Assembly (NCBI GenBank): GCA_018335195.1
Contig: JAGXKN010000021.1
Span: 1-57,028 of the forward strand
DNA: 57,028 bases
Source of the DNA: Desulfobacterales bacterium
Lineage (GTDB): Bacteria; Desulfobacterota; Desulfobacteria; Desulfobacterales; Desulfosalsimonadaceae
Reading direction: 5' to 3'
This document shows positions 1-57,028 of the stretch, one piece after another. The notes beneath the pieces are model-generated. The model was not told the origin of the DNA, did no database searches, and worked only from the letters and a program-made list of their open reading frames with translations. How positions within the stretch are numbered: position 1 is the stretch's first letter; every line of letters begins with the position of its first letter. The position numbers and the translations under genes were made by a program.

Positions 1-111
1 CGGGGCCAGCCCCATACAACCATTGAAGGCGGGGGCCATTTTCTGCAGGAGGATTGCGGCGAGGCCTTTGCTCAAACAGTGGTTGATTTTCTGAAGCAGG
101 TTCGGGGCTGA
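1..111 (+). CDS. alpha/beta hydrolase, C-terminal fragment (haloalkane dehalogenase-like)
   Basis: Only the last 36 codons are inside the window; the gene runs in from the left. The visible end contains an EGGGHFLQED segment followed by a helix and a TGA stop. In alpha/beta hydrolases of the haloalkane dehalogenase/epoxide hydrolase group the catalytic histidine sits in exactly such a G-G-H-F-[LPV]-Q-E-D motif about 25-30 residues from the C-terminus, so the family assignment rests on that motif. Substrate cannot be inferred. The next reading frame starts 3 bases after the stop, so the two were probably cotranscribed before the downstream gene was broken. Confidence 0.6.
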   Translation, partial: RGQPHTTIEGGGHFLQEDCGEAFAQTVVDFLKQVRG

Positions 112-114
112 GAC

Positions 115-297
115 TTGAAAACGGGTATGAAAAAGTCCGGAAAGCCGCTGGAAACAATTTTAATCAAACCGGCCGGTCCGGACTGCAATTTGAACTGTAC
201 GTATTGTTTTTACCTGGAAAAGGCTGCAGTCGTTAAAGAGTTCCCGGACAGATCGTCATCCTTTTTATTCGAGGTGGTATTGGAACTATTCATGTAG
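115..297 (+). pseudogene. anaerobic sulfatase-maturating radical SAM enzyme, N-terminal remnant
   Basis: The first ~36 residues are typical of an anaerobic sulfatase-maturating enzyme. A short lead (ILIKPAGPDCNLNCTYCFYL) carries the CxxxCxxC cluster motif CNLNCTYC that binds the radical-SAM 4Fe-4S cluster. Intact members are about 370-400 residues and oxidise an active-site Cys or Ser of a sulfatase to formylglycine. Here homology stops after about LEKAA, and the frame runs 20 unrelated codons to a stop. A TTG at 115 or an ATG at 127 could start it. No continuation of the enzyme is visible downstream, and a transposase-like fragment on the other strand lies immediately beyond, so truncation by a mobile element is likely. 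Confidence 0.6.
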
Positions 298-299
298 AG

Positions 300-383
300 G
301 CGCTGGGCAACTTCTTGGCAAGTGTAGCTATCCTCCAATACCAGCCTGACCGCATCCTTGACATTGACCGCCTTCGGATTCAT
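300..383 (-). pseudogene. transposase-like helix-turn-helix fragment
   Basis: Read on the minus strand from the ATG at 383, the sequence gives MNPKAVNVKDAVRLVLED and then a recognition-helix-like stretch ending in QEVAQRL, before becoming unrelated sequence. This resembles the first HTH of an IS-family OrfA. It is far too short to be functional and lies at the point where the sulfatase-maturase homology ends. No terminal inverted repeats or target duplications were found, so the insertion family cannot be named. Confidence 0.3.
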
Positions 384-733
384 TCTCGCATGCGCAACCT
401 GGTGGTTGAAAAAGTCTTGACTTTTTGTTTTTTTGAATGCATCTCGAAAATAAAAGGGTGTTCAAAACATTGGGGTGATTAAATAGAAAAAAGGCGACCA
501 GGTATACGGATATGAACGGAAAACGCGATCATTTTTGACGGCAGGCGGTTTTGTATCGCAAAACGACCAGGTGCGCGATTATGTAATATAGCGGAAAGGT
601 TTTGGGCGTTACCGGGCCGGTGGGGCGTATTGTCAACCGGGCCAAAAACTGAGTCGATATTGCCATTTAAGTGACAATGGGAATCGGGCCCCTGGCGGAG
701 ACTATAAACCTTATCAAAATGTGGAGGTGTGCC
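384..733. other. non-coding leader upstream of the URO-D gene
   Basis: No convincing gene in 350 bases. The segment GACCAGGT occurs twice (near 498 and 566). A clear ribosome-binding site GGAGGTG lies just before the ATG at 734. No riboswitch was recognised. Confidence 0.4.
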
Positions 734-1819
734 ATGACCGGAAGGGAAAGAATTATCAGCGCCCTGAGCATTGAGGAACCTGACCGGGTTCCCCTGTTTA
801 TACACGGAATTAACGAGGGCCCTATCATGGGCATTGGCAAATACCTCACCGATGGTCTGCCCGAAGGCAAGACCATCGACCAGATGAACGACCAAGAAAA
901 AGAAAAAATTATCAATACCCTGTTTTTAATACTTGAGGAATTCGGTGTGGACGGCTATACCTGCCTGCCCATCGGCGAGGGGACGGAGTTCAGTGCCGGC
1001 ACGCCGCTTGTTGACGACTGGGGAGTCCAATTCACACGCAGTTTACACGGGATGCCGGTGCCCTCGAAACATCCGATCTCCGGAAGTGAAGAGTTAATGC
1101 GGTATACTCCGCCGGAGCCCAACCGTTCCCACCTGGTTCTTGTGGATCTCATGCGGGAACGATTCAAGGGGGAGAAGGCGATTTTCTGGATGATGCGGGG
1201 CGCATTCGTGCGCAGCTGGAGGCTTGTGGGAATGGAAAATCTGATGATGAAAATGTTCGATGATCCCGAGTTTGTGCACAAAGTTGCCGATATGGTCACG
1301 CAGTTCAGCCTGAAACAACTGGACATGCTCGTGGAAGCCGGTCTGGACGTACTGGTGGTGGAAGACGATATCGCCGATAAAAATATGCCCATTGTATCGC
1401 CGGCCCAGTTCAGGGAGTTTATCAATCCTTACAACCGCAAACTGGTGGAGCGTGCCCACGAAAAAGGTCTTAAGGTGGTACGGCACTCGGACGGCAACCT
1501 CTGGATGCTGCTGGACATTCTGCTTGACACGGGCTATGACGGGCTCAATCCCCTGGAACCCCAGGCGAAAATGGATATGAAAACGGTTAAGGACTATTGC
1601 GGAGATCGGATGTGCCTTCTGGGAAACGTCGACAGCATAGACCTGCTTCCCCACGGCACAGAGGAAGCGGTTGAAGCCGCCGTGATCCAGATCCTCCGGG
1701 ACGCAAGCAAGGGAGGCGGCCTCATTATCGACTCGTCAAACACCTATCACCCGGGAGTCAAGCCGGAGAATGTGATGGCGGTCTTCAAGGCGGTCCACAG
1801 GCATGGTTACTATAAGTAA
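734..1819 (+). CDS. uroporphyrinogen decarboxylase (URO-D) family protein, probable corrinoid methyltransferase type
   Basis: A 361-residue protein of the URO-D/MtaA/CmuA superfamily. It starts MTGRERI with GGAGGTG 4-5 bases upstream; the frame is open further upstream but lacks initiation signals. Family-typical elements are the N-terminal RxR...PDRVP region, a central aspartate-rich strand (VVEDDIADK), the HSDGNLW segment in the position where methyltransferase-type members place metal-ligating His/Cys residues, and a C-terminal LLGNVDS strand. Genes of this type in anaerobes commonly transfer methyl groups between corrinoid proteins and thiols rather than making haem. No corrinoid protein or other methyltransferase subunit is adjacent, so the substrate is unknown. 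The GltS-like gene next door is convergent. Confidence 0.75.
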   Translation: MTGRERIISALSIEEPDRVPLFIHGINEGPIMGIGKYLTDGLPEGKTIDQMNDQEKEKIINTLFLILEEFGVDGYTCLPIGEGTEFSAGTPLVDDWGVQFTRSLHGMPVPSKHPISGSEELMRYTPPEPNRSHLVLVDLMRERFKGEKAIFWMMRGAFVRSWRLVGMENLMMKMFDDPEFVHKVADMVTQFSLKQLDMLVEAGLDVLVVEDDIADKNMPIVSPAQFREFINPYNRKLVERAHEKGLKVVRHSDGNLWMLLDILLDTGYDGLNPLEPQAKMDMKTVKDYCGDRMCLLGNVDSIDLLPHGTEEAVEAAVIQILRDASKGGGLIIDSSNTYHPGVKPENVMAVFKAVHRHGYYK

Positions 1820-1870
1820 TACCGGCTCAGCCCTTTGAAGGCGGTACTTACACGGAGTTGCCCGGCTGTT

Positions 1871-3235
1871 TCAAAACCGCTTTTTGCCCCAGAATTTTAA
1901 AAATTTTAAAAGTGCGACAGACACCACCATCAATCCGAAAAACACCGCCAGGGTTAAGCCCATGCTCCAGTTCCAGATTAAAGGGGCACTCACCAGAAGC
2001 ATGCAGCTGATCACTGGCACCGAGGAGAAAACCGCCTGGAAACCTATTTCCATAGAAGCGCTGGTGCGAAATCCCGGATCCACGACCCGCACCAAAAGAA
2101 GCCCCGAAGATGCCGTTCCCGTGCAGATCCCGTAAACCCCGACCATTCTCTCGATATTAAGTGTCCACAGCCGGTTCCCGAGGTAGACGATCACCAAGGT
2201 GGTAAGGACTCCTACCAACAAAGAGATCGTTCCGATTGGCAGCATGTATTGCCATACAATTGCAGGCTGCACCGCCATCACGGTCGCCAGAATCAAAAAA
2301 TCCACTGACCACCCGGTTATTCTCCGCTGGACGCCCGGGTCAAGCGTATGACCGTAACCCATTCGAATAATTACAGTCCGCACAGCGATGGCAACAAGCA
2401 GTCCAACAAAAAAGAAAAATCCCCATAGTGTGGCGGCAAGCTCGGGCCTGAGCAGGCCCGCAATCTGGTATATCAGGGCATAGGTCAGCAGGTAGACCAG
2501 TCCCACCAGTGCAAAATGGTAGGCGAGGGTATCGACGTTGCCGGAATGCATGGTAAGCCTGCCTGCGGGTTCCAGCCGGGTTCCTTTTGGGGCGATGCCC
2601 ACCAGAATTTCCGCAGGCATGCTCTTGGGGGTGTGCTCAGCCATTCCCCTTCGCGCCCCCCAGTTCGCCAGAGGCACCCCCACAAAAAAGGCAAAGAGAA
2701 AGCCGATGGTGGCAAAGGTAAGCCCGATGGTGGCTGCGTTTGCGAAACCCAGGGTTTCCCAAACTTTACCGACCGAAAGCACCTGTCCCGGACCCTGGTT
2801 AAAACCTAAGGGGACGAGAAAGCCCAGGGTCTTGAAGAGATTGAAATCAAGGAAATTGAAGATCAGCACCAGACTTCCCCCGATAATGGCCTGCATGGGC
2901 ATTATGACGCCTACTACCAAGGCGATCCAGATGGCGCCCTTCAAAACCTCGCGCCCGCCGTAGGCTTTTTGTTCCTCCTGGCTGCGAATGATTAGTCCAA
3001 TGGATATAAAGGAAATATTGAACAGGTGATAGGAAATTGTCTCGAGCAGCGATGTTTCAATTTTAAGCAAGCCCGTCTGCAGAATCACCAGGCCCGCCAG
3101 ACCTCCGACAAGGCAACTGGGGAAGAGAAACCGCTGCAGAAGTCCGATCTTGGCGCGGAGAAAAATTCCGAAAAGAAGCATCACGCCCAGCCATGCGAAT
3201 CCCAGCAGGACTGCAAAGGGAAAGGGAGTCGCCAT
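1871..3235 (-). CDS. gltS: sodium/glutamate symporter family protein (GltS-like)
   Basis: A 454-residue polytopic membrane protein with about 11-12 hydrophobic segments. The N-terminal half contains F[L/P]SCLVGGLAGL and the centre carries GFNQGPGQ; together with the matching C-terminal half (GICTGTASSGLLL) this is the inverted-repeat architecture of the ESS/GltS family of Na+-coupled glutamate importers. The start at 3235 has GGAG eight bases upstream. It is somewhat longer than E. coli GltS (401 residues), chiefly in a cytoplasmic loop around residues 195-225, so the substrate may not be glutamate. It is convergent with the URO-D gene and followed by no obvious hairpin terminator. Confidence 0.8.
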   Translation of the reverse strand: MATPFPFAVLLGFAWLGVMLLFGIFLRAKIGLLQRFLFPSCLVGGLAGLVILQTGLLKIETSLLETISYHLFNISFISIGLIIRSQEEQKAYGGREVLKGAIWIALVVGVIMPMQAIIGGSLVLIFNFLDFNLFKTLGFLVPLGFNQGPGQVLSVGKVWETLGFANAATIGLTFATIGFLFAFFVGVPLANWGARRGMAEHTPKSMPAEILVGIAPKGTRLEPAGRLTMHSGNVDTLAYHFALVGLVYLLTYALIYQIAGLLRPELAATLWGFFFFVGLLVAIAVRTVIIRMGYGHTLDPGVQRRITGWSVDFLILATVMAVQPAIVWQYMLPIGTISLLVGVLTTLVIVYLGNRLWTLNIERMVGVYGICTGTASSGLLLVRVVDPGFRTSASMEIGFQAVFSSVPVISCMLLVSAPLIWNWSMGLTLAVFFGLMVVSVALLKFLKFWGKKRF

Positions 3236-3631
3236 AATTCATCTCCATAAAGGCGGTTTTATGGTTGAGATTCCCGACTGGGGCGCGCCACTGAGTACCA
3301 TTGGGAAATCGACTTGATATCTGTGGCTGGCTACTTTTGCCTGATAAAGATTTTCACTCTACAGGAAATACTAAGCGTAACTTGGCACAATAGGAATTTA
3401 TTTGATGAATTTAGCATCTCCAAGGTAGTTTTGCAAGATCCTAAACCCCAGATCTGAACCACGATATGTCAGTAGCAAATAATCTGTCCGGTTTACTACA
3501 GCCGCCCGGGAAGTGGTTTGTGAGACGAACGAGATTTGCCGGGAGCCCGAAAAATTACGTTGGGTCTGCGCCGTCACTGGACATTTAAACGAAAATCGTG
3601 TACGCATAAAAAAACTTTGAGGGGGATACCC
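3236..3631. other. divergent intergenic region between GltS-like and serine hydrolase genes
   Basis: About 400 bases between divergent genes, so it must hold both promoters. No reading frame with a ribosome-binding site was found. A TGGCAC at 3381-3386 resembles a sigma-54 -24 box but has no matching -12 TTGC. A GAGGGGG just upstream of 3632 is the ribosome-binding site of the next gene. Confidence 0.4.
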
Positions 3632-5047
3632 ATGAAAAAATATGCCAGGGGAAGTATCTACGCTGTTATCATTGTGTTCACCATCGCTTTTGTCTGCGGC
3701 GTCTACTATCTATACAATGCTCTGTCCATAGGCACCGGGTACTCTGCCAAGTATCTTTGTTCTCAGGTCTTCCTGTCCGATCGGGATCCCGACTATATTG
3801 TAACGGAAGAAATCAACCCCACCAATCCGCTCTTCGGGCTGGTCTCAAGCAATATAGATCGGAAGAAAAAAGAGGTCACCGCCGTGGGATTGGGTTTTTT
3901 ACAGGATAAGACCGCCATCTACAGGAAGGGCTTCGGCTGTACCCTGGCCATTGACAGGACACGTGAACAGCTGATGCAGCAGGTTGAAGGCGCAGCCCCG
4001 TCCTTCAAAAATTCTGAGGAGCACTTGTGGCCAACCGGGAACATGGTGGACCTTAGAAGCCTGCCTCCCGGGGTAGACAGGGAGAAAATCGAAAAGGCAC
4101 TTGATTACGCATTCATGAAAGAAAACAACGGGCTGCCGGTGCGCACCCAGGCGGTGGCGGTTATATACAGGGGCCGGCTCATCGCCGAACGGTATGCGGA
4201 TAACATAACCCCGCAAACCCGCCTCCTTGGCTGGTCCATGACCAAGTCCATAACAGGGGCACTGGTGGGGTTTTTGGTAAAGGACGGGAAACTCGACGTT
4301 GCGCAGCCCGCTCCCGTGGAGGAATGGCAACAGCCGGATGATCCCCGTTCCGAAATCACCCTGGACAACCTTATGCGGATGAACAGCGGTCTGGCCTTCG
4401 AGGAAAAATACGCTCCCATGAAGGACGCTACGGATATGCTTTACGATTCGGCCAACATGGCAGCCTACGCTGCCGCGAAGCCGCTGGCCAACGAGCCGGG
4501 AGAAAAGTGGAGCTATTCAAGCGGTACTACCAATATACTCATGCGGATAGTTCGCGAAAAGACCGGCGGCAGTCTTGTTGACTTGCACCGGTATTTACAG
4601 CAGCGTCTCTTCAAGCCGCTACATATGGACAGCGCAATCATTGAGCCGGATGCCTCCGGTAACTTCGTTGGTTCAAGTTACATGTTTGCAACCGCCAGGG
4701 ATTGGGCACGCATAGGTCAGTTTTTTCTGCAGAAGGGGAAGTGGGAAGGAAGGCAGCTTCTGCCGGAAGGCTGGATGCAATACTGTACCACACCCACGCC
4801 GGGATCTGAAGGACAATATGGGGCGCAGATATGGCTCAATCCGGGTACAGCCGAGAACGCGGACATTAAGAGAAGTTATCCGCGGCTGCCCGACTCCATG
4901 TTCTATCTAAGCGGGTTCAACCTGCAGCGTGTTGCCGTGTTTCCGGAAAACGACCTGGTGATTGTGCGATTAGGGGTTACACATAACAGGGAAAAGGCCT
5001 TTGACTTCGGGCGTTTTGCCGCCATGGTGCTCGAAGGTGTGGGGTAA
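3632..5047 (+). CDS. membrane-anchored serine hydrolase (class C beta-lactamase fold)
   Basis: A 471-residue protein. The chosen ATG follows a GAGGGGG ribosome-binding site; the longer open frame upstream looks non-coding. Residues 8-32 form one transmembrane anchor or uncleaved signal. The catalytic SxxK tetrad is SMTK at 202-205, and the Y-x-S motif is YSS at 295-297. A C-terminal segment around GFNLQR may supply the KTG-equivalent. This layout matches the beta-lactamase/DD-peptidase superfamily (EstB, 6-aminohexanoate-dimer hydrolase, penicillin-binding-protein-like esterases). It probably hydrolyses an ester or amide in the periplasm; the sequence does not reveal the substrate. It stands alone, with convergent neighbours on the right. 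Confidence 0.8.
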   Translation: MKKYARGSIYAVIIVFTIAFVCGVYYLYNALSIGTGYSAKYLCSQVFLSDRDPDYIVTEEINPTNPLFGLVSSNIDRKKKEVTAVGLGFLQDKTAIYRKGFGCTLAIDRTREQLMQQVEGAAPSFKNSEEHLWPTGNMVDLRSLPPGVDREKIEKALDYAFMKENNGLPVRTQAVAVIYRGRLIAERYADNITPQTRLLGWSMTKSITGALVGFLVKDGKLDVAQPAPVEEWQQPDDPRSEITLDNLMRMNSGLAFEEKYAPMKDATDMLYDSANMAAYAAAKPLANEPGEKWSYSSGTTNILMRIVREKTGGSLVDLHRYLQQRLFKPLHMDSAIIEPDASGNFVGSSYMFATARDWARIGQFFLQKGKWEGRQLLPEGWMQYCTTPTPGSEGQYGAQIWLNPGTAENADIKRSYPRLPDSMFYLSGFNLQRVAVFPENDLVIVRLGVTHNREKAFDFGRFAAMVLEGVG

Positions 5048-5182
5048 TACACACTCGATTGTAGACCATAGGCGCCTTGACAGGAGGCTCCTATAAGGGT
5101 TTAAGATCAGTGCCCAGAATTTTTCGCACTTTTGATGGCCAGATTTTGCGCGGGGACTATTGTCAAATTCAAAAGCAAGTTC

Positions 5183-6076
5183 CTATTCCTTTGCTCCAGA
5201 GGCATAAAACTGCGATGAAAGCATGCCGGCAAGCATAAGTGCGGCTCCTGTCCATCCCCGTGCCGGAAGTGTTTCGCCAAGGACAAGCATCCCCGACATT
5301 ACGGCAAAAACCGTCTCAAGGCTGAGGATAATGGCGGCATGAGTGGGCGGGGCTTTTTGCTGGGCAACAACCTGGAGGGTAAATCCGATGCCCACGGAAA
5401 GCAGGCCGCCGTATATTATGGGAATCGCGGCATTATATACGTCTGACCAGCTTGTGGTTTCCAGGAAAAATCCTGCCGCAAGGCTGATAACCGAGCATGC
5501 CCAGAACTGGATTACAGATAGTTTCAACACATCGAGCCTCGGCGCAAACCAGCCGATTGCAAGCACATGCAGGGCATACATGAAGGCGCATAAAATAACG
5601 AGGATATCTCCGATGCAAAAGGAAAGCCCCTTCTGGACTGTTAAAAGATAAAGCCCGGTTACTGAAAGAACAGCACCCGCCCATCCGCCTACTCCCGGCC
5701 GCATTGCCCATATAAGCCCCAGCAGGGGCACAATTACCACGTAAAGGCCGGTTATAAACCCGGCCTTGCCTGCCGTGGTATAAACAAGGCCTATCTGCTG
5801 AAGAATGCTTCCGCCAAACAGCAGGGCGCCTGCCAGCAGGCCGGCAAGGATCAGCGGCGGGGTCTTCTCCTGTTTTTTAATGATAAAAGGCCTGTAGCGG
5901 CTGAAAAAAAGCATGATCGGCGTTAAAAACAAAGCGCCCAGGGCAAACCTGATGCCTGTGTACATGAAAGGGCCGATATGGTCCATTCCCACTTTCTGGG
6001 CGACAAATGCAGATCCCCAGATCATGGCGGTAAGAAGCAAAAGGAGATCGCCTTTGAGGTGGGCACGCGGAGTCAT
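5183..6076 (-). CDS. EamA/DMT-family transporter
   Basis: A 297-residue membrane protein with ten hydrophobic helices arranged as two EamA repeats. Each repeat has the usual acidic or proline signature near its end, and the second repeat ends in ETVFAVMSGMLVLGE, the typical DMT glutamate region. Family members export amino acids, purines or other metabolites. The gene is last in a five-gene minus-strand run behind a polar amino-acid ABC importer, 3 bases after the permease stop, so a role in amino-acid efflux or balance is a fair inference but unproven. Confidence 0.85.
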   Translation of the reverse strand: MTPRAHLKGDLLLLLTAMIWGSAFVAQKVGMDHIGPFMYTGIRFALGALFLTPIMLFFSRYRPFIIKKQEKTPPLILAGLLAGALLFGGSILQQIGLVYTTAGKAGFITGLYVVIVPLLGLIWAMRPGVGGWAGAVLSVTGLYLLTVQKGLSFCIGDILVILCAFMYALHVLAIGWFAPRLDVLKLSVIQFWACSVISLAAGFFLETTSWSDVYNAAIPIIYGGLLSVGIGFTLQVVAQQKAPPTHAAIILSLETVFAVMSGMLVLGETLPARGWTGAALMLAGMLSSQFYASGAKE

Positions 6077-6079
6077 TTT

Positions 6080-6769
6080 TCAGGCGCTTTCAGCTCTGAG
6101 GTAGGCATTTAGGCGGTTTTCAATGCGCCGAAAGAGCCAAAGCACGCCGTATACGATTACAAGATAAAGTCCTGCCGCAAAAAGATAGGTTTCATAAAAG
6201 GCAAAACTGCGGGTGGCGATTTCTCCAGCCACCCCGGTGATATCCATTACCGTTATGATGGATACAAGAGAGGATGCCTGGAGAAGAAAAATCACCTCGT
6301 TTGTATAAGCGGGCCAGGCAATGCGGATGGCCCGCGGTATGATAATCCGCCAGTAGAGAAGCACGCCTGACATGCCGCATGCCCTGGCCGCCTCGATCTC
6401 CCCGCTTGGCACACCCTGTATGCCGCCTCTGAAAATTTCCGTGGAATAGGCTGCGGTGTTAAGCGTCAGGGATAAAACCGCGCAAAACCAAGGGCTTTGA
6501 AACAGATACCAGAGGCCTACCGCATTAAGCTGTTCCTGGAACTGCCCGGAGCCGTAGTATATGAGAAAGATCTGAACCAGCAAAGGGGTCCCCCGGAAAT
6601 AAAAGGTAAAAGCGTATACAGGCCAGGAAAAAATTTTTCTTATTGAAACCCGGATCACCGACAGGGGAATAGCCATGCAGAATCCGATAAAAACGCTGAT
6701 CGCTGTTATCTGTATAGTAACCCAAGCGGCGTTTAAGAACCGGGGAATATTTTCGACAATGATTTCCAT
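6080..6769 (-). CDS. polar amino-acid ABC transporter permease (HisM-like)
   Basis: A 229-residue inner-membrane permease of the HisMQ family with about five helices. The cytoplasmic coupling motif EAARACGMSGVLLYWRIIIPRAIRIAWP matches the family EAA loop (EAA...G.....I.LP). It is the second permease of the cassette and lies 7 bases after the first. It should form a heterodimer with the 6777-7466 product and work with the upstream binding protein and ATPase. Confidence 0.9.
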   Translation of the reverse strand: MEIIVENIPRFLNAAWVTIQITAISVFIGFCMAIPLSVIRVSIRKIFSWPVYAFTFYFRGTPLLVQIFLIYYGSGQFQEQLNAVGLWYLFQSPWFCAVLSLTLNTAAYSTEIFRGGIQGVPSGEIEAARACGMSGVLLYWRIIIPRAIRIAWPAYTNEVIFLLQASSLVSIITVMDITGVAGEIATRSFAFYETYLFAAGLYLVIVYGVLWLFRRIENRLNAYLRAESA

Positions 6770-6776
6770 GCTGCTC

Positions 6777-7466
6777 TCAGGCCCTCCGTATTCCCCGTTC
6801 AGCCCGTTTTTCGGCCCATTGCTGGATGAGATTGGAAATGATCGTGATACACAGGTAAATAAATGATGCGGCCAGAAAAAAGGTAAAAGGCTTTTTTGTA
6901 TTCCTGGACGCGATATCCGCGCTGCGCATCAGTTCCGGAAGCTGAATTACGGAAATAAGGGCGGTTGCCTTTATAAGCACCATCCAGACATTGCCAAGGC
7001 CCGGAATGGCAAATCGCATCATCTGGGGCAGCAGAATCCGGCGGAAGGCAAGAGCACTGCTCATGCCGCAGGCGCGTGCGGCCTCGACCTGTCCCCTGGG
7101 CACTGCCAGGTAGGCTCCCCTGAAGACCTCTGTTGAAAATGCCCCGTATATGAACCCTATGGTGAGCACACCAGAGATAAACGGATCAAGGGAGATATAG
7201 ACAGGATGCCCGAACATGGCCGAGATATCCTGGATCAGGGTCGGTGCCCCGTAGTATACCAGAAGTATCAGGACAAGCTCGGGTATCCCCCGGATGACCG
7301 TTGTATATAGGTCTGCAAGAACACGCACCACAGGTGATGCGGAAATCTTGCACAGCATTCCGATCAGCCCCAGCACTATGGCGATTGCCATGGAACAGAC
7401 GCCCACATACACGGTCAGCCTTGCGCCCTGGAGCAAAAGCGGACCATATCCTTCCAAACCGAACAC
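6777..7466 (-). CDS. polar amino-acid ABC transporter permease (HisQ-like)
   Basis: A 229-residue inner-membrane permease, paralogous to the neighbouring HisM-like subunit. It has a clear RGIPELVLILLVYYG segment after helix 2 and the EAA loop EAARACGMSSALAFRRILLPQ. In polar amino-acid importers (His/Lys/Arg/Orn or Glu/Gln types) two such permeases form the channel. The order ATPase, binding protein, permease, permease on the minus strand supports one transcription unit. Confidence 0.9.
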   Translation of the reverse strand: MFGLEGYGPLLLQGARLTVYVGVCSMAIAIVLGLIGMLCKISASPVVRVLADLYTTVIRGIPELVLILLVYYGAPTLIQDISAMFGHPVYISLDPFISGVLTIGFIYGAFSTEVFRGAYLAVPRGQVEAARACGMSSALAFRRILLPQMMRFAIPGLGNVWMVLIKATALISVIQLPELMRSADIASRNTKKPFTFFLAASFIYLCITIISNLIQQWAEKRAERGIRRA

Positions 7467-7521
7467 TGCAGCCCCTATCCTTTTTTAATCGCTTTTCCAG
7501 ATATTACCCGAAGCTGCTTTA

Positions 7522-8301
7522 TCAGTCGCCGTAGACGTCAAAATCAAAGTATTTGTCGTTTATTTCCTGGTATGTGCCGTCTTTGCGGATCTGCTTTATG
7601 GCCTTGTTAAATGCTTTGCGCAGGTCATCGTCGCCCTTTCTGACCGCAATTCCGATTCCTTCGCCGAACCATTCCTTGTCCGTGTAGCCGGGGCCTACAA
7701 ATTCATAATCCTCTCCGGCTTCTGTATCAAGAAAGCCCTCCTGGAGCACCACGGCATCGGCAAAAAGAAGATCAAGCCGGCCGGAAGTCATGTCCATGTT
7801 GGCTTCCTCCTGGGTGGCATAGGATCTGACATCCATAATATCGCCGAAGTTGTCGTTGATAAAATTGGCCGACACGGTTGCCCGCTGAACACCAACGGTT
7901 TTTCCCTTCAGGCTTTCTTCGGAAGTCTCGATATCATCATCCTCGTGCTTAACGAACCTGGCGGGCGTCTGGTAATATTTGTTCGTGAAGTTCACCCGCT
8001 TTTTGCGCTCTTCGGTTATGCTCATGGAAGCGATAATTGCATCGTATTTCTTTGCAAGAAGGGCCGGGATCATGCCTTCCCAGCTCTGGGTCACAAAGGT
8101 GCATTCCATGTCGGCGGCTTCGCAGAGGGCTTTTGCAATGTCGATGTCAAAACCCTTCAGATTGCCGTCTTTGTCTGTGTAATTAAAGGGGGGATAGGCG
8201 CCTTCCGTGCCGATCCGGACGGTGTCGCCGGCCGCTGATGTAGCTGCGAAAAAAGAAAGAGAAAAAATAAGGACCAGTAAAATTTGTAAAAATCGTTTCA
8301 T
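7522..8301 (-). CDS. periplasmic amino-acid-binding protein of the ABC importer (family 3)
   Basis: A 259-residue solute-binding protein. The ATG follows GGAGGAG. A cleavable signal peptide spans residues 1-24 (hydrophobic core ending ATSAAG). The mature N-terminus VRIGTEGAYPPFNYTDKDG and the following GFDIDIAKALC are the family-3 hallmarks of HisJ/ArgT/LAO proteins. The ligand region includes R-containing strands (SMSITEERKKRVNFT) that usually clamp the amino-acid carboxylate. The pattern is closest to basic amino-acid binders, but exact specificity cannot be read from sequence alone. Confidence 0.9.
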   Translation of the reverse strand: MKRFLQILLVLIFSLSFFAATSAAGDTVRIGTEGAYPPFNYTDKDGNLKGFDIDIAKALCEAADMECTFVTQSWEGMIPALLAKKYDAIIASMSITEERKKRVNFTNKYYQTPARFVKHEDDDIETSEESLKGKTVGVQRATVSANFINDNFGDIMDVRSYATQEEANMDMTSGRLDLLFADAVVLQEGFLDTEAGEDYEFVGPGYTDKEWFGEGIGIAVRKGDDDLRKAFNKAIKQIRKDGTYQEINDKYFDFDVYGD

Positions 8302-8355
8302 GTCTCCTCCATCGTCTTGGGTTGAAGAATGGGTGTGTTACCGTCGGTTGTTTTA

Positions 8356-9195
8356 TCAGAAAAACCGGGATAGAAATGTGCGGCAGCGCTCTGAGGCCGG
8401 TTTCCGGAAAATATACTCAGGCGCTCCTTCATCTTCGATTATACCGTCATGCAGAAAAATGACATGGCTTGCCACCTCCCTGGCAAAACCCATTTCGTGG
8501 GTTGCCATGATCATGGTCCGTCCTTCTTTTGCAATATCCTGGATTACGCGCAGCACTTCGCCCACAAGCTCGGGATCGAGCGCGGAGGTGGGCTCGTCAA
8601 ACAACATCACGTCCGGCTCCATTGCAAGGGCACGCGCAATGGCTGCGCGCTGCTTCTGCCCGCCTGAGAGATGGGCGGGGTAATAATGAGCCCTGTCTGC
8701 AATGCCCACCTTCTCAAGGTGACCCATTGCCTTTTGCCTTTCCTCTTTCCTGGGCTTTTTTAAAACATGCACCGGCGCCTCAATTACGTTTTCGAGCACT
8801 GTCATGTGCGACCAGAGATTGAAATGCTGAAAGACCATTCCCAGCTTTGTACGGACACGATCCACCTGCCTGTGCTCGGCCGGCACAGTCTGCTTTCTGC
8901 GATTGTTAACAAGACGGATATGTTCCTCGCCCACATGGATCTCGCCTGAGGTGGGGATTTCCAGGAGGTTGATACACCGCAGGAGCGTGCTTTTTCCCGA
9001 TCCCGAAGACCCGATCAAAGCTATCACGTCGCCCTCGCGGGCTGTCAGCGACACCCCTTTTAATACCTGGAGGCTGCCGAAATACTTATACAGATCTTTT
9101 ATCCTGACGGCAGCCTGCGGTGGTTCATGTTCAGTGGTATTATTCACTTTGCCCAGATTCTTTGCTGTAATCAAAACGACCGAAGTTTCCTGCAA
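8356..9195 (-). CDS. polar amino-acid ABC transporter ATP-binding protein (HisP/GlnQ-like)
   Basis: A 279-residue ATPase with Walker A GSSGSGKS near residues 62-69, signature LSGGQKQR, Walker B VMLFDEP and the H-loop MATHEMGFA. The proposed start is a TTG at 9195 preceded by AAGGGGC; the first ~30 residues are not conserved in the family, so the true start could be slightly further in. It is first in a five-gene minus-strand unit with the binding protein, two permeases and an EamA protein. Confidence 0.9.
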   Translation of the reverse strand: MQETSVVLITAKNLGKVNNTTEHEPPQAAVRIKDLYKYFGSLQVLKGVSLTAREGDVIALIGSSGSGKSTLLRCINLLEIPTSGEIHVGEEHIRLVNNRRKQTVPAEHRQVDRVRTKLGMVFQHFNLWSHMTVLENVIEAPVHVLKKPRKEERQKAMGHLEKVGIADRAHYYPAHLSGGQKQRAAIARALAMEPDVMLFDEPTSALDPELVGEVLRVIQDIAKEGRTMIMATHEMGFAREVASHVIFLHDGIIEDEGAPEYIFRKPASERCRTFLSRFF

Positions 9196-9264
9196 TAACG
9201 CCCCTTAAACCTATAGAAGCCCTTAATAGCTGTCAAGAATATAAATGCGGGACTGATTCGCCCA

Positions 9265-9354
9265 ATGAGCGAGGAATTTTTGATTCGTGGTGTAAAAGAT
9301 GTTGAAGAAGTTGAAAAGGTACCCCTTAACCAGCGCGTCAAAGAAAAAAGATAA
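9265..9354 (+). pseudogene. possible acyl-CoA synthetase N-terminal remnant
   Basis: A 29-codon frame reads MSEEFLIRGVKDVEEVEKVP followed by LNQRVKEKR. The V-x-D-[VI]-E-x-[IV]-E-x-[VR]-P-L-x-[QE]-R pattern resembles the extreme N-terminus of some AMP-forming acyl-CoA synthetases. Nothing of the rest of such an enzyme follows, because the terminator hairpin begins at the stop codon. It is best read as a leftover of a deleted gene; the evidence is a short pattern match only. Confidence 0.2.
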
Positions 9355-9408
9355 AAAAAGAGGCGCCCTTTCCCTCAAAAAACAGGGAAGCGGCCGCCTC
9401 TTTTTTTA
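9353..9408. terminator. strong bidirectional intrinsic terminator
   Basis: An A-rich tract, the arm AAAAAAAGAGGCG, an inner CCCT...AGGG pairing, then CCGCCTCTTTTTTT. The outer arms pair almost perfectly and give a run of U on either strand. It is not placed after any intact gene, which fits loss of the gene it once served. Confidence 0.8.
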
Positions 9409-9561
9409 TTGCCGCCTGTTATCTGACCTTTTTCCGGGAAACCGCACAAACCGCTTCCAGGCCGTCTTGACATTAATTTCATTTGAAATTATCATCATTT
9501 TAACATGATTTGTTATAAGCACTTAACCTTTCCATAAAAAGCCCGATTTCGGGAGCATAAC

Positions 9562-10340
9562 ATGCCCCGCCCAACTGATTCCTTCCTGGATCCGAAGCTG
9601 GTTTTCGACTTCATCGGCGAGGCGGTCGCGGCCGTGGACAGGGGCTCGGTGATCAGGATATATAACCAGGCCGCGGCCAGGTTCATCGGTCTGCCGGCCA
9701 GGGCGGCGCTGAACCGCAAGGCCCATGATATCATCTCCAACACAAGGCTGCCCGTGGCAGTAAACAGCGGCAGGCCCGAGACAAACCGTCGCCATCTCCT
9801 GGGCGATAAAACGGTGATCACCAGCCGGTGATCGTGGACGGAGCTCCGATAGTGGTGCAGGACAGGCTCAAGGATAGCGTGGCGGTCATTCATGATCTTT
9901 CTGAGATCCCGCGGCTCGCAGAGGGACTGGCGCAGGCAAGACGCCGGATACGCAACTTGGAGGCCAAATATGAATTCGAGGATATCATAGGCAGGAGTCC
10001 TGATTTCCAGGATGCCCTGGAGCAGGCCGGAAACGCCGCAGCCACGCCAGCCACGGTGCTCCTGCAGGGAGAGAGCGGCACCGGAAAGAAGCTTTTTACC
10101 CATGCTATCCACCAGGCAAGCGGCAGAAGCGGACAGTTTATAAGGGTAAGCTGCGCTGCCATCAGTGAAAGTCTTCTGGAGAGCGAGCTTTTCGGATACG
10201 CCCCTGAAGCATTAAGGGCGCTGGGGTCTTATCACCGGCCCGGCTCCGGAAACTGCTTTAAATCGTGGTCCGGATTTTGCGTCGGATTAGACACAAAGCC
10301 GGTTTTCTGTAGAAAAATCCGCAGTCCGGAGAAAATTTGA
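9562..10340 (+). pseudogene. sigma-54-dependent PAS regulator, frameshifted and truncated
   Basis: The first frame (9562-9831) encodes a PAS domain and stops in the middle of KTVITSR. Adding one base near 9826 would restore the homologous continuation (PVIVDGAPIVV...) in the second frame (9828-10340). That frame continues with the linker helix and the start of a sigma-54 AAA+ domain: Walker A region GESGTGKKLF (family consensus has E where this has the second K), then ELFGYAP. Homology ends at about 10206, just before the GAFTGA loop. The rest of the AAA+ core and the Fis-type HTH are missing. Its position before leucine dehydrogenase suggests it once controlled that operon. A sequencing error could explain the frameshift but not the truncation. 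Confidence 0.75.
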
Positions 10341-10390
10341 TGTGAATCCGGTTGGTTATTTAAACAAAGCGCGGCTTGGAGGGGCAAACA

Positions 10391-11434
10391 GTGGAACTTT
10401 TAAAAGACATGGAAAAACACGATTTTGAGCAGTTGGTTGTCTGCCAGGACAGGGACGCCGGTCTTAAGGCGGCTGTTGCAATTCACTCCACGGCCCGGGG
10501 TCCGGCCCTGGGCGGCACAAGAATGTGGCCTTATGCCAGCGAATACGAGGCTTTTAAGGATGTGCTCCGGCTGGCCCGGGGCATGTCTTATAAAAACGCC
10601 ATGGCCGGGCTTCCCCTTGGCGGCGGCAAGGGGGTGATTATCGGAGATCCTGAAAAGGACAAGAGCGAGGCGCTTTTCCGGACCTATGGAAGCTTTATAG
10701 ACAGGCTGCAGGGTTGGTACCTGACAGCCGAGGATGTGGGAACCTGCCCGGAAGACATGGATTGCATCGCCTGCGGGACAAAATGCGTGCTCGGCACCAC
10801 CGGAAAAGGCGGTGACCCTTCTCCGTGGACCGCCCGGGGGATAAGACAGGGGATGAAAGCCGCCTTATCCCGTTTTTGCGGGAAAGCCGATTTGGCCGGC
10901 CGGGTTGTTGCGGTACAGGGCGTCGGGCATGTGGGCGCCTTTCTGTGCAGGCTTTTGGCCGAAGACGGCGCAAAGCTGGTCGTCACGGATATAAATCAGT
11001 CCAGGGCCGAGGACATCGCCTCAGCGCTTGGCGCTGAAAAGGTTGCGCCTGAGGAGATATTTGACGTTTCCTGCGATATCTTCGCCCCGTGCGCCCTTGG
11101 CGCGGTTGTCAACGATGATTCCATAAACCGGCTGAAATGCTCCATTGTGGCCGGAGGTGCAAATAACGTGCTGGCAGAGGAAAGACACGGCTATGAGCTG
11201 GCCGAACGTGGCATTCTCTATGCTCCTGACTATGCAGTCAACGCGGGCGGCGTCATTTTCTTGGCCGATCAGCTGGAAACCTATGATCCGGACAAGGTGA
11301 TGCAGCGGATAAACGGCATATACGACACCTGTATGGAGATTTTCGGCCTGGCTGAAAAAGAGAATCTGGCCCCATTTGTCGCCGCCGACACAATAGCAGA
11401 GCAGCGCATGGCAAAAGGCAGGGCGGAGAACTGA
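10391..11434 (+). CDS. leucine dehydrogenase (Glu/Leu/Phe/Val dehydrogenase family)
   Basis: A 347-residue NAD-dependent amino-acid dehydrogenase that reversibly deaminates a branched-chain amino acid to its 2-oxoacid. The start is the GTG at 10391, six bases after GGAGGGG. The N-terminal catalytic half has RGPALGGTRMWPY and GLPLGGGKGVI; counted from this start the catalytic lysine is residue 80, the same number as in Bacillus leucine dehydrogenases. The C-terminal half has a Rossmann motif GVGHVG and NAGGVI. At about 347 residues it is leucine/phenylalanine dehydrogenase size, not glutamate dehydrogenase size. The downstream 2-oxoacid oxidoreductase would take its product to acyl-CoA, which favours a branched-chain substrate. 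Confidence 0.85.
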   Translation: MELLKDMEKHDFEQLVVCQDRDAGLKAAVAIHSTARGPALGGTRMWPYASEYEAFKDVLRLARGMSYKNAMAGLPLGGGKGVIIGDPEKDKSEALFRTYGSFIDRLQGWYLTAEDVGTCPEDMDCIACGTKCVLGTTGKGGDPSPWTARGIRQGMKAALSRFCGKADLAGRVVAVQGVGHVGAFLCRLLAEDGAKLVVTDINQSRAEDIASALGAEKVAPEEIFDVSCDIFAPCALGAVVNDDSINRLKCSIVAGGANNVLAEERHGYELAERGILYAPDYAVNAGGVIFLADQLETYDPDKVMQRINGIYDTCMEIFGLAEKENLAPFVAADTIAEQRMAKGRAEN

Positions 11435-11488
11435 TCCCGTCCGCATAAAATAAAATAAATCGTTTTTAATCCGAAGAGGTGCGGGTCT

Positions 11489-12082
11489 ATGAGCAGCGGT
11501 ATACGCCAAAACGTCGGGGAACTGGCAATAGGGGAGAAGATCAGGCAGATGCGCTTGAGCAAAAGCCTCTCCCTGGAAGAATTGGCCGAAAAAACCGGCC
11601 TGTCAAAGGGGCTGCTGTCCCAGATTGAAAGGGAGCAGATTTCGCCTCCCATCTCCACCCTGTTGAAAGTGGCCGCAAGTCTCGGCACTGACATCAGCTT
11701 TTTTTTCCAGGAAGAAACAGAGAATCCCAGAATTTGTCTTGTGCGCAGCAATGAGCGGCTGGTTTCCCGGCGCAGGCAGGTTGAAGGCAAGGCCAACCTT
11801 GGCTACAGCTACGAAGCCCTTGCCTACAAAAAGGCCTTCAAGTACATGGAGCCTTTTCTTGTCACCTTTTCGCCCAAGGAGGCCGAAGACGTGATCCGTT
11901 TCAGCCACGAGGGCGAGGAGTTCGCCTTTCTCCTGGAGGGCACGCTGGAGTTTACAACCGATAGGGAAAGGATCGTGCTCGAACCGGGAGATAGCCTGTA
12001 TTTTGACTCAAACCAGCTGCACGGCTTCAGGGCTTTGGGCGATGCGCCGGCCAGGGCACTGGTAACTGTCTGCCACAAATAG
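11489..12082 (+). CDS. XRE-family regulator with C-terminal cupin domain
   Basis: A 197-residue regulator. Residues ~10-70 form a Cro/CI-type HTH (IGEKIRQMRLSKSLSLEELAEKTGLSKGLLSQIEREQISPPISTLLKVA), and residues ~115-195 a small cupin barrel with the pattern H-x-GEE (HEGEEFAFLLEGTLEF) and a late H (DSNQLHGF). Such XRE-cupin proteins sense a small ligand, often an amino-acid-derived metabolite. Sitting between leucine dehydrogenase and the oxidoreductase genes, it is the obvious candidate local regulator. The ribosome-binding site GAAGAGGTG precedes the ATG. Confidence 0.85.
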   Translation: MSSGIRQNVGELAIGEKIRQMRLSKSLSLEELAEKTGLSKGLLSQIEREQISPPISTLLKVAASLGTDISFFFQEETENPRICLVRSNERLVSRRRQVEGKANLGYSYEALAYKKAFKYMEPFLVTFSPKEAEDVIRFSHEGEEFAFLLEGTLEFTTDRERIVLEPGDSLYFDSNQLHGFRALGDAPARALVTVCHK

Positions 12083-12110
12083 CCGTTTATAAGGTTAAAA
12101 GGAACAGGGA

Positions 12111-12668
12111 ATGCTGGAGATACGAATACACGGACGCGGCGGTCAGGGGGCGGTTCTGGCTTCGCAGATTCTTTCCTACGCCTTTTTCCTGGAAGGAAAG
12201 TTTTCCCAGTCCTTTCCGACCTTCGGCGCAGAGCGCCGGGGGGCGCCGGTATCAGCCTTTGTAAGGGTATCGGATGAATTCATCAATCTGCGCAGCCAGG
12301 TTATCCGGCCGAATCACGTGCTGGTGCTTTCGGCCAAGCTGGCTGAAACAGTGGATGTCGCATCAGGTGTTGGGCCGGACGGGTTCATACTTATAAACAC
12401 GGATAAGCCTCCTGAGCACTACAATACAATAGAAGGGGCCTGCAGGATCGTTACATTAAACATCAGCAGCATAGCCGCCGGATTCGGGCTGGGCTCCCGG
12501 ATCATGCCGATGGTAAATGTTCCCATACTTGGAGCCTATGCGGGGATAAGCCGTGGGGTTTCACTGGAAGCTTTATCTGAGGCCCTGCCCCGGTTTATCA
12601 GCGCAAATCCCGAGGGCAACCAAAAGGCCATGAAAGAGGCTTTTGAACAGGCGCAAACAATCAATTGA
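12111..12668 (+). CDS. 2-oxoacid:ferredoxin oxidoreductase, gamma subunit
   Basis: A 185-residue subunit of the POR/KOR/VOR family. It begins MLEIRIHGRGGQGAVLASQI, the hallmark glycine-rich start of gamma chains, and includes PTFGAERRGAPVSAFVR. It lies 28 bases after the regulator with AAAAGGAACAGGG as ribosome-binding site and is followed by delta-like, alpha and beta genes. It belongs to the complex that oxidises a 2-oxoacid to acyl-CoA, CO2 and reduced ferredoxin. The context suggests branched-chain 2-oxoacids. Confidence 0.9.
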   Translation: MLEIRIHGRGGQGAVLASQILSYAFFLEGKFSQSFPTFGAERRGAPVSAFVRVSDEFINLRSQVIRPNHVLVLSAKLAETVDVASGVGPDGFILINTDKPPEHYNTIEGACRIVTLNISSIAAGFGLGSRIMPMVNVPILGAYAGISRGVSLEALSEALPRFISANPEGNQKAMKEAFEQAQTIN

Positions 12669-12688
12669 TCACCTAGGGGGAAGGCATA

Positions 12689-14299
12689 ATGGAGGCATTG
12701 GATCAGGAAAGCGTTGTGGCCCCGGGAGATATCCGGGAAGCACCGGTTTCAATGACCACAACAGACAGCAACCTGACCGGAAGCTGGAAGTTTTTCAAGC
12801 CGGAAGCTGCGCAAAGACAGGCGCCCTGCGCTGCTGCCTGCCCTATTCATAACCGGATTCCGGCGGTTTTGGCCGCCCTGGGCCGAAAGGATTACAGGGA
12901 GGCCCTGCATGAACTGCGGCGTTTTAATCCCCTGCCCGCTGTTACCGGACGGGTCTGCCCCAATTTCTGCCAGGAGCAGTGCAGCCGCAAAAAGCTGGAC
13001 CAGGAGGTCCGCTTCGGCGCGATCGAGCGTTATCTGGGAGATTTCGGCCTGGAAGTGCCCTATCCGGCTCCGGAGCGGAAGCGAAACGAGCGGATTGCCG
13101 TCCTCGGAAGCGGCCCCGCCGGTCTGGCTGCGGCTTATTACCTGGCATCAGCTGGCTTTGAGGTTACGGTAAAGGAAAAGGAGAAGCTTGCCGGAGGCCT
13201 TCTTCGTTACGGCATCCCGGCCTACCGCCTGCCCAGAGACATTCTTGACTGCGAGATCGGCAACCTGATCGACTCAATGGGCATAAAGATTGAGCTCGGA
13301 AAGCAGACTAAGGCGGCAGATATCCCCGCTTTCCTGCAGGATTTTGATTTTGTCTTCTGCGCCCCCGGTCTCTGGGACTCCGCGGTTCCCGAAGAGTTCA
13401 GGGGCATGGAAAACATGGAGCCCGGCCTGGAGCTTTTAAAAAATCTGAATCAGGGCGCTGTTCCTTCAGCAGAACGGTTTGCCGTGGTGGGCGGCGGCGA
13501 TGTGGCCGTAGATGTTGCCCGTTCATTGATACGCTGCGGCAAACAGGTGCACATAATCTATCGCCGCACCTTCGAGGAGATGCCCGCCTATACGGATGAA
13601 AAAACCCAGGCCCTGGAAGAGGGCGCGGTCCTTTGGGAAAAGCGCCTTATCGGCTTCATTGATCCGAGCCAAAGCGGCGGTCTGCATCTCGGCCTGGCCC
13701 GGGCGGAGAAACAAACCGGGAAGATACGGGCGGGCCGGATCGTGGAAGAACTCGAAGTCGACCGGGTGGTGCCGGCGGTGGGGCAGACCGCGCATATGGA
13801 CATCGCCGGATCGGAAAGAATATTTCTGGGCGGGGATTATTCCATCGGCGCCGCCACGGTTGTCGAGGCCATGGCCACTGGACAGAAAGCAGCCGAAGCA
13901 ATTCTGGCCTCAGTTGCCCCCGATCTTTTAAAGGATCGCATTCCGCCGGAAAGGAATTTGCCTGCAGTGGAGCCGGCCGGAGTGAGCCTTGATTTCGAGC
14001 CAAGGCGTCAGAGAATAGAAATTCAAGAGCTTGATCCTGAATCCAGGAAGGCTTCCTTTGCGGAAATCCGTTCCGGTCTCGGCGAAAAGGAAGTTTTGGA
14101 AGCAGCTTCCCGTTGCCTTGACTGCGGAAGCTGCAGCGGCTGCGGGCTGTGCTGGTTTTTCTGCCCCGATGTGTCGGTGACGCTTGAGCAGCATGGAGAA
14201 AAAACCTTTCCTGTATTCGATCTTGAGCACTGCAAGGGCTGCGGACTTTGCGCCGCGGTTTGTCCCCGCGGAGTAATCCAACTCGAGGAGGATGTTTGA
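12689..14299 (+). CDS. FAD-dependent NAD(P)H oxidoreductase fused to a dicluster ferredoxin (delta-like subunit)
   Basis: A 536-residue fusion. The N-terminal ~125 residues contain PCAAACPIHNRIP and a CPNFCQEQC cluster motif, as in GltD/NfnB-type Fe-S domains. Residues ~130-420 form a pyridine-nucleotide oxidoreductase with VLGSGPAGLAAAYYLASAGFEV for FAD, VVGGGDVAVDVARS for NAD(P) and a final GGDY region. The last ~65 residues hold two 4Fe-4S motifs, CGSCSGCGLCWFFCP and CKGCGLCAAVCP. In simple four-subunit enzymes delta is just the ~90-residue ferredoxin; here it is joined to a GltD-like module, so the complex may pass electrons between ferredoxin and NAD(P)H. The stop overlaps the alpha-subunit start by one base. 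Confidence 0.85.
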   Translation: MEALDQESVVAPGDIREAPVSMTTTDSNLTGSWKFFKPEAAQRQAPCAAACPIHNRIPAVLAALGRKDYREALHELRRFNPLPAVTGRVCPNFCQEQCSRKKLDQEVRFGAIERYLGDFGLEVPYPAPERKRNERIAVLGSGPAGLAAAYYLASAGFEVTVKEKEKLAGGLLRYGIPAYRLPRDILDCEIGNLIDSMGIKIELGKQTKAADIPAFLQDFDFVFCAPGLWDSAVPEEFRGMENMEPGLELLKNLNQGAVPSAERFAVVGGGDVAVDVARSLIRCGKQVHIIYRRTFEEMPAYTDEKTQALEEGAVLWEKRLIGFIDPSQSGGLHLGLARAEKQTGKIRAGRIVEELEVDRVVPAVGQTAHMDIAGSERIFLGGDYSIGAATVVEAMATGQKAAEAILASVAPDLLKDRIPPERNLPAVEPAGVSLDFEPRRQRIEIQELDPESRKASFAEIRSGLGEKEVLEAASRCLDCGSCSGCGLCWFFCPDVSVTLEQHGEKTFPVFDLEHCKGCGLCAAVCPRGVIQLEEDV

Positions 14300-15471
14300 T
14301 GTCTTACAGAGCGGACCAGGGCGGCGGCGCCCCGAAGATGGATATGCTGCTTGGCAGCGATGCAGTGGCTTACGGGGCAAAGCTCTGCAAGCCAGACGTG
14401 ATCGCGGCCTATCCCATAACGCCTCAGACCCATATTGTGGAAACCCTGTCTTTGATGGTGGACAAGGGAGAGCTTGAAAGCCAGTTTGTTAAAGTCGAAT
14501 CAGAGCTGTCTGCTATTTCGGCCTGCTACGGAGCTGCTGCAGCAGGCAGCCGGGCTTTTACAGCCACAAGCTCGCACGGGCTGGCTTTGATGCACGAGGT
14601 GCTGCACTGGTTTGCCGGGGCCAGGTTCCCGATGGTTCTTGTAAATGCGAACAGGGCAATGGGGGCGCCCTGGAACATATGGACCGATCAGAGCGACAGC
14701 CTTTCCCAGCGCGATACCGGCTGGCTGCAACTCTACTGCGAAACCGCCCAGGAGGCTTTGGACAGTGTAATAATCGGCTACCGGGTGGCCGAGCAGGTCA
14801 TGCTTCCGGTGATGGTAAACATTGACGGCTTCATTCTTTCCCATACCATGGAGCCTCTGTTTATCCCTGAGCCGGATGAAGTAGACACATATCTGAAGCG
14901 CTATGAAGCGCCTTATTTTCTCGATACCGAAAATCCGCTCAGTTTCGGATCTGCGGCCACACCGGATAATTTTTACAATATGCGCAAATACATGGCACGC
15001 GCCATGAAAACAGTGCCCCGGATCCTGCGCGAAGAATTCACGGGGTTTGAGGAGCACTTCGGCCGCAGCTACTCGGCCATCGAATCCTACCGCACAGAGG
15101 ACGCCGATACTATAATCCTGGTAAGCGGCGCTCTGGCCGGGACCAGCCGAGTTGCTGTGGACAGGCTGCGAGAGCAGGGGGTAAAGGTCGGCCTTGTCAA
15201 GCTACGCCTTTTCAGGCCCTTTCCCGGAGAGGATCTTATCCGGGCGCTCGGCTCATCCGGGCAAGTGCTTGTATTTAACCGCGCCGTGTCCTTCGGCGCC
15301 GGCGGTACACTGTCCCAGGAACTCAGGGCTGCCTTCTATCATCTTGACAAACGGCCGGGCATCCTGGACGTGGTCATCAGCCTGGGCGGCAAGGAGGTTT
15401 TTCCGGAAACGGTTGCGGAGGTGGTCGGTCAGGCGGATCAGCTTTCAGAGGAAAACAGTAACTGGTTTTAG
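14299..15471 (+). CDS. 2-oxoacid:ferredoxin oxidoreductase, alpha subunit
   Basis: A 390-residue subunit starting MSYRADQGG. The ATG shares a base with the upstream TGA, and GGAGGATG lies close before it. The N-terminal domain contains LLGSDAVAYGAKLCKPDVIAAYPITPQT and ESELSAISACYGAAAAGSRAFTATSS, the characteristic transketolase-like pyrimidine domain of POR/VOR alpha chains. The C-terminal part (VSGALAGTSRVAVDRLREQG, KLRLFRPFP) is the domain II transketolase fold. The substrate-channel residues that would separate pyruvate from branched-chain specificity cannot be judged by eye. Confidence 0.9.
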   Translation: MSYRADQGGGAPKMDMLLGSDAVAYGAKLCKPDVIAAYPITPQTHIVETLSLMVDKGELESQFVKVESELSAISACYGAAAAGSRAFTATSSHGLALMHEVLHWFAGARFPMVLVNANRAMGAPWNIWTDQSDSLSQRDTGWLQLYCETAQEALDSVIIGYRVAEQVMLPVMVNIDGFILSHTMEPLFIPEPDEVDTYLKRYEAPYFLDTENPLSFGSAATPDNFYNMRKYMARAMKTVPRILREEFTGFEEHFGRSYSAIESYRTEDADTIILVSGALAGTSRVAVDRLREQGVKVGLVKLRLFRPFPGEDLIRALGSSGQVLVFNRAVSFGAGGTLSQELRAAFYHLDKRPGILDVVISLGGKEVFPETVAEVVGQADQLSEENSNWF

Positions 15472-15498
15472 CAAAACTTGAAAATCGCTCAATTTAGG
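15472..15498. repeat. single end of the dispersed CCTAAATTGAGCG element
   Basis: In the short gap between alpha and beta subunit genes, a run from about 15472 to 15498 ends in CGCTCAATTTAGG. It is nearly identical, in reverse orientation, to 19722-19750 (the left end of the element there). Only this one end is present, so it looks like a remnant. It overlaps an open in-frame extension of the beta gene and is not part of the real protein. Confidence 0.6.
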
Positions 15499-15525
15499 CA
15501 AAAAAATAAATCGGGAGCCGAAAAT

Positions 15526-16398
15526 ATGCTGTGGAACGTGACAAAGGTTGAATATATGCACAACGGCCACATGGCTTGCCCGGGCTGCGGGGCTTCATTG
15601 TCAATGCGCCACGCCTTAAAGGCCCTTGGCGAAGAGACTGTGGTGATTATACCGGCTTGCTGCTGGTCCATAATAGGCGGGATTTTCCCCACCTCTGCGC
15701 TGTCGGTGCCCGCACTCCACGTGCCATTTGCCACTGCCGCTGCATGCGCCTCCGGAGTGCGCCGTGCGCTTCTGGCCCAGGGCAGGGAGAAGGTGACAGT
15801 AATGGTTTGGGCCGGTGATGGCGGCACCTTTGATATCGGGCTTCAGGCCCTGTCCGGCGCGGCGGACCGCAAAGAGGACTTTTTGTACGTGTGCTACGAC
15901 AACGAAGCCTACATGAATACCGGGGTACAGCAGTCTTCTGCCACGCCCGGGGGCGCCTGGACCTCGACCACACCGGGCGGAAAGGAGATGGATTTCAGCA
16001 AAAAGGACATGTTCGGAATAATCAAGAATCACCACCCCTCTTATCTGGCAACAGCTTCTGTCGGTCATCCTGAAGACTTTTACGCAAAATTTGTAAAAGC
16101 TTACGCAAAAAGGGGATTCCGTTTTCTGCACCTGCTCTCTGTCTGCCCGCCCGGCTGGCGGATAGACTCCCAGGATTCGGTCAGGATCGCTCGGATGGCT
16201 GTTGAATCAGGGATTTTCCCGCTTCTGGAATTTGAGGCGGGCGGCGAGGTAAGGCAAACTGTCATACCCGAAAATCCCATTCCGGTAAACGACTATATAA
16301 AGGCCCAGGAGCGCTTCAGAAATATGGGGGCCGAAGAGATAAAAGCCCTGCAGGCGACCATTGACGAGCGAAACCGCAGGCTTCTGCAGCACGCCTGA
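15526..16398 (+). CDS. 2-oxoacid:ferredoxin oxidoreductase, beta (TPP-binding) subunit
   Basis: A 290-residue thiamine-diphosphate subunit. The ATG at 15526 has GGGAG upstream and starts MLWNVTKVEYMHNGHMACPG. The TPP site is visible as GDGGTFDIG followed by YDNEAYMNTG, the GDG-x(n)-N magnesium-diphosphate motif. CPGCGAS near residue 20 provides two of the cysteines used by the beta-chain 4Fe-4S cluster. The chain is typical in length. With gamma, delta-like and alpha upstream it completes the enzyme. Confidence 0.9.
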   Translation: MLWNVTKVEYMHNGHMACPGCGASLSMRHALKALGEETVVIIPACCWSIIGGIFPTSALSVPALHVPFATAAACASGVRRALLAQGREKVTVMVWAGDGGTFDIGLQALSGAADRKEDFLYVCYDNEAYMNTGVQQSSATPGGAWTSTTPGGKEMDFSKKDMFGIIKNHHPSYLATASVGHPEDFYAKFVKAYAKRGFRFLHLLSVCPPGWRIDSQDSVRIARMAVESGIFPLLEFEAGGEVRQTVIPENPIPVNDYIKAQERFRNMGAEEIKALQATIDERNRRLLQHA

Positions 16399-16423
16399 GC
16401 TGCCTTTTCTGATAAATTCATAA

Positions 16424-17182
16424 ATGGCGTTTATCCGGAAGAACCGAAAAAAACAGATGCAGTTTCATAAAAACCCGGTCACAAAAATATCCCTGCCATC
16501 CTGGCTACTGTCCGCCCTGCAGCAGACGCTTCCGGTTATTCTGGGCTATCTGCCCATTGGGTTTGCATATGGTGTGCTGGCCCAGAAAAGCGGTGTTTCA
16601 GGGATTAACACGGCTCTGATGTCACTGCTGGTATTTGCCGGCTCGGCCCAGCTTATTGCAGTCGGCCTGCTTGCCTCGGGGGCTGGCCCGGCAACGGTGA
16701 TCCTGACCACCTTTATGGTCAATTTGCGGCATCTTCTCATGTCGGCCTCTCTTGCCCCCTTTCTTGGATCCTGGAGCCGCATTCAGCAGGCCTTTTTTTC
16801 CTTCCAGCTCACCGATGAAACCTTTGCCCTGCATTCCAGCCGTTTTGCGGGGGGCAAGCCTTTAAAAAAAGAGACCCTGGCAATCAATGTCATCTCCCAG
16901 AGCGCCTGGCTCGCGGGGACCTGTATGGGACTGTTTGCCGGAAGCTTTGTTTCGGATATGCGGCCCATTGGCCTCGACTTTGCCCTGCCCGCCATGTTTA
17001 TCGTGCTCCTGGTCTGGCAGGTACAAAGCCTGCTCATCCTGTTTACCGCCATAGCAGCAGGTGCGTGTTCCCTGGCCCTGATCCTGCTCGGGCTGGGGCA
17101 AAGCAGTGTAATCATTGCCACCGTGCTGGCCTCAACCCTGGGACTGGTCGTTGAGAAATGGATCAAAAAGAGATCTTTCTGA
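16424..17182 (+). CDS. azlC: AzlC-family branched-chain amino-acid transport protein
   Basis: A 252-residue membrane protein with the AzlC signature PVILGYLPIGFAYGVLAQKSG, then LLVFAGSAQLIAVGLL and TFMVNLRHLLMSASLAP. AzlC and AzlD together form a branched-chain amino-acid exporter in Bacillus and many other bacteria. It overlaps azlD by 25 bases. The gene follows the oxidoreductase by 25 bases, with a weak ribosome-binding site, and probably belongs to the same operon, tying the cluster to leucine, isoleucine or valine handling. Confidence 0.88.
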   Translation: MAFIRKNRKKQMQFHKNPVTKISLPSWLLSALQQTLPVILGYLPIGFAYGVLAQKSGVSGINTALMSLLVFAGSAQLIAVGLLASGAGPATVILTTFMVNLRHLLMSASLAPFLGSWSRIQQAFFSFQLTDETFALHSSRFAGGKPLKKETLAINVISQSAWLAGTCMGLFAGSFVSDMRPIGLDFALPAMFIVLLVWQVQSLLILFTAIAAGACSLALILLGLGQSSVIIATVLASTLGLVVEKWIKKRSF

Positions 17183-17481
17183 TAATCGTAGCTATGATGC
17201 TGGTCACCTACGGACCGCGGGTTTTGCCTATCCTGGCATTATCTTCCAGGCCTTTGCCTGCGGTGCTTGCCAGATGGCTCAAGCTGATCCCGGCAGCCGT
17301 CCTGGCCTCCCTGCTCGCCCCGGCCTTATTTGCGCCTCAGGGAGAACTGCATATATCCGCACAGAATTATTTCCTCTGGGCCGCCCTGCCCACCCTGCTT
17401 GTCGCAATACGGGGCAGGAGTTTTGTCTGGGCGATACTGACCGGAATGGCAGTGGTTGCCCTCCTGCGCTACCTGGCTTAA
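17158..17481 (+). CDS. azlD: AzlD-family branched-chain amino-acid transport protein
   Basis: A 107-residue protein with four hydrophobic helices and the family motif TYGPRVLPILAL near the N-terminus. It is the small partner of AzlC, and the overlapping start suggests translational coupling. It is the last gene of the plus-strand amino-acid operon; no strong terminator hairpin was seen directly behind it. Confidence 0.85.
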   Translation: MDQKEIFLIIVAMMLVTYGPRVLPILALSSRPLPAVLARWLKLIPAAVLASLLAPALFAPQGELHISAQNYFLWAALPTLLVAIRGRSFVWAILTGMAVVALLRYLA

Positions 17482-17768
17482 CCGCTGCAGGCAGGGCAGA
17501 GGGATTTATCGACAGGACTTGCCCCAATGAGCCTTTCAAGTGCGCCCCGGGCATATCCAAGCCCCTTTTCCGTCCCTTTGAGCCGATCGATATCGGCCGC
17601 CTTGCGCTGCTTTTTGTTTTTCCCGTTCATGATGGCCGGCATGCGGCGTTTGGCTCTGCGGTTATGATTGGAAAAGCCGGGCACCTTGATGTGGTTTGGG
17701 TCTTGCAAAACCAGCTCGGAGATGATAGGAGTACTACCAACTATTTGTCCAACCAGAAAAAGGCGTCC
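17478..17768 (-). pseudogene. decayed reading frame of unknown origin
   Basis: An open minus-strand frame with no start of its own at the 5' end. From an internal ATG it gives a 76-residue, Arg/Lys-rich product ending in CPACSG. The composition (HNRRAKRRMPAIMNGKNKKQ, then a helix GLGYARGALERL) looks protein-like rather than a shadow, and it occupies a stretch with no other gene. It could be the end of a transposase or another nucleic-acid-binding protein; no family was recognised. The remaining bases to 18001 hold only a hairpin near 17931-17971 and the ribosome-binding site of the next gene. Confidence 0.25.
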
Positions 17769-18001
17769 TCATGTGCTCTGACGGGCTGATCGGAGGGTCC
17801 CTTCTCGCACATGAGACGCTTGGTAGGTCTGTGCCGACAGCCAATTCAGGAAATGGCATTTGGAACTCTAAGCCTTCTTATGGAATTCCGTGCCAACACT
17901 TTTGAACGAACCTAACAAGTTGTCCGGCACGCAGCAGTTTTTCGGGGAAATGCCCGATTTTGCTGCTTCTTTAAAACTATTTGCTTGTAGAAGGGGGCGT
18001 A

Positions 18002-19516
18002 ATGGCAGAAGAAAGTCGGGAAAGATGGACTAGTAGAACCACCTTCATTTTTGCCGCTATTGGATCGGCTATCGGCCTGGGCAATTTATGGCGGTTTCCT
18101 TATCTGGCCTATGATAACGGCGGCGGGGCTTTTCTTGTTGCCTGGATCATAGGCCTGTTGATTCTGGGCATCCCATGGCTCCTTATGGAAGTCGGCATGG
18201 GCCGCATGTTTCAAAAAGGGGCCCCCGGCGTTTTTTCAGGCATGAACAAAAAATGGGAATGGCTTGGCTGGTGGCCGGTTTTTGTGGCTTTTCTAATAGT
18301 GTCCTACTATGCGGTTGTTATCGCCTGGGCACTGCGCTATGCTATGAGTTCGTTTTCCGTAGCATGGGGCACCGGTGAGGAAGCGGCTACGGCTACAGGC
18401 GGTTTTTTCTTTGAAAATATTCTACAGATATCTTCCGGTCCCGCAGAGCTGGGCGCCATTGTATGGCCAACCCTGTTTGCCTTGGCTATCGTGTGGATAG
18501 CGCTGTTTTTGATCATGTATAAAGGTGCCGGTGTCATTGGCAAAATCGCTGTCTATACCGTGGCGATCCCCTGGTTAATATTGGTAATACTGCTGGTTCG
18601 CGGACTGACGCTGCCAGGGGCGGTAGATGGTCTTAACTACTATCTGAGCCCTGACTGGAGCGCACTTTTAACCGGAGATATATGGTTTGCCGCTTTCAGC
18701 CAGATCGCTTTTACCCTGTCGGTGGGAATGGCGGGCATGTATGCGTACGGCAGTTTTATCGCCAGAAGGGCAGATGTCAATAACAGCGTTATGATTGCCG
18801 GCTTTGCAAATAATGCTACAAGTTTCCTGGCTGGCTTTGCCGTGTTCAGTACGCTTGGATTCTTGATGGGCGCCCTTAATCTTCCGGCTGAGGAAGCAGT
18901 CGAATCCGGTCTGGGGCTTGCCTTTGTCATTTATCCGGCGGCCATTTCCATGATGCCGACTGCCAGCGCTTTGACCGGTGTGCTGTTTTTCCTCTGCCTT
19001 TTCTTCCTTGGTCTGGATTCAGCCTTTTTCCTGGCACACGGCGGTGTTATCGCGCCGCTGAGGGATAAGTTCGGCGGTGCCCTTGCCAAGATTACAGCAA
19101 CCGTATGCGTTCTCGGTTTTCTGGTGGGAGCCTTATTTACCACCCAGGGCGGGCTCTACTGGCTTGACATGCTCGACCGGGCGGTTGCATTCTACGGTCT
19201 GCTTATTACGGGCGCCATTTCATGCATCGTCATAGGCTGGTTCTGGAACCCCGGTAGATTAAGAAACCATACCAACGAAACCTCCGAGATAAGGATCGGG
19301 GTCTGGTGGGAATGGATGATAAAGGTCGTGGTGCCTCTTGCTTTGATTTTCGTGCTTATTTATGGCGGGTTTTCCCAAGACATTCCCGAAGCCTACGAGG
19401 GCTATCAGATCGGTTTCTTAAACGGGTCACATATTATCTGGCTCGTCCTTGTGATTACCCTTGTTTTATCCTTTGTATTTCAGCAGATTAAAACCCGGGC
19501 GAAAGGAGGCGAATAA
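18002..19516 (+). CDS. neurotransmitter:sodium symporter (NSS/SNF) family transporter
   Basis: A 504-residue Na+-coupled transporter with 11-12 helices. The start at 18002 has AAGGGGGCG directly upstream. The TM1 signature AIGSAIGLGNLWRFPYLAYDNGGGAF, which lines the Na+ and substrate sites, is complete, and TM6 contains a broken-helix region (FSQIAFTLSVGMAGMYAYGSF). Bacterial members import amino acids (LeuT, TnaT, MetP). Its stop overlaps the start of a 34-residue membrane peptide like the MetS subunit, which points to the MetPS subtype, importers of methionine or small neutral amino acids. Confidence 0.9.
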   Translation: MAEESRERWTSRTTFIFAAIGSAIGLGNLWRFPYLAYDNGGGAFLVAWIIGLLILGIPWLLMEVGMGRMFQKGAPGVFSGMNKKWEWLGWWPVFVAFLIVSYYAVVIAWALRYAMSSFSVAWGTGEEAATATGGFFFENILQISSGPAELGAIVWPTLFALAIVWIALFLIMYKGAGVIGKIAVYTVAIPWLILVILLVRGLTLPGAVDGLNYYLSPDWSALLTGDIWFAAFSQIAFTLSVGMAGMYAYGSFIARRADVNNSVMIAGFANNATSFLAGFAVFSTLGFLMGALNLPAEEAVESGLGLAFVIYPAAISMMPTASALTGVLFFLCLFFLGLDSAFFLAHGGVIAPLRDKFGGALAKITATVCVLGFLVGALFTTQGGLYWLDMLDRAVAFYGLLITGAISCIVIGWFWNPGRLRNHTNETSEIRIGVWWEWMIKVVVPLALIFVLIYGGFSQDIPEAYEGYQIGFLNGSHIIWLVLVITLVLSFVFQQIKTRAKGGE

Positions 19517-19620
19517 TGGAAGCAGGCGCAATATTCATGTTGATCATTTTTGCATTAATATTGATCGGCGGCCTTACCTTCTGCTTTTTGCAGACAGGCA
19601 AAGGCAAGTGGGAAGACTAA
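19516..19620 (+). CDS. MetS-like small subunit of the NSS transporter
   Basis: A 34-residue single-helix membrane peptide, MEAGAIFMLIIFALILIGGL followed by a short polar tail ending GKWED. The start shares a base with the transporter stop (TAATG), with AAAGGAGG about 6 bases upstream. In corynebacterial MetPS a small membrane protein encoded directly after the NSS carrier is needed for transport. The M-x-x-[GS]-A-I-x-M...GGL pattern and the position here match that class. Confidence 0.75.
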   Translation: MEAGAIFMLIIFALILIGGLTFCFLQTGKGKWED

Positions 19621-19682
19621 AATAACCTTTATTTCAGGCCTGTTTCTGAAGAGTTTTGATTTTATTGCTGGTGCTTTTTGCT

Positions 19683-19711
19683 CGGCTGCTTCCGGAACAG
19701 CCGGAATTTTT
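19683..19711 (+). terminator. intrinsic terminator after the NSS operon
   Basis: CGGCTG and CAGCCG pair around the self-complementary segment TTCCGGAA, followed shortly by TTTTT. It lies 60 bases after the small-subunit stop. Confidence 0.6.
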
Positions 19712-19721
19712 CTTTGCGATA

Positions 19722-19919
19722 CCTAAATTGAGCGATTTTCAAGTTTGCCGGATATACAAGGAAGATGCAGACTCGCTATAGTGAGCTATGCGAGTCTGCA
19801 TCTGACGCAGTAGATGCGGTAAAATTGGAAATCCCGGAGGGTTTCAGATTTTTAAAATAGAAATGGATGTTATCCTTTAAAATAAATTGCTTTTAAAAAT
19901 CTGAAACGCTTGATTTAGG
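19722..19919. mobile_element. MITE-like element, long form
   Basis: A 198-bp non-coding element bounded by CCTAAATTGAGCG on the left and CGCTTGATTTAGG (one mismatch) on the right. Flanking bases CGATA/AGATA agree at four of five positions, suggesting a target duplication. Inside lies a hairpin, GATGCAGACTCGC...GCGAGTCTGCATC (19763-19802), followed by a 79-bp part (19841-19919) that is the reverse-oriented near-copy of the core of the element at 50920-51010, with about three differences in its 33-base centre. No transposase is encoded, so any movement would need one elsewhere. Confidence 0.7.
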
Positions 19920-19942
19920 AGATAATAGGGGTTAGATGCAAG

Positions 19943-19976
19943 ATGAAAGTGCACCGATTCGGTGGTGCACTTTCAT
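19943..19976. repeat. perfect hairpin between the MITE and the dehydrogenase
   Basis: Arms ATGAAAGTGCACC and GGTGCACTTTCAT pair perfectly over 13 bp around an 8-base loop, followed by TTTTG. It could terminate transcription or be another palindromic repeat; no second copy was noticed. Confidence 0.5.
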
Positions 19977-20061
19977 TTTGCCATCAACCCATAGAGCTTT
20001 AATCCTTTGTGATCTTTGTTTGGAAGTTAAAAGATCTGACACTTCATGCAGAGGCGCAATA

Positions 20062-21012
20062 ATGCCCCAAGTGTTGATCAACTTTGATTTTCCACGCGAA
20101 TTCGTGGACCGGCTGCAGGAGAAATATCCGGAACTTGCCTTCGTGCACGCCACAGATGAAGCCGGGGTGTTCTCCAGCCTGCCGGAAACCTACATCCTGA
20201 TCACGTTTTTCCAGTGCGACCGGCAGATCGTGGATGCCGCGCCAAAGCTGGAGTGGATCCAGGCCATTACCGCGGGCGTGGATTACATGCCCCTGGATAC
20301 GATTTTCGAACGGGGCATCCGGCTGACAAATGGCCGGGGCATCCACCGGGTCCACATGGCCGAATACGCGATCTCCGTGCTGGTGATGCTGGCAAGAAAC
20401 CTGCACTTGATATTCCGCAGCCAGTTTCAGCGCACATGGGACCCGTCCCCGGAGCAGGGCGAGATCTTTGGTGCCACCCTGGGGATCGTGGGCCTGGGCG
20501 AGATCGGCGAGGCGATTGCTGAAAAGGCCGCCGTGTTCGGCATGCGCGTGATCGGAACCCGGCGCACGGCCCAGCCCACGCCGCACGTGGATGCCGTGTA
20601 CGGCCCGCAGGACATGGAAACGGTTTTTTCCCAAAGCGACTACGTGATCAACCTGCTGCCCGCCACCGCGGAAACGGAAAACCGCATCGACCGCCATTTG
20701 TTTGATCAGATGAAGCCGGATGCCTGCTTTATCAACATGGGGCGGGGAAAGACGGTCAACGAGGACGACCTGGCCGACATCCTGCGCGATGGAAAAATCC
20801 GGGCCGCAGTCAGCGACGTGTTCCAGACCGAGCCCCTGCCAGAAGACAGCCCGCTGTGGGACCTTGAAAACATGGTCATCACTCCGCACGTCTGCGGAAG
20901 GTCGCCCAATTACATGAACCGGGCCATGGAAATCATCGATCATAACCTGGGCGTTTATACCACGGGACAGGGCGAGATGATCAACGTGGTACCCCCGGAT
21001 ACCAGGTACTGA
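20062..21012 (+). CDS. D-isomer-specific 2-hydroxyacid dehydrogenase
   Basis: A 316-residue NAD-dependent dehydrogenase. The ATG at 20062 with GAGGCG upstream is preferred over the longer open frame, which runs through the hairpin repeat. The NAD-binding motif is GLGEIGEAIAEKA around residues 142-154. Family catalytic elements are a conserved R in INMGRGKTVNEDDL, an acidic residue in the VFQTEPLP segment and the histidine in TPHVCG. Such enzymes interconvert 2-oxoacids and D-2-hydroxyacids (glyoxylate/hydroxypyruvate reductase, D-lactate or phosphoglycerate dehydrogenase). The length fits the glyoxylate/hydroxypyruvate reductase-like group, but specificity is not readable. It stands as a single gene. 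Confidence 0.85.
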   Translation: MPQVLINFDFPREFVDRLQEKYPELAFVHATDEAGVFSSLPETYILITFFQCDRQIVDAAPKLEWIQAITAGVDYMPLDTIFERGIRLTNGRGIHRVHMAEYAISVLVMLARNLHLIFRSQFQRTWDPSPEQGEIFGATLGIVGLGEIGEAIAEKAAVFGMRVIGTRRTAQPTPHVDAVYGPQDMETVFSQSDYVINLLPATAETENRIDRHLFDQMKPDACFINMGRGKTVNEDDLADILRDGKIRAAVSDVFQTEPLPEDSPLWDLENMVITPHVCGRSPNYMNRAMEIIDHNLGVYTTGQGEMINVVPPDTRY

Positions 21013-21372
21013 GTGAGTCTCCACCCGCATAGGGGGTGGCCTCAGGTAGCCCCTTAAAGGAGGCGGGGAAAATACAGGGAATAAATTCGAAATTCGAAGC
21101 ACGAATATCGAAACAAATTCTAATGACCAAAATTTAAAAGCCGCGCGTTAGCATCCCGTAAGGGATAAACAAATGCAGAAAATGGAACAACTGCCGGAAA
21201 AACCGACCATATAAGTGTACCTGTTTTGCGATTTGGTTATTTTGATTCAGGTGGCGGACTTAAAGCTTAATTAAAAATACCAGACAGGATTTATCCGGAA
21301 CCCGCCAAGGGCGTGTGTGCGATGCGGTTTGCCCGGATTTGTGTTTGATGTCGTTTCCGGTTTTTCCGGTAT
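21013..21372. other. intergenic region with TTCGAA-type repeat remnants
   Basis: No gene seen. A CCACCC...GGGTGG hairpin near 21021-21039 may end the dehydrogenase transcript. The stretch around 21085-21140 contains AAATTCGAAATTCGAAGCAC-type sequence that recurs near 26843-26990, pointing to a dispersed intergenic repeat. Confidence 0.45.
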
Positions 21373-21795
21373 CTACAACTCCCATGGATTGATCAGTTCC
21401 AGTTCCGGGATATTGGAAAAATCCCGGATGTTCCGGGTGGCCAGGGCAAGTCCGCCGGCAAGCGCAATTGCCGCGATCTGGGCATCCTCAACGCTGACCG
21501 GCCGCCCCCGGCTTTTGCGCTCCGACACGATCCGGGCGTATTTCGCCGCGGCCTCGCAGTCAAAAGGCAGGCAGCGCTCAAAAAAATCCTCATTAAACAT
21601 CTGTTCTGCCAGCAAGAGCAATGTTTCCTTGCGCTTGCCTTCCGGCAGAAGCATCAGCCCCAACCGGATTTCAGCCACCGTCACTGAGCTGATCCAGAGT
21701 TCCGGTTCGGAGCGGTTGTCGAGCCAGGCAACAACCCGGGAATTGGGTGCGGGAAGCATAAGCTCTGACAATATGTTGGTGTCGAGAAGAATCAT
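21373..21795 (-). CDS. PIN-domain toxin (FitB/VapC family)
   Basis: A 140-residue probable ribonuclease toxin. PIN-domain acidic residues are visible as D5 in MILLDTNILSE, the E in SVTVAEIRLGL and the D in VSVEDAQIAAIAL, and the C-terminal ATRNIRDFS supplies the fourth. PIN toxins cut RNA in a Mg2+-dependent manner, often tRNA or rRNA. The ATG overlaps the antitoxin stop by 4 bases, typical of these pairs. The antitoxin type suggests the FitAB subgroup. Confidence 0.88.
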   Translation of the reverse strand: MILLDTNILSELMLPAPNSRVVAWLDNRSEPELWISSVTVAEIRLGLMLLPEGKRKETLLLLAEQMFNEDFFERCLPFDCEAAAKYARIVSERKSRGRPVSVEDAQIAAIALAGGLALATRNIRDFSNIPELELINPWEL

Positions 21796-22049
21796 TTCCT
21801 GTTGTTGGAACCGAAATCCGGTGCTTCCCGGGGATATGACCGTTCGGAGTTCGGCAGATCCACACCTCCGGCTTCGGCAAAACGGCCGGCAATCCGGGTT
21901 CCGATGCTCCGGGTGCTTTTTTGGCGCAGCAAATGATATTTGAGAATCTGCCGGGCTTCCTCTTCCATGGATCTGTTGTTTGCCGCGGCACTGATGCGGA
22001 GTTTTGTCTTCAGCGAATCATCAATATTGCGCAGGGTCAGGCTGGCCAT
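21792..22049 (-). CDS. FitA-like antitoxin of the PIN toxin pair
   Basis: An 85-residue antitoxin. The N-terminus MASLTLRNIDDSLKTKLRISAAANNRSMEEEARQIL is a ribbon-helix-helix DNA-binding domain of the FitA type, and the polar C-terminal half should wrap the toxin. AGGGAG lies before the ATG. FitA-type proteins repress their own promoter as a toxin-antitoxin complex; the promoter must lie in the short gap between 22049 and the helicase. Confidence 0.85.
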   Translation of the reverse strand: MASLTLRNIDDSLKTKLRISAAANNRSMEEEARQILKYHLLRQKSTRSIGTRIAGRFAEAGGVDLPNSERSYPREAPDFGSNNRK

Positions 22050-22121
22050 TTGGAATTCTCCCTGAAATTGAATTTTAATATGAATATATGCAATGCAATC
22101 ACTGATGTCAATATCGCCGAG

Positions 22122-23663
22122 TCAGAACTTTCCGGACTTGCGGCCGGGTTTTTTGGCAGATCCGGGCTTTTCATCCCGGCCCCTTTTTGACTTGGCCGGT
22201 TTGGCCCCGTGCTTGCCGGCCTCCCTTTTTTTGGCGGAAGAAAACCCGCCCTTTTTGTACTGCACAAAAGGCTTTTTCCCGGTTTTGCCGCCGCCGGACT
22301 TTTCAAAATTAAGCACCTTGTGCTCGGCCTTTTCCGGCATCAGCATCGGGGTTTGTCCCTGGAACATCTTGGCCAGGGCTGCGGCGATATCCAGGGCCGG
22401 CACGTCATGTTCCTGGCGGTACTGGTCCATGAGGTCCCGGAAAAACGAAAGATCGTTTTCAGCCAGGGTGTCTGTAACAGACTGCTTGAACCGCGCGATG
22501 CGCTTGTCATTGATCATCTCGGTGGTGGGCAGTTCCAGCATCTCGATCTGCTGTCGGGTGGTGCTTTCAATTGCCTGCAGAAGACGCTTTTCGCGCGGGG
22601 TGACAAACAAAATGGCCTCTCCGCTGCGGCCCGCACGTCCCGTGCGTCCGATGCGGTGGACATAGGCCTCCGGGTCGTTGGGGGCGTCATAATTGATCAC
22701 GTGGCTGATGCGCTCCACGTCCAGGCCCCGGGCAGCCACGTCGGTTGCCACCAGGATGTCGATGTGCCCGGATTTGAGCCGGGAAAGGGTCTGCTCCCGC
22801 AGGTTCTGGGAGATATCCCCGTTTAAGGCCGTGCACAAATAACCCCGGGCCTGCAGCTTTCTGGCCAGTTCCAGGGTGGCGGTCTTGGTGCGGACAAACA
22901 CGATCACCCCGTCAAAGGGCTCTGCCTCCAGGATCCGGGTCAGGGCGTCGGTCTTGTGGTTTTCTCCCACGATCCAGTAGCGCTGCCGGGTGGCCGAAAC
23001 CGTCATGGTTTTGGATTTTACCGAGATGTGCTCGGGCCGGTTCATGTGCTTTTGCGCGATATTTAATATCGCCTTTGGCATGGTGGCCGAAAACAGGGCG
23101 ATCTGGCGGCCTGCAGGGGTTTTGTCCAGGATCCATTCCACATCGTCGATAAATCCCATGCGCAGCATTTCGTCTGCCTCGTCAAGCACCAGGGTGGCCA
23201 CTGCGTCGAGCTTCAGGGACTTGCGCCGCATGTGGTCCATGACCCGGCCCGGGGTGCCCACCACCACATGGACGCCCTGCTTGAGACGGCGCAGCTGGCT
23301 GCTGTAATCCTGGCCCCCGTAAATGGGCAGCACCCGGAAATTTTCCATGTGCCCGGCATAGCGGTGAAAGGACTCGGAAACCTGTATGGCCAGCTCCCGG
23401 GTGGGGGTCAAAACCAGCACCTGGGGGGCGGGGTTTTTCACGTCGATCCGCGAGAGAATCGGCAGGGCAAAGGCCGCGGTCTTGCCGGTGCCGGTTTGGG
23501 CATGGCCGATAAGATCTTTTCCGGTTATCAGGTGCGGGATGGTTTTTGCCTGGATCGGGGTGGGGGTTTCATATCCGGAGTCTTCCACGGCCCGGAGCAG
23601 CGGGGCGGAGATATTCAGGCCGCGGAAATCCGCGGGCGCATTTTCCTGTTGCGTCAATGACAT
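22122..23663 (-). CDS. DEAD-box ATP-dependent RNA helicase
   Basis: A 513-residue helicase with all motifs in order: Q motif (PTPIQAKTIP), motif I AQTGTGKT, Ia PTRELAIQ, Ib GTPGR, II DEAD (LVLDEADEM), III SAT, IV/V (LVATDVAARGLD) and VI HRIGRTGRAGR. After a family-typical dimerisation-like region (~390-440) the last ~60 residues are very basic, with Lys/Arg/Gly-rich repeats (KKGGFSSAKKREAGKHG, KPGRKSGKF). This layout resembles DeaD/CsdA or RhlE-type cold-shock and ribosome-assembly helicases. It is monocistronic, facing away from the amidohydrolase. Confidence 0.9.
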   Translation of the reverse strand: MSLTQQENAPADFRGLNISAPLLRAVEDSGYETPTPIQAKTIPHLITGKDLIGHAQTGTGKTAAFALPILSRIDVKNPAPQVLVLTPTRELAIQVSESFHRYAGHMENFRVLPIYGGQDYSSQLRRLKQGVHVVVGTPGRVMDHMRRKSLKLDAVATLVLDEADEMLRMGFIDDVEWILDKTPAGRQIALFSATMPKAILNIAQKHMNRPEHISVKSKTMTVSATRQRYWIVGENHKTDALTRILEAEPFDGVIVFVRTKTATLELARKLQARGYLCTALNGDISQNLREQTLSRLKSGHIDILVATDVAARGLDVERISHVINYDAPNDPEAYVHRIGRTGRAGRSGEAILFVTPREKRLLQAIESTTRQQIEMLELPTTEMINDKRIARFKQSVTDTLAENDLSFFRDLMDQYRQEHDVPALDIAAALAKMFQGQTPMLMPEKAEHKVLNFEKSGGGKTGKKPFVQYKKGGFSSAKKREAGKHGAKPAKSKRGRDEKPGSAKKPGRKSGKF

Positions 23664-23933
23664 GGGGTTCTTCTCTCTTTTGTGATGTAAGATTGTTTCC
23701 GACGGTCTAAGCGGCGGGGTTTTAAGGGCCTTTTTTGTCCGGCAGCCGGGTTGTGATGCGAAGGTTTTTAAAACCGGAGATCAGCAAACAGCGGATGGAT
23801 CAATCAGGCGGTATCTCCCTGCAAGTCAGCAGGGCAACAAGAATCTATATTTCATTTGCATGGGTTTTGCAATGTTTTTTTTATTGCCCCGGCAATTTTC
23901 GGGCATTATGCAAAAAGGTACGGGTCTTTCCGG

Positions 23934-24093
23934 TCATGATCCGCAAATCAAATCATAGGCCTGGCGGGGCGTGAGTATCTCGATTTGCTGGTATTCCTCA
24001 AAACCCTTGAAATTCTGGTAAAACAGCACCATCGCCGGGCTGGTGACATTAGGAGATACCCTGAAATTTCCCTGATCGGCTAACAATAAGAAA
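23934..24093 (-). pseudogene. possible PIN-like C-terminal fragment
   Basis: A minus-strand frame without its own start reads GLPFLLLADQGNFRVSPNVT, then MVLFYQNFKGFEEYQQIEIL and ends TPRQAYDLICGS. The ending, a beta strand then TP[RE]-x-[AF]-x-[DE]-[LI]-[IL], resembles the C-terminus of PIN-type toxins. The rest of 23664-24111 holds no gene that I can support, so this is probably the last piece of a lost toxin. Confidence 0.3.
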
Positions 24094-24111
24094 GGAAGTC
24101 CCCGATTTCAC

Positions 24112-24891
24112 TTAACCACTTAAAACTGCTTTCGCAATGGTTTCAAATGCGGAAAAAATCCGTTTGCGCACGTCTTCGAGCTGTTCCGGGTCGGGTTCGG
24201 CCGCGCCCGGGGGCATGTAGAGGTCCTGGTTCATCTCGATCTGCAGGGCAAACCCGCCCCGGGCGGCAAGTTGCCGACCGTAGTGCACGGTGATGAACCC
24301 GCCACGGTAGGGTAGGTTGACCGCCACGGAAAACCCGGCCGCCTCGAGTGCGGATTTGACAAGCTTCACGGTTTCGGCCGGGCAGGTGGGTTCGCCCAGG
24401 CGGGAGTCCGGACCGCCGTCGGGTGCGCCGTTGTTGCTTAGGATGATGTTTTTTCGCCGTTTTCCCGCGTCCGGGGCATCCACCGGGCCCGTGCCGTTTA
24501 GGGAGTGGCAGTCAAACAGGCCCCGGATTTCCGGGTCTGCCAGGGCTTGGGACAGTTCCCGGTGATACGGGTCATAATGCTGCCGGATCCGTTCTTCAAC
24601 GGATCGTTCATCCGGATATCTGCCGGGCAGATAGATTTGCCGGCCCCGGTAGTCGGTTTCCGCCACCACGCCCTTGGGCCCGCGGTTTGCCAAATCGCGG
24701 TTCAAGTCCGCCACCAGCCGGCTGTATTCTGCCTTGAGCACCTTTTTCGCGGACAGAAAGCGGAATATCTCCGCGCTGCCGAAATCCTTTGAATCCCGGA
24801 TTTCTTCATCCGAAAGTGCCATGTCCGCCCGGATGTCTGCGGGCACAAGGCTTGCGCAGTGCGGAATGGAAATGACAAAGGGATATGTCAT
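24112..24891 (-). CDS. N-formylglutamate amidohydrolase family protein
   Basis: A 259-residue enzyme starting MTYPFVISIPHCASLVPADI, with GGGAGG before the ATG. Family residues include ISIPHCA, the YSRLVADLNR segment (family consensus RY.VDLNR), FDCHSLNG and LQIEMN near the end, the histidines and acids forming the metal site of the HutG/FGase fold. It would hydrolyse N-formylglutamate or a related N-acyl amino acid in the cytoplasm. No histidine-degradation genes are nearby. It is immediately downstream (minus strand) of the dipeptide importer, from which a palindromic repeat separates it, so a role in processing imported amino-acid derivatives is possible. Confidence 0.8.
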   Translation of the reverse strand: MTYPFVISIPHCASLVPADIRADMALSDEEIRDSKDFGSAEIFRFLSAKKVLKAEYSRLVADLNRDLANRGPKGVVAETDYRGRQIYLPGRYPDERSVEERIRQHYDPYHRELSQALADPEIRGLFDCHSLNGTGPVDAPDAGKRRKNIILSNNGAPDGGPDSRLGEPTCPAETVKLVKSALEAAGFSVAVNLPYRGGFITVHYGRQLAARGGFALQIEMNQDLYMPPGAAEPDPEQLEDVRKRIFSAFETIAKAVLSG

Positions 24892-24919
24892 GGGACCTCC
24901 CGGTGGTTTTTGGCTTTGG

Positions 24920-24943
24920 GGGGACAGACTTAAGTCTGTCCCC
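24920..24943. repeat. 24-bp perfect palindrome (REP-like)
   Basis: A perfect palindrome centred between 24931 and 24932, with half-site GGGGACAGACTT. A partial related sequence (ACGTCTGTTCCCGG) follows at 24953-24966. Repeats of this kind are familiar in Desulfobacterota and Geobacter-like genomes and are usually mobilised by REP-associated tyrosine transposases. It separates the importer from the amidohydrolase and could act as a transcript-stabilising or terminating hairpin. Confidence 0.65.
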
Positions 24944-24951
24944 GGAAACGT

Positions 24952-25809
24952 TTACGTCTGTTCCCGGAAATGCGGTTGCTTCATGAAGCTGAACCTGGGC
25001 TGGGCGTCGATCAGGGCCCGGGTGTAGTCGGACTGCGGATGGCGGATGATTGATTCAGCCGGCCCGCTTTCCACGATTTCGCCGTGGTAAATCACCGCGA
25101 TCCGGTCGCACAAAAAGCGCGCGGCAGCCAAGTCGTGGGTGATAAACAGGAACGTCACCCCCCTTTGTTTCCGGATTTCAGCCAAGAGCTTGAAGATGGT
25201 AAACGAGATGGAGGCATCCAGCATGGAGGTGGGCTCGTCTGCGATCACGAAATCGGGCGATAGCACCATGGCCCGGGCAATGGCCGCGCGCTGGCGCTGG
25301 CCGCCGCTTAGCTGGTGGGGATATCGGTTGAAATACGCTTTTGCAGGCGTCAATCCGGCGGCCCGGATCGCGTCTTCCACCAGCTGGCTTCTTTTCTCTT
25401 TTGCGGCATCATGGTGTATGATCAGGGGCTCGGCAACGGTGTCGTAGACCGACATGTACGGGTTTAACGACTGGTAGGGATCCTGGGGGATCATCTGGAC
25501 CCGGCGCCGGAATGCCTTTAACGCCGCCCCCTTCAGGCTGTGGATCTCCGTGCCGTGAAAACGGATCGATCCAGCATCCATGGACTCGAGATGGAGCACC
25601 AAGCGCCCCAGGGTGGTCTTGCCGCTGCCGCTGGCGCCCACCAGGCCGAAGATCTCGCCTCTGCCGATATTTAAGCTGACACCGTTTAATGCCGTAAGCG
25701 TTTCCCCTGAAGTCCTGAAAAGCCCCCGCTCATCGCGGTAGGTTTTTTTCACCCGCTCGACTTCCAGGATGTCGGGGTTATCCGGTTTTGCCTCCGTGTG
25801 CATCTGCAT
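24952..25809 (-). CDS. dppF: dipeptide/oligopeptide ABC transporter ATP-binding protein (DppF-like)
   Basis: A 285-residue ATPase. Walker A GASGSGKT (about 58-65), signature LSGGQRQR, Walker B FVIADEP, switch H in FLFITHDLAAARFL. It has the extended C-terminal region typical of Opp/Dpp ATPases (ESGPAESIIRHPQSDYTRALI). It is the last gene of the importer, 8 bases after the DppD-like gene, and pairs with it as a heterodimer. Confidence 0.9.
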   Translation of the reverse strand: MQMHTEAKPDNPDILEVERVKKTYRDERGLFRTSGETLTALNGVSLNIGRGEIFGLVGASGSGKTTLGRLVLHLESMDAGSIRFHGTEIHSLKGAALKAFRRRVQMIPQDPYQSLNPYMSVYDTVAEPLIIHHDAAKEKRSQLVEDAIRAAGLTPAKAYFNRYPHQLSGGQRQRAAIARAMVLSPDFVIADEPTSMLDASISFTIFKLLAEIRKQRGVTFLFITHDLAAARFLCDRIAVIYHGEIVESGPAESIIRHPQSDYTRALIDAQPRFSFMKQPHFREQT

Positions 25810-25817
25810 TTGCCCTT

Positions 25818-26816
25818 TTATTCACATAAACTGCAGTATACCTTGTGTGTCGCAGAAAGTTCCCGCCACTGCGGCTTGCGGGTACGGCAGGCATCAGTGG
25901 CCCGCGGGCAGTTTTCAATATAGCCGCAGATTTCCGGGGAAATCTCGCCGGGATATTCGCAGGGCGGTGTCTGTGTGAAGTCCACGTCCACCACGCCGTC
26001 AATGGTCAGATAAGATGCCAGCAGTGCCTGGGTGTAGGGATGGGCCGGGGTCCGGAACACCTCCTCGCGGCGGCCCGACTCCACGATCCTTCCCCGGTAC
26101 ATGACCATGATGTCGTGGCAGACTTCGGCCACCACTCCGATGTCATGGGAGATGAAAATCACGGCAATGTTTTGCTCGTGCTGAATCTGCTTGATCTTCC
26201 GGATAATCTGGTCCTGGACGATCACGTCCAGGGCGGTGGTGGGCTCATCTGCAATGATCAGGTCCGGGTTGCAGGACAGGGCCATGGCAATGATGGCCCG
26301 CTGCTTCATGCCGCCGCTGTACTGGTGCGGATAGTCAAAAGCGCGGCTTCGGGGAATGTCAACCATTTCGTAGAGCTGTTCTACCCGGGCTGCGGCATCG
26401 GACCTGGAAATTTCCGGGTAATGCGTCCGGATGGCCTCGATGATCTGGTCGCCCACCTTGTGTACCGGGTTCAGGGCGTTCATGGCCGCCTGGAAAATCA
26501 TGGAAATCCGCTTCCAGCGCACGGTCTGCATGCGGTCATCCGGCAGGGCCAGCAGGTTCATTCCGGAAAAACCGATCCTGCCGCCCTGAACGACCGCATT
26601 GGGCGGCAAAAGGCGCATCAGGCCCATGCCGATGGTGGTTTTGCCGCAGCCGGATTCTCCCACGATACCCACGGATTTTCCCTTCTCCAGGCAAAAGCTC
26701 GCCCCGTCCACGGCCGCGGCCGTTGCCGTGCGCGTGCGGTAGGCAATGCTCAGCTTGTCAACTTCCAGCAAAGTCATTGGTTGTGTAGCTCCCGGCGTTG
26801 GTTCATATTCCGGCAT
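25818..26816 (-). CDS. dppD: dipeptide/oligopeptide ABC transporter ATP-binding protein (DppD-like)
   Basis: A 332-residue ATPase starting [12 protein letters not shown] (a start at MTLLEVDKL is also possible). Walker A GESGCGKT, signature YSGGMKQR, Walker B LIIADEP. The C-terminus carries the OppD/DppD cluster region with cysteines [20 protein letters not shown] and a late CRTRKP, the candidate 4Fe-4S ligands reported for this family. An intergenic repeat of about 195 bases separates it from the permease genes, unusual inside an otherwise tightly packed operon. Confidence 0.9.
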
Positions 26817-26842
26817 TGATCGGTTTTTCCTGTTCCCGGCCG

Positions 26843-26990
26843 CAATTTCGAAATTCGAATTTCGAAATCCGAAACAATGACAGAAATTTGAATGACGCAA
26901 TGACAGAAACGTAAGACCAATGTGAGTTTGTTTGGGTCATTCGGTCATTTGGTCATTCGGGTTTCGAGATTCGGATTTTTGGTCCCAGGT
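26843..26990. repeat. TTCGAAATTCGAA-type intergenic repeat inside the dpp operon
   Basis: This segment is made of overlapping TTCGAAATTCGAA-type palindromes, then degenerate tandem GTCATTTGGTCATTCGG units and a second half with GGTTTCGAGATTCGGA. Similar sequence lies at 21085-21140. It has inserted between the permease and ATPase genes without breaking either. Such AT-rich self-complementary strings are common dispersed repeats in Desulfobacterota genomes. Confidence 0.5.
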
Positions 26991-27012
26991 TTCTTATTCA
27001 TGCCGTAAATGT

Positions 27013-27948
27013 CTATTGCGCTGCTTCCTCTTCCCGGCGGAGCCGCGGATCCAGCACCTCCTCCATGGCCCGGCCGATCATGTAAAACGACAGGGTGATC
27101 AGCGAAATGCAGATGCCCGGGGGCAAAAGCCAGTAGGGCGCCTGGAACATGTGCCCGGTTTTCCAGACCCACTGGAGCATCATGCCCCAGCTCACGGTAT
27201 TGGGATCGCCGAATCCCAGAAACGCCAGGGCCGCCTCCACGATAATGGCAGAGGTGACCCGGAAGGTCATGTACAAAAACGCCATGGGCAGGACATTGGG
27301 CAGAATGTGGCGGAAAATGATGCGCAAATGTGATGCACCCGCCACCCGCGCCATGTCGATAAACGGGCGCTGCTTCAAAGACAGGGTCTGCGATCGGATC
27401 ACGCGCGAGACCCCGGGCCAGCGGAAAAAAGCGATCAGCACCACGATGATCCAGATGTTGAGCTGGCCGAAAAGCGAGGCCAGCAGCAGCACCACCAGCA
27501 GCGAGGGCATCACCATGATCATGTCGGCAAAGCGCATGAGCAATCCGTCGGTGATCCTGCCGCCGTAGCCGGCCACCATCCCGATCAGGGTGCCCAGGAC
27601 GATGCTCATGAAGGCCGCGGAAATGCCGACCAAAAAGGCGATCCTGGCCCCTGTGAGCAGTTGGCTGAACAGATCCCGGCCCAGGTTGTCCGTGCCCAGC
27701 CAGTGCGTCAGGCTCGGGGGCGTTGCATTGGAAATCCCCGGGTCCACCCCGGTCATGGGGTGGTACATCGGGTTCACCAGGGGCGGAATAAAGCTTGCCA
27801 CTGCCATGAGCCCGAAGAAAATCAGCAGAAACATCCCGATTTTTCCCACCGGGTTGTCGTAAAACAGGGCCCAGCCTTCGGCCGCCCGCTGCAGGTTATA
27901 GGTGCGGGCGATTTTTTCCTTTATTTTCTGTTTTGCCAGTTTTGCCAT
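27013..27948 (-). CDS. dppC: dipeptide/oligopeptide ABC transporter permease (DppC-like)
   Basis: A 311-residue permease with an N-terminal cytoplasmic helix, a first TM around residues 35-58, a periplasmic loop containing HWLGTDNLGRDLFSQLLTGARIAF (the OppC signature), and an EAA-type motif near VAGASHLRIIFRHILPNVLP. The length matches DppC/OppC. Its ATG shares a base with the DppB-like stop. Confidence 0.92.
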   Translation of the reverse strand: MAKLAKQKIKEKIARTYNLQRAAEGWALFYDNPVGKIGMFLLIFFGLMAVASFIPPLVNPMYHPMTGVDPGISNATPPSLTHWLGTDNLGRDLFSQLLTGARIAFLVGISAAFMSIVLGTLIGMVAGYGGRITDGLLMRFADMIMVMPSLLVVLLLASLFGQLNIWIIVVLIAFFRWPGVSRVIRSQTLSLKQRPFIDMARVAGASHLRIIFRHILPNVLPMAFLYMTFRVTSAIIVEAALAFLGFGDPNTVSWGMMLQWVWKTGHMFQAPYWLLPPGICISLITLSFYMIGRAMEEVLDPRLRREEEAAQ

Positions 27949-28931
27949 CAGTACCGGATCCGCGGGTCAAGGTATGCATAAACCACGTCCACAACCAGGT
28001 TGGCCACGAGCACCACAAGCGAGATAAATAAAAAGCATGCCATGGCCAGGGGATAATCGTTGTTGCTGACTGCAAAAATCAATTCCCTGCCGATGCCCGG
28101 CCAGGAAAAAACGGTTTCGGTCAGCGCCCCGCCGTTGATTGAAAATGCCAGGCTCAGGCCGACGTTGGTGACCACCGGCAGGTAGGCATTGGGCGCGGCG
28201 TGGCGGTTTCTGATCCGTTTTTCCGAAAGCCCCTTGGCCCGGGCGGTCAGGATATAGTCTTCATTGAGGGTTTCAAGCATGCTGCTGCGCATGATCAGCA
28301 GGTATTCTCCCACATGGATGATAAACAGGGTCAGCAGGGGCAGCAGCATATGGTGGCCGATGTCTGCGGCCTTTGCAAAAAAACCGGTGGAAGGATCGAG
28401 CCACAGTTCCGGCGTGATCATCCCGTTTAAGGGAAACCAGCCCACGCGGTAGGCAAAGATCCAGATAAACAGCAGGGCGATCCACGGCAGAAACAGGGTG
28501 TGACACACCAGGGAGAGGATGGTCACCCCGGTGTCCACGGGCCGGCCCTTGTACCAGGCAACGATCTTGCCCCAGAAAACCCCGGCCAGCGCGGACAGGA
28601 AAACCGATGTGGTAAACAACAGGATGGTGTTTGGCAGCCGCATGCCGATAATGTTGATCACCGGCTGGCCGTAGTGAAAGGATATGCCGAAATTGCCGGC
28701 AAAGAAATTCTTGATATAATACAGGTACTGGAGCCAAAGGGGCTGGTCCAGGCCGAGCTGGGAGATCAGCATTTCGGCGTCCTCGGCCGTCATGCCGGGC
28801 TCGACCATGCGCGATACCGGGTCTCCGGGCGCCAGGTGAAAAAGCAGAAACAGGATGGTCAGGATCACGAAAAAGATGAGCAGGATTTCCAGGCTTCTTC
28901 GCAGAATCAGCTTTCTGAGGTTCATATGCAA
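27948..28931 (-). CDS. dppB: dipeptide/oligopeptide ABC transporter permease (DppB-like)
   Basis: A 327-residue permease with a hydrophobic first helix, FHLAPGDPVSRMVEPGMTAED (the DppB/OppB periplasmic motif), LGLDQPLWLQYLYYIKNFF, then five more helices and the coupling region ARAKGLSEKRIRNRHAAPNAYLPVV. It lies 6 bases after the binding-protein gene. Start codon uncertain by two residues (ATG at 28931 or 28925). Confidence 0.92.
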   Translation of the reverse strand: MHMNLRKLILRRSLEILLIFFVILTILFLLFHLAPGDPVSRMVEPGMTAEDAEMLISQLGLDQPLWLQYLYYIKNFFAGNFGISFHYGQPVINIIGMRLPNTILLFTTSVFLSALAGVFWGKIVAWYKGRPVDTGVTILSLVCHTLFLPWIALLFIWIFAYRVGWFPLNGMITPELWLDPSTGFFAKAADIGHHMLLPLLTLFIIHVGEYLLIMRSSMLETLNEDYILTARAKGLSEKRIRNRHAAPNAYLPVVTNVGLSLAFSINGGALTETVFSWPGIGRELIFAVSNNDYPLAMACFLFISLVVLVANLVVDVVYAYLDPRIRY

Positions 28932-28937
28932 TCGGCT

Positions 28938-30650
28938 TTATTGCGGTTTGACCTGACAGATAGACCAGATGTTGCCTATTCCGCCCACCATCTGTACCCA
29001 GCCGGAAAACCGGTCTGCGGCCACGGCCTCGATGGCCGAAGGATTGTACAGCGGGATGTAGGGCACATTGTTCATGACCATTTCCTGCATTCGATAGATC
29101 ATTTCCCTGCGGTTTAGCGTGTCCATTTCAGCAATGGATTTTTCCGCCAGCCTGTCAAAATCCGGGTTGTGGTATCCGCTCATGTTCCATCCGCCCGGCT
29201 TGTCGTTATCCGAGTGGAAAAAGCTTCTCAAATAGTCCGGATCCAGGGACAGGCGGCCGTAGCCGAGTATGAATGCGTCAAAATCATGTTTCCGCTTGAC
29301 CGTCTCCAGCAGGGCGCCGAATGACATGGGCCGGGCCGAGGCCGGAATGCCCAGCTCGTTTAGCCACTCCTGGATCATCACCCCGCAGGTGGCCCGGTTG
29401 GGGTCGTAATCTGCCGGCGGGGTGAGGATGGTGAATTTTTCCATTTTTTCGCCGCCGGGCAGCAGGATCCGGGAGGAAGAGACCACCTCCCCGGCCTCGT
29501 TGACAGGCGGGCGCTTCCAGGTGTAGCCGTTTTCCGCAAGCCGCTGGTATGCCTTTTTGATCCGCTCGCTGCGCGAAAGCCCCCGCCCCCATGCCGGCAG
29601 GTCACCGGCGTACCAGAACCTGTTTTCACTCGGGATGATGGATTCCATGGATGAAGCATACCCCTGCAGCACACGGCTGATGATAAATTCCTTGTCAATG
29701 AGTATGGCTGTGGACTGCCGGAGCGCCGGATCTGAAAACGGCGCCTTTCGCACGTTAAATCCCATGTAGTACAGGGCGCTTTTTTCGTTTACAAAGACCC
29801 GGATGTTTTCGGCCTTTTCCAGGTTTTCGATGTATCCGGGCTGGATGGACCACCACAGAAAGTCGATGTTTTTTTTCTTCAGCGCCATGATGGCCACGTC
29901 CGCGGTGCCGTAGACCTTGAACAAAACCGCATCCGTGTGCGGCCCGAGCCGGCGGTTGTTGATGGTCCGGCCTTGGCCGAAGAAATGCGGGTTTTTCTTC
30001 AGATAGAGGTAGTTGCCTTCCTTCCACTGTTTGAGCACAAACGGGCCGCATCCCAGGGGATCTTCCACACGGGTGTTTAACAGTGCGCTTAAGGGTTTTT
30101 CCTGTTTTTCCGCCTTTTTGATAAGCGGCGCCCATTGTTTTTTCGGCACCACGTAGTTGATAAGGGTCCGGGTGAGAAACGTGGCCTTGGGTTCTCTGAG
30201 AAAGAAGCGCACGGTGCGGTCGTCCACGGCTTTAACCTTTTCCACGAACTCCCACTCGGAATGGTACTTGGGCACCTTGTATTTTTTGATGGTCCGGACG
30301 GTGAAAACCACGTCATCCGCGGTTACCGGGGATCCGTCGGCCCATTTGGCTTCACGCAGCTTCATGGTGTAAGCATTTTTTTCAGGATCCCAGTTCGGCA
30401 TGGATTCGGCCAGCCACGGCGTGAGTTCAAGGGTTTCCGGGTCCTGGGTGTAGAGGGGCTGGTATATCAGGGACAAAAGTTTGTTGGAATTTGCATCCGA
30501 TGCTTTCCAGACGTTTAACGTCCGGGGTTCCTCGGAAATCCCGATTCTCAGTGTGGTTTGCGCGGCCCCGGCCGTGGAGGCGACAAGCAGCAGAAGCGAA
30601 AGCGAAAACATCAGCAGGGTTGCCGGGAGATACCTGGCGGAAAAGTTCAT
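28938..30650 (-). CDS. dppA: peptide-binding protein, ABC solute-binding family 5 (DppA-like)
   Basis: A 570-residue periplasmic protein. The ATG at 30650 follows AAAGGAG, and a signal peptide occupies residues ~1-30 (hydrophobic core MFSLSLLLLVASTAGAAQ). The mature start TTLRIGISEEPRTLNVWKASDANSNKLLSLIYQPLY and the segment WADGSPVTADDVVFT are family-5 hallmarks (DppA, OppA, NikA, GsiB). The family binds di- or oligopeptides, glutathione or nickel chelates. A GshB-like gene 14 bases upstream makes glutathione-like or gamma-glutamyl peptides plausible ligands, but this is inference only. Confidence 0.9.
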   Translation of the reverse strand: MNFSARYLPATLLMFSLSLLLLVASTAGAAQTTLRIGISEEPRTLNVWKASDANSNKLLSLIYQPLYTQDPETLELTPWLAESMPNWDPEKNAYTMKLREAKWADGSPVTADDVVFTVRTIKKYKVPKYHSEWEFVEKVKAVDDRTVRFFLREPKATFLTRTLINYVVPKKQWAPLIKKAEKQEKPLSALLNTRVEDPLGCGPFVLKQWKEGNYLYLKKNPHFFGQGRTINNRRLGPHTDAVLFKVYGTADVAIMALKKKNIDFLWWSIQPGYIENLEKAENIRVFVNEKSALYYMGFNVRKAPFSDPALRQSTAILIDKEFIISRVLQGYASSMESIIPSENRFWYAGDLPAWGRGLSRSERIKKAYQRLAENGYTWKRPPVNEAGEVVSSSRILLPGGEKMEKFTILTPPADYDPNRATCGVMIQEWLNELGIPASARPMSFGALLETVKRKHDFDAFILGYGRLSLDPDYLRSFFHSDNDKPGGWNMSGYHNPDFDRLAEKSIAEMDTLNRREMIYRMQEMVMNNVPYIPLYNPSAIEAVAADRFSGWVQMVGGIGNIWSICQVKPQ

Positions 30651-30664
30651 GACAGACTCCTTTC

Positions 30665-31675
30665 TCATGAGAGCGCCGCCCGGGGGTACTGTTTTCTGGC
30701 AAGCGCATGTTTTTCGACAAAATCGATCACCTCGGATTCAATCCGGATGCCGTCCAGGCGGTTGATCCGGGGGATGCCGCCGGGGCTGACGCAGTTGACC
30801 TCGATGAGTTTTTCGTCAATGAGGTCCAGGCCCACGAAATACAGCCCGTCCCGGATAAGTCGCGGCTTGATCTGTTCGCATATCCGCCTTTCCATGGGCG
30901 TGATCTCATGCTTGAAGGCTTTTCCGCCGGCGTGAATGTTTGTGCGGAAGCTTCCGTCGGGCGGTTTTCTGCACATGGCCCCGAGGATCTCCCCGTTTAA
31001 CAGCAGAATACGGACATCGCCCTGTTCCTTGACCGCCTTGACGTATTCCTGGACCATGATCTGCTCGCGTTCGGCATATGGCTTGTGCGCACCCACGTAG
31101 AACTGGATCAGGGAATTGAGGTTTTCCGGGTCCCGGGTGCTGACCTTGATGATTCCCTGGCCGCCGAATCTGCCCAGGGGCTTGATGACCATATCGCCGC
31201 CGAATGTGTCGATGATCTTTCTGAGCCGGGAAGGATCCCGGGAAATGTGGGTCTCCGGGATTAGCTCCGGAAAGTTGAGGGTGTAGAGCTTGCTGTTGCC
31301 CAGGACCATGCCGAACGGATCGTTGATCATGAACACCTGGTCGCGGATCGGGGCCAGAAATTCAATGGAGCTGTAGTTAAGCGGGGGATCCTTGCGCAGA
31401 AACAGCACGTCGAGTTCTACGAGTTCCTCAAAGCTGAGCGACTCCTTTTGCTGCTGGGCGATGATTTTCTTCCAGTACGCCTGCAAATCCAGGTCCGGGC
31501 CAACCGTGACCTCTTTCATCCGGGCAACCACGTCCTGTTTTCTGACGTAGATGTCGTGGGGTTCGAGAAAGAACACCGAATGGCCGCGCTGGTTGCATTC
31601 ATACATCAGGGAGGCCGTGGTTTCAAAAGCCGGGTCAATGGCCTCGAGCCTGTCCATGACAAAGGCTATCTGCAT
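30665..31675 (-). CDS. gshB: prokaryotic glutathione synthetase-like ATP-grasp ligase
   Basis: A 336-residue ATP-grasp enzyme starting MQIAFVMDRLEAIDP, which matches the GshB N-terminal strand with its DRL-x-x-I-[ND]-P motif. Further landmarks are FLRKDPPLNYSS, KLYTLNFPELIPETHISRD, the nucleotide-binding KPLGRFGGQGI, and the Mg2+/ATP site ending IEVNCVSPGGIPRI (family: E-x-N-x-[TV]-SPTG). It is very likely a peptide ligase joining a gamma-glutamyl dipeptide, or analogue, to another amino acid. No gshA is in view, so classical glutathione synthesis cannot be asserted. Its start overlaps the upstream stop by about 10 bases, which indicates coupling. Confidence 0.75.
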   Translation of the reverse strand: MQIAFVMDRLEAIDPAFETTASLMYECNQRGHSVFFLEPHDIYVRKQDVVARMKEVTVGPDLDLQAYWKKIIAQQQKESLSFEELVELDVLFLRKDPPLNYSSIEFLAPIRDQVFMINDPFGMVLGNSKLYTLNFPELIPETHISRDPSRLRKIIDTFGGDMVIKPLGRFGGQGIIKVSTRDPENLNSLIQFYVGAHKPYAEREQIMVQEYVKAVKEQGDVRILLLNGEILGAMCRKPPDGSFRTNIHAGGKAFKHEITPMERRICEQIKPRLIRDGLYFVGLDLIDEKLIEVNCVSPGGIPRINRLDGIRIESEVIDFVEKHALARKQYPRAALS

Positions 31676-34600
31676 TGCTCTTTCTCCTCTGCATCGGTTA
31701 GGCATTCGGCCTCGGCCAGCCTGGAGTGCAGGTGCCGCAGGCGCTGGCTCAAGACCGTGCAGATCTGCAGGGCGATGCCCGGGTATTCCCGGACCAGCTC
31801 GTTGAATTCCTGCTTGTCCAGGACCAGGAAGCGCGAGGCCTTCAGGGTGCGGATGGTGGCCGAACGCTCGGCCTCTTCGAACAGTGCCATTTCTCCAAAA
31901 TAATCACCCGCGCTCATGGTGTCGAGCCGGATTTGCTGGTGGGCGTTGCTTCCCTTGCAGACCGCCACTTCCCCTTCGATTATCAGGTAAACCCGTTCTC
32001 CCGGCTCGCCCTCGGCAATCACGACCTGTTCTTCCGGGTAGTCGATTTCCTCGGTTACCGCGGCAATGGCCCCGAGTTCGCTTGCCGTGAGACCGGAAAA
32101 AATGGCAATATTCTTGAGCAGCAGGATTTTTTCCGGAACCGTCAGTTCAGTATCCATGATTTGCTCCTTTGGGTCAAGCTCCCAGGCATCCCCGGGGACG
32201 ATTTTTTGCGCCATCTGGCGGATATGGGCGTCAGGGGCGGATTTTAATTCCTGCACGGCCGCACGGTGCCGCTCCAGGATTTCAGCCTCGTGCCGCAGGA
32301 TGCAGAGCGCGAGCACGATTTCCAGCCAGTCCGGGCTTTTGAGCAGTTCGGGAAACAGGTCCCTTGATACGGACACATATCGTGGCAGCCGGAAGAATTT
32401 TCTGCCGGCTGTCAGGATATTGGAAAGCGAGGCCTCTTCGAGTAGGGGTTCGGCCATTTCGAAAAGTTTGCGGTCCATAATATCGCCCAGCAGTTCGATG
32501 CTGTTTGCCCGCTGGCGCTGGCTGCCGGTAAAAAGGCCCCTGAACACGGTCCGCATCTGGCCGTTGCGGTCATGTATGGAAAGGACCCGGAAGGTGTTTT
32601 CCAGCACGAGTTCCTTTTTCTGGTAGAGATGCTCCCGCAGCAGGGCCTTGCCTCGGCTTTCCGGCAGCTTTTCCAGGGCCGAGATCCTGGCAAGAAAGGT
32701 ATATGCCTGCTCCAGGCCCTGCCGGGTAAAGCGGAGCAAATCCAGGTCCCTGATTTTGAGCGCCTCGAGCAGATCAAAGATCGCTTCCCGCTGCCGCCGG
32801 TTGGGCCGGTTCAGGGCTTCGATCAGGGCCTGGCCGTTGACATAGCCGGCCGACAGGATCTTTTTGCGGGCCATCCCGGCGATGGTCTCGTCGGCATCCC
32901 CGAGATGGCGGATCACCTGCCTGAAGACGGCTTCATCCGAGACATCCAGCGTCTCCAGCGCGGTCCGGCGGATCTCGGCATCGGGGTGATCGAGAAACCC
33001 CACGGCCAGGTGATTGACCTCTGCCGGGGCGAGCTTGGCCAGGGCGGCGAGGAGATCGGCATAAATGGCTTCATTGGCGCCGTCTTTAAGCATCTTTTCC
33101 AGTACCGCGGCATAACCGTGGTCTCCGGTCTCTCCCGCTGCGATCACGCCCGCCCGCCGTTGCTGGATTTCCCGGGAGTAGAGCCAGGCATCGATTTTCG
33201 GCTTGTATTTCCCGGGCGTGTCCTGGTACAGGCATCCGGCGGCATTGCCCCGGACTTCGGGATGGGGGTGCATCACCAGCGTTTCCAGTTTGTTCCGGAT
33301 ACCCGGGGTGCCGGATCCGGTTCGTTTAATGGTCTTGGTCACCGCAACGGTAAGCTGCGGATCCTCCCGGGATTGTAGCATTTGTTCGAGGACCCGGGAT
33401 GCATCCGCACCGGGGGTCGCTGACAGCATATCCAGCATCTGGATCTTGACCGGCACATTCTGTTTCCGTATGGATTCCAGGATGAGCGCATCAATGTTTT
33501 CCACGTCCAGGTTTTTCAGCAGCCGGGCATACCACAGCGCATCCTCGCCCTCGGCCTCGAGAAAGGATTGCACCAGCTCGCCGCCGACCCGGTCTTTTTT
33601 AAACAGGTTGCCCAGGTTCTGTTCCTCCAGGCTTTTGAGATCCAGCATATTGCGGGAAATCAAATTCATAAGAATGGCCGGGTATTTTCTTTTCAGAATG
33701 ATAGGCGCGGCAAACCAGGCCAGCACGAAGGGCAGGGCCACCAAGGACAGGTAGCGCGGATGGAAGAATTGGGTGGAGACCAGGATCAGGCCCGAGCCCA
33801 CAAGCAGGGCCAGGCGGACCACCGTGCCCCGGAGAAACGGCCGGACCATGGCCCGGTAGGACTCGGGAAACAAACCGATTAAAATGGAGTTGGCCGGCAT
33901 GTTGATGGTGGTGCGCAGGATGTTGGTGGACATCCTGGCATATATGGCCGAAAAGATGTCAAATCGTGTCAGAAAGGCGATAAAGGCGATGGCGTAGTTT
34001 GCGGGATGAAACATCAGGGCCACCGGCAGTCCGAACCGGCCGTACAGCCTGCCCACGAACAAAAGCAGGATCAGGCTGATGATGTTTAACACCCCCCGGA
34101 AATAGGAAAAAAATGCGAGCAGGCCGGACTCGCTGGCAAAGTAGGCGTCTGCGGCATAGTTGAACTGGTAGTTCATGATCGGGATGACCACGTTAGGCAT
34201 GAAGGTCAGCACCAGTACGATTTTGACCAGGGTGGATTCCCGGATCAGGGGGAGGACACTCCGGAGCTGCTGCTTTAAGGGCGGCCGGCCCGCGACCCGT
34301 TTGACCCGGTGCGTTCCGGGCGAGATTTCCCGCATGTGCACCTGCATGGCCTTGACCGTCATGGCACCCACCAGGCTGACGGCCAGGTAGACCAGGAGCA
34401 GGTTGTCAAACCGCAGCCAATCGGCCAGATACGGCGTACCAAAACTGCCGATGATCAGGCCGATGACCCCGCCGGCGGTCAGAAGCGGGAATATGCGCTT
34501 GGACTGCCGGGTGTTGAAAAGATCGTTGGCCAGGTTCCAGAAAAGCAGGGCCTCCAGGAGTTCGAACTGGCTTTTGAGCATGAAAAGAACCGGGTAGATC

Positions 34601-34923
34601 AGGTCATAGCCCATGGGAATGAGAAACCGGATGGCACCCACCGAGAGGCCGCAGAAGATAAAGAGCATGGCCAGCAGCCGTGTACCGGTGACCCGGGCCA
34701 TGAATACCGCCAGTAGGCCTGTGAGCACAAAGGTGGCAACGGAGTTGAGCATGTTGACGATCGGCAGGTACTCAACCCCGTAGCGTTTGAGAAAGGCGGT
34801 TTCCGCGTAGTTGTTTAAAATCATTCCGGAACTGCGCAGCAGAAAAAGCAGCGTGGCAGCCCAGAGGAAAATGGCGATTTCCTCTTCGTGGAGCTTCAGC
34901 CATTTAAGCAGCCAGTTCCGCAT
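31666..34923 (-). CDS. nucleotide-translocator-like membrane domain fused to HEAT repeats and a cNMP-binding domain
   Basis: A 1085-residue three-part protein; the start MRNWLLKWLKLHEEE overlaps the upstream stop by one base. Residues ~1-420 form about 11-12 helices resembling NTT/ATP-ADP translocases (EEIAIFLWAATLLFLLRSSGMILNNYAETAFLKRYG, then the FWNLANDLFNTRQSKRIFPLL motif). Residues ~440-830 are helical HEAT-like repeats with recurring LLxxAL/DPDAExRRTALETL units. Residues ~940-1070 form a cyclic-nucleotide-binding domain with a phosphate-binding cassette FGEMALFEEAERSATIRTL. No nucleotide transport is shown for such free-living homologues; regulation by cAMP or cGMP is inferred from the cassette. 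Two class III cyclases lie 8-12 kb away. Confidence 0.8.
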   Translation of the reverse strand: MRNWLLKWLKLHEEEIAIFLWAATLLFLLRSSGMILNNYAETAFLKRYGVEYLPIVNMLNSVATFVLTGLLAVFMARVTGTRLLAMLFIFCGLSVGAIRFLIPMGYDLIYPVLFMLKSQFELLEALLFWNLANDLFNTRQSKRIFPLLTAGGVIGLIIGSFGTPYLADWLRFDNLLLVYLAVSLVGAMTVKAMQVHMREISPGTHRVKRVAGRPPLKQQLRSVLPLIRESTLVKIVLVLTFMPNVVIPIMNYQFNYAADAYFASESGLLAFFSYFRGVLNIISLILLLFVGRLYGRFGLPVALMFHPANYAIAFIAFLTRFDIFSAIYARMSTNILRTTINMPANSILIGLFPESYRAMVRPFLRGTVVRLALLVGSGLILVSTQFFHPRYLSLVALPFVLAWFAAPIILKRKYPAILMNLISRNMLDLKSLEEQNLGNLFKKDRVGGELVQSFLEAEGEDALWYARLLKNLDVENIDALILESIRKQNVPVKIQMLDMLSATPGADASRVLEQMLQSREDPQLTVAVTKTIKRTGSGTPGIRNKLETLVMHPHPEVRGNAAGCLYQDTPGKYKPKIDAWLYSREIQQRRAGVIAAGETGDHGYAAVLEKMLKDGANEAIYADLLAALAKLAPAEVNHLAVGFLDHPDAEIRRTALETLDVSDEAVFRQVIRHLGDADETIAGMARKKILSAGYVNGQALIEALNRPNRRQREAIFDLLEALKIRDLDLLRFTRQGLEQAYTFLARISALEKLPESRGKALLREHLYQKKELVLENTFRVLSIHDRNGQMRTVFRGLFTGSQRQRANSIELLGDIMDRKLFEMAEPLLEEASLSNILTAGRKFFRLPRYVSVSRDLFPELLKSPDWLEIVLALCILRHEAEILERHRAAVQELKSAPDAHIRQMAQKIVPGDAWELDPKEQIMDTELTVPEKILLLKNIAIFSGLTASELGAIAAVTEEIDYPEEQVVIAEGEPGERVYLIIEGEVAVCKGSNAHQQIRLDTMSAGDYFGEMALFEEAERSATIRTLKASRFLVLDKQEFNELVREYPGIALQICTVLSQRLRHLHSRLAEAECLTDAEEKEQCR

Positions 34924-35738
34924 CAAGGTGCCTCTTTGATGACCCGGAAGCCGGTTGTCTTGAATTTCGAGGCCGGGTGGGCCCAGGCCCGGTTGGCGCT
35001 TCTCAGGTTGTGGGCGTTGCTGTACCAGGAACCGCCGCGGCGAACGCGCCGGCTGCATGAAAAGTTGCCCTTCTCCTTCGGCCGGGTATAGGCGTCAAAA
35101 CAGTCCCGGCACCACTCCCAGACGTTTCCGTGCATGTCGTAGATGCCCCAGGGGTTGGCCGGGTAGCTTTTGACCGGGGCGGGCGCTCCGGGTTCAAGGC
35201 CCCGGTCTTTCACGGTCTGAACGCATCTGTCGGATTTGACCGGGCTGTTGGCAAACATGGCATCCGTACAGTCGATTTCATCGCCCCAACTGTAAACGGT
35301 CTGTGTGTCGGCCCGGCAGGCGTATTCCCACTGGGTTTCGGTGGGCAGGCGATAGGTGCCTTCGAGCCGGCGGGTGAGCTTCTGCACAAAATCCCGGCAA
35401 TCGTGCCAGGAAACCCCTGTCACGGGCCGGTTCTTTGGGCCCTTTCGCGAAAAAAGCCATTTTTTGCCCATCACTTCCTGCCACTGCCCGATGGTAATTT
35501 CCGTGGCCTGCATGTAAAACCCTCTGGCGATGGTCACCCGGTGCCGTTTTTCGCTTTGATTGCGACCGGGCTCGTCTGCCGGACTGCCCATCATGAAAGT
35601 GCCGGGCTCGATATAAACAAATTCCATGCCCAGCTCGTTTGTAAACGTGTTGTCTGCTGCCGGTGCCGCACGGCAGCAGACAAGCAAGACACAGAGAGCC
35701 AGAACACTGAGAAAACCGGAATTTCGCATTGGCATCAT
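34923..35738 (-). CDS. exported FGE-fold (SUMF1-type) protein without catalytic cysteines
   Basis: A 271-residue protein with an N-terminal signal (LSVLALCVLLVCCRAAPA; an ATG three codons in has better spacing to AAGG). The body is the formylglycine-generating-enzyme fold: EFVYIEPGTFMMGSPADEPGR, VSWHDCRDFVQKL, YRLPTETQWEYACRAD, and GIYDMHGNVWEWCRDCF, ending RVRRGGSWYSNAHNLRSANR. True FGEs have two catalytic cysteines in that last region (RGGS...C....C); here Ser, Asn and His fill it. It is therefore probably not a sulfatase activator but a binding or structural member of the family. It opens the minus-strand operon. Confidence 0.8.
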   Translation of the reverse strand: MMPMRNSGFLSVLALCVLLVCCRAAPAADNTFTNELGMEFVYIEPGTFMMGSPADEPGRNQSEKRHRVTIARGFYMQATEITIGQWQEVMGKKWLFSRKGPKNRPVTGVSWHDCRDFVQKLTRRLEGTYRLPTETQWEYACRADTQTVYSWGDEIDCTDAMFANSPVKSDRCVQTVKDRGLEPGAPAPVKSYPANPWGIYDMHGNVWEWCRDCFDAYTRPKEKGNFSCSRRVRRGGSWYSNAHNLRSANRAWAHPASKFKTTGFRVIKEAP

Positions 35739-35905
35739 CCTTGATCTTATCTGTTCTGTGTGGTTGGCCCCAGCCCGTACTGGACAAATCCATTTTAATT
35801 ATTAATAATTGGGATAGGCGCTGACGTCAATTTGATTTATTTGAACAGACCTGCAATACATGCAGCAGGCGGGTCGGGAGGGAAATCCGAAAGAGAGGCG
35901 GGAAC

Positions 35906-36439
35906 GTGAAGGATTCTGAAACCATTGCGGACATCACTTATTATTTTGCCGCTCCGGATGAACTGCCGCAAGGGTATCTCAACAGAATATCCCGGCTGGT
36001 GGAATCAGGCGGTTCCGTGGCCCCGGAAAAGGTGCGCGAAAATCTTGCGCATGCCTTTCTGATCGTCTACGTCCTCGGCGACAGCGGCGAGATCGTGGCT
36101 TGTGCCGCCCTCAAGCAGCCCCGTGCACAGTTCATTGAAATGGTCCGGGAACAAACCGGCCTGGATCTTGACGGGTACCTGGAGCGGGGCTACAGCTCGG
36201 TGCGCCCGGAATACAGGGGCAAAGGGATTGCCAGCACCATGCTGGCCGGGCTGACGGCCCGGGTGGGCAAGCGCAAGTTATATTCAATTGTTGGGGAGGA
36301 CAATATCGGCGGCCAGAAAATTGCATTAAACAACAATACCCGGAAAGTAACGGTTTATGAAAGCGTGAAGACCGGGAAGAAGATGGGAATATGGATTCCG
36401 GAGTGGATGATCGACAATGCAAACGGGAGTACGCAATGA
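35906..36439 (+). CDS. GNAT-family N-acetyltransferase
   Basis: A 177-residue protein starting at a GTG preceded by AGAGGCGGG. Motif A is complete, SVRPEYRGKGIASTMLAGLTARV, which binds the acetyl-CoA pyrophosphate. The N-terminus predicts helix-strand elements of the fold. The stop overlaps the start of the next regulator (ATGA), so the pair is translationally coupled. The acceptor is unknown. Confidence 0.8.
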   Translation: MKDSETIADITYYFAAPDELPQGYLNRISRLVESGGSVAPEKVRENLAHAFLIVYVLGDSGEIVACAALKQPRAQFIEMVREQTGLDLDGYLERGYSSVRPEYRGKGIASTMLAGLTARVGKRKLYSIVGEDNIGGQKIALNNNTRKVTVYESVKTGKKMGIWIPEWMIDNANGSTQ

Positions 36440-37848
36440 GCGATGATCAAAAGAATCATGTATGGGACAGCAGGTTTGCCGGTCTGCTGCTGGATGCCAT
36501 GGGGGAAGGGGTTTTTACCCTTGATTCCCGGGGATGGATTACCTCCTGGAATCGCGCCATGGAACGGATATCCGGTTACCGGGCAGAGGAAGCCATCGGC
36601 CGGCCGTGTTCGATACTGAAGTTCAGCCGGTGTTTCGGCCGGGAGTGCCCGGCAGACATCACCGAGTGCCAGATCTACAAAAAGGGGATCGTGGCCCCTT
36701 CGGAATGCCGGCTTCAGCACAAAAACGGCCATCAGATATCGGTGATTAAAAATGCCAGGGTGCTAAAGGATGATAACGGCACGGTGATCGGCGTGGTGGA
36801 AACCCTGACCGATCTGACGGAATTGACCGCTGCCAGGCGCAAGGCCGAGGAAGCCGAGCAAAAGCTTTTGGAAAAGCATCAGTTCGGCAATATTATCGGC
36901 AAGAGTCATGCCATGCGGGAGGTTTTCCAGGCCATCCGGGTGGCGGCCAAAAGCGATGCCTCGGTGCTGCTCCAGGGGGAAAGCGGTACCGGCAAGGAGT
37001 TGGTGGCCGGCGCCATTCATTATAACAGCGAAAGAAGCAAGGGCCCCCTGGTGACAGTTAACTGCAGCGCGCTTTCCGAGTCGCTGCTGGAAAGCGAGCT
37101 TTTCGGTCACGTGCGCGGGGCATTCACCGGCGCGCACCGGGACCGGGTCGGTCGTTTCGAGGAAGCCCATGGTGGCACTATCCTGCTCGATGAAATCGGG
37201 GATGTCAGTCCCCTGATCCAGCTCAAGCTGCTCCGTGTGCTTCAGGAACATCAGATCGAGCGGGTGGGCGATACCACGCCGCGTCATATCGATCTGCGGG
37301 TGATTGCCGCCACGCACAAGGATCTCTACAGCTTGGTCCGCGAGGGCCTTTTCCGGGAAGACCTGTTTTACCGGCTCAAGGTGTTTCCGGTTTCCCTGCC
37401 CCCGCTGCGGGAGCGTCGGGAGGATATCCCCCTGCTGGTGCGGCATTTTGTTGACAATTTCAACCGGAAAACCGGCAAGTCGATTTCGGGATTGTCCCAT
37501 GACGCGATGCGCCTTTTGATGGACTACCAGTGGCCGGGCAACGTGCGCGAGCTTGAAAACGCAATTGAGCATGCGTTTGTATTGTGTGAAACTCAGTGGA
37601 TCGACGTGTTTGATCTTCCGGTGGAAATCCGCCGAATGGATCTGGCACCCTGGACCGGGAGGGCTTCGGCAGAGCCGGCCGCTGCTGCAGGCCGGAAAAA
37701 GCTCGACCGGGAATCCCTGCTGGCCCTTTTGCAGGAATGCGGGTGGAACAAGGCGGAAGTGGGGCGCCGTCTGGGAAAAAGCCGCACTTCTGTATGGAAG
37801 TACATGAAGCAGTACGGCATTCCGCTGGATTCGCCGGAAGCGTCTTGA
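36436..37848 (+). CDS. sigma-54-dependent transcriptional activator with Cys-rich PAS domain
   Basis: A 470-residue enhancer-binding protein. Residues ~10-125 are a PAS domain with four cysteines at 58, 66, 71 and 78 ([13 protein letters not shown]), a spacing suitable for metal, Fe-S or redox sensing. The AAA+ core has Walker A GESGTGKE at 181-188, the sigma-54-contact loop GAFTGA at 228-233, Walker B LLDEIGD at about 250-256 and an arginine-rich region [12 protein letters not shown]. Residues ~437-458 are a Fis-type HTH ([20 protein letters not shown]). A sigma-54 promoter match lies 160 bases after its stop, before the thioredoxin/cytochrome operon, which is its most likely target. Confidence 0.92.
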
Positions 37849-38007
37849 GGCCTGTTCTGTGAGCGCCATGGTAACGTTATTTAAACGTTATTCTTGACGC
37901 ACTGCGGTGCGCGCCGGGTCCATCCAATGTGCACATGTTTGTGTCGTATACGTTTAACCTTTTGTTTTAAAAGGAATTTTTGTAGGGTCGGTCCGGATTT
38001 GCGACCC

Positions 38008-38023
38008 TGGCACGGTTGTTGAT
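38008..38023 (+). promoter_or_regulatory. sigma-54 (-24/-12) promoter before the thioredoxin/cytochrome operon
   Basis: TGGCAC at 38008-38013, five bases, then TTGAT at 38019-38023, against the consensus TGGCAC-N5-TTGC[AT]. The one mismatch is A for C in the -12 box. Transcription would begin near 38034, leaving about 23 bases before the ATG. Upstream are the palindrome ATGTGCACAT (37927-37936) and two AACGTTATT direct repeats (about 37872-37892), candidate activator sites. Confidence 0.65.
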
Positions 38024-38056
38024 AGACATGGGGTAAAACGCAAAGGAGGAGAAACC

Positions 38057-38374
38057 ATGCCGCTAAAGAGGCTGGAAACCGTTGAAGCTTTTGACAGGGC
38101 AACGAACGAGGGCGTCTGCCTGGTGGATTTTAATGCCCCTTGGTGCGGTCCCTGCAAGGCCCAGGCCCCGATTCTTGAAGAACTGGCTGATGCGTTTGCG
38201 CACCGGGCCGCGGTGGCCGAGGTGGATGTGTCTGCAAACCGGGAAATCGCGCAGCGATTCGGCATTCAGAGTATTCCGACCCTGGTGGTTTTCAAGGAAG
38301 GGCGGGAACAGGCACGCTTTGTCGGCCTGCAGCCCCGGGATGTTCTGGCGGGCGCCATCGAGGCGGCAGTATAG
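38057..38374 (+). CDS. thioredoxin
   Basis: A 105-residue thioredoxin with AAAGGAGGAG before the ATG. The active site is WCGPC at 29-33, preceded by VDFNAP, and the cis-proline segment IQSIPTLVVF follows. The length and motifs are those of a classical cytoplasmic thioredoxin; no signal peptide is seen. It reduces protein disulfides. It is the first gene after the sigma-54 promoter and lies 59 bases before the octaheme cytochrome, so it may serve the sulfur chemistry of this operon, although the cytochrome is exported and the thioredoxin is not. Confidence 0.92.
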   Translation: MPLKRLETVEAFDRATNEGVCLVDFNAPWCGPCKAQAPILEELADAFAHRAAVAEVDVSANREIAQRFGIQSIPTLVVFKEGREQARFVGLQPRDVLAGAIEAAV

Positions 38375-38433
38375 GACACACGAAGGTCCGGCCTGCATCA
38401 ATTGTGACTGAAGCGATGGAGAGGAGATTACGG

Positions 38434-39825
38434 ATGCGCGCAAAGTTGATCCGGGCAGTACTCATTGTCTTTATGCTGACGGGTTCTGCAGCGGCAGTTG
38501 ACCACGGCCAGTATTTGAAGGATTCATATCCGGACGGTCCGGCAGTGACACAAGATTGTCTGAAATGCCACCAGAAACAGGCCGCGGATTTCATGGAAAC
38601 CGCCCATTGGCTGTGGGAGGGCCCCTCACCGCATGTTTCAGGCCAGCCCGAAGACCTGCGCCTCGGCAAAAGAAACCTCATGAACAATTACTGAGTGGGC
38701 ATTGAATCCAATTGGTGCAGTTGCACCAAATGCCATGCCGGCTATGGCTGGGAGGATGATTCTTTTGATTTTACCGACAAGTCCGGGATCGACTGCCTGG
38801 TATGCCATGACACCACGGGCACGTATGCGGAAAACAAGGGGTCGTGCGGATATCCGGATGATTCCGTGGACCTTGCCGAGGCGGCAAAAAGCGTGGGCAA
38901 GCCGGACCGGGGCAACTGCGGTTCCTGTCACTGGTACGGGGGCGGCGGAAACAACGTAAAGCACGGGGACATGGGCAAGGCCCTGGCCGATCCCGCAAGG
39001 AAGCTTGATGTGCACATGGGGGGCCTGGGTTTTCAATGCCAGGACTGCCACACCGCCCGGAATCACAAAATCTCCGGGAAAAGCAACACTTCCTCTGTTA
39101 CCGAGGGGACGGTTTCGTGCACGGATTGCCATGAAAAAAGACCCCACAATGCATCTTCGCCCCTTCTCGACGAACTCAATGACCACTGTGATGCCCTTTC
39201 CTGCCAGGTCTGTCATATCCCGGAATACGCCAGGGCGGCAAAAACCACCACGCTCTGGGACTGGTCGAAAAGCGGCGAGGAGAACAAGGTCCTGGAGCAG
39301 ACCGACGACATGGAAAAGGTGCTGAGCCGGAAAAAGGGGCTGATGGTCCGGAAAAGCAACTTGACCCCGCATTATGCATGGTACAACGGCAAGCACAAGC
39401 GTTATCTCAATGGCGACCCGGTCAATCCGGACGGGGTAACGCAATTGAATCCGCCCCAGGGCGATATCACGGACCCGGAGGCAAAAATTGCCCCCTATAA
39501 GCTGATGCACGGGGTGGAACCCGCGGATGCCGAGCTTCATCACCTGATCGTGCCCAAGCTGTTCGGCGAGGGCGGATATTTTGAGACCTACGACTGGCAG
39601 CAGTCCGCGGAAAAGGGGATGGCCGCGGCCGGACTTGATTTTTCCGGGGAAATAACGTTTGTGAAAACCGTTATGCACTGGCGCTTGAATCATCAGGTGG
39701 CCCCCGCAAGGCAGGCCCTTTCATGTCTGGATTGTCACGGATCCGAAGGTGTGATGGATTTCCGGGCGTTGGGATATGACGGAGACCCGGCCGCGGTCGG
39801 CGGCAGACGGGCAGAAAGTGAATAA
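38434..39825 (+). CDS. octaheme c-type cytochrome (tetrathionate-reductase family) with in-frame TGA, probable selenocysteine 87
   Basis: A 463-residue exported protein if TGA at 38692-38694 is read as selenocysteine (residue 87). The ATG follows GAGGAG, and residues 1-22 form a signal peptide. It has eight CXXCH haem sites, CLKCH before the TGA and CTKCH, CLVCH, CGSCH, CQDCH, CTDCH, CQVCH and CLDCH after it, the count of octaheme tetrathionate reductases. The sequence around the TGA is LMNNY-U-VGIESNW, then the second haem and CHAGYGW. As I recall, family members have Cys here (NN[FY]C), one of the active-site residues in the Shewanella structure. Homology is continuous on both sides, and no ribosome-binding site precedes the GTG after the TGA. 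A plain nonsense mutation remains the alternative. Confidence 0.8.
38692..38729 (+). promoter_or_regulatory. TGA codon with SECIS-like stem-loop
   Basis: Downstream of the TGA, TTGGTGC (38712-38718) pairs perfectly with GCACCAA (38723-38729), leaving the loop AGTT. The loop begins 24 bases after the TGA and has G as its second base. Bacterial SECIS elements usually place the apical loop about 16-37 bases after the UGA, with a G among the first two loop bases, so this fits. E. coli fdhF has a closely similar upper stem. Confidence 0.65.
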
Positions 39826-39875
39826 GCAAGAGACAGCGGTGTAAACGGGCGCAGATAAACCAAAAGGAGGCCAAC

Positions 39876-40235
39876 ATGACCGACAATGTGGTAATTACCC
39901 TGGCATGCGGAACCAACAATCCCAACCGGGCCACCCGGGCCGTGCACCTGGCCACGGTTGCCCATAAGGAAGGAAAAAACGTGACCCTGTTTTTGCTCGA
40001 CGAGGCCGTGTATATCGCCAAGGAAGGGCTTGCCCTGCATCTGCGCGCAGCTACCGGCGACGTGGCCGATGACCTGCTCACCTACCTGCAGGCCCACGAA
40101 GTGCCGATCCTGGTTTGCACGCCGTGTGCCAAAGCCAGGCGGGTGGCGGAATCGGATCTGATCGAAGGCGCCAGGATGGCTGCGGCCAGTGAATTGATCC
40201 ATCTTTCATGCGACGCCGCGGTCATCAGCCTCTAG
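39876..40235 (+). CDS. DsrE-like sulfur-relay family protein
   Basis: A 119-residue cytoplasmic protein, with AAAAGGAGG before the ATG. The N-terminal strand and loop (VVITLACGTNNPNRATRAVHLATVAHKEGKNVTLFLLDEAV) and the later VPILVCTPCAKARRV, with two cysteines, match the DsrE/YchN fold, in which a conserved cysteine in this region can carry persulfide sulfur. It lies 51 bases after the cytochrome and is probably cotranscribed. Together with thioredoxin it suggests an operon for reducing or relaying sulfur (or selenium) species, but no partner DsrF/DsrH is present. Confidence 0.8.
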   Translation: MTDNVVITLACGTNNPNRATRAVHLATVAHKEGKNVTLFLLDEAVYIAKEGLALHLRAATGDVADDLLTYLQAHEVPILVCTPCAKARRVAESDLIEGARMAAASELIHLSCDAAVISL

Positions 40236-40272
40236 GGCGGCCTTAAAAAACGCGTTATACAGACGAGCCGGC

Positions 40273-41148
40273 ATGGATATCGGAGTCATTAGCGTCCGGG
40301 GAAGCGATTATCACCCCAATCGGCGGCTGCTGGAAGCCGCCCGCAGGCGGGGGTGCCGTCTGGGACTGGTTGATCCCTACCGGACAGGGCCGGGGATCAT
40401 GCAGGGCGTGCTCGGCATGGGCGGCATGGAAAACACCGGGCCGCCCCGGGTGATTCTGCCGCGGCAGGGCGCCCAGATCGGGGATTCCAGCCTGACCGTG
40501 CTTGCGCAGTTCGCCGCCATGGGCATCGTCCTGGTCAATGATGTGCCGGCCATTTCCGTTGCCAGAAACAAGTTTTTGACGCTGCAGGCACTTGCCGGCA
40601 GCGGCCTGCCGGTGCCGGATACTTTTTTTGCCAATTCCGGGGCACTGGTATACAACGCAATCAATCGCCTGGGCGGCTACCCGGTGGTGGCAAAAAAACT
40701 CAGCGGCCGCCAGGGCGCGGAAGTGTTTTTGCTGACAAGCCGACAGGATGCCGAGCGGATCGTGGACGAGCACCTGGAGCCGGGACAGGGGGTCTTGCTT
40801 CAGGGCTTTATCGCGCCTGAAGGCCGCAGGGATCTGCGGGTGATGGTAATCGGCGGAAACGTCGCGGCGGCTGCGGAGTTTTTTCCGAAACCGGGGGATT
40901 TTCGGTCCAATTTTCATCTCGGCGGAAACATCCGGGGTGTTTCAATTTCCGGGGACATTGAAAAATTTGCTGCAGACAGCGCCCGGGCGGTGGGGCTCGA
41001 CATTGCGGGCGTGGACCTGGTGGTGGATGCGGCCGGGGCACCGTGGGTGATCGAGGTCAATTATTCCCCCGGGTTCAGGGGCCTGGAGGCGGCCACCGGA
41101 AAGGATGTTGCCGCGGAAATCATCGATTTTGCGATGTCGTACATTTGA
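40273..41148 (+). CDS. RimK-like ATP-grasp ligase
   Basis: A 291-residue ATP-grasp protein of the RimK group. Landmarks are LVNDVPAISVARNKFLTLQALAGSGLPVPDTFF, the nucleotide-binding PVVAKKLSGRQGAEVFL, QGFIAPEGRRDLRVMVIGG and the metal-binding IEVNYSPGFRGLE. Such enzymes form an amide bond between a carboxylate and an amine: glutamate tails on ribosomal S6, F420 or peptides, or lysine-biosynthesis intermediates. The three residues following SPG differ from classical RimK, so its substrate may be different. It begins a three-gene run with a PP-loop and a radical SAM protein; AAAACGCGTT lies before this and the next gene. Confidence 0.85.
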   Translation: MDIGVISVRGSDYHPNRRLLEAARRRGCRLGLVDPYRTGPGIMQGVLGMGGMENTGPPRVILPRQGAQIGDSSLTVLAQFAAMGIVLVNDVPAISVARNKFLTLQALAGSGLPVPDTFFANSGALVYNAINRLGGYPVVAKKLSGRQGAEVFLLTSRQDAERIVDEHLEPGQGVLLQGFIAPEGRRDLRVMVIGGNVAAAAEFFPKPGDFRSNFHLGGNIRGVSISGDIEKFAADSARAVGLDIAGVDLVVDAAGAPWVIEVNYSPGFRGLEAATGKDVAAEIIDFAMSYI

Positions 41149-41160
41149 TTCCTTCTTTTA

Positions 41161-41172
41161 AAAACGCGTTTT
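41161..41172. repeat. AAAACGCGTTTT palindrome, near-copy upstream of the ATP-grasp gene
   Basis: A perfect 12-bp palindrome 12 bases before the PP-loop gene. The core AAAACGCGTT recurs at 40248-40257, 16 bases before the ATP-grasp gene. Both genes lack a good ribosome-binding site, so the shared segment may be a regulatory or translational element, or chance. Confidence 0.3.
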
Positions 41173-41183
41173 AATTTACGGAT

Positions 41184-42317
41184 ATGCGGATACGAAACCT
41201 GCAATTACAAGAAAATGAAGGCCGCACCCGGGCCGAGGCCACGGTGACCTGGGAGGACTGCGACCAGCCGGAAAAGCCGATTTTTATTGAAACCACCGCT
41301 CAACACGCCCGGGATCTGGCTGCCAATCCGCACGCGTTTCTGGTGGGATGCATCATTCCGGCCCTGCATTTCGGAGAAAAGCGCATCGCCGTCGAGGGCA
41401 CGGTCTGCCCGGAGCTGCTGGAAGGCCTGGAAACCGTGATGGCCCTGATGCGGGTGTGGACCGGTGGCGTTTATCAGCCCCTGCGCATCGAGCCGGGAAG
41501 GATTGCGGAAACAACCGGGCAAAGCGGGGCGCCGAAACACCGGGCCGGGATGCTGTATTCCGGCGGGATTGATTCCATAGCCGCGCTGCGGTTGAACATG
41601 CAGCACTATCCGCCGTCGCATCCGGGCCGGGTGCGGGACTGCTTTTTCGTGCACGGCTTTGACATCGGCGGGGTGGTGGCCCGGGGCATGAAGTATCACG
41701 TGTTTGACCGGGGTCTTGCGGCCATGGAAAAGGTCACGGACGGGGCCGGGGTCAACACGATTGCCGTGTATACAAATATCCGGCATCTGTGCGATGAAAG
41801 GGATCTCTGGCTGAACCGGTTTTTCGGGGCGGTGCTGGCGGCCGTGGCACACGGGTTTTCCTCCCGGCTGGATCTTTTCTACATTGCATCCTCCTATGAC
41901 CTGGAAAATCTGGCGCCGTGCGGCTCCCACCCCATGCTTGACCCGGAATACGGCAGTTTTGATCTGCACATCCGGCACCGGGACGCGGCATGGAGCCGGC
42001 TGGAAAAATTGAAAATCGTGGCCGATTGGGAGCCCGGGTTCCAGAATTTCCGGGTGTGCCTGGCCAATGTGGAAGACCGGCTCAACTGCGGCCGGTGCGA
42101 GAAGTGCGTGCGCACCATGACCGGGTTGGTGGCCATCAACGCCCTGCACCGGACCCGGGCCTTTGTGGAAGACGACGTGACACCGGAGATGTTTGACGCA
42201 TTTAAAATCAACATCCGCCACAGGGAGCCGTTTTACATCGAGCTGCTGCCGCTTCTGGAAAAACAGGGCCGAACCGACCTGGTACAAAAGATTCGAAAAA
42301 AACTTTCCGAGGAGTAA
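41184..42317 (+). CDS. QueC-like PP-loop ATPase of unknown substrate
   Basis: A 377-residue protein with a novel N-terminal ~115 residues and a PP-loop domain, whose ATP-pyrophosphatase motif is SGGIDS at 126-131. The C-terminal part holds C292-x9-C302-x2-C305-x2-C308 in VEDRLNCGRCEKCVRT, the four-cysteine zinc site familiar from QueC (7-cyano-7-deazaguanine synthase). QueC itself is about 220-230 residues and part of queuosine synthesis; QueD, QueE and QueF are absent here. Relatives elsewhere act on peptides, so the neighbouring ATP-grasp and radical SAM genes hint at a modified peptide or small molecule. Start uncertain: no clear ribosome-binding site. Confidence 0.7.
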   Translation: MRIRNLQLQENEGRTRAEATVTWEDCDQPEKPIFIETTAQHARDLAANPHAFLVGCIIPALHFGEKRIAVEGTVCPELLEGLETVMALMRVWTGGVYQPLRIEPGRIAETTGQSGAPKHRAGMLYSGGIDSIAALRLNMQHYPPSHPGRVRDCFFVHGFDIGGVVARGMKYHVFDRGLAAMEKVTDGAGVNTIAVYTNIRHLCDERDLWLNRFFGAVLAAVAHGFSSRLDLFYIASSYDLENLAPCGSHPMLDPEYGSFDLHIRHRDAAWSRLEKLKIVADWEPGFQNFRVCLANVEDRLNCGRCEKCVRTMTGLVAINALHRTRAFVEDDVTPEMFDAFKINIRHREPFYIELLPLLEKQGRTDLVQKIRKKLSEE

Positions 42318-42323
42318 GTAACC

Positions 42324-43580
42324 ATGCAGGATGTGTTGTTCATACAATTTTTGAGCCGCTCCCGGCGGGGCTACTGGGACCTGGCAAACGGGTTTTCCGA
42401 TGTGTGGGACCTGTGCAAAAGCCGCGGGGATTTTCACTGGGTGGTCCATGAGCCCGAAAGTGACAAATGGTACAAAGAAGAAACCTACACCAGCCGGGAA
42501 TTGCCAATCACCCGGGGCACGGTCTATGTGAGTGCCTCTTATATCAATCATTTGTACCAGGCTTATGTCTGGGCGCAGATGTACCCTGGGATTTCCTTTG
42601 TGGTCGGCGGTCCGGTGGCCGCTGCACGGGCCGGGTGTAGCAGTCAATGGGAGCCCCTGTATTTCGATATGCGCAAAAACGCCACCCTGCCGCAAAACTT
42701 GACAATTACCGGCAAAAGCGTGGAGCAGTTCTTCGGGGTTCCCGATTTTTCCGGCAAGTGGAAGCTGTCGATACCCGATCAAATTTTGCCGGCCGACGCG
42801 CCTGTCTATATTTCCTATACCCTGGACAACGGCTGTTACTGGGGCCGGTGCATTTACTGCAACATCAAGGAGGCTCCAAGGGAGCTGTTCCGGCAGCGCA
42901 GATACATGGGATTCGAGTTTTCCGAGCTCGAACATCCGGGCAGAAAAATCGTCCGGCTCAATACCGGTTCGATGACGCCCGGATATATCCGGGAGGTTTT
43001 GCCCGGCCTGCCTGTTCGCAGCGATCTGGAATACAGAACGTTCATGCGCTGCGCAAAGGCCGAAAACCGGGCCCTGGCCCGGGTGGTTGCGCAGGAAGAA
43101 ACCGTTTTGCCGGAACTGACAATGGGCATCGGCATAGAATTTCCCTCGGATCGCATGCTCGCATACATGGACAAGGGAATCACCTGTGCCGATATTCTGG
43201 AAACCCTGCGCATTTGCGGCAATGCAGGCATCCGGGTCAACGGCAACCTCATCCTGGGCTGGGGCAACCTGGTTGAACAGGACCTGCGGGAACTTGAACG
43301 GTTTTTCGATCAGATGCCGGAGCGCTCCATGACATCGCTGCAGCTTCGTTGGCTTTACGCCCATCCGCGCACGGTGATTCACGAGCAATACAGCGGCGAG
43401 CCGAGCTTCCTGGGGCCGTTTTACCTGGGCTTTCGGGCAAAAATCTCCGGGGCGCAGCAAAAGCGCAACGCAGAAGCCGTGCGGATAATTGAAGCATACA
43501 GCCGGAAAAAGCAGTTCCGGCTTGAGGGTCTGGGCAATGTCAAGCCGGCCCCGGGCGGAGGTGGAGAACATGCAGCCTGA
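42324..43580 (+). CDS. radical SAM protein with B12-binding-like N-terminus
   Basis: A 418-residue protein, 6 bases after the PP-loop gene. The N-terminus alternates strands and helices and contains YPGISFVVGGPVAAA, like the nucleotide-binding edge of cobalamin-binding domains. The radical SAM cluster site is C171-x4-C176-x2-C179 in NGCYWGRCIYCN, one residue longer than the canonical CxxxCxxC but found in B12-type families. The usual SAM-binding glycine patch may be represented by the MGIGIEFPSD and NGNLILGWGN segments. The family carries out difficult methylations or rearrangements. Given the ATP-grasp and QueC-like partners, it could be a maturase in an undescribed pathway. Its end overlaps the cyclase start by 11 bases. 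Confidence 0.8.
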   Translation: MQDVLFIQFLSRSRRGYWDLANGFSDVWDLCKSRGDFHWVVHEPESDKWYKEETYTSRELPITRGTVYVSASYINHLYQAYVWAQMYPGISFVVGGPVAAARAGCSSQWEPLYFDMRKNATLPQNLTITGKSVEQFFGVPDFSGKWKLSIPDQILPADAPVYISYTLDNGCYWGRCIYCNIKEAPRELFRQRRYMGFEFSELEHPGRKIVRLNTGSMTPGYIREVLPGLPVRSDLEYRTFMRCAKAENRALARVVAQEETVLPELTMGIGIEFPSDRMLAYMDKGITCADILETLRICGNAGIRVNGNLILGWGNLVEQDLRELERFFDQMPERSMTSLQLRWLYAHPRTVIHEQYSGEPSFLGPFYLGFRAKISGAQQKRNAEAVRIIEAYSRKKQFRLEGLGNVKPAPGGGGEHAA

Positions 43581-45168
43581 TCTTCAAAACGAAGCGTTTC
43601 CCCGCTGGCGGATTTATTTCGGCCTCTATTTCCGCAATATTGCGGCCAACCTGCTGGGCTTTGCCATCATCCTGGTCCTGAATTTCTTTACCCCCATGAC
43701 TTCGGCCTGGGTCGGCCGGGCGCTTTTGGAAAACGGGGCCGGGCATTACCTGATTACACTTTTCCCGTTTATTCTGCTGGCAGTGGCCATGCTTCAGTAC
43801 TATTTTCAGTGCCCGATTTGCGCTTTTCTTTCCGCCCGGGCCCGGGGGCAGCAGTGTGACAAATACAGCGAAGAGCAGATCAAAAGAAGGGTCCTGAATC
43901 TGCCGATCCTACTGGCTGCCGCCAACCTTGCGGTCTATATCCTTGTCCCTGTTGCGTTGATCAGCTCTTCCTGGGTTTTTGCGCTATTCCCCATGGATGT
44001 CAAGATCGTCTCCCTTCTTTTTTTTCGTTCCGTGATGATCGGACTGATCACGGCCTGCCTGTCGTTTTTTATCGTGGAAAGCTATACCCGGCACGTGTCC
44101 ATTCCCCTGGTATTTCCGGAGGGCGGATTAACCGAAGTGCCCGGCGCGCTCCGGGTTGATGTGATGCGGCGGATCCGGCTGCTCAACCTGGCGGGGACCC
44201 TGACCCCGATGCTGATCCTGGTGGTGACCCTGGGCTTTGTTCTGCGGGATGTGATGGGCACACCGGGGTTTTCCCGCCAGCTCGTTTTTGACATTTTTTT
44301 CTTTACCCTGGTCCTGTGCGCGATTTTCGTGGTGATCGGCTTCCGGCTCAACCGCCTGGTGGGACGCTCCCTGACCGAGCCCATCAATGCCATGCTCGAT
44401 GTGGTGGAAAACGTGGAAAAGGGCGATTTCACCCGGCGGATTCGGGTTGTGTCCAATGACGAGCTCGGCTTGCTGGCAGATGCCGGCAACCGGATGATCC
44501 AGGGGCTGGCCGAGCGCGAGCGCGTCCGGGAATCCTTTGGCAGATATGTGACGCCCGAGATCCGGGACAAGATCCTGTCCGGCGAGATTCCGTTGGACGG
44601 CGAAAAAAAGACGGCCACCATGCTTTTTGTCGATCTGCGGGATTTTACCCAGTATGTGGAGTCCAATGCGCCGGAAGACGTGATCCTGAGCATGCGCGAG
44701 TACTTCACAAAGATGGAGGAGGCGGTCCGGGCCAATGACGGGCTTGTCCTGCAGTTTGTTGGAGATGAGCTCGAGGCGGTATTCGGTGTTCCCCTGGAAG
44801 TCGAGGATCACGCGGATAAAGCCGTTTCGGCAGCCTTGCGGATGCGCCGGGGGCTGGCAGAGCTCAATGAAAAAAGGCGGCTGGAAGGCAGCCTGCCTTT
44901 CCGCCACGGGGTGGGCATTTGCTCCGGACCTGTGCTGGCCGGAAATACCGGCAGCAGGGACCATCCCGCCTATGCCCTGATCGGGGATACGGTCAATCGG
45001 GCTTCTAGGATACAGGAACTTACCAAGGAGCTTGACTGTGATATTCTGATCGCCCGGGAAACCCGGGATATGCTGCGCGGTGACTTTCCGCTGCGCGAAA
45101 AAGGCGTCTACGAGGTGAAGGGCCATATGTCGCCCGTTGAAACCTACGCGGTTCCTGCCGATGATTAA
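43570..45168 (+). CDS. membrane class III adenylate/guanylate cyclase with HAMP
   Basis: A 532-residue protein. The start MQPDLQNEAF follows GGAGGTGGAG. The N-terminal half has six hydrophobic helices. A HAMP-like linker follows (LTEPINAMLDVVENVEKGDFTRR...DELGLLADAGNRM), then the catalytic domain. Metal aspartates are in FVDLRDFT and VGDELEAVFG, and the transition-state Asn/Arg pair is in IGDTVNRASRI. The residues allow cyclase activity; ATP versus GTP preference is not certain. Overlap with the next cyclase (8 bases) and the previous gene (11 bases) means a shared transcript. Confidence 0.9.
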   Translation: MQPDLQNEAFPRWRIYFGLYFRNIAANLLGFAIILVLNFFTPMTSAWVGRALLENGAGHYLITLFPFILLAVAMLQYYFQCPICAFLSARARGQQCDKYSEEQIKRRVLNLPILLAAANLAVYILVPVALISSSWVFALFPMDVKIVSLLFFRSVMIGLITACLSFFIVESYTRHVSIPLVFPEGGLTEVPGALRVDVMRRIRLLNLAGTLTPMLILVVTLGFVLRDVMGTPGFSRQLVFDIFFFTLVLCAIFVVIGFRLNRLVGRSLTEPINAMLDVVENVEKGDFTRRIRVVSNDELGLLADAGNRMIQGLAERERVRESFGRYVTPEIRDKILSGEIPLDGEKKTATMLFVDLRDFTQYVESNAPEDVILSMREYFTKMEEAVRANDGLVLQFVGDELEAVFGVPLEVEDHADKAVSAALRMRRGLAELNEKRRLEGSLPFRHGVGICSGPVLAGNTGSRDHPAYALIGDTVNRASRIQELTKELDCDILIARETRDMLRGDFPLREKGVYEVKGHMSPVETYAVPADD

Positions 45169-46867
45169 CAGTCTGAAAAAGCGCCTGGCGGTTTTTTTGA
45201 TCATCCCGGTGGCACTGCTTCTTGCAGCAGCGGGAACTGCCGGATTTATATATGCCAGAAGCATGCTTCTTGATCAGTGGCAGGAAGGCGCAATTCTCAA
45301 GCTCGAGCGCGCGGCACATTATATGGATATGCGTTTGGGGCGACCGATTGACTGGATACAGATGTTCCATGCAACCGGGCCAAGAAGCGACGATCCGGCA
45401 GCCCGGGAGTTTATTTTAAGCCGGATCGAGGGACTTGACGGGGTGGCGGAGGTGGAGCTGCAATGGGCGGACAATCCCCGCCGGCCGGATCGCGCCGGAA
45501 TGCACGCGGATCAAATGAGCCGGAAACTGCGGATGCGTTTTCATCATGCCGAGATTTCCAGGGTCACGGGGCCGCGATACGATGCCGGCAAAAATGCGGA
45601 AACCGTGACCCTGGTCTCGGAACTCAGAAACGAAGACGGCGGTCTGGTGGGCAGGCTGTCGGTGTCGGTGCGCTTTGATCATCTCATGCAGGATATCAAG
45701 GAACTGGGATGGTGGCAGAGCAATCAGGTCTGCCTGGTGGACGAAAGCGGACAATACCTGGCGCACAGCGCCGCCATGGAGAAGCGAGAGCAGCTCGGGG
45801 CAACCGGCGATCCCATGGAGACGGCCCTGCTTGAAAAAATGCAGGAATCGCCTTTTGGCACCCACCTGGGATCCGGTCATCCGCCCCACATGGTGGGCGG
45901 TTTTTACCGCCTCGAGCGCGCCCCGTGGGTGCTTGTCATGTATGCGCCGGGACGGGAAATCCTGGCGCCGATCATTGAATTCCGGTTTTATTATGCTGTT
46001 GCCGCAGGGATTTGCATCGCCTTTACGCTGCTGCTCATCCAGCTTGTCGGCGGCCGGCTGGTTCGCCAGGTCGGCAGGATCTCCCGGGCGGTCAGGGAGG
46101 TGGCGGACGGGAAATATCCCGAAAGGCTCCCCGAAACCTCGGCCGATGAAATCGGGCAGCTTGAGACCGGTTTCAACGAGATGGTCGAGGGGCTTCGGGA
46201 GCGGGATTTTATCCGGGAGACCTTTGGCCGTTACGTGGACCGGGAGGTGGCCCATGAGCTCATGAAGCGTCCCGAAGCCCGCCGGCTGGGGGGCGAAAAA
46301 CGCGAGGTGGTCATTTTAATGTCGGATATCCGGGGATTTACCGCTGTTTCCGAATCCTTGAGCCCGGAGGCCACAATTCGGTTGTTAAATGATTACTTTT
46401 CGCACATGATCGAGGTGATCCGGCAATATAAGGGCATTATCGTGGATTTCTACGGAGACGGCGTACTGGTGTTTTTTGATCCCCATGAAAGTGACATCGA
46501 GCCGGCGGCAGCGCGCGCAGTGCAATGCAGCCTGGAAATGCAGCGCACCATGAGTCCTTTTAACCGGCATCTCAGGCAGCAGGGACTGCCGGAGATGCAA
46601 ACCGGCATAGGGCTTCATGCCGGGCAGGTGGTGGTTGGAAACATCGGGTCATCGACAAGGGCCAAGTACGGGATCGTGGGCCTGGCGGTAAACATGACCC
46701 AGCGCATCCAGGCCGAGGCAGAAGGCGGCGGAATCGTGATATCCGAGCCGGTCTACAACCTGCTGGCCGGGAAGCTGAGCGTTGCAACCCCCTTTTCCCT
46801 CCAGCTGAAAGGGGTGCGGGAGAAAGCCACGGTTTATCCGCTCAAGGGTTTTGATGCCTCCATATAA
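45161..46867 (+). CDS. second class III cyclase with periplasmic sensor, HAMP and catalytic domains
   Basis: A 568-residue protein. TM1 lies around residues 8-32, a periplasmic sensor (cache-like by size) extends to about 265, TM2 follows (AVAAGICIAFTLLLIQLVGG), then HAMP (GRISRAVREVADGKYPERLPETSADEIGQLETGF) and a cyclase domain. Metal aspartates are in VILMSDIRGFT and VDFYGDGVLVFF, and the Asn/Arg pair is in VGLAVNMTQRI. Its start lies inside the end of the preceding cyclase gene and no ribosome-binding site is evident, which implies coupling. Two different sensors on one transcript could integrate signals into one nucleotide pool. Confidence 0.88.
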   Translation: MINSLKKRLAVFLIIPVALLLAAAGTAGFIYARSMLLDQWQEGAILKLERAAHYMDMRLGRPIDWIQMFHATGPRSDDPAAREFILSRIEGLDGVAEVELQWADNPRRPDRAGMHADQMSRKLRMRFHHAEISRVTGPRYDAGKNAETVTLVSELRNEDGGLVGRLSVSVRFDHLMQDIKELGWWQSNQVCLVDESGQYLAHSAAMEKREQLGATGDPMETALLEKMQESPFGTHLGSGHPPHMVGGFYRLERAPWVLVMYAPGREILAPIIEFRFYYAVAAGICIAFTLLLIQLVGGRLVRQVGRISRAVREVADGKYPERLPETSADEIGQLETGFNEMVEGLRERDFIRETFGRYVDREVAHELMKRPEARRLGGEKREVVILMSDIRGFTAVSESLSPEATIRLLNDYFSHMIEVIRQYKGIIVDFYGDGVLVFFDPHESDIEPAAARAVQCSLEMQRTMSPFNRHLRQQGLPEMQTGIGLHAGQVVVGNIGSSTRAKYGIVGLAVNMTQRIQAEAEGGGIVISEPVYNLLAGKLSVATPFSLQLKGVREKATVYPLKGFDASI

Positions 46868-46886
46868 ATTGGAAAGCAGGGGAAAA

Positions 46887-47891
46887 ATGCGGATGTTTTT
46901 GAAGCAGCACCTTCACTATTTTATCGTTTGCGTACTTCTGGCCGGGCTTGTAAACGTATATTTCCTGGGCGGATTCAATACGCCGAAAGCGTATTTGATT
47001 TTTATTGTCGTGGCTTTCGTGATTTTTCCCGTAATGATTAACACGGATTTCTGGGAGATATTTGAGCACTTCAGAGAGCCCAGGCCCGTGTTCTGCAGCA
47101 TTGTCCTGAATTTTCTGATTTCCCCTGCTATTGCTTTTGGGGCAGGCTCCTTGTTTTTGAGGGATCAGCCGCTGCTGTTTACAGGGCTTATCCTCATTTC
47201 CCTTATCCCCACCAGTTCCATGAGCATGGCCTGGACATCGTTTTCAAATGCAAATCTCGCCACCGCACTTTATCTTACGCCGCTGAATATTCTTTTTGCC
47301 GCTTTTATCGGATTGCCCCTGATATTTCCGCTCCTTGCAGACCAGTTCATTGAAATCAACACCTTCATGATTGTGCGAAACATCATTATGGTATTTTTTA
47401 TCCCCCTGATAATCGGAGGATTTTTAAGAAAACTGATCATAAAGTTCAAGGGGAATGCCTTTTTTTCGTCAAAAATCCAGCCAAACATCGGCATGGTATC
47501 CGGGGCGGGGCTTCTGGTTTTGATTTTCCTTGTCATGTCCCAGGAAAGAAACGCCATGCTTCTGGAAAACTACAGGGTCCTGGTTTTTGCGGTGATTCCC
47601 GTGATCCTATATTATGCCTTGATGTATGCGGCTTCGGTTTTCTGGATGAAGCAGCTTGTCAGCAGGGAGGTGATTGACAGCAAAAAGGCACTGGTGCTGG
47701 TTTATACCTCTGTGGCAAGGCATATCAACATTGCCATTGCCATTGCACTTTCTTCGTTTACAGTGGACCAGGGGGCCACGGTGATGTTTGTCCTAATCAT
47801 TGCCTACTTGGTCCAGGTCCCGGGGCTTGCCTTTTTTGCGCAGAAATTCGGTAAGAATTTTATCATGAAAACCACAAATTCCCCGTTATGA
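46887..47891 (+). CDS. BASS/ACR3-superfamily transporter
   Basis: A 334-residue membrane protein with about nine to ten helices. The ATG at 46887 (CAGGGG upstream) begins MRMFLKQHLHYFIVCVLLAG. The LIPTSSMSMAWTSFSNANLATALYL segment resembles the substrate region of the bile-acid:sodium symporter (BASS)/arsenite ACR3 superfamily. The family exports arsenite or imports organic anions; no arsenic genes are nearby. It lies 19 bases after the second cyclase. Its stop overlaps the convergent minus-strand gene by 6 bases. Confidence 0.75.
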   Translation: MRMFLKQHLHYFIVCVLLAGLVNVYFLGGFNTPKAYLIFIVVAFVIFPVMINTDFWEIFEHFREPRPVFCSIVLNFLISPAIAFGAGSLFLRDQPLLFTGLILISLIPTSSMSMAWTSFSNANLATALYLTPLNILFAAFIGLPLIFPLLADQFIEINTFMIVRNIIMVFFIPLIIGGFLRKLIIKFKGNAFFSSKIQPNIGMVSGAGLLVLIFLVMSQERNAMLLENYRVLVFAVIPVILYYALMYAASVFWMKQLVSREVIDSKKALVLVYTSVARHINIAIAIALSSFTVDQGATVMFVLIIAYLVQVPGLAFFAQKFGKNFIMKTTNSPL

Positions 47892-48374
47892 TTCCGGCTG
47901 TTGCGGGACCCGATTCATGGGGCAGTCCCTGTGAATGCAGCGGATGCATTCGTATTTATACAGAAAAGCCGCGATCACGATCCATGAAATGGCGTATATC
48001 AACAGCAGTAGCAGGCTGGCTGTCAGCCAGTACACCGGGAAGGCCACGGCGATCAAAAAACCCAGAAACACCATGAACTTGTCAAAAAACCCCAAAGGCC
48101 CGGGCCGCGGTTCAAAATACGCGGGTACGCCCCACAGGAAGATGCACTTGGTGGTCCGGCCGCTGTTTTTGTAATGGGGGCAATGGGTGCAGAAAAATCG
48201 GTACACGATGCCGGCAAAACAGGCGGCCATTACGACGAGATAAATTACCGTCCAGGCAATCGAGCTCCTGGAGATGACATAGACAGCCGTCAACACCGGA
48301 ATCAGGGCCAAAAGGGTCCATGCCAGAAAATCGCTGAATACAAAATCGGTTTTCAGATTCGAATTCGGCTCCAT
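47886..48374 (-). CDS. Cys-rich integral membrane protein, uncharacterised
   Basis: A 162-residue protein, with AAGGGGG before the ATG. Four hydrophobic helices form two hairpins (residues ~14-60 and ~95-135). Between them, FFCTHCPHYKNSGRTTKC and the C-terminal YECIRCIHRDCP supply seven cysteines suited to bind metal or Fe-S. I do not recognise a named family. The stop-to-stop overlap with the BASS gene leaves no room for a terminator. It is separated from the PlsC gene by 40 bases on the same strand and may be cotranscribed. Confidence 0.6.
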   Translation of the reverse strand: MEPNSNLKTDFVFSDFLAWTLLALIPVLTAVYVISRSSIAWTVIYLVVMAACFAGIVYRFFCTHCPHYKNSGRTTKCIFLWGVPAYFEPRPGPLGFFDKFMVFLGFLIAVAFPVYWLTASLLLLLIYAISWIVIAAFLYKYECIRCIHRDCPMNRVPQQPES

Positions 48375-48413
48375 GATAGATCCCCCTTCTTATCCCTTAT
48401 AACTCATCACCCA

Positions 48414-49319
48414 TCACTCATCATTTTCCAAAAGCGCCGCGATCTGCCGGTCTTTTTCCGCCCAGAGCGCATTGATCCACTCGCGGAACTGCGCCCGAAA
48501 TTCGGTGTCCTGTTCATAATCGCGGCCCACGAATTGCCCCGGGATCTCCAGCCTGCGGGCGCGTACCGTCACCTCCGGTATCTCGCCCTTGAGAAAATTC
48601 CAGAACGGCAGGGGCGCCTCGTTTTTCGGGTACACGATGGTGACGTCAATGATCGCCTCCAGGTGCTGTCCCATTGCGGAGAGGACCACGGCGGTGCCGC
48701 CGGCTCTGGGCAGCAGCAGGTGCCGGTAGGGCGACTGCTGCTGCCGCTTTTTCTCCGGGTCAAAACGGGTGCCTTCCAGGAAGTTGATCACCGAGATCGG
48801 CGATTTTTTGAATTTTTCGCAATACCGGCGGGTGGTTTCCATGTCTTTTCCCTTGAGTTCCGGGTGCTTTTTGACAAATTCTTTGGAATAGCGCTTCATG
48901 AACGGGAAATCCAGCGCCCACCAGGCAATGCCCAGCAGCGGAACCCAGATCAGCTCCTTTTTGAGAAAAAACTTGAGAAACGGGATGCGGTGTTTCCACA
49001 AATGCTGCAGTACCAGGATATCGGCCCAGGAACGGTGATTGCTGATCACCAGGTAGGAGGATTTCGGGTTAAATCCTTCGAGTCCTGCCACGTCCCATGC
49101 AATATCCTGGGTCAGCCACAGAATGGCGCTGTTGATCTCGATCCATACCCAGGCAATGGCCGTGAGCACCCGGGTGAGCCGGTGGCGGAGGCCTTCATGC
49201 GGGGTGAGGGTTTTTATCAGCATAAACGGCAGAAGCGTGGTAACTCCGCCAACGGTGTTGGCCGTATACAGCAGCAGCGCAATGGTACCCCTCACCGGAC
49301 CGGGCAGAAACTTCAGCAT
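48414..49319 (-). CDS. 1-acylglycerol-3-phosphate acyltransferase family protein
   Basis: A 301-residue PlsC-domain protein resembling the YihG group. The catalytic HX4D motif is NHRSWAD, followed after ~70 residues by FLEGTR (motif III) in VINFLEGTRFDPEKK. A hydrophobic N-terminal region anchors it to the inner membrane. AGGGGA precedes the ATG. The family attaches a second acyl chain to lysophosphatidic acid; YihG-type members may act on unusual acyl chains. Confidence 0.85.
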   Translation of the reverse strand: MLKFLPGPVRGTIALLLYTANTVGGVTTLLPFMLIKTLTPHEGLRHRLTRVLTAIAWVWIEINSAILWLTQDIAWDVAGLEGFNPKSSYLVISNHRSWADILVLQHLWKHRIPFLKFFLKKELIWVPLLGIAWWALDFPFMKRYSKEFVKKHPELKGKDMETTRRYCEKFKKSPISVINFLEGTRFDPEKKRQQQSPYRHLLLPRAGGTAVVLSAMGQHLEAIIDVTIVYPKNEAPLPFWNFLKGEIPEVTVRARRLEIPGQFVGRDYEQDTEFRAQFREWINALWAEKDRQIAALLENDE

Positions 49320-49428
49320 GGAAACATCCCCTGTAAAATTCGTATCAAAGCAGTAAATTGATACTGACTGGGTATCACAGCTGCGGCCCGGAAATCAATG
49401 CCCGGTATCCGGATCGGGCGAAATTATT

Positions 49429-50013
49429 TCACGCAGATCCCTGCATGGATTGTTCCCCGCCTTTGCGTTTCCGGGGATCGCGCATGGCCTTGAGCACGTC
49501 GATGCTGTGCTTCATTCCCTTGTAGTGACGTGCCATGTCTATGGCCATGCCGGTGATGCTCCCGACAGCCTGGACAAAATTCACGTCCTCCATGGTAAAT
49601 TCCCAGGTTTCGGCCGTGTAGACCCGCAGCGCTCCGATGGTGTGCCCCCCGATCATTATCGGCACCGACAGGATGGAGGCGATGCCCTCCTTCTGAGCCG
49701 CCTGGGGATATTGAATCCGGGGATCGTCGGAGACGTCGGAAATGGCCACCGGCCCCTGCTCCAGGGATTCGGCAATGGATTTCATGGCGCTGAGCGGTCC
49801 CTTGTTGATGTATTCGTCGCTCAGCCCGAAAGAAGCGGCTACCTCCAGTTCCTTGTTGTCCCGGTTGATCAGTAGGACGGCGCTTCCCTTGACATCCAGG
49901 GCCCGGGTAATGCTTTCCACTGCCAGGAGCACGACCTCTTCGGGGTCCTTGGAATGGGAAATGGCGCCTGCCACCTTCAAAAGGGTCTCGTAATTCATGT
50001 TCCGTTGTTTCAT
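49429..50013 (-). CDS. GAF-domain sensor protein
   Basis: A 194-residue protein. The start MKQRNMNYETLL has AAGGAGGGGG before it; the longer frame upstream is not needed. Residues ~10-155 form one GAF domain with helix-strand alternation (VESITRALDVKGSAVLLINRD, QKEGIASILSVPIMIGGHTIGALRVYT). No output domain is attached, so it may act as a small-ligand or cNMP-binding protein for others. It is divergent from the NifU-like gene. Confidence 0.8.
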   Translation of the reverse strand: MKQRNMNYETLLKVAGAISHSKDPEEVVLLAVESITRALDVKGSAVLLINRDNKELEVAASFGLSDEYINKGPLSAMKSIAESLEQGPVAISDVSDDPRIQYPQAAQKEGIASILSVPIMIGGHTIGALRVYTAETWEFTMEDVNFVQAVGSITGMAIDMARHYKGMKHSIDVLKAMRDPRKRKGGEQSMQGSA

Positions 50014-50342
50014 TTTCCCCCTCCTTGATGAAACGGGTTTGGAAAAAGCAAGCCGTTTCGGCCTTGCGGTTTGCTCAAAAGTCCCGTGTCCGGGCAGGTT
50101 CCGTGGCAGCCGGGGATGTGTGCGGGTGTGGTGGAAAAACAGGAAAATCAATAAATGGTTCTAGTTCTAAAATAATAGTGCTTTCGGGGCGGTCAAGCAA
50201 TTTGCGGATGGAAAATTCAGATTACTTTACAAAGCATGCTGTATGCTTATTCTAGTACATATCCGGGAATGAATGCATTCCGGAATGGACGTTGTTTAAA
50301 AAACACAACCAGACAAACGCCGAGCGTGTGGAGGAAAGCGCC
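50014..50342. other. divergent intergenic region with palindromes
   Basis: About 330 bases between the GAF and NifU-like genes with no gene of its own. A possible promoter towards NifU has TTTACA at 50226-50231 and TATTCT about 16 bases later. Its spacer carries an AAGCAT...ATGCTT inverted repeat. A second palindrome, TCCGGGAATG...GCATTCCGGA, spans about 50262-50285. Confidence 0.4.
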
Positions 50343-50858
50343 ATGTATAACCAGGTCGTGATGGATCATTTCAAAAATCCGAGAAACGTGGGGGTCATCG
50401 AAGACGCCGACGGCGTGGGCGAGGTCGGCAACCCGCTGTGCGGCGACATGATGACCATTTATCTGAAAGTTGATGAAGACGAAAAGATTGCCGATATCAA
50501 GTTCCAGACCTTTGGGTGTGGATCGGCCATTGCGGTTTCGAGCATGCTCACCGAGCTGGCCAAGGGGAAAAAAATTGCTGAGGCCCGGGAGATCACCAAC
50601 AAGGACGTGGCCGAAGCCCTGGAGGGACTGCCCAAGAACAAGCTGCACTGCTCCAACCTGGGGGCGGATGCGCTGCATATGGCCATTCAGAATTACGAGG
50701 ACAAAAAGGCCGGCGTGACGCGCGAGCCTGAGGAAAGGCAGGAAAAGCACGAGCACGGCGATGGAGAGACCTGTTACTGCCCGTACTGTGACGTGGAACT
50801 CGGCGAGGCAGCGGAATTCTGCGAAGCCTGCCAGCGGGATCTGACAGAAGAACACTGA
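50343..50858 (+). CDS. NifU/IscU-type Fe-S scaffold with zinc-ribbon tail
   Basis: A 171-residue protein. The ATG at 50343 follows GGAGGAAAG. The N-terminal ~125 residues are a NifU/IscU scaffold with the three cluster cysteines at 33, 59 and 103 and the neighbouring D35 (CGD, FGCGSA, HCS). The C-terminal ~45 residues add CYCPYCDVELGEAAEFCEAC, a Cys4/5 zinc-ribbon-like tail not usual in IscU. A cysteine-desulfurase-like gene lies 190 bases downstream, with a palindromic mobile element between them. Confidence 0.85.
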   Translation: MYNQVVMDHFKNPRNVGVIEDADGVGEVGNPLCGDMMTIYLKVDEDEKIADIKFQTFGCGSAIAVSSMLTELAKGKKIAEAREITNKDVAEALEGLPKNKLHCSNLGADALHMAIQNYEDKKAGVTREPEERQEKHEHGDGETCYCPYCDVELGEAAEFCEACQRDLTEEH

Positions 50859-50919
50859 AGTATTTTCAGGTCCGCGGGCTTCACTTTGCCGGTTATGGGC
50901 AAAACGTGTATTCATATCA

Positions 50920-51010
50920 CCTAAATTGAGCGTTTCAGATTTTTAAAAGCAGTTGATTTGAAAGGATAACATCCATTTCTATTTTAAAAATCTGAAACGC
51001 TCAATTTAGG
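50920..51010. mobile_element. MITE-like palindromic element, short form
   Basis: A 91-bp element with perfect 29-bp inverted terminal arms beginning CCTAAATTGAGCG, around a 33-base centre. It is flanked on both sides by TATCA (50915-50919 and 51011-51015), a perfect 5-bp target duplication. The core is repeated, reversed, at 19841-19919. The transcript would fold into a long stem between the NifU-like and desulfurase-like genes. Confidence 0.8.
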
Positions 51011-51049
51011 TATCAATTTTTCGGATTTTATTATTAAAGGGGGCTTTTG

Positions 51050-52216
51050 ATGAGCTTCATTAATCTGGACCGGATATCGTTTAACCCGTTGCTGCCTGAA
51101 GTCAAACAGGTGATGATCGATGCGATCAACGGCGATCTGCACAATCCCTCCAGCCAGCACAAGGCCGGGGAGCAGGCCGCGGAAAAACTCGCGGATGCGC
51201 GGCAGCAGGTGGCGGATCTGCTCAATGCGGGCAATGCCAAGGAAATCGTGTTTACCTCCGGGGGGACCGAGTCCGTCAATCACGCGATTAAGGGTACGGC
51301 CCTGGCCAACCGGGAGAAGGGCAACCACATCGTCACCACCAATATCGAGCACAATGCAGTAATCAGGAGCATAAAAAGGCTCTCCAACCAGGGCTTCAAG
51401 GTGACCTCGCTTCCCGTGGACGCTGCTGGCCGGGTTGATCCCGGGGCCGTGGAAGATGCCATTACAGACGAGACCATCCTGGTTTCCGTGATGCACAGCA
51501 ACAATGAAACCGGCACCATCCAGCCCATTGAGGAAATCGGGGCGGTAACCCGCAGAAAAAAGGTCTTGTTTCACTGTGATGCGGTGGATTCCGTGGGCGT
51601 GGTGCCGGTGGACGTGGAAAAGCTCAACGTGGACCTGCTCAGCTTTGCCTCAAACCCGTTTTCCGGGCCCACCGGCGTTGGCGGGCTGTATATCCGGCGC
51701 GGCACCCGGATTTTCCCGCTGCTCGACGGCGGGGTGCAGGAAAACAACAAGCGGGGCGGCACGGAAAACCTGGTCGGCATCATCGGGATGGCAAAGGCCG
51801 CGGAACTTGCCATGCAGCACATGGATGAACGGATCGGGCAGATGCAGGCACTCAAGGATTACCTGGCAGAACAACTGCCCGAATACATCGACGAATACAT
51901 TGTCAACACCGACTCGGCCCACAGCCTTCCCAATCTGCTCAATATTTCCCTGAAATACATTGAGGGCGAAAGCGTGATGCTGATGCTCGACGAGGAAAAC
52001 CTGGCGGTGGCCACGAAATCGGCCTGCGCCACGGGATCCCTGCGGGCTTCCCACGTGCTGCTTTCCCTGGGCCTGAGCCATGCCGATGCCCAGGGCACCC
52101 TGGTGGTGTCCTGGGGAAGCGACCACACCCGGTCGGATATCGACAAATTCCTGGCTTCGCTGGCGGGCGTGGTCAAAACCCTGCGTAGCATGTCGCCGCT
52201 GTACCAGAAAGCCTGA
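51050..52216 (+). CDS. cysteine desulfurase-like protein lacking the PLP lysine
   Basis: A 388-residue class-V fold protein starting MSFINLDRISFNP, with AGGGGGC upstream. Most NifS/IscS elements are present: FTSGGTESVNHAI, IEHNAV with H101, HSNNETGTIQP, HCDAV with D177, GGTENLVG, and the sulfur-accepting loop SACATGS with C326. The segment that normally reads S-x-H-K and binds PLP through lysine is SFASNPFSGPTGVGG, with Asn202-Pro203 in the His-Lys positions; the DNA confirms this. Q183 of IscS is also changed to Asp, and the SLGRxT region to SWGSDHT. It may therefore not form the usual internal aldimine. It could be a degenerate, scaffolding or differently reacting homologue. Confidence 0.8.
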   Translation: MSFINLDRISFNPLLPEVKQVMIDAINGDLHNPSSQHKAGEQAAEKLADARQQVADLLNAGNAKEIVFTSGGTESVNHAIKGTALANREKGNHIVTTNIEHNAVIRSIKRLSNQGFKVTSLPVDAAGRVDPGAVEDAITDETILVSVMHSNNETGTIQPIEEIGAVTRRKKVLFHCDAVDSVGVVPVDVEKLNVDLLSFASNPFSGPTGVGGLYIRRGTRIFPLLDGGVQENNKRGGTENLVGIIGMAKAAELAMQHMDERIGQMQALKDYLAEQLPEYIDEYIVNTDSAHSLPNLLNISLKYIEGESVMLMLDEENLAVATKSACATGSLRASHVLLSLGLSHADAQGTLVVSWGSDHTRSDIDKFLASLAGVVKTLRSMSPLYQKA

Positions 52217-52599
52217 AGCTGCACAGCGACGTCCGCGAAAGCGTTTTTCCTGTTATCCGGTTTGGCAAGAGCTGACCCCGGTCCTCGCGCAATGCGCCAG
52301 CCCCGTCAATCTCCGCACCAGGAAACTCTACCGGCTTTAACAGACTGATCAAGGCTTTCCGGTCCCAATGGTTTATCTTTGAGTTCCGGTGGTTTTGAAG
52401 CCTTTCGGGACTATTCGTTCTGACAACCCAAATCCAGGTGTGATAACGCAAATTTAACCACCATCGGTTAAGGCTTGGGGAACCGGTATCAGTGCCCGGC
52501 CGGGCACTGATACCGCTCAGCTTCTTTTCTGTTTTTTCATTGCCTATTGCAGTCTGTAGCTCTCCCAGGTGCATTCAATGATATGCGCCCGGTTCGCCG
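52217..52599. other. intergenic region beyond the desulfurase-like gene
   Basis: No supported gene. The main structure is the palindrome at 52485-52514. GC content begins to fall towards the right. Confidence 0.4.
52485..52514. repeat. perfect 30-bp palindrome
   Basis: Half-sites GGTATCAGTGCCCGG and its complement meet with no loop base, giving a 15-bp perfect stem. It may be a terminator-like or REP-type element; no U-run follows directly. Confidence 0.5.
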
Positions 52600-52818
52600 C
52601 TAAACAACCAGTTTTCCGGACCACTGCAACATGCTGTTGAACTTCAGTAATGCGATTCTCGGCCAAAGAAGATTGTCAAATTCAATGTGGGCAAAAATTG
52701 TTTTTGCCTTGGAGCGGACAGTGGCAAGCAAGGTGCAGATTTCAGGAGGTTCAGGAATATTCCATTCCATGGCAAGTATGTTGCAAATTTGAAGTGCCTT
52801 ATCTATAGGCTCTTGCAT
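52600..52818 (-). CDS. small hypothetical ORF in the AT-rich region
   Basis: A 72-codon frame (MQEPIDKALQICNILAMEWN...) with protein-like composition but no ribosome-binding site. Part of its DNA (52729-52776) is repeated at 56442-56489, where the frame is broken, so it may belong to a duplicated unit or simply be a repeat containing an open frame. No family recognised. Confidence 0.25.
   Translation of the reverse strand: MQEPIDKALQICNILAMEWNIPEPPEICTLLATVRSKAKTIFAHIEFDNLLWPRIALLKFNSMLQWSGKLVV
52729..52776. repeat. 48-bp direct repeat, copy 1
   Basis: The segment from CAAGGTGCAGATTTC to CCATGGCAAG recurs at 56442-56489 in the same orientation, with about five to seven mismatches over 48 bases. 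Confidence 0.6.
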
Positions 52819-52936
52819 TATTCGTAGAGAAAATCGACGGGAAAGCTATTTAAGGGGCTTTAGCCCCAGGAATCTCCATGATTCAAACAAATAATTGAGA
52901 TGAAAAATTTCTGTTAATCTCATTGGTTACAAAATA

Positions 52937-54241
52937 CTAAAAATGTTTTGGGCTGAAATCCGGCTTCTTGTATGGGAATTGGGTAGGAAATCTTTCTTTA
53001 TATAAACCATATTTACTTAATAATACTTTAAGGAATCTGGTTGCGAGAATCTTTTTTACCCTTCTTTTCCCCAAGGTGTTATCCATCAATGTCGTCATTG
53101 CTTCGAATATTTTTGGCGGGCATCCCTCAACTTTGATTGCATCCTTGCGAGACCTGTTGGATCGAACAGCGCAGTCACCAATTAACAGAACTTTTTCTGA
53201 ATTTTCCTTCGCCTTAACATCAGGTCCAAAACAAACTTCGAGTGGAGGTATCTTAACTCCCAAGTTGTCTTTACAGAAGCAGGAAAAAGTAATTCCGGCA
53301 CAAATTACACAGTTGGTACAAAAACGGTTGCCTGGCCATTGCACTGTAATTCCCATATCTGCCAAATGATATATACTTTCCAGATCCGACTGCCATTCGA
53401 GTGATCCGCATACGTCCTGAATTCTTTCCCCCAGAACAGAAATTGATTCCGTCTCAATGGGTTTCCCGCTAATTCCTGAAAATTTCAAGAGATGCTCCAC
53501 GGTGGCCGGATCAATACCTAAAACGGATGAACCAACTATATCACAAGTAAAGACATCTCTTCCGGTTATGAGCAAGTTCATGCGGTGGGCCCTACCCGAC
53601 GGTAAAGGTCCCTTTTCCATAGCATAGATTCCATCAATTACAGTTAACTTGGGCTTAATCTTTGTATTTAACAGGGCGATCATCTCATCCAGATCAAGCA
53701 TATGAAATTTCTTCTTGGATTTCATCGATAGGCAGCCCTTGAGGTTTTTCATGCCTAAAGAGACTTTTGTCATTGCATGGGTCTTAAGGACAGGGACATT
53801 AATTAAGAAATCAGATTCGACAGCAGAGCGAGCTACGTCAACATGCTTCTTTCCTAATTTGATTTGGACTTGGGCATCATTAAAATCAACTAGTTTTACA
53901 TCATGCTTCTTGGCGATCTTTCCTATGCCAGACCAGGAAAAACCTTTTAATGTGTTTGCACCAAGTTCTTTATTCACTGGGCTGCCTTCACCAATGGAAA
54001 TTTTCCTGCAACCTTTTTCTCTTAAAAGAATAATAATGTCTTCTATAAGCCGAGTGGTCGTAATCAATCCATATTTGGGCGCTGCACCTCCGAGACTCCA
54101 TACTATGTTTGGTTTTATCAAAATATTGTCGCTTGGATTCAGATCCTCAAGCCCCCCGATTAAGTCAATTCCCTTCTGAAGAGCGCCTATCGAGTCATCA
54201 TATTTTGTAATGGCAACCGCGCCATTGAACTGATTCGTCAT
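52937..54241 (-). CDS. DUF362 domain protein
   Basis: A 434-residue protein, ATG preceded by CAGGAGG. The core DUF362 pattern includes ILIKPNIVWSLGG, RLIEDIIILLREKGCRKISIGEGS, FLINVPVLKTHAMTKVSLGMKNLKGCLS and TVIDGIYAMEKGPLPSGRAHRMNLLITGRD. The C-terminal ~170 residues add cysteines (FCTNCVICAG, FSCFC) of unknown role. DUF362 proteins are often linked to Fe-S proteins and redox enzymes, but no activity is established. Codon use is AT-rich compared with genes left of 52 kb. GEMM riboswitch A lies about 220 bases upstream on the same strand and may control it. Confidence 0.8.
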   Translation of the reverse strand: MTNQFNGAVAITKYDDSIGALQKGIDLIGGLEDLNPSDNILIKPNIVWSLGGAAPKYGLITTTRLIEDIIILLREKGCRKISIGEGSPVNKELGANTLKGFSWSGIGKIAKKHDVKLVDFNDAQVQIKLGKKHVDVARSAVESDFLINVPVLKTHAMTKVSLGMKNLKGCLSMKSKKKFHMLDLDEMIALLNTKIKPKLTVIDGIYAMEKGPLPSGRAHRMNLLITGRDVFTCDIVGSSVLGIDPATVEHLLKFSGISGKPIETESISVLGERIQDVCGSLEWQSDLESIYHLADMGITVQWPGNRFCTNCVICAGITFSCFCKDNLGVKIPPLEVCFGPDVKAKENSEKVLLIGDCAVRSNRSRKDAIKVEGCPPKIFEAMTTLMDNTLGKRRVKKILATRFLKVLLSKYGLYKERFPTQFPYKKPDFSPKHF

Positions 54242-54465
54242 TTTAGCCTCCTGCTAATGCAGAATTTTGATTACTCCTCATTGCCCCGACTGCGAAGCGC
54301 ATGTAAGAAGAGTACATTCGGTTGATACCTATCTGCCTTACACCCGGATACCGATTTCTGTTGGATCATGATTTCACGTCCTTTGATAATTGGCAGATCA
54401 ATATCGCGCTTAATTAGATCATGACCTGTTCTCCCTTTGGTGACTGATGTTTGATAAGCCAGCAT

Positions 54466-54504
54466 AAAAAAGCCGAACTACCACTAATAAATGGCAGTCC
54501 GGCT
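54466..54504 (-). terminator. intrinsic terminator of riboswitch A
   Basis: On the minus strand AGCCGGACTGCCA pairs with TGGTAGTTCGGCT (one G-U pair) and is followed by TTTTTT. It directly follows the GEMM aptamer. Confidence 0.75.
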
Positions 54505-54592
54505 ATCTCTAAACCGAATCAACGATGAAAAGCGCTACCGAAAAGACCCGTGACTTTCCGTCCCAATCTTACGACTGGTTTGGCTTTCTCAT
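54505..54592 (-). ncRNA. GEMM-I-type riboswitch A (c-di-GMP/cGAMP)
   Basis: The minus strand reads GCCAAACC, a P2 stem capped by the GTAA tetraloop, then TGGGACGGAAAGTC and ACGGGTCT, the conserved core of GEMM-I riboswitches. By hand alignment to Vibrio Vc2 the ligand-selecting base 20 appears to be G, as in c-di-GMP-preferring members; I am not certain of this alignment. With the terminator at 54466-54504 it forms a transcriptional switch facing the DUF362 gene. Confidence 0.75.
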
Positions 54593-54596
54593 ACTT

Positions 54597-54627
54597 TTTA
54601 TATGCTCCCAAAAAACCGGGGTGTCAA
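54597..54627 (-). promoter_or_regulatory. promoter of riboswitch A
   Basis: TTGACA (54627-54622) and TATAAA (54602-54597), with a 19-base spacer, a few bases upstream of the aptamer. An identical arrangement precedes riboswitch B. Confidence 0.55.
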
Positions 54628-54868
54628 ATATTTTTGGCAGGTCTTTAAAATAATTTTCATTTCGTTGTGATAACCCGAAAGGGAGAATGCGGCTATGCCC
54701 TTCAAAAGTCCGATTCCGGGCATATTGCAAACTATCGTTTTCAATGTGGAACCCGGGACGGGCGATTTTGACATATACGAGAAACGCTATTCTCGATCAA
54801 TAGAATCGGTTGTATTCTATTGGCTATGATACTGATAATTTTGAAGCAGCTTATTTTTAAACAATCCC

Positions 54869-55951
54869 TTATTCTGGTGCTGCAATTCGGGCCACGCTTG
54901 TCGCTGTAAGACTTCCGAGCCACAAGTAGCCGTCAACTTCATTCACACTGGTGGTCGTATGATAGCGGCCTGTATGATCCTGCAGGTTGTGAACCACCTC
55001 ACCATTATAATTAAGGGCGATAACCCAGGCCATGGGTTCCGGTTCGCTAGCCCGTAGTGCTTCTGGCAGACGCATGATAATTTTACGCAAGAAAGGTCTG
55101 GGCAAAAGGCTGTCAATTTTTTTCTCTCGCGGGTATACCAAAGCAACCCAGAAAAGGCCATTGTGATTATAGGACAAATTATCGGGAAAACCTGGAAGGT
55201 TCTCCACAAAAATTTCTTCTTGTCCTGCTTTTTCCCCCTTAAGCCAGTAGCGAGTAATACGATAACGCATTGTTTCGTTAATCAGTATGTATGAGTCATC
55301 TGGCCCTAAGGCAACACCGTTTGCAAACGCAAGCCCTTCTAAATGCACTTGGATTTCAAACGTTTCTGGGTTCCAGGAAATAAGGCGACCGCTTGGTCTA
55401 TGTTCCATGTAGTCAAGAATGTTGTCGTGCAGGTCGAACCGAGTAGAGGCATCGGAAAACCATACTGTGCCGTCTTCGGCAACATCCAGATCATCCACAA
55501 AAAGCATCGGTTCGCCATTAATTTTGTCTGCAGCCAATTCAACTTTGTGATTACCGTCAGATGTTGCACTGTCAATATAGATTAGGCCCCTGAAAGCATC
55601 CGCAATATATAGGCGGTCATTGTGGAACTTCAAGCCTAAAGGCCGGCCACCTGTATTAACTAAGGTTTCAATTGTATCAATGTTTTCGAGTGAAAAACGT
55701 ACGATCGACCCGTCAGCAAGACCTGAATAAATCCTGCCATCACTGCCAAGTGCAGTGTCCTCGGGTCCTTGCGAGGAAGGGAGCGTAAAAATTTCAGCCT
55801 TGGCTAATCGATTATTCATGGCATAGGGACCGGAAAACCCAGGGTTTTCAGGAGGATTCCAAGCCAATGGGTCAATCGGTACGGGCCAAGTCAATAAGTA
55901 GACGATAGTCAAAAACACTAAACCCGCAACAACGTACACAACTTGGCGCAT
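54869..55951 (-). CDS. SMP-30/strictosidine synthase-like beta-propeller protein
   Basis: A 360-residue protein; the ATG at 55951 follows AGGGGG. An N-terminal hydrophobic helix (VVYVVAGLVFLTIVYLL) anchors it or exports it. The rest is a six-bladed propeller of the SMP-30/gluconolactonase/strictosidine-synthase superfamily, with repeats such as GPEDTALGSDGRIYSG, RPLGLKFHNDRLYIADAFRG, FVDDLDVAEDGTVWFSDAS and GFPDNLSYNHNGLFWVAL, which usually carry a metal-binding Glu/Asp/Asn site. A lactonase or hydrolase role is likely but the substrate is unknown. Riboswitch B and its terminator lie 230 bases upstream. Confidence 0.8.
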   Translation of the reverse strand: MRQVVYVVAGLVFLTIVYLLTWPVPIDPLAWNPPENPGFSGPYAMNNRLAKAEIFTLPSSQGPEDTALGSDGRIYSGLADGSIVRFSLENIDTIETLVNTGGRPLGLKFHNDRLYIADAFRGLIYIDSATSDGNHKVELAADKINGEPMLFVDDLDVAEDGTVWFSDASTRFDLHDNILDYMEHRPSGRLISWNPETFEIQVHLEGLAFANGVALGPDDSYILINETMRYRITRYWLKGEKAGQEEIFVENLPGFPDNLSYNHNGLFWVALVYPREKKIDSLLPRPFLRKIIMRLPEALRASEPEPMAWVIALNYNGEVVHNLQDHTGRYHTTTSVNEVDGYLWLGSLTATSVARIAAPE

Positions 55952-56181
55952 AAGAACCCCCTTGCTTTTGAATAAGGATATACGAGATGCCACGCTCCCT
56001 GCGATTTTTCAGATTCTCACGACTAATCAACCCCCTGTAGGCCATTATGAAGACTGTTTTGATTCCAAAACGATTCCTGAGCCGATCCATCAGGGGGACA
56101 GAGTCCACACATCCTCTTCTGGCCGGAATGCCTGCGATACAGCACAGAACAGAAAACTGCCCGACCCAACCAACAGGATCC

Positions 56182-56222
56182 AAAAAAAAAGCCGGACTGC
56201 AACAAGTAGTTGGCAATCCGGC
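56182..56222 (-). terminator. intrinsic terminator of riboswitch B
   Basis: GCCGGATTGCCAAC pairs with GTTGCAGTCCGGC (near-perfect) around a short loop, followed by nine T on the minus strand. Confidence 0.8.
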
Positions 56223-56305
56223 TATCTTTATCGAATTTTAAGAAAGCTCAGCGTCGAAAAGACCCGTGACTTTCCGTCCCAATCTTACGATTGGTTTGGC
56301 TTTAT
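56223..56305 (-). ncRNA. GEMM-I-type riboswitch B
   Basis: Same core as riboswitch A: GCCAAACC, a perfect P2 stem CCAATC-GTAA-GATTGG, GGGACGGAAAGTC and ACGGGTCT. Upstream and core sequence nearly match copy A, so one is a duplicate. It faces the SMP-30-like gene, which should be the regulated target. Confidence 0.78.
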
Positions 56306-56312
56306 CATACTT

Positions 56313-56343
56313 TTTATATGCTCCCAAAAAACCGGAGTGTCAA
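56313..56343 (-). promoter_or_regulatory. promoter of riboswitch B
   Basis: TTGACA (56343-56338), 19 bases, TATAAA (56318-56313), as in copy A. Confidence 0.55.
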
Positions 56344-56441
56344 ATATTTTTGGCAGATCTCTTAAAAAATTTTTCGCCTCTCCAAAAACGGCTATGCCCC
56401 TCCAGTAAGGCGAATTTCAGCCCGGAGCACATTGGCAGATT

Positions 56442-56489
56442 CAAGGTGCAAATTTCTGGAGGTTTGGGAATATTCCATTCCGTGGCAAG
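56442..56489. repeat. 48-bp direct repeat, copy 2
   Basis: Near-copy of 52729-52776, with the frame present there interrupted here. Confidence 0.6.
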
Positions 56490-56542
56490 AAGTGCACTTT
56501 TAATTCAGAACATATCAACTGATATAAAATCAAAAAGGCAGG

Positions 56543-56755
56543 TCAGTATAACTTCCACAGCAAACACTTCGATTCATTGCAGCGTCTATGAGCAATCCGA
56601 TTTCTCCGCCTTTCAATGGTAAATATGATCTTACACTCAAAAGGATCACGGATAATCTTTGTTACCTCCGGCATATCAATGTCTTTTGTCAGCCTTTTGT
56701 TGATCGCTTTCTGTGCATTGCCTTCTTTAAATCGATAATGATCCATGAATATCAT
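56543..56755 (-). CDS. small hypothetical protein downstream of riboswitch C
   Basis: A 70-residue frame, MIFMDHYRFKEGNAQKAINK and onward, with an excellent ribosome-binding site GGGGGAGG seven bases before the ATG. It is basic and contains two Cys; no family recognised. It starts 100 bases after the terminator of riboswitch C and so would be its target. The frame may be the front of a longer, now truncated gene, since the following sequence holds the duplicated 48-bp repeat. Confidence 0.4.
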   Translation of the reverse strand: MIFMDHYRFKEGNAQKAINKRLTKDIDMPEVTKIIRDPFECKIIFTIERRRNRIAHRRCNESKCLLWKLY

Positions 56756-56856
56756 GACCTATCCTCCCCCTATTTTCGGGTCTGATTTTAATGGAGTCGT
56801 TCTAGCCCCATTATCGCTTCCAGACAATGATTATAGGCCCGACTTCCCATACCTAC

Positions 56857-56892
56857 AAAAAGCCGAACTGCTCCATCTAAATAGCAGTCCGC
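56857..56892 (-). terminator. intrinsic terminator of riboswitch C
   Basis: GGCGGACTGCT pairs with AGCAGTTCGGC (one mismatch, one G-U) and is followed by TTTTT on the minus strand. Confidence 0.65.
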
Positions 56893-56979
56893 CTGTCTTT
56901 AAACCGAAACAATCAAAAACCAGTACCGAAAAGACCCGTGACTTTCCGTCCCAATTACACATTTGGCTTGGCTTTTTCA
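56893..56979 (-). ncRNA. GEMM-I-type riboswitch C, partly degenerate
   Basis: The minus strand has TTGGGACGGAAAGTC and ACGGGTCTTTTCGGTA as in copies A and B. The P2 hairpin has lost the GTAA tetraloop, and GCCAAACC reads GCCAAGCC. Ligand binding may be weakened or lost. Confidence 0.6.
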
Positions 56980-57028
56980 TAAATTACAGATCAATTTTGT
57001 CATAAAAATATATCAAGGATGGTTACAT

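Follow-up and report, generated by a model that had tools for sequence, protein, structure and literature searches.

The stretch of DNA analysed here (the window; 57,028 nucleotides of contig JAGXKN010000021.1 from a Desulfobacterales bacterium) contains a frame of 463 codons at positions 38434-39825 of the + strand, the sole interruption of which is a TGA at 38692-38694, codon 87. The question raised by this locus was whether that codon ends a short product or is read as selenocysteine within a multihaem enzyme. It was concluded, with a probability of about 0.93, that the product of the gene would be an OTR-family octaheme cytochrome c, located in the periplasm, with selenocysteine in place of the conserved cysteine of the NN[FY]C motif. 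The host is a bacterium related to sulfate reducers.

The ribosome-binding site AGGAG (38422-38426, + strand) was located 7 nt 5' of the ATG at 38434, and a signal-peptide-like N-terminal segment (residues 1-22, 38434-38499) was recognised by eye in the translation. When the TGA was translated as U, a predicted 463-residue selenoprotein was obtained with eight CXXCH haem motifs on the same strand, seven of them downstream of the TGA: CLKCH (residues 42-46, 38557-38571), CTKCH (97-101, 38722-38736), CLVCH (121-125, 38794-38808), CGSCH (162-166, 38917-38931), CQDCH (202-206, 39037-39051), CTDCH (229-233, 39118-39132), CQVCH (257-261, 39202-39216) and CLDCH (431-435, 39724-39738). The second motif belongs to the catalytic haem by homology. 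The Cys and His columns of all eight motifs were invariant in an alignment of 21 sequences (A1), and so was Lys176 of the segment VKHGD (38959-38961), the putative distal ligand of haem 2. An earlier note on this DNA had described the octaheme frame, its eight motifs, ribosome-binding site, signal peptide and lone TGA; all of these were recovered, the signal-like N-terminus by eye.

The read-through protein scored 516.9 bits against the TIGR04315 profile ('tetrathionate reductase family octaheme c-type cytochrome'; cut-off 375), with positions 2-440 of 440 aligned, and its membership of the OTR (TIGR04315) family is practically beyond doubt. The sole solved relative found by sequence at E values up to 1 was the Shewanella oneidensis OTR (1SP3, E 3e-123). 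This was also the single structure matched at E <0.001 by a predicted model in which Cys was used in place of Sec (TM 0.70, E 1e-37). The two proteins share eight CXXCH motifs, similarity over the whole length, the fold and the NN[FY] that precedes the Cys column, and K153 of 1SP3 is aligned with K176 of the window protein. Lys153 is presumably the distal ligand of haem 2 in 1SP3, and its number fits the count along the alignment. They differ in that Cys64 and Pro72 of 1SP3 (numbers counted from the alignment) correspond to Sec87 and Cys95 here. The predicted model was weak (mean pLDDT 65.6, and below 50 at residues 85-94, around residue 87) and too poor at that residue for geometry, thus the placement of the active site rests on homology.

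Further, the codon aligned with Cys64 of the NNFC motif was compared across the family. In a first scan of one genome per species, 39 loci were recorded, with TGA in 5 and Cys in 34. The TIGR04315 profile was then searched at three ranks, the family (36 genomes), the order (291) and the phylum (395), and matches above the cut-off were present in at least 154 of the 291 sampled genomes of the order. All TGA genes among the matches listed, a lower bound on their true number, and a subset of the Cys genes were taken; removal of duplicates reduced 181 genes to 168, and a partial copy of the L105 gene (L189_4761) was dropped before the column was counted. Among the 167 remaining genes the column was occupied by Cys in 106, by TGA in 59, by Ala in one and by a gap in one; with 1SP3 included (168 rows) the counts were 107 Cys, 59 TGA, one Ala and one gap. 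The Ala belongs to a distant relative below the family cut-off (L178, G393:C4). The TGA genes were spread over 58 genomes, the window's genome having two of them (C93 and C10). Every internal stop among the matches listed was a single TGA, and no interruption by TAA or TAG was recorded among them; one TAA proved to be the terminal stop of L110, reached by an overrun of the alignment. Cys at the C64 column is common in the TIGR04315 family and is not known as a defining rule for it; the window gene has a TGA codon instead, and as 59 members have this codon, it marks a within-family variant and gives no ground for exclusion.

A predicted SECIS hairpin was located downstream of the TGA, at 38712-38729 of the + strand, with arms TTGGTGC (38712-38718) and GCACCAA (38723-38729) and the loop AGTT (38719-38722). 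In the RNA it forms 7 bp with an AGUU loop (G as the second base) that begins 24 nt downstream of the UGA, and its energy is -10.8 kcal/mol. The bSECIS model, as given in the accessible text of PMC13188914, includes a loop of 3-9 nt with G in its first two positions, a stem of 4-16 bp, a spacing of 16-37 nt and an MFE of at most -7.5 kcal/mol. The window hairpin fits this model, as do 56 of the 59 TGA genes in all; the exceptions, L093, L094 and L095, have hairpins that fall short of the -7.5 kcal/mol limit. The earlier note had expected homologues with Cys at the TGA column and had reported a perfect 7-bp hairpin with a four-base loop at a distance typical of bacterial SECIS elements, and each of these expectations was borne out.

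One of two hairpins was present at a fixed spacing in all 59 TGA genes. In type 1 (40 genes, the window's included) the core is GGUGC-AG[GU]U-GCACC or a sequence close to it, and the loop begins 24 nt downstream of the UGA; in type 2 (19 genes) the sequence is GCAACGA-GGC-UCGUUGC and the loop begins 20 nt downstream. The type-2 17-mer was identical in 19/19 Sec genes, and its codons AAC, GAG, GCT, CGT and TGC were each fixed in all 19, while synonyms were used in the Cys genes. Type-1 cores were found in none of the 106 Cys genes, and the type-2 17-mer in one (L158, G284:C622). The latter carries TGT at the TGA column together with the exact 17-mer, and it is likely a Sec-to-Cys reversion with a fossil SECIS.

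The fixed sequence and position of the hairpins, rather than their energy, were taken as the evidence. Among 648 sampled TGAs of the window, 37% reached -7.5 kcal/mol and 13% reached -10.8 kcal/mol. Synonymous reshuffles matched the observed energy in 2/60 cases for the window gene, 633/3540 for all Sec genes and 2818/6360 for the Cys genes; since the observed energy was often equalled, energy by itself was not decisive and was rejected as the main evidence. The window hairpin nevertheless exceeds chance: of 1707 TGA trinucleotides counted over the two strands of the window, 8, among them the one at 38692-38694, were followed by a perfect Watson-Crick stem of at least 7 bp (loop of 3-5 nt with G in its first two positions, spacing of 16-37 nt). 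A second copy of GGTGCAGGTGCACC in the genome (contig C64, L199) had no TGA in the preceding 35 nt and was taken as chance.

The selenocysteine machinery, for which the earlier note had suggested a search, was complete in the window's genome, where selA, selB, selD and a tRNA-Sec (selC; 76.6 bits) were found. The selD gene itself (G000:C87:32529-33449) contains one in-frame TGA and probably encodes a selenoprotein as well. Of the 58 genomes that carry a TGA copy, 50 had a recognisable tRNA-Sec and 51 SelA; G015, which is 87% complete, was the sole genome in which neither was found. The tRNA-Sec was also recorded in 33 of 36 genomes without a TGA copy among the matches listed, three of which (G336, G393 and G592) have solely matches below the family cut-off. 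The machinery is thus near-universal even where no TGA copy was among the matches listed, so it permits selenocysteine insertion and does not discriminate; its co-occurrence was rejected as a discriminator.

Two other readings of the codon were weighed. A changed code in which TGA specifies Trp is unlikely, given that homologues have Cys at this place and that both the Sec machinery and a SECIS are present. If the TGA were an ordinary stop, the locus would be a decayed pseudogene or would yield a monohaem peptide of 86 residues, whether or not translation restarted at the GTG at 38695. Translation table 11 does read TGA as a stop, and the listing of open reading frames splits the gene there. 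Against this stand the occurrence of TGA at the same codon in 59 genes, with no TAA or TAG interruption among the matches listed, the frozen hairpins, and the cost of such a stop, which would remove seven of the eight haems and Lys176. Moreover, the part of the protein after the TGA is under purifying selection. Over 376 codons downstream of it, dN/dS was 0.12 in the comparison with a relative of 93% identity and 0.16 in that with a relative of 68% identity, values of 0.000 being left out as saturated comparisons. The pseudogene and the ordinary stop were ruled out by the recurrence of TGA at one codon and by the downstream selection, and only a very slight chance is left to them. Insertion of selenocysteine at UGA 38692-38694 is accordingly graded as predicted with near certainty, and the replacement of Cys by Sec proposed in the earlier note is backed by the Cys column, the fit to the bSECIS model and the Sec machinery.

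It was also observed that the hairpins share codons with the haem motif that follows. The 3' arm of type 1 falls within the coding sequence of the second CXXCH, which is that of the catalytic haem, and the type-2 3' arm ends within the first Cys codon of the same motif. In type 1 the codon eight residues after the Sec (U+8; TGC at 38716-38718, Cys95 in the window protein) lies in the 5' arm and pairs with the GCA of the following TGC-ACC, for which only TGC or TGT is possible, both of them Cys codons. Cys was indeed present at U+8, always as TGC, in 40/40 type-1 genes (40/59 Sec genes), and in none of the 105 scorable Cys rows (107 rows are tagged Cys, two of them without the motif there); in the 19 type-2 genes the residue is Ala.

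An alternative was considered in which Cys95 is a functional partner of Sec87, so that a U-x7-C selenenylsulfide pair beside the catalytic haem would allow a chemistry unlike that of the Cys-OTRs. The strict association of this Cys with type-1 Sec genes is in line with it, as is its occurrence in two clades separated by the tree and its retention in L093-L095 despite the weakened hairpin. The codon, however, lies within the SECIS stem, and the U+8 Cys of all 40 type-1 genes can be explained by the RNA alone because the pairing admits only Cys codons; the Ala of the type-2 genes also speaks against such a partnership. The U-x7-C pattern was therefore withdrawn as proof of a redox pair, and a functional role of Cys95 is regarded as doubtful.

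The distribution of the two states was followed on a maximum-likelihood tree that was computed quickly from 153 rows, with the hairpin columns excluded. L086 and L178 and then the short L085, L039 and L038 were left out, and the removal of rows at least 90% identical reduced 163 rows to 153. At least 9 changes of the Sec/Cys label were counted, 6 of which were forced by well-supported branches; the count was 8 without two long-branched rows, and a thinned tree of 58 rows gave 5. As judged from these sequences, Sec and Cys swap repeatedly on the tree, and one pair of genes in the two states (L101 and L181) is 86% identical. Type 1 fell into two clades, A, which contains the window gene, and B, from other families of the phylum. 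A tree in which the two were held together was rejected with p-AU 2.8e-9 (58 rows, a simple model and a group named after the tree had been seen). The two type-1 clades may have arisen by convergence, by the transfer of a short stretch of sequence, or from an ancient Sec state followed by many losses. A broader proposal is that the Sec-OTRs are an enzyme form that evolved recurrently, with a Sec87-Cys95 selenenylsulfide pair beside the Lys-ligated catalytic haem, a chemistry that the Cys-OTRs would lack, and with a SECIS that shares its letters with the codons of the haem motif; two clades of the phylum would have gained this solution independently, by a new origin or through the movement of a short segment. 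This proposal is regarded as improbable.

The function is most likely a periplasmic reduction of oxidised sulfur compounds, with Sec beside the Lys-ligated haem 2. According to the available text of PMC11024163, haem 2 of OTR is catalytic and is ligated by a conserved Lys, and the Shewanella enzyme acts on tetrathionate, nitrite and hydroxylamine. In the proposed scheme, the UGA at codon 87 would be decoded by SelB and Sec-tRNA, haems would be attached at all eight sites, and Sec87 would adjoin the Lys176-ligated haem 2. The Sec87 selenolate would attack the oxidised substrate there, most likely at the S-S bond of a polythionate or persulfide, and the resulting selenyl-sulfide adduct would be reduced with electrons from the haem chain. 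The role of Sec87 as a nucleophile was inferred by analogy with TsdA (thiosulfate dehydrogenase / tetrathionate reductase), for which a cysteine S-thiosulfonate at the active-site haem is described in the part of PMC4423706 that was available. The S-S chemistry of TsdA is related, but TsdA is a dihaem protein of another family and its Cys ligates the haem.

A sulfur compound is slightly favoured as the substrate of the window enzyme. A role chiefly as a reductase of nitrite and hydroxylamine or of selenium oxyanions was regarded as the less probable option. In its favour, nitrite and hydroxylamine are also reduced by the Shewanella OTR (PMC11024163, text available in part), nitrite is a substrate of a relative from the Beggiatoaceae, which reduces tetrathionate faster (PMC6449678, likewise in part), and for ExtKL, another multihaem cytochrome selenoprotein, a part in selenite reduction has been suggested in the accessible sections of PMC5877670. 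This option is opposed by the gene neighbourhood of clade A, which includes a thioredoxin, a DsrE protein and a flavoprotein resembling CoA-disulfide reductase; moreover, no nitrogen-respiration gene was recognised among the 7 neighbours per window scan and 6 cluster representatives.

Upstream of the OTR gene and on the same + strand lies a PAS / sigma-54-dependent activator (36391-37848), a relative of which was found in the fetched region of 12/16 other clade-A loci and of 3/18 other loci. A thioredoxin with the motif WCGPCK (38057-38374, + strand) is directly upstream; relatives were recorded in 6/16 other clade-A loci and 0/18 other loci, directly upstream of the OTR gene in four of the former, three of them of the window's genus. 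No export signal was seen in this thioredoxin by eye, so it is unlikely to be a direct partner of a periplasmic enzyme. Directly downstream is a DsrE/DsrF-like protein (39876-40235, + strand), with relatives in 5/16 other clade-A loci and 0/18 other loci, adjacent to the OTR gene in three, all of the window's genus. The tight order thioredoxin-OTR-DsrE was seen only in that genus. The CoA-disulfide-reductase-like flavoprotein was found in five clade-A loci, and CoA-disulfide reductase models were the best matches of the four flavoproteins scanned, all below the cut-offs. The reading as a sulfur-compound reductase is thus the one to which the clade-A neighbours point, without naming a substrate.

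The window's genome contains three OTR paralogues: the type-1 Sec gene of the window (C93), a type-2 Sec gene (L091, G000:C10:107148-108497) and a Cys gene (L090, G000:C36:13439-14761). The last two are both followed by a cytochrome b561 gene. Such a gene was found within 700 nt after the OTR gene in 23/40 type-1 genes, all of clade B, in 10/19 type-2 genes (2 unjudgeable) and in 54/106 Cys genes (6 unjudgeable), and in 0/17 clade-A genes. As the window copy, in contrast to its two paralogues in the genome, has no b561 gene directly behind it, this OTR is probably fed with electrons by another periplasmic donor.

In print, TIGR04315 is already known as a selenoprotein family, without analysis in the portions of the source available. 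A review of May 2026 (PMC13188914) tabulates it with one Sec, as 'GenBank annotated', with the accession WP_331457571.1 and '-' as the motif. This entry agrees with the window protein in family and in the single Sec; it differs in being a bare table row with no motif, and the word 'octaheme' appears once in that review. The same tables, as far as available, hold ExtKL (NF040886) and the GSU2204 family (NF041027), which are CXXCH-containing selenoproteins like the window protein but belong to other protein families; ExtKL is a cytochrome-like selenoprotein for which the accessible text of PMC5877670 proposes a role in selenite reduction. The terms octaheme, heme and tetrathionate are absent from the text of a 2022 review (PMC9312934). 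Within the literature on octaheme and multiheme selenoproteins that was reached, with preprints and most subscription papers lying outside it, PMC13188914 was the only source, in its available text, that named TIGR04315 as such, and no analysis of the SECIS, distribution or evolution of this family was found there. The earlier note had named no characterised selenoprotein of this type; this needs to be qualified, as the family has been tabulated as a selenoprotein, and the substrates that it proposed (oxyanions of sulfur, nitrogen or selenium) are candidates.

Standard gene finding splits the Sec-OTR genes at the UGA, so that a multihaem enzyme can be mis-annotated. The OTR family may be viewed as a natural experiment on the benefit of Sec relative to Cys beside a haem, because it offers three paralogues in one genome, repeated Sec/Cys switches, the 86%-identical pair and a Cys gene that bears a SECIS.

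Some further observations concern other members and the surroundings of the gene. One clade of type-2 Sec-OTRs (L096, L147, L110, L112-L116 and L145, of which L112 is cut by a contig end) consists mostly of longer frames, and the two members scanned, L096 and L147, have an extra N-terminal class III cytochrome c domain. After the DsrE gene of the window follow a RimK-like ATP-grasp protein (40273-41148), a protein with no Pfam or NCBIfam match (41184-42317) and a weakly radical-SAM-like protein (42324-43580), a gene order that is also kept in L143. A transporter at 46851-47891 weakly resembled both ACR3 arsenite efflux proteins and bile acid symporters, with scores below both cut-offs.
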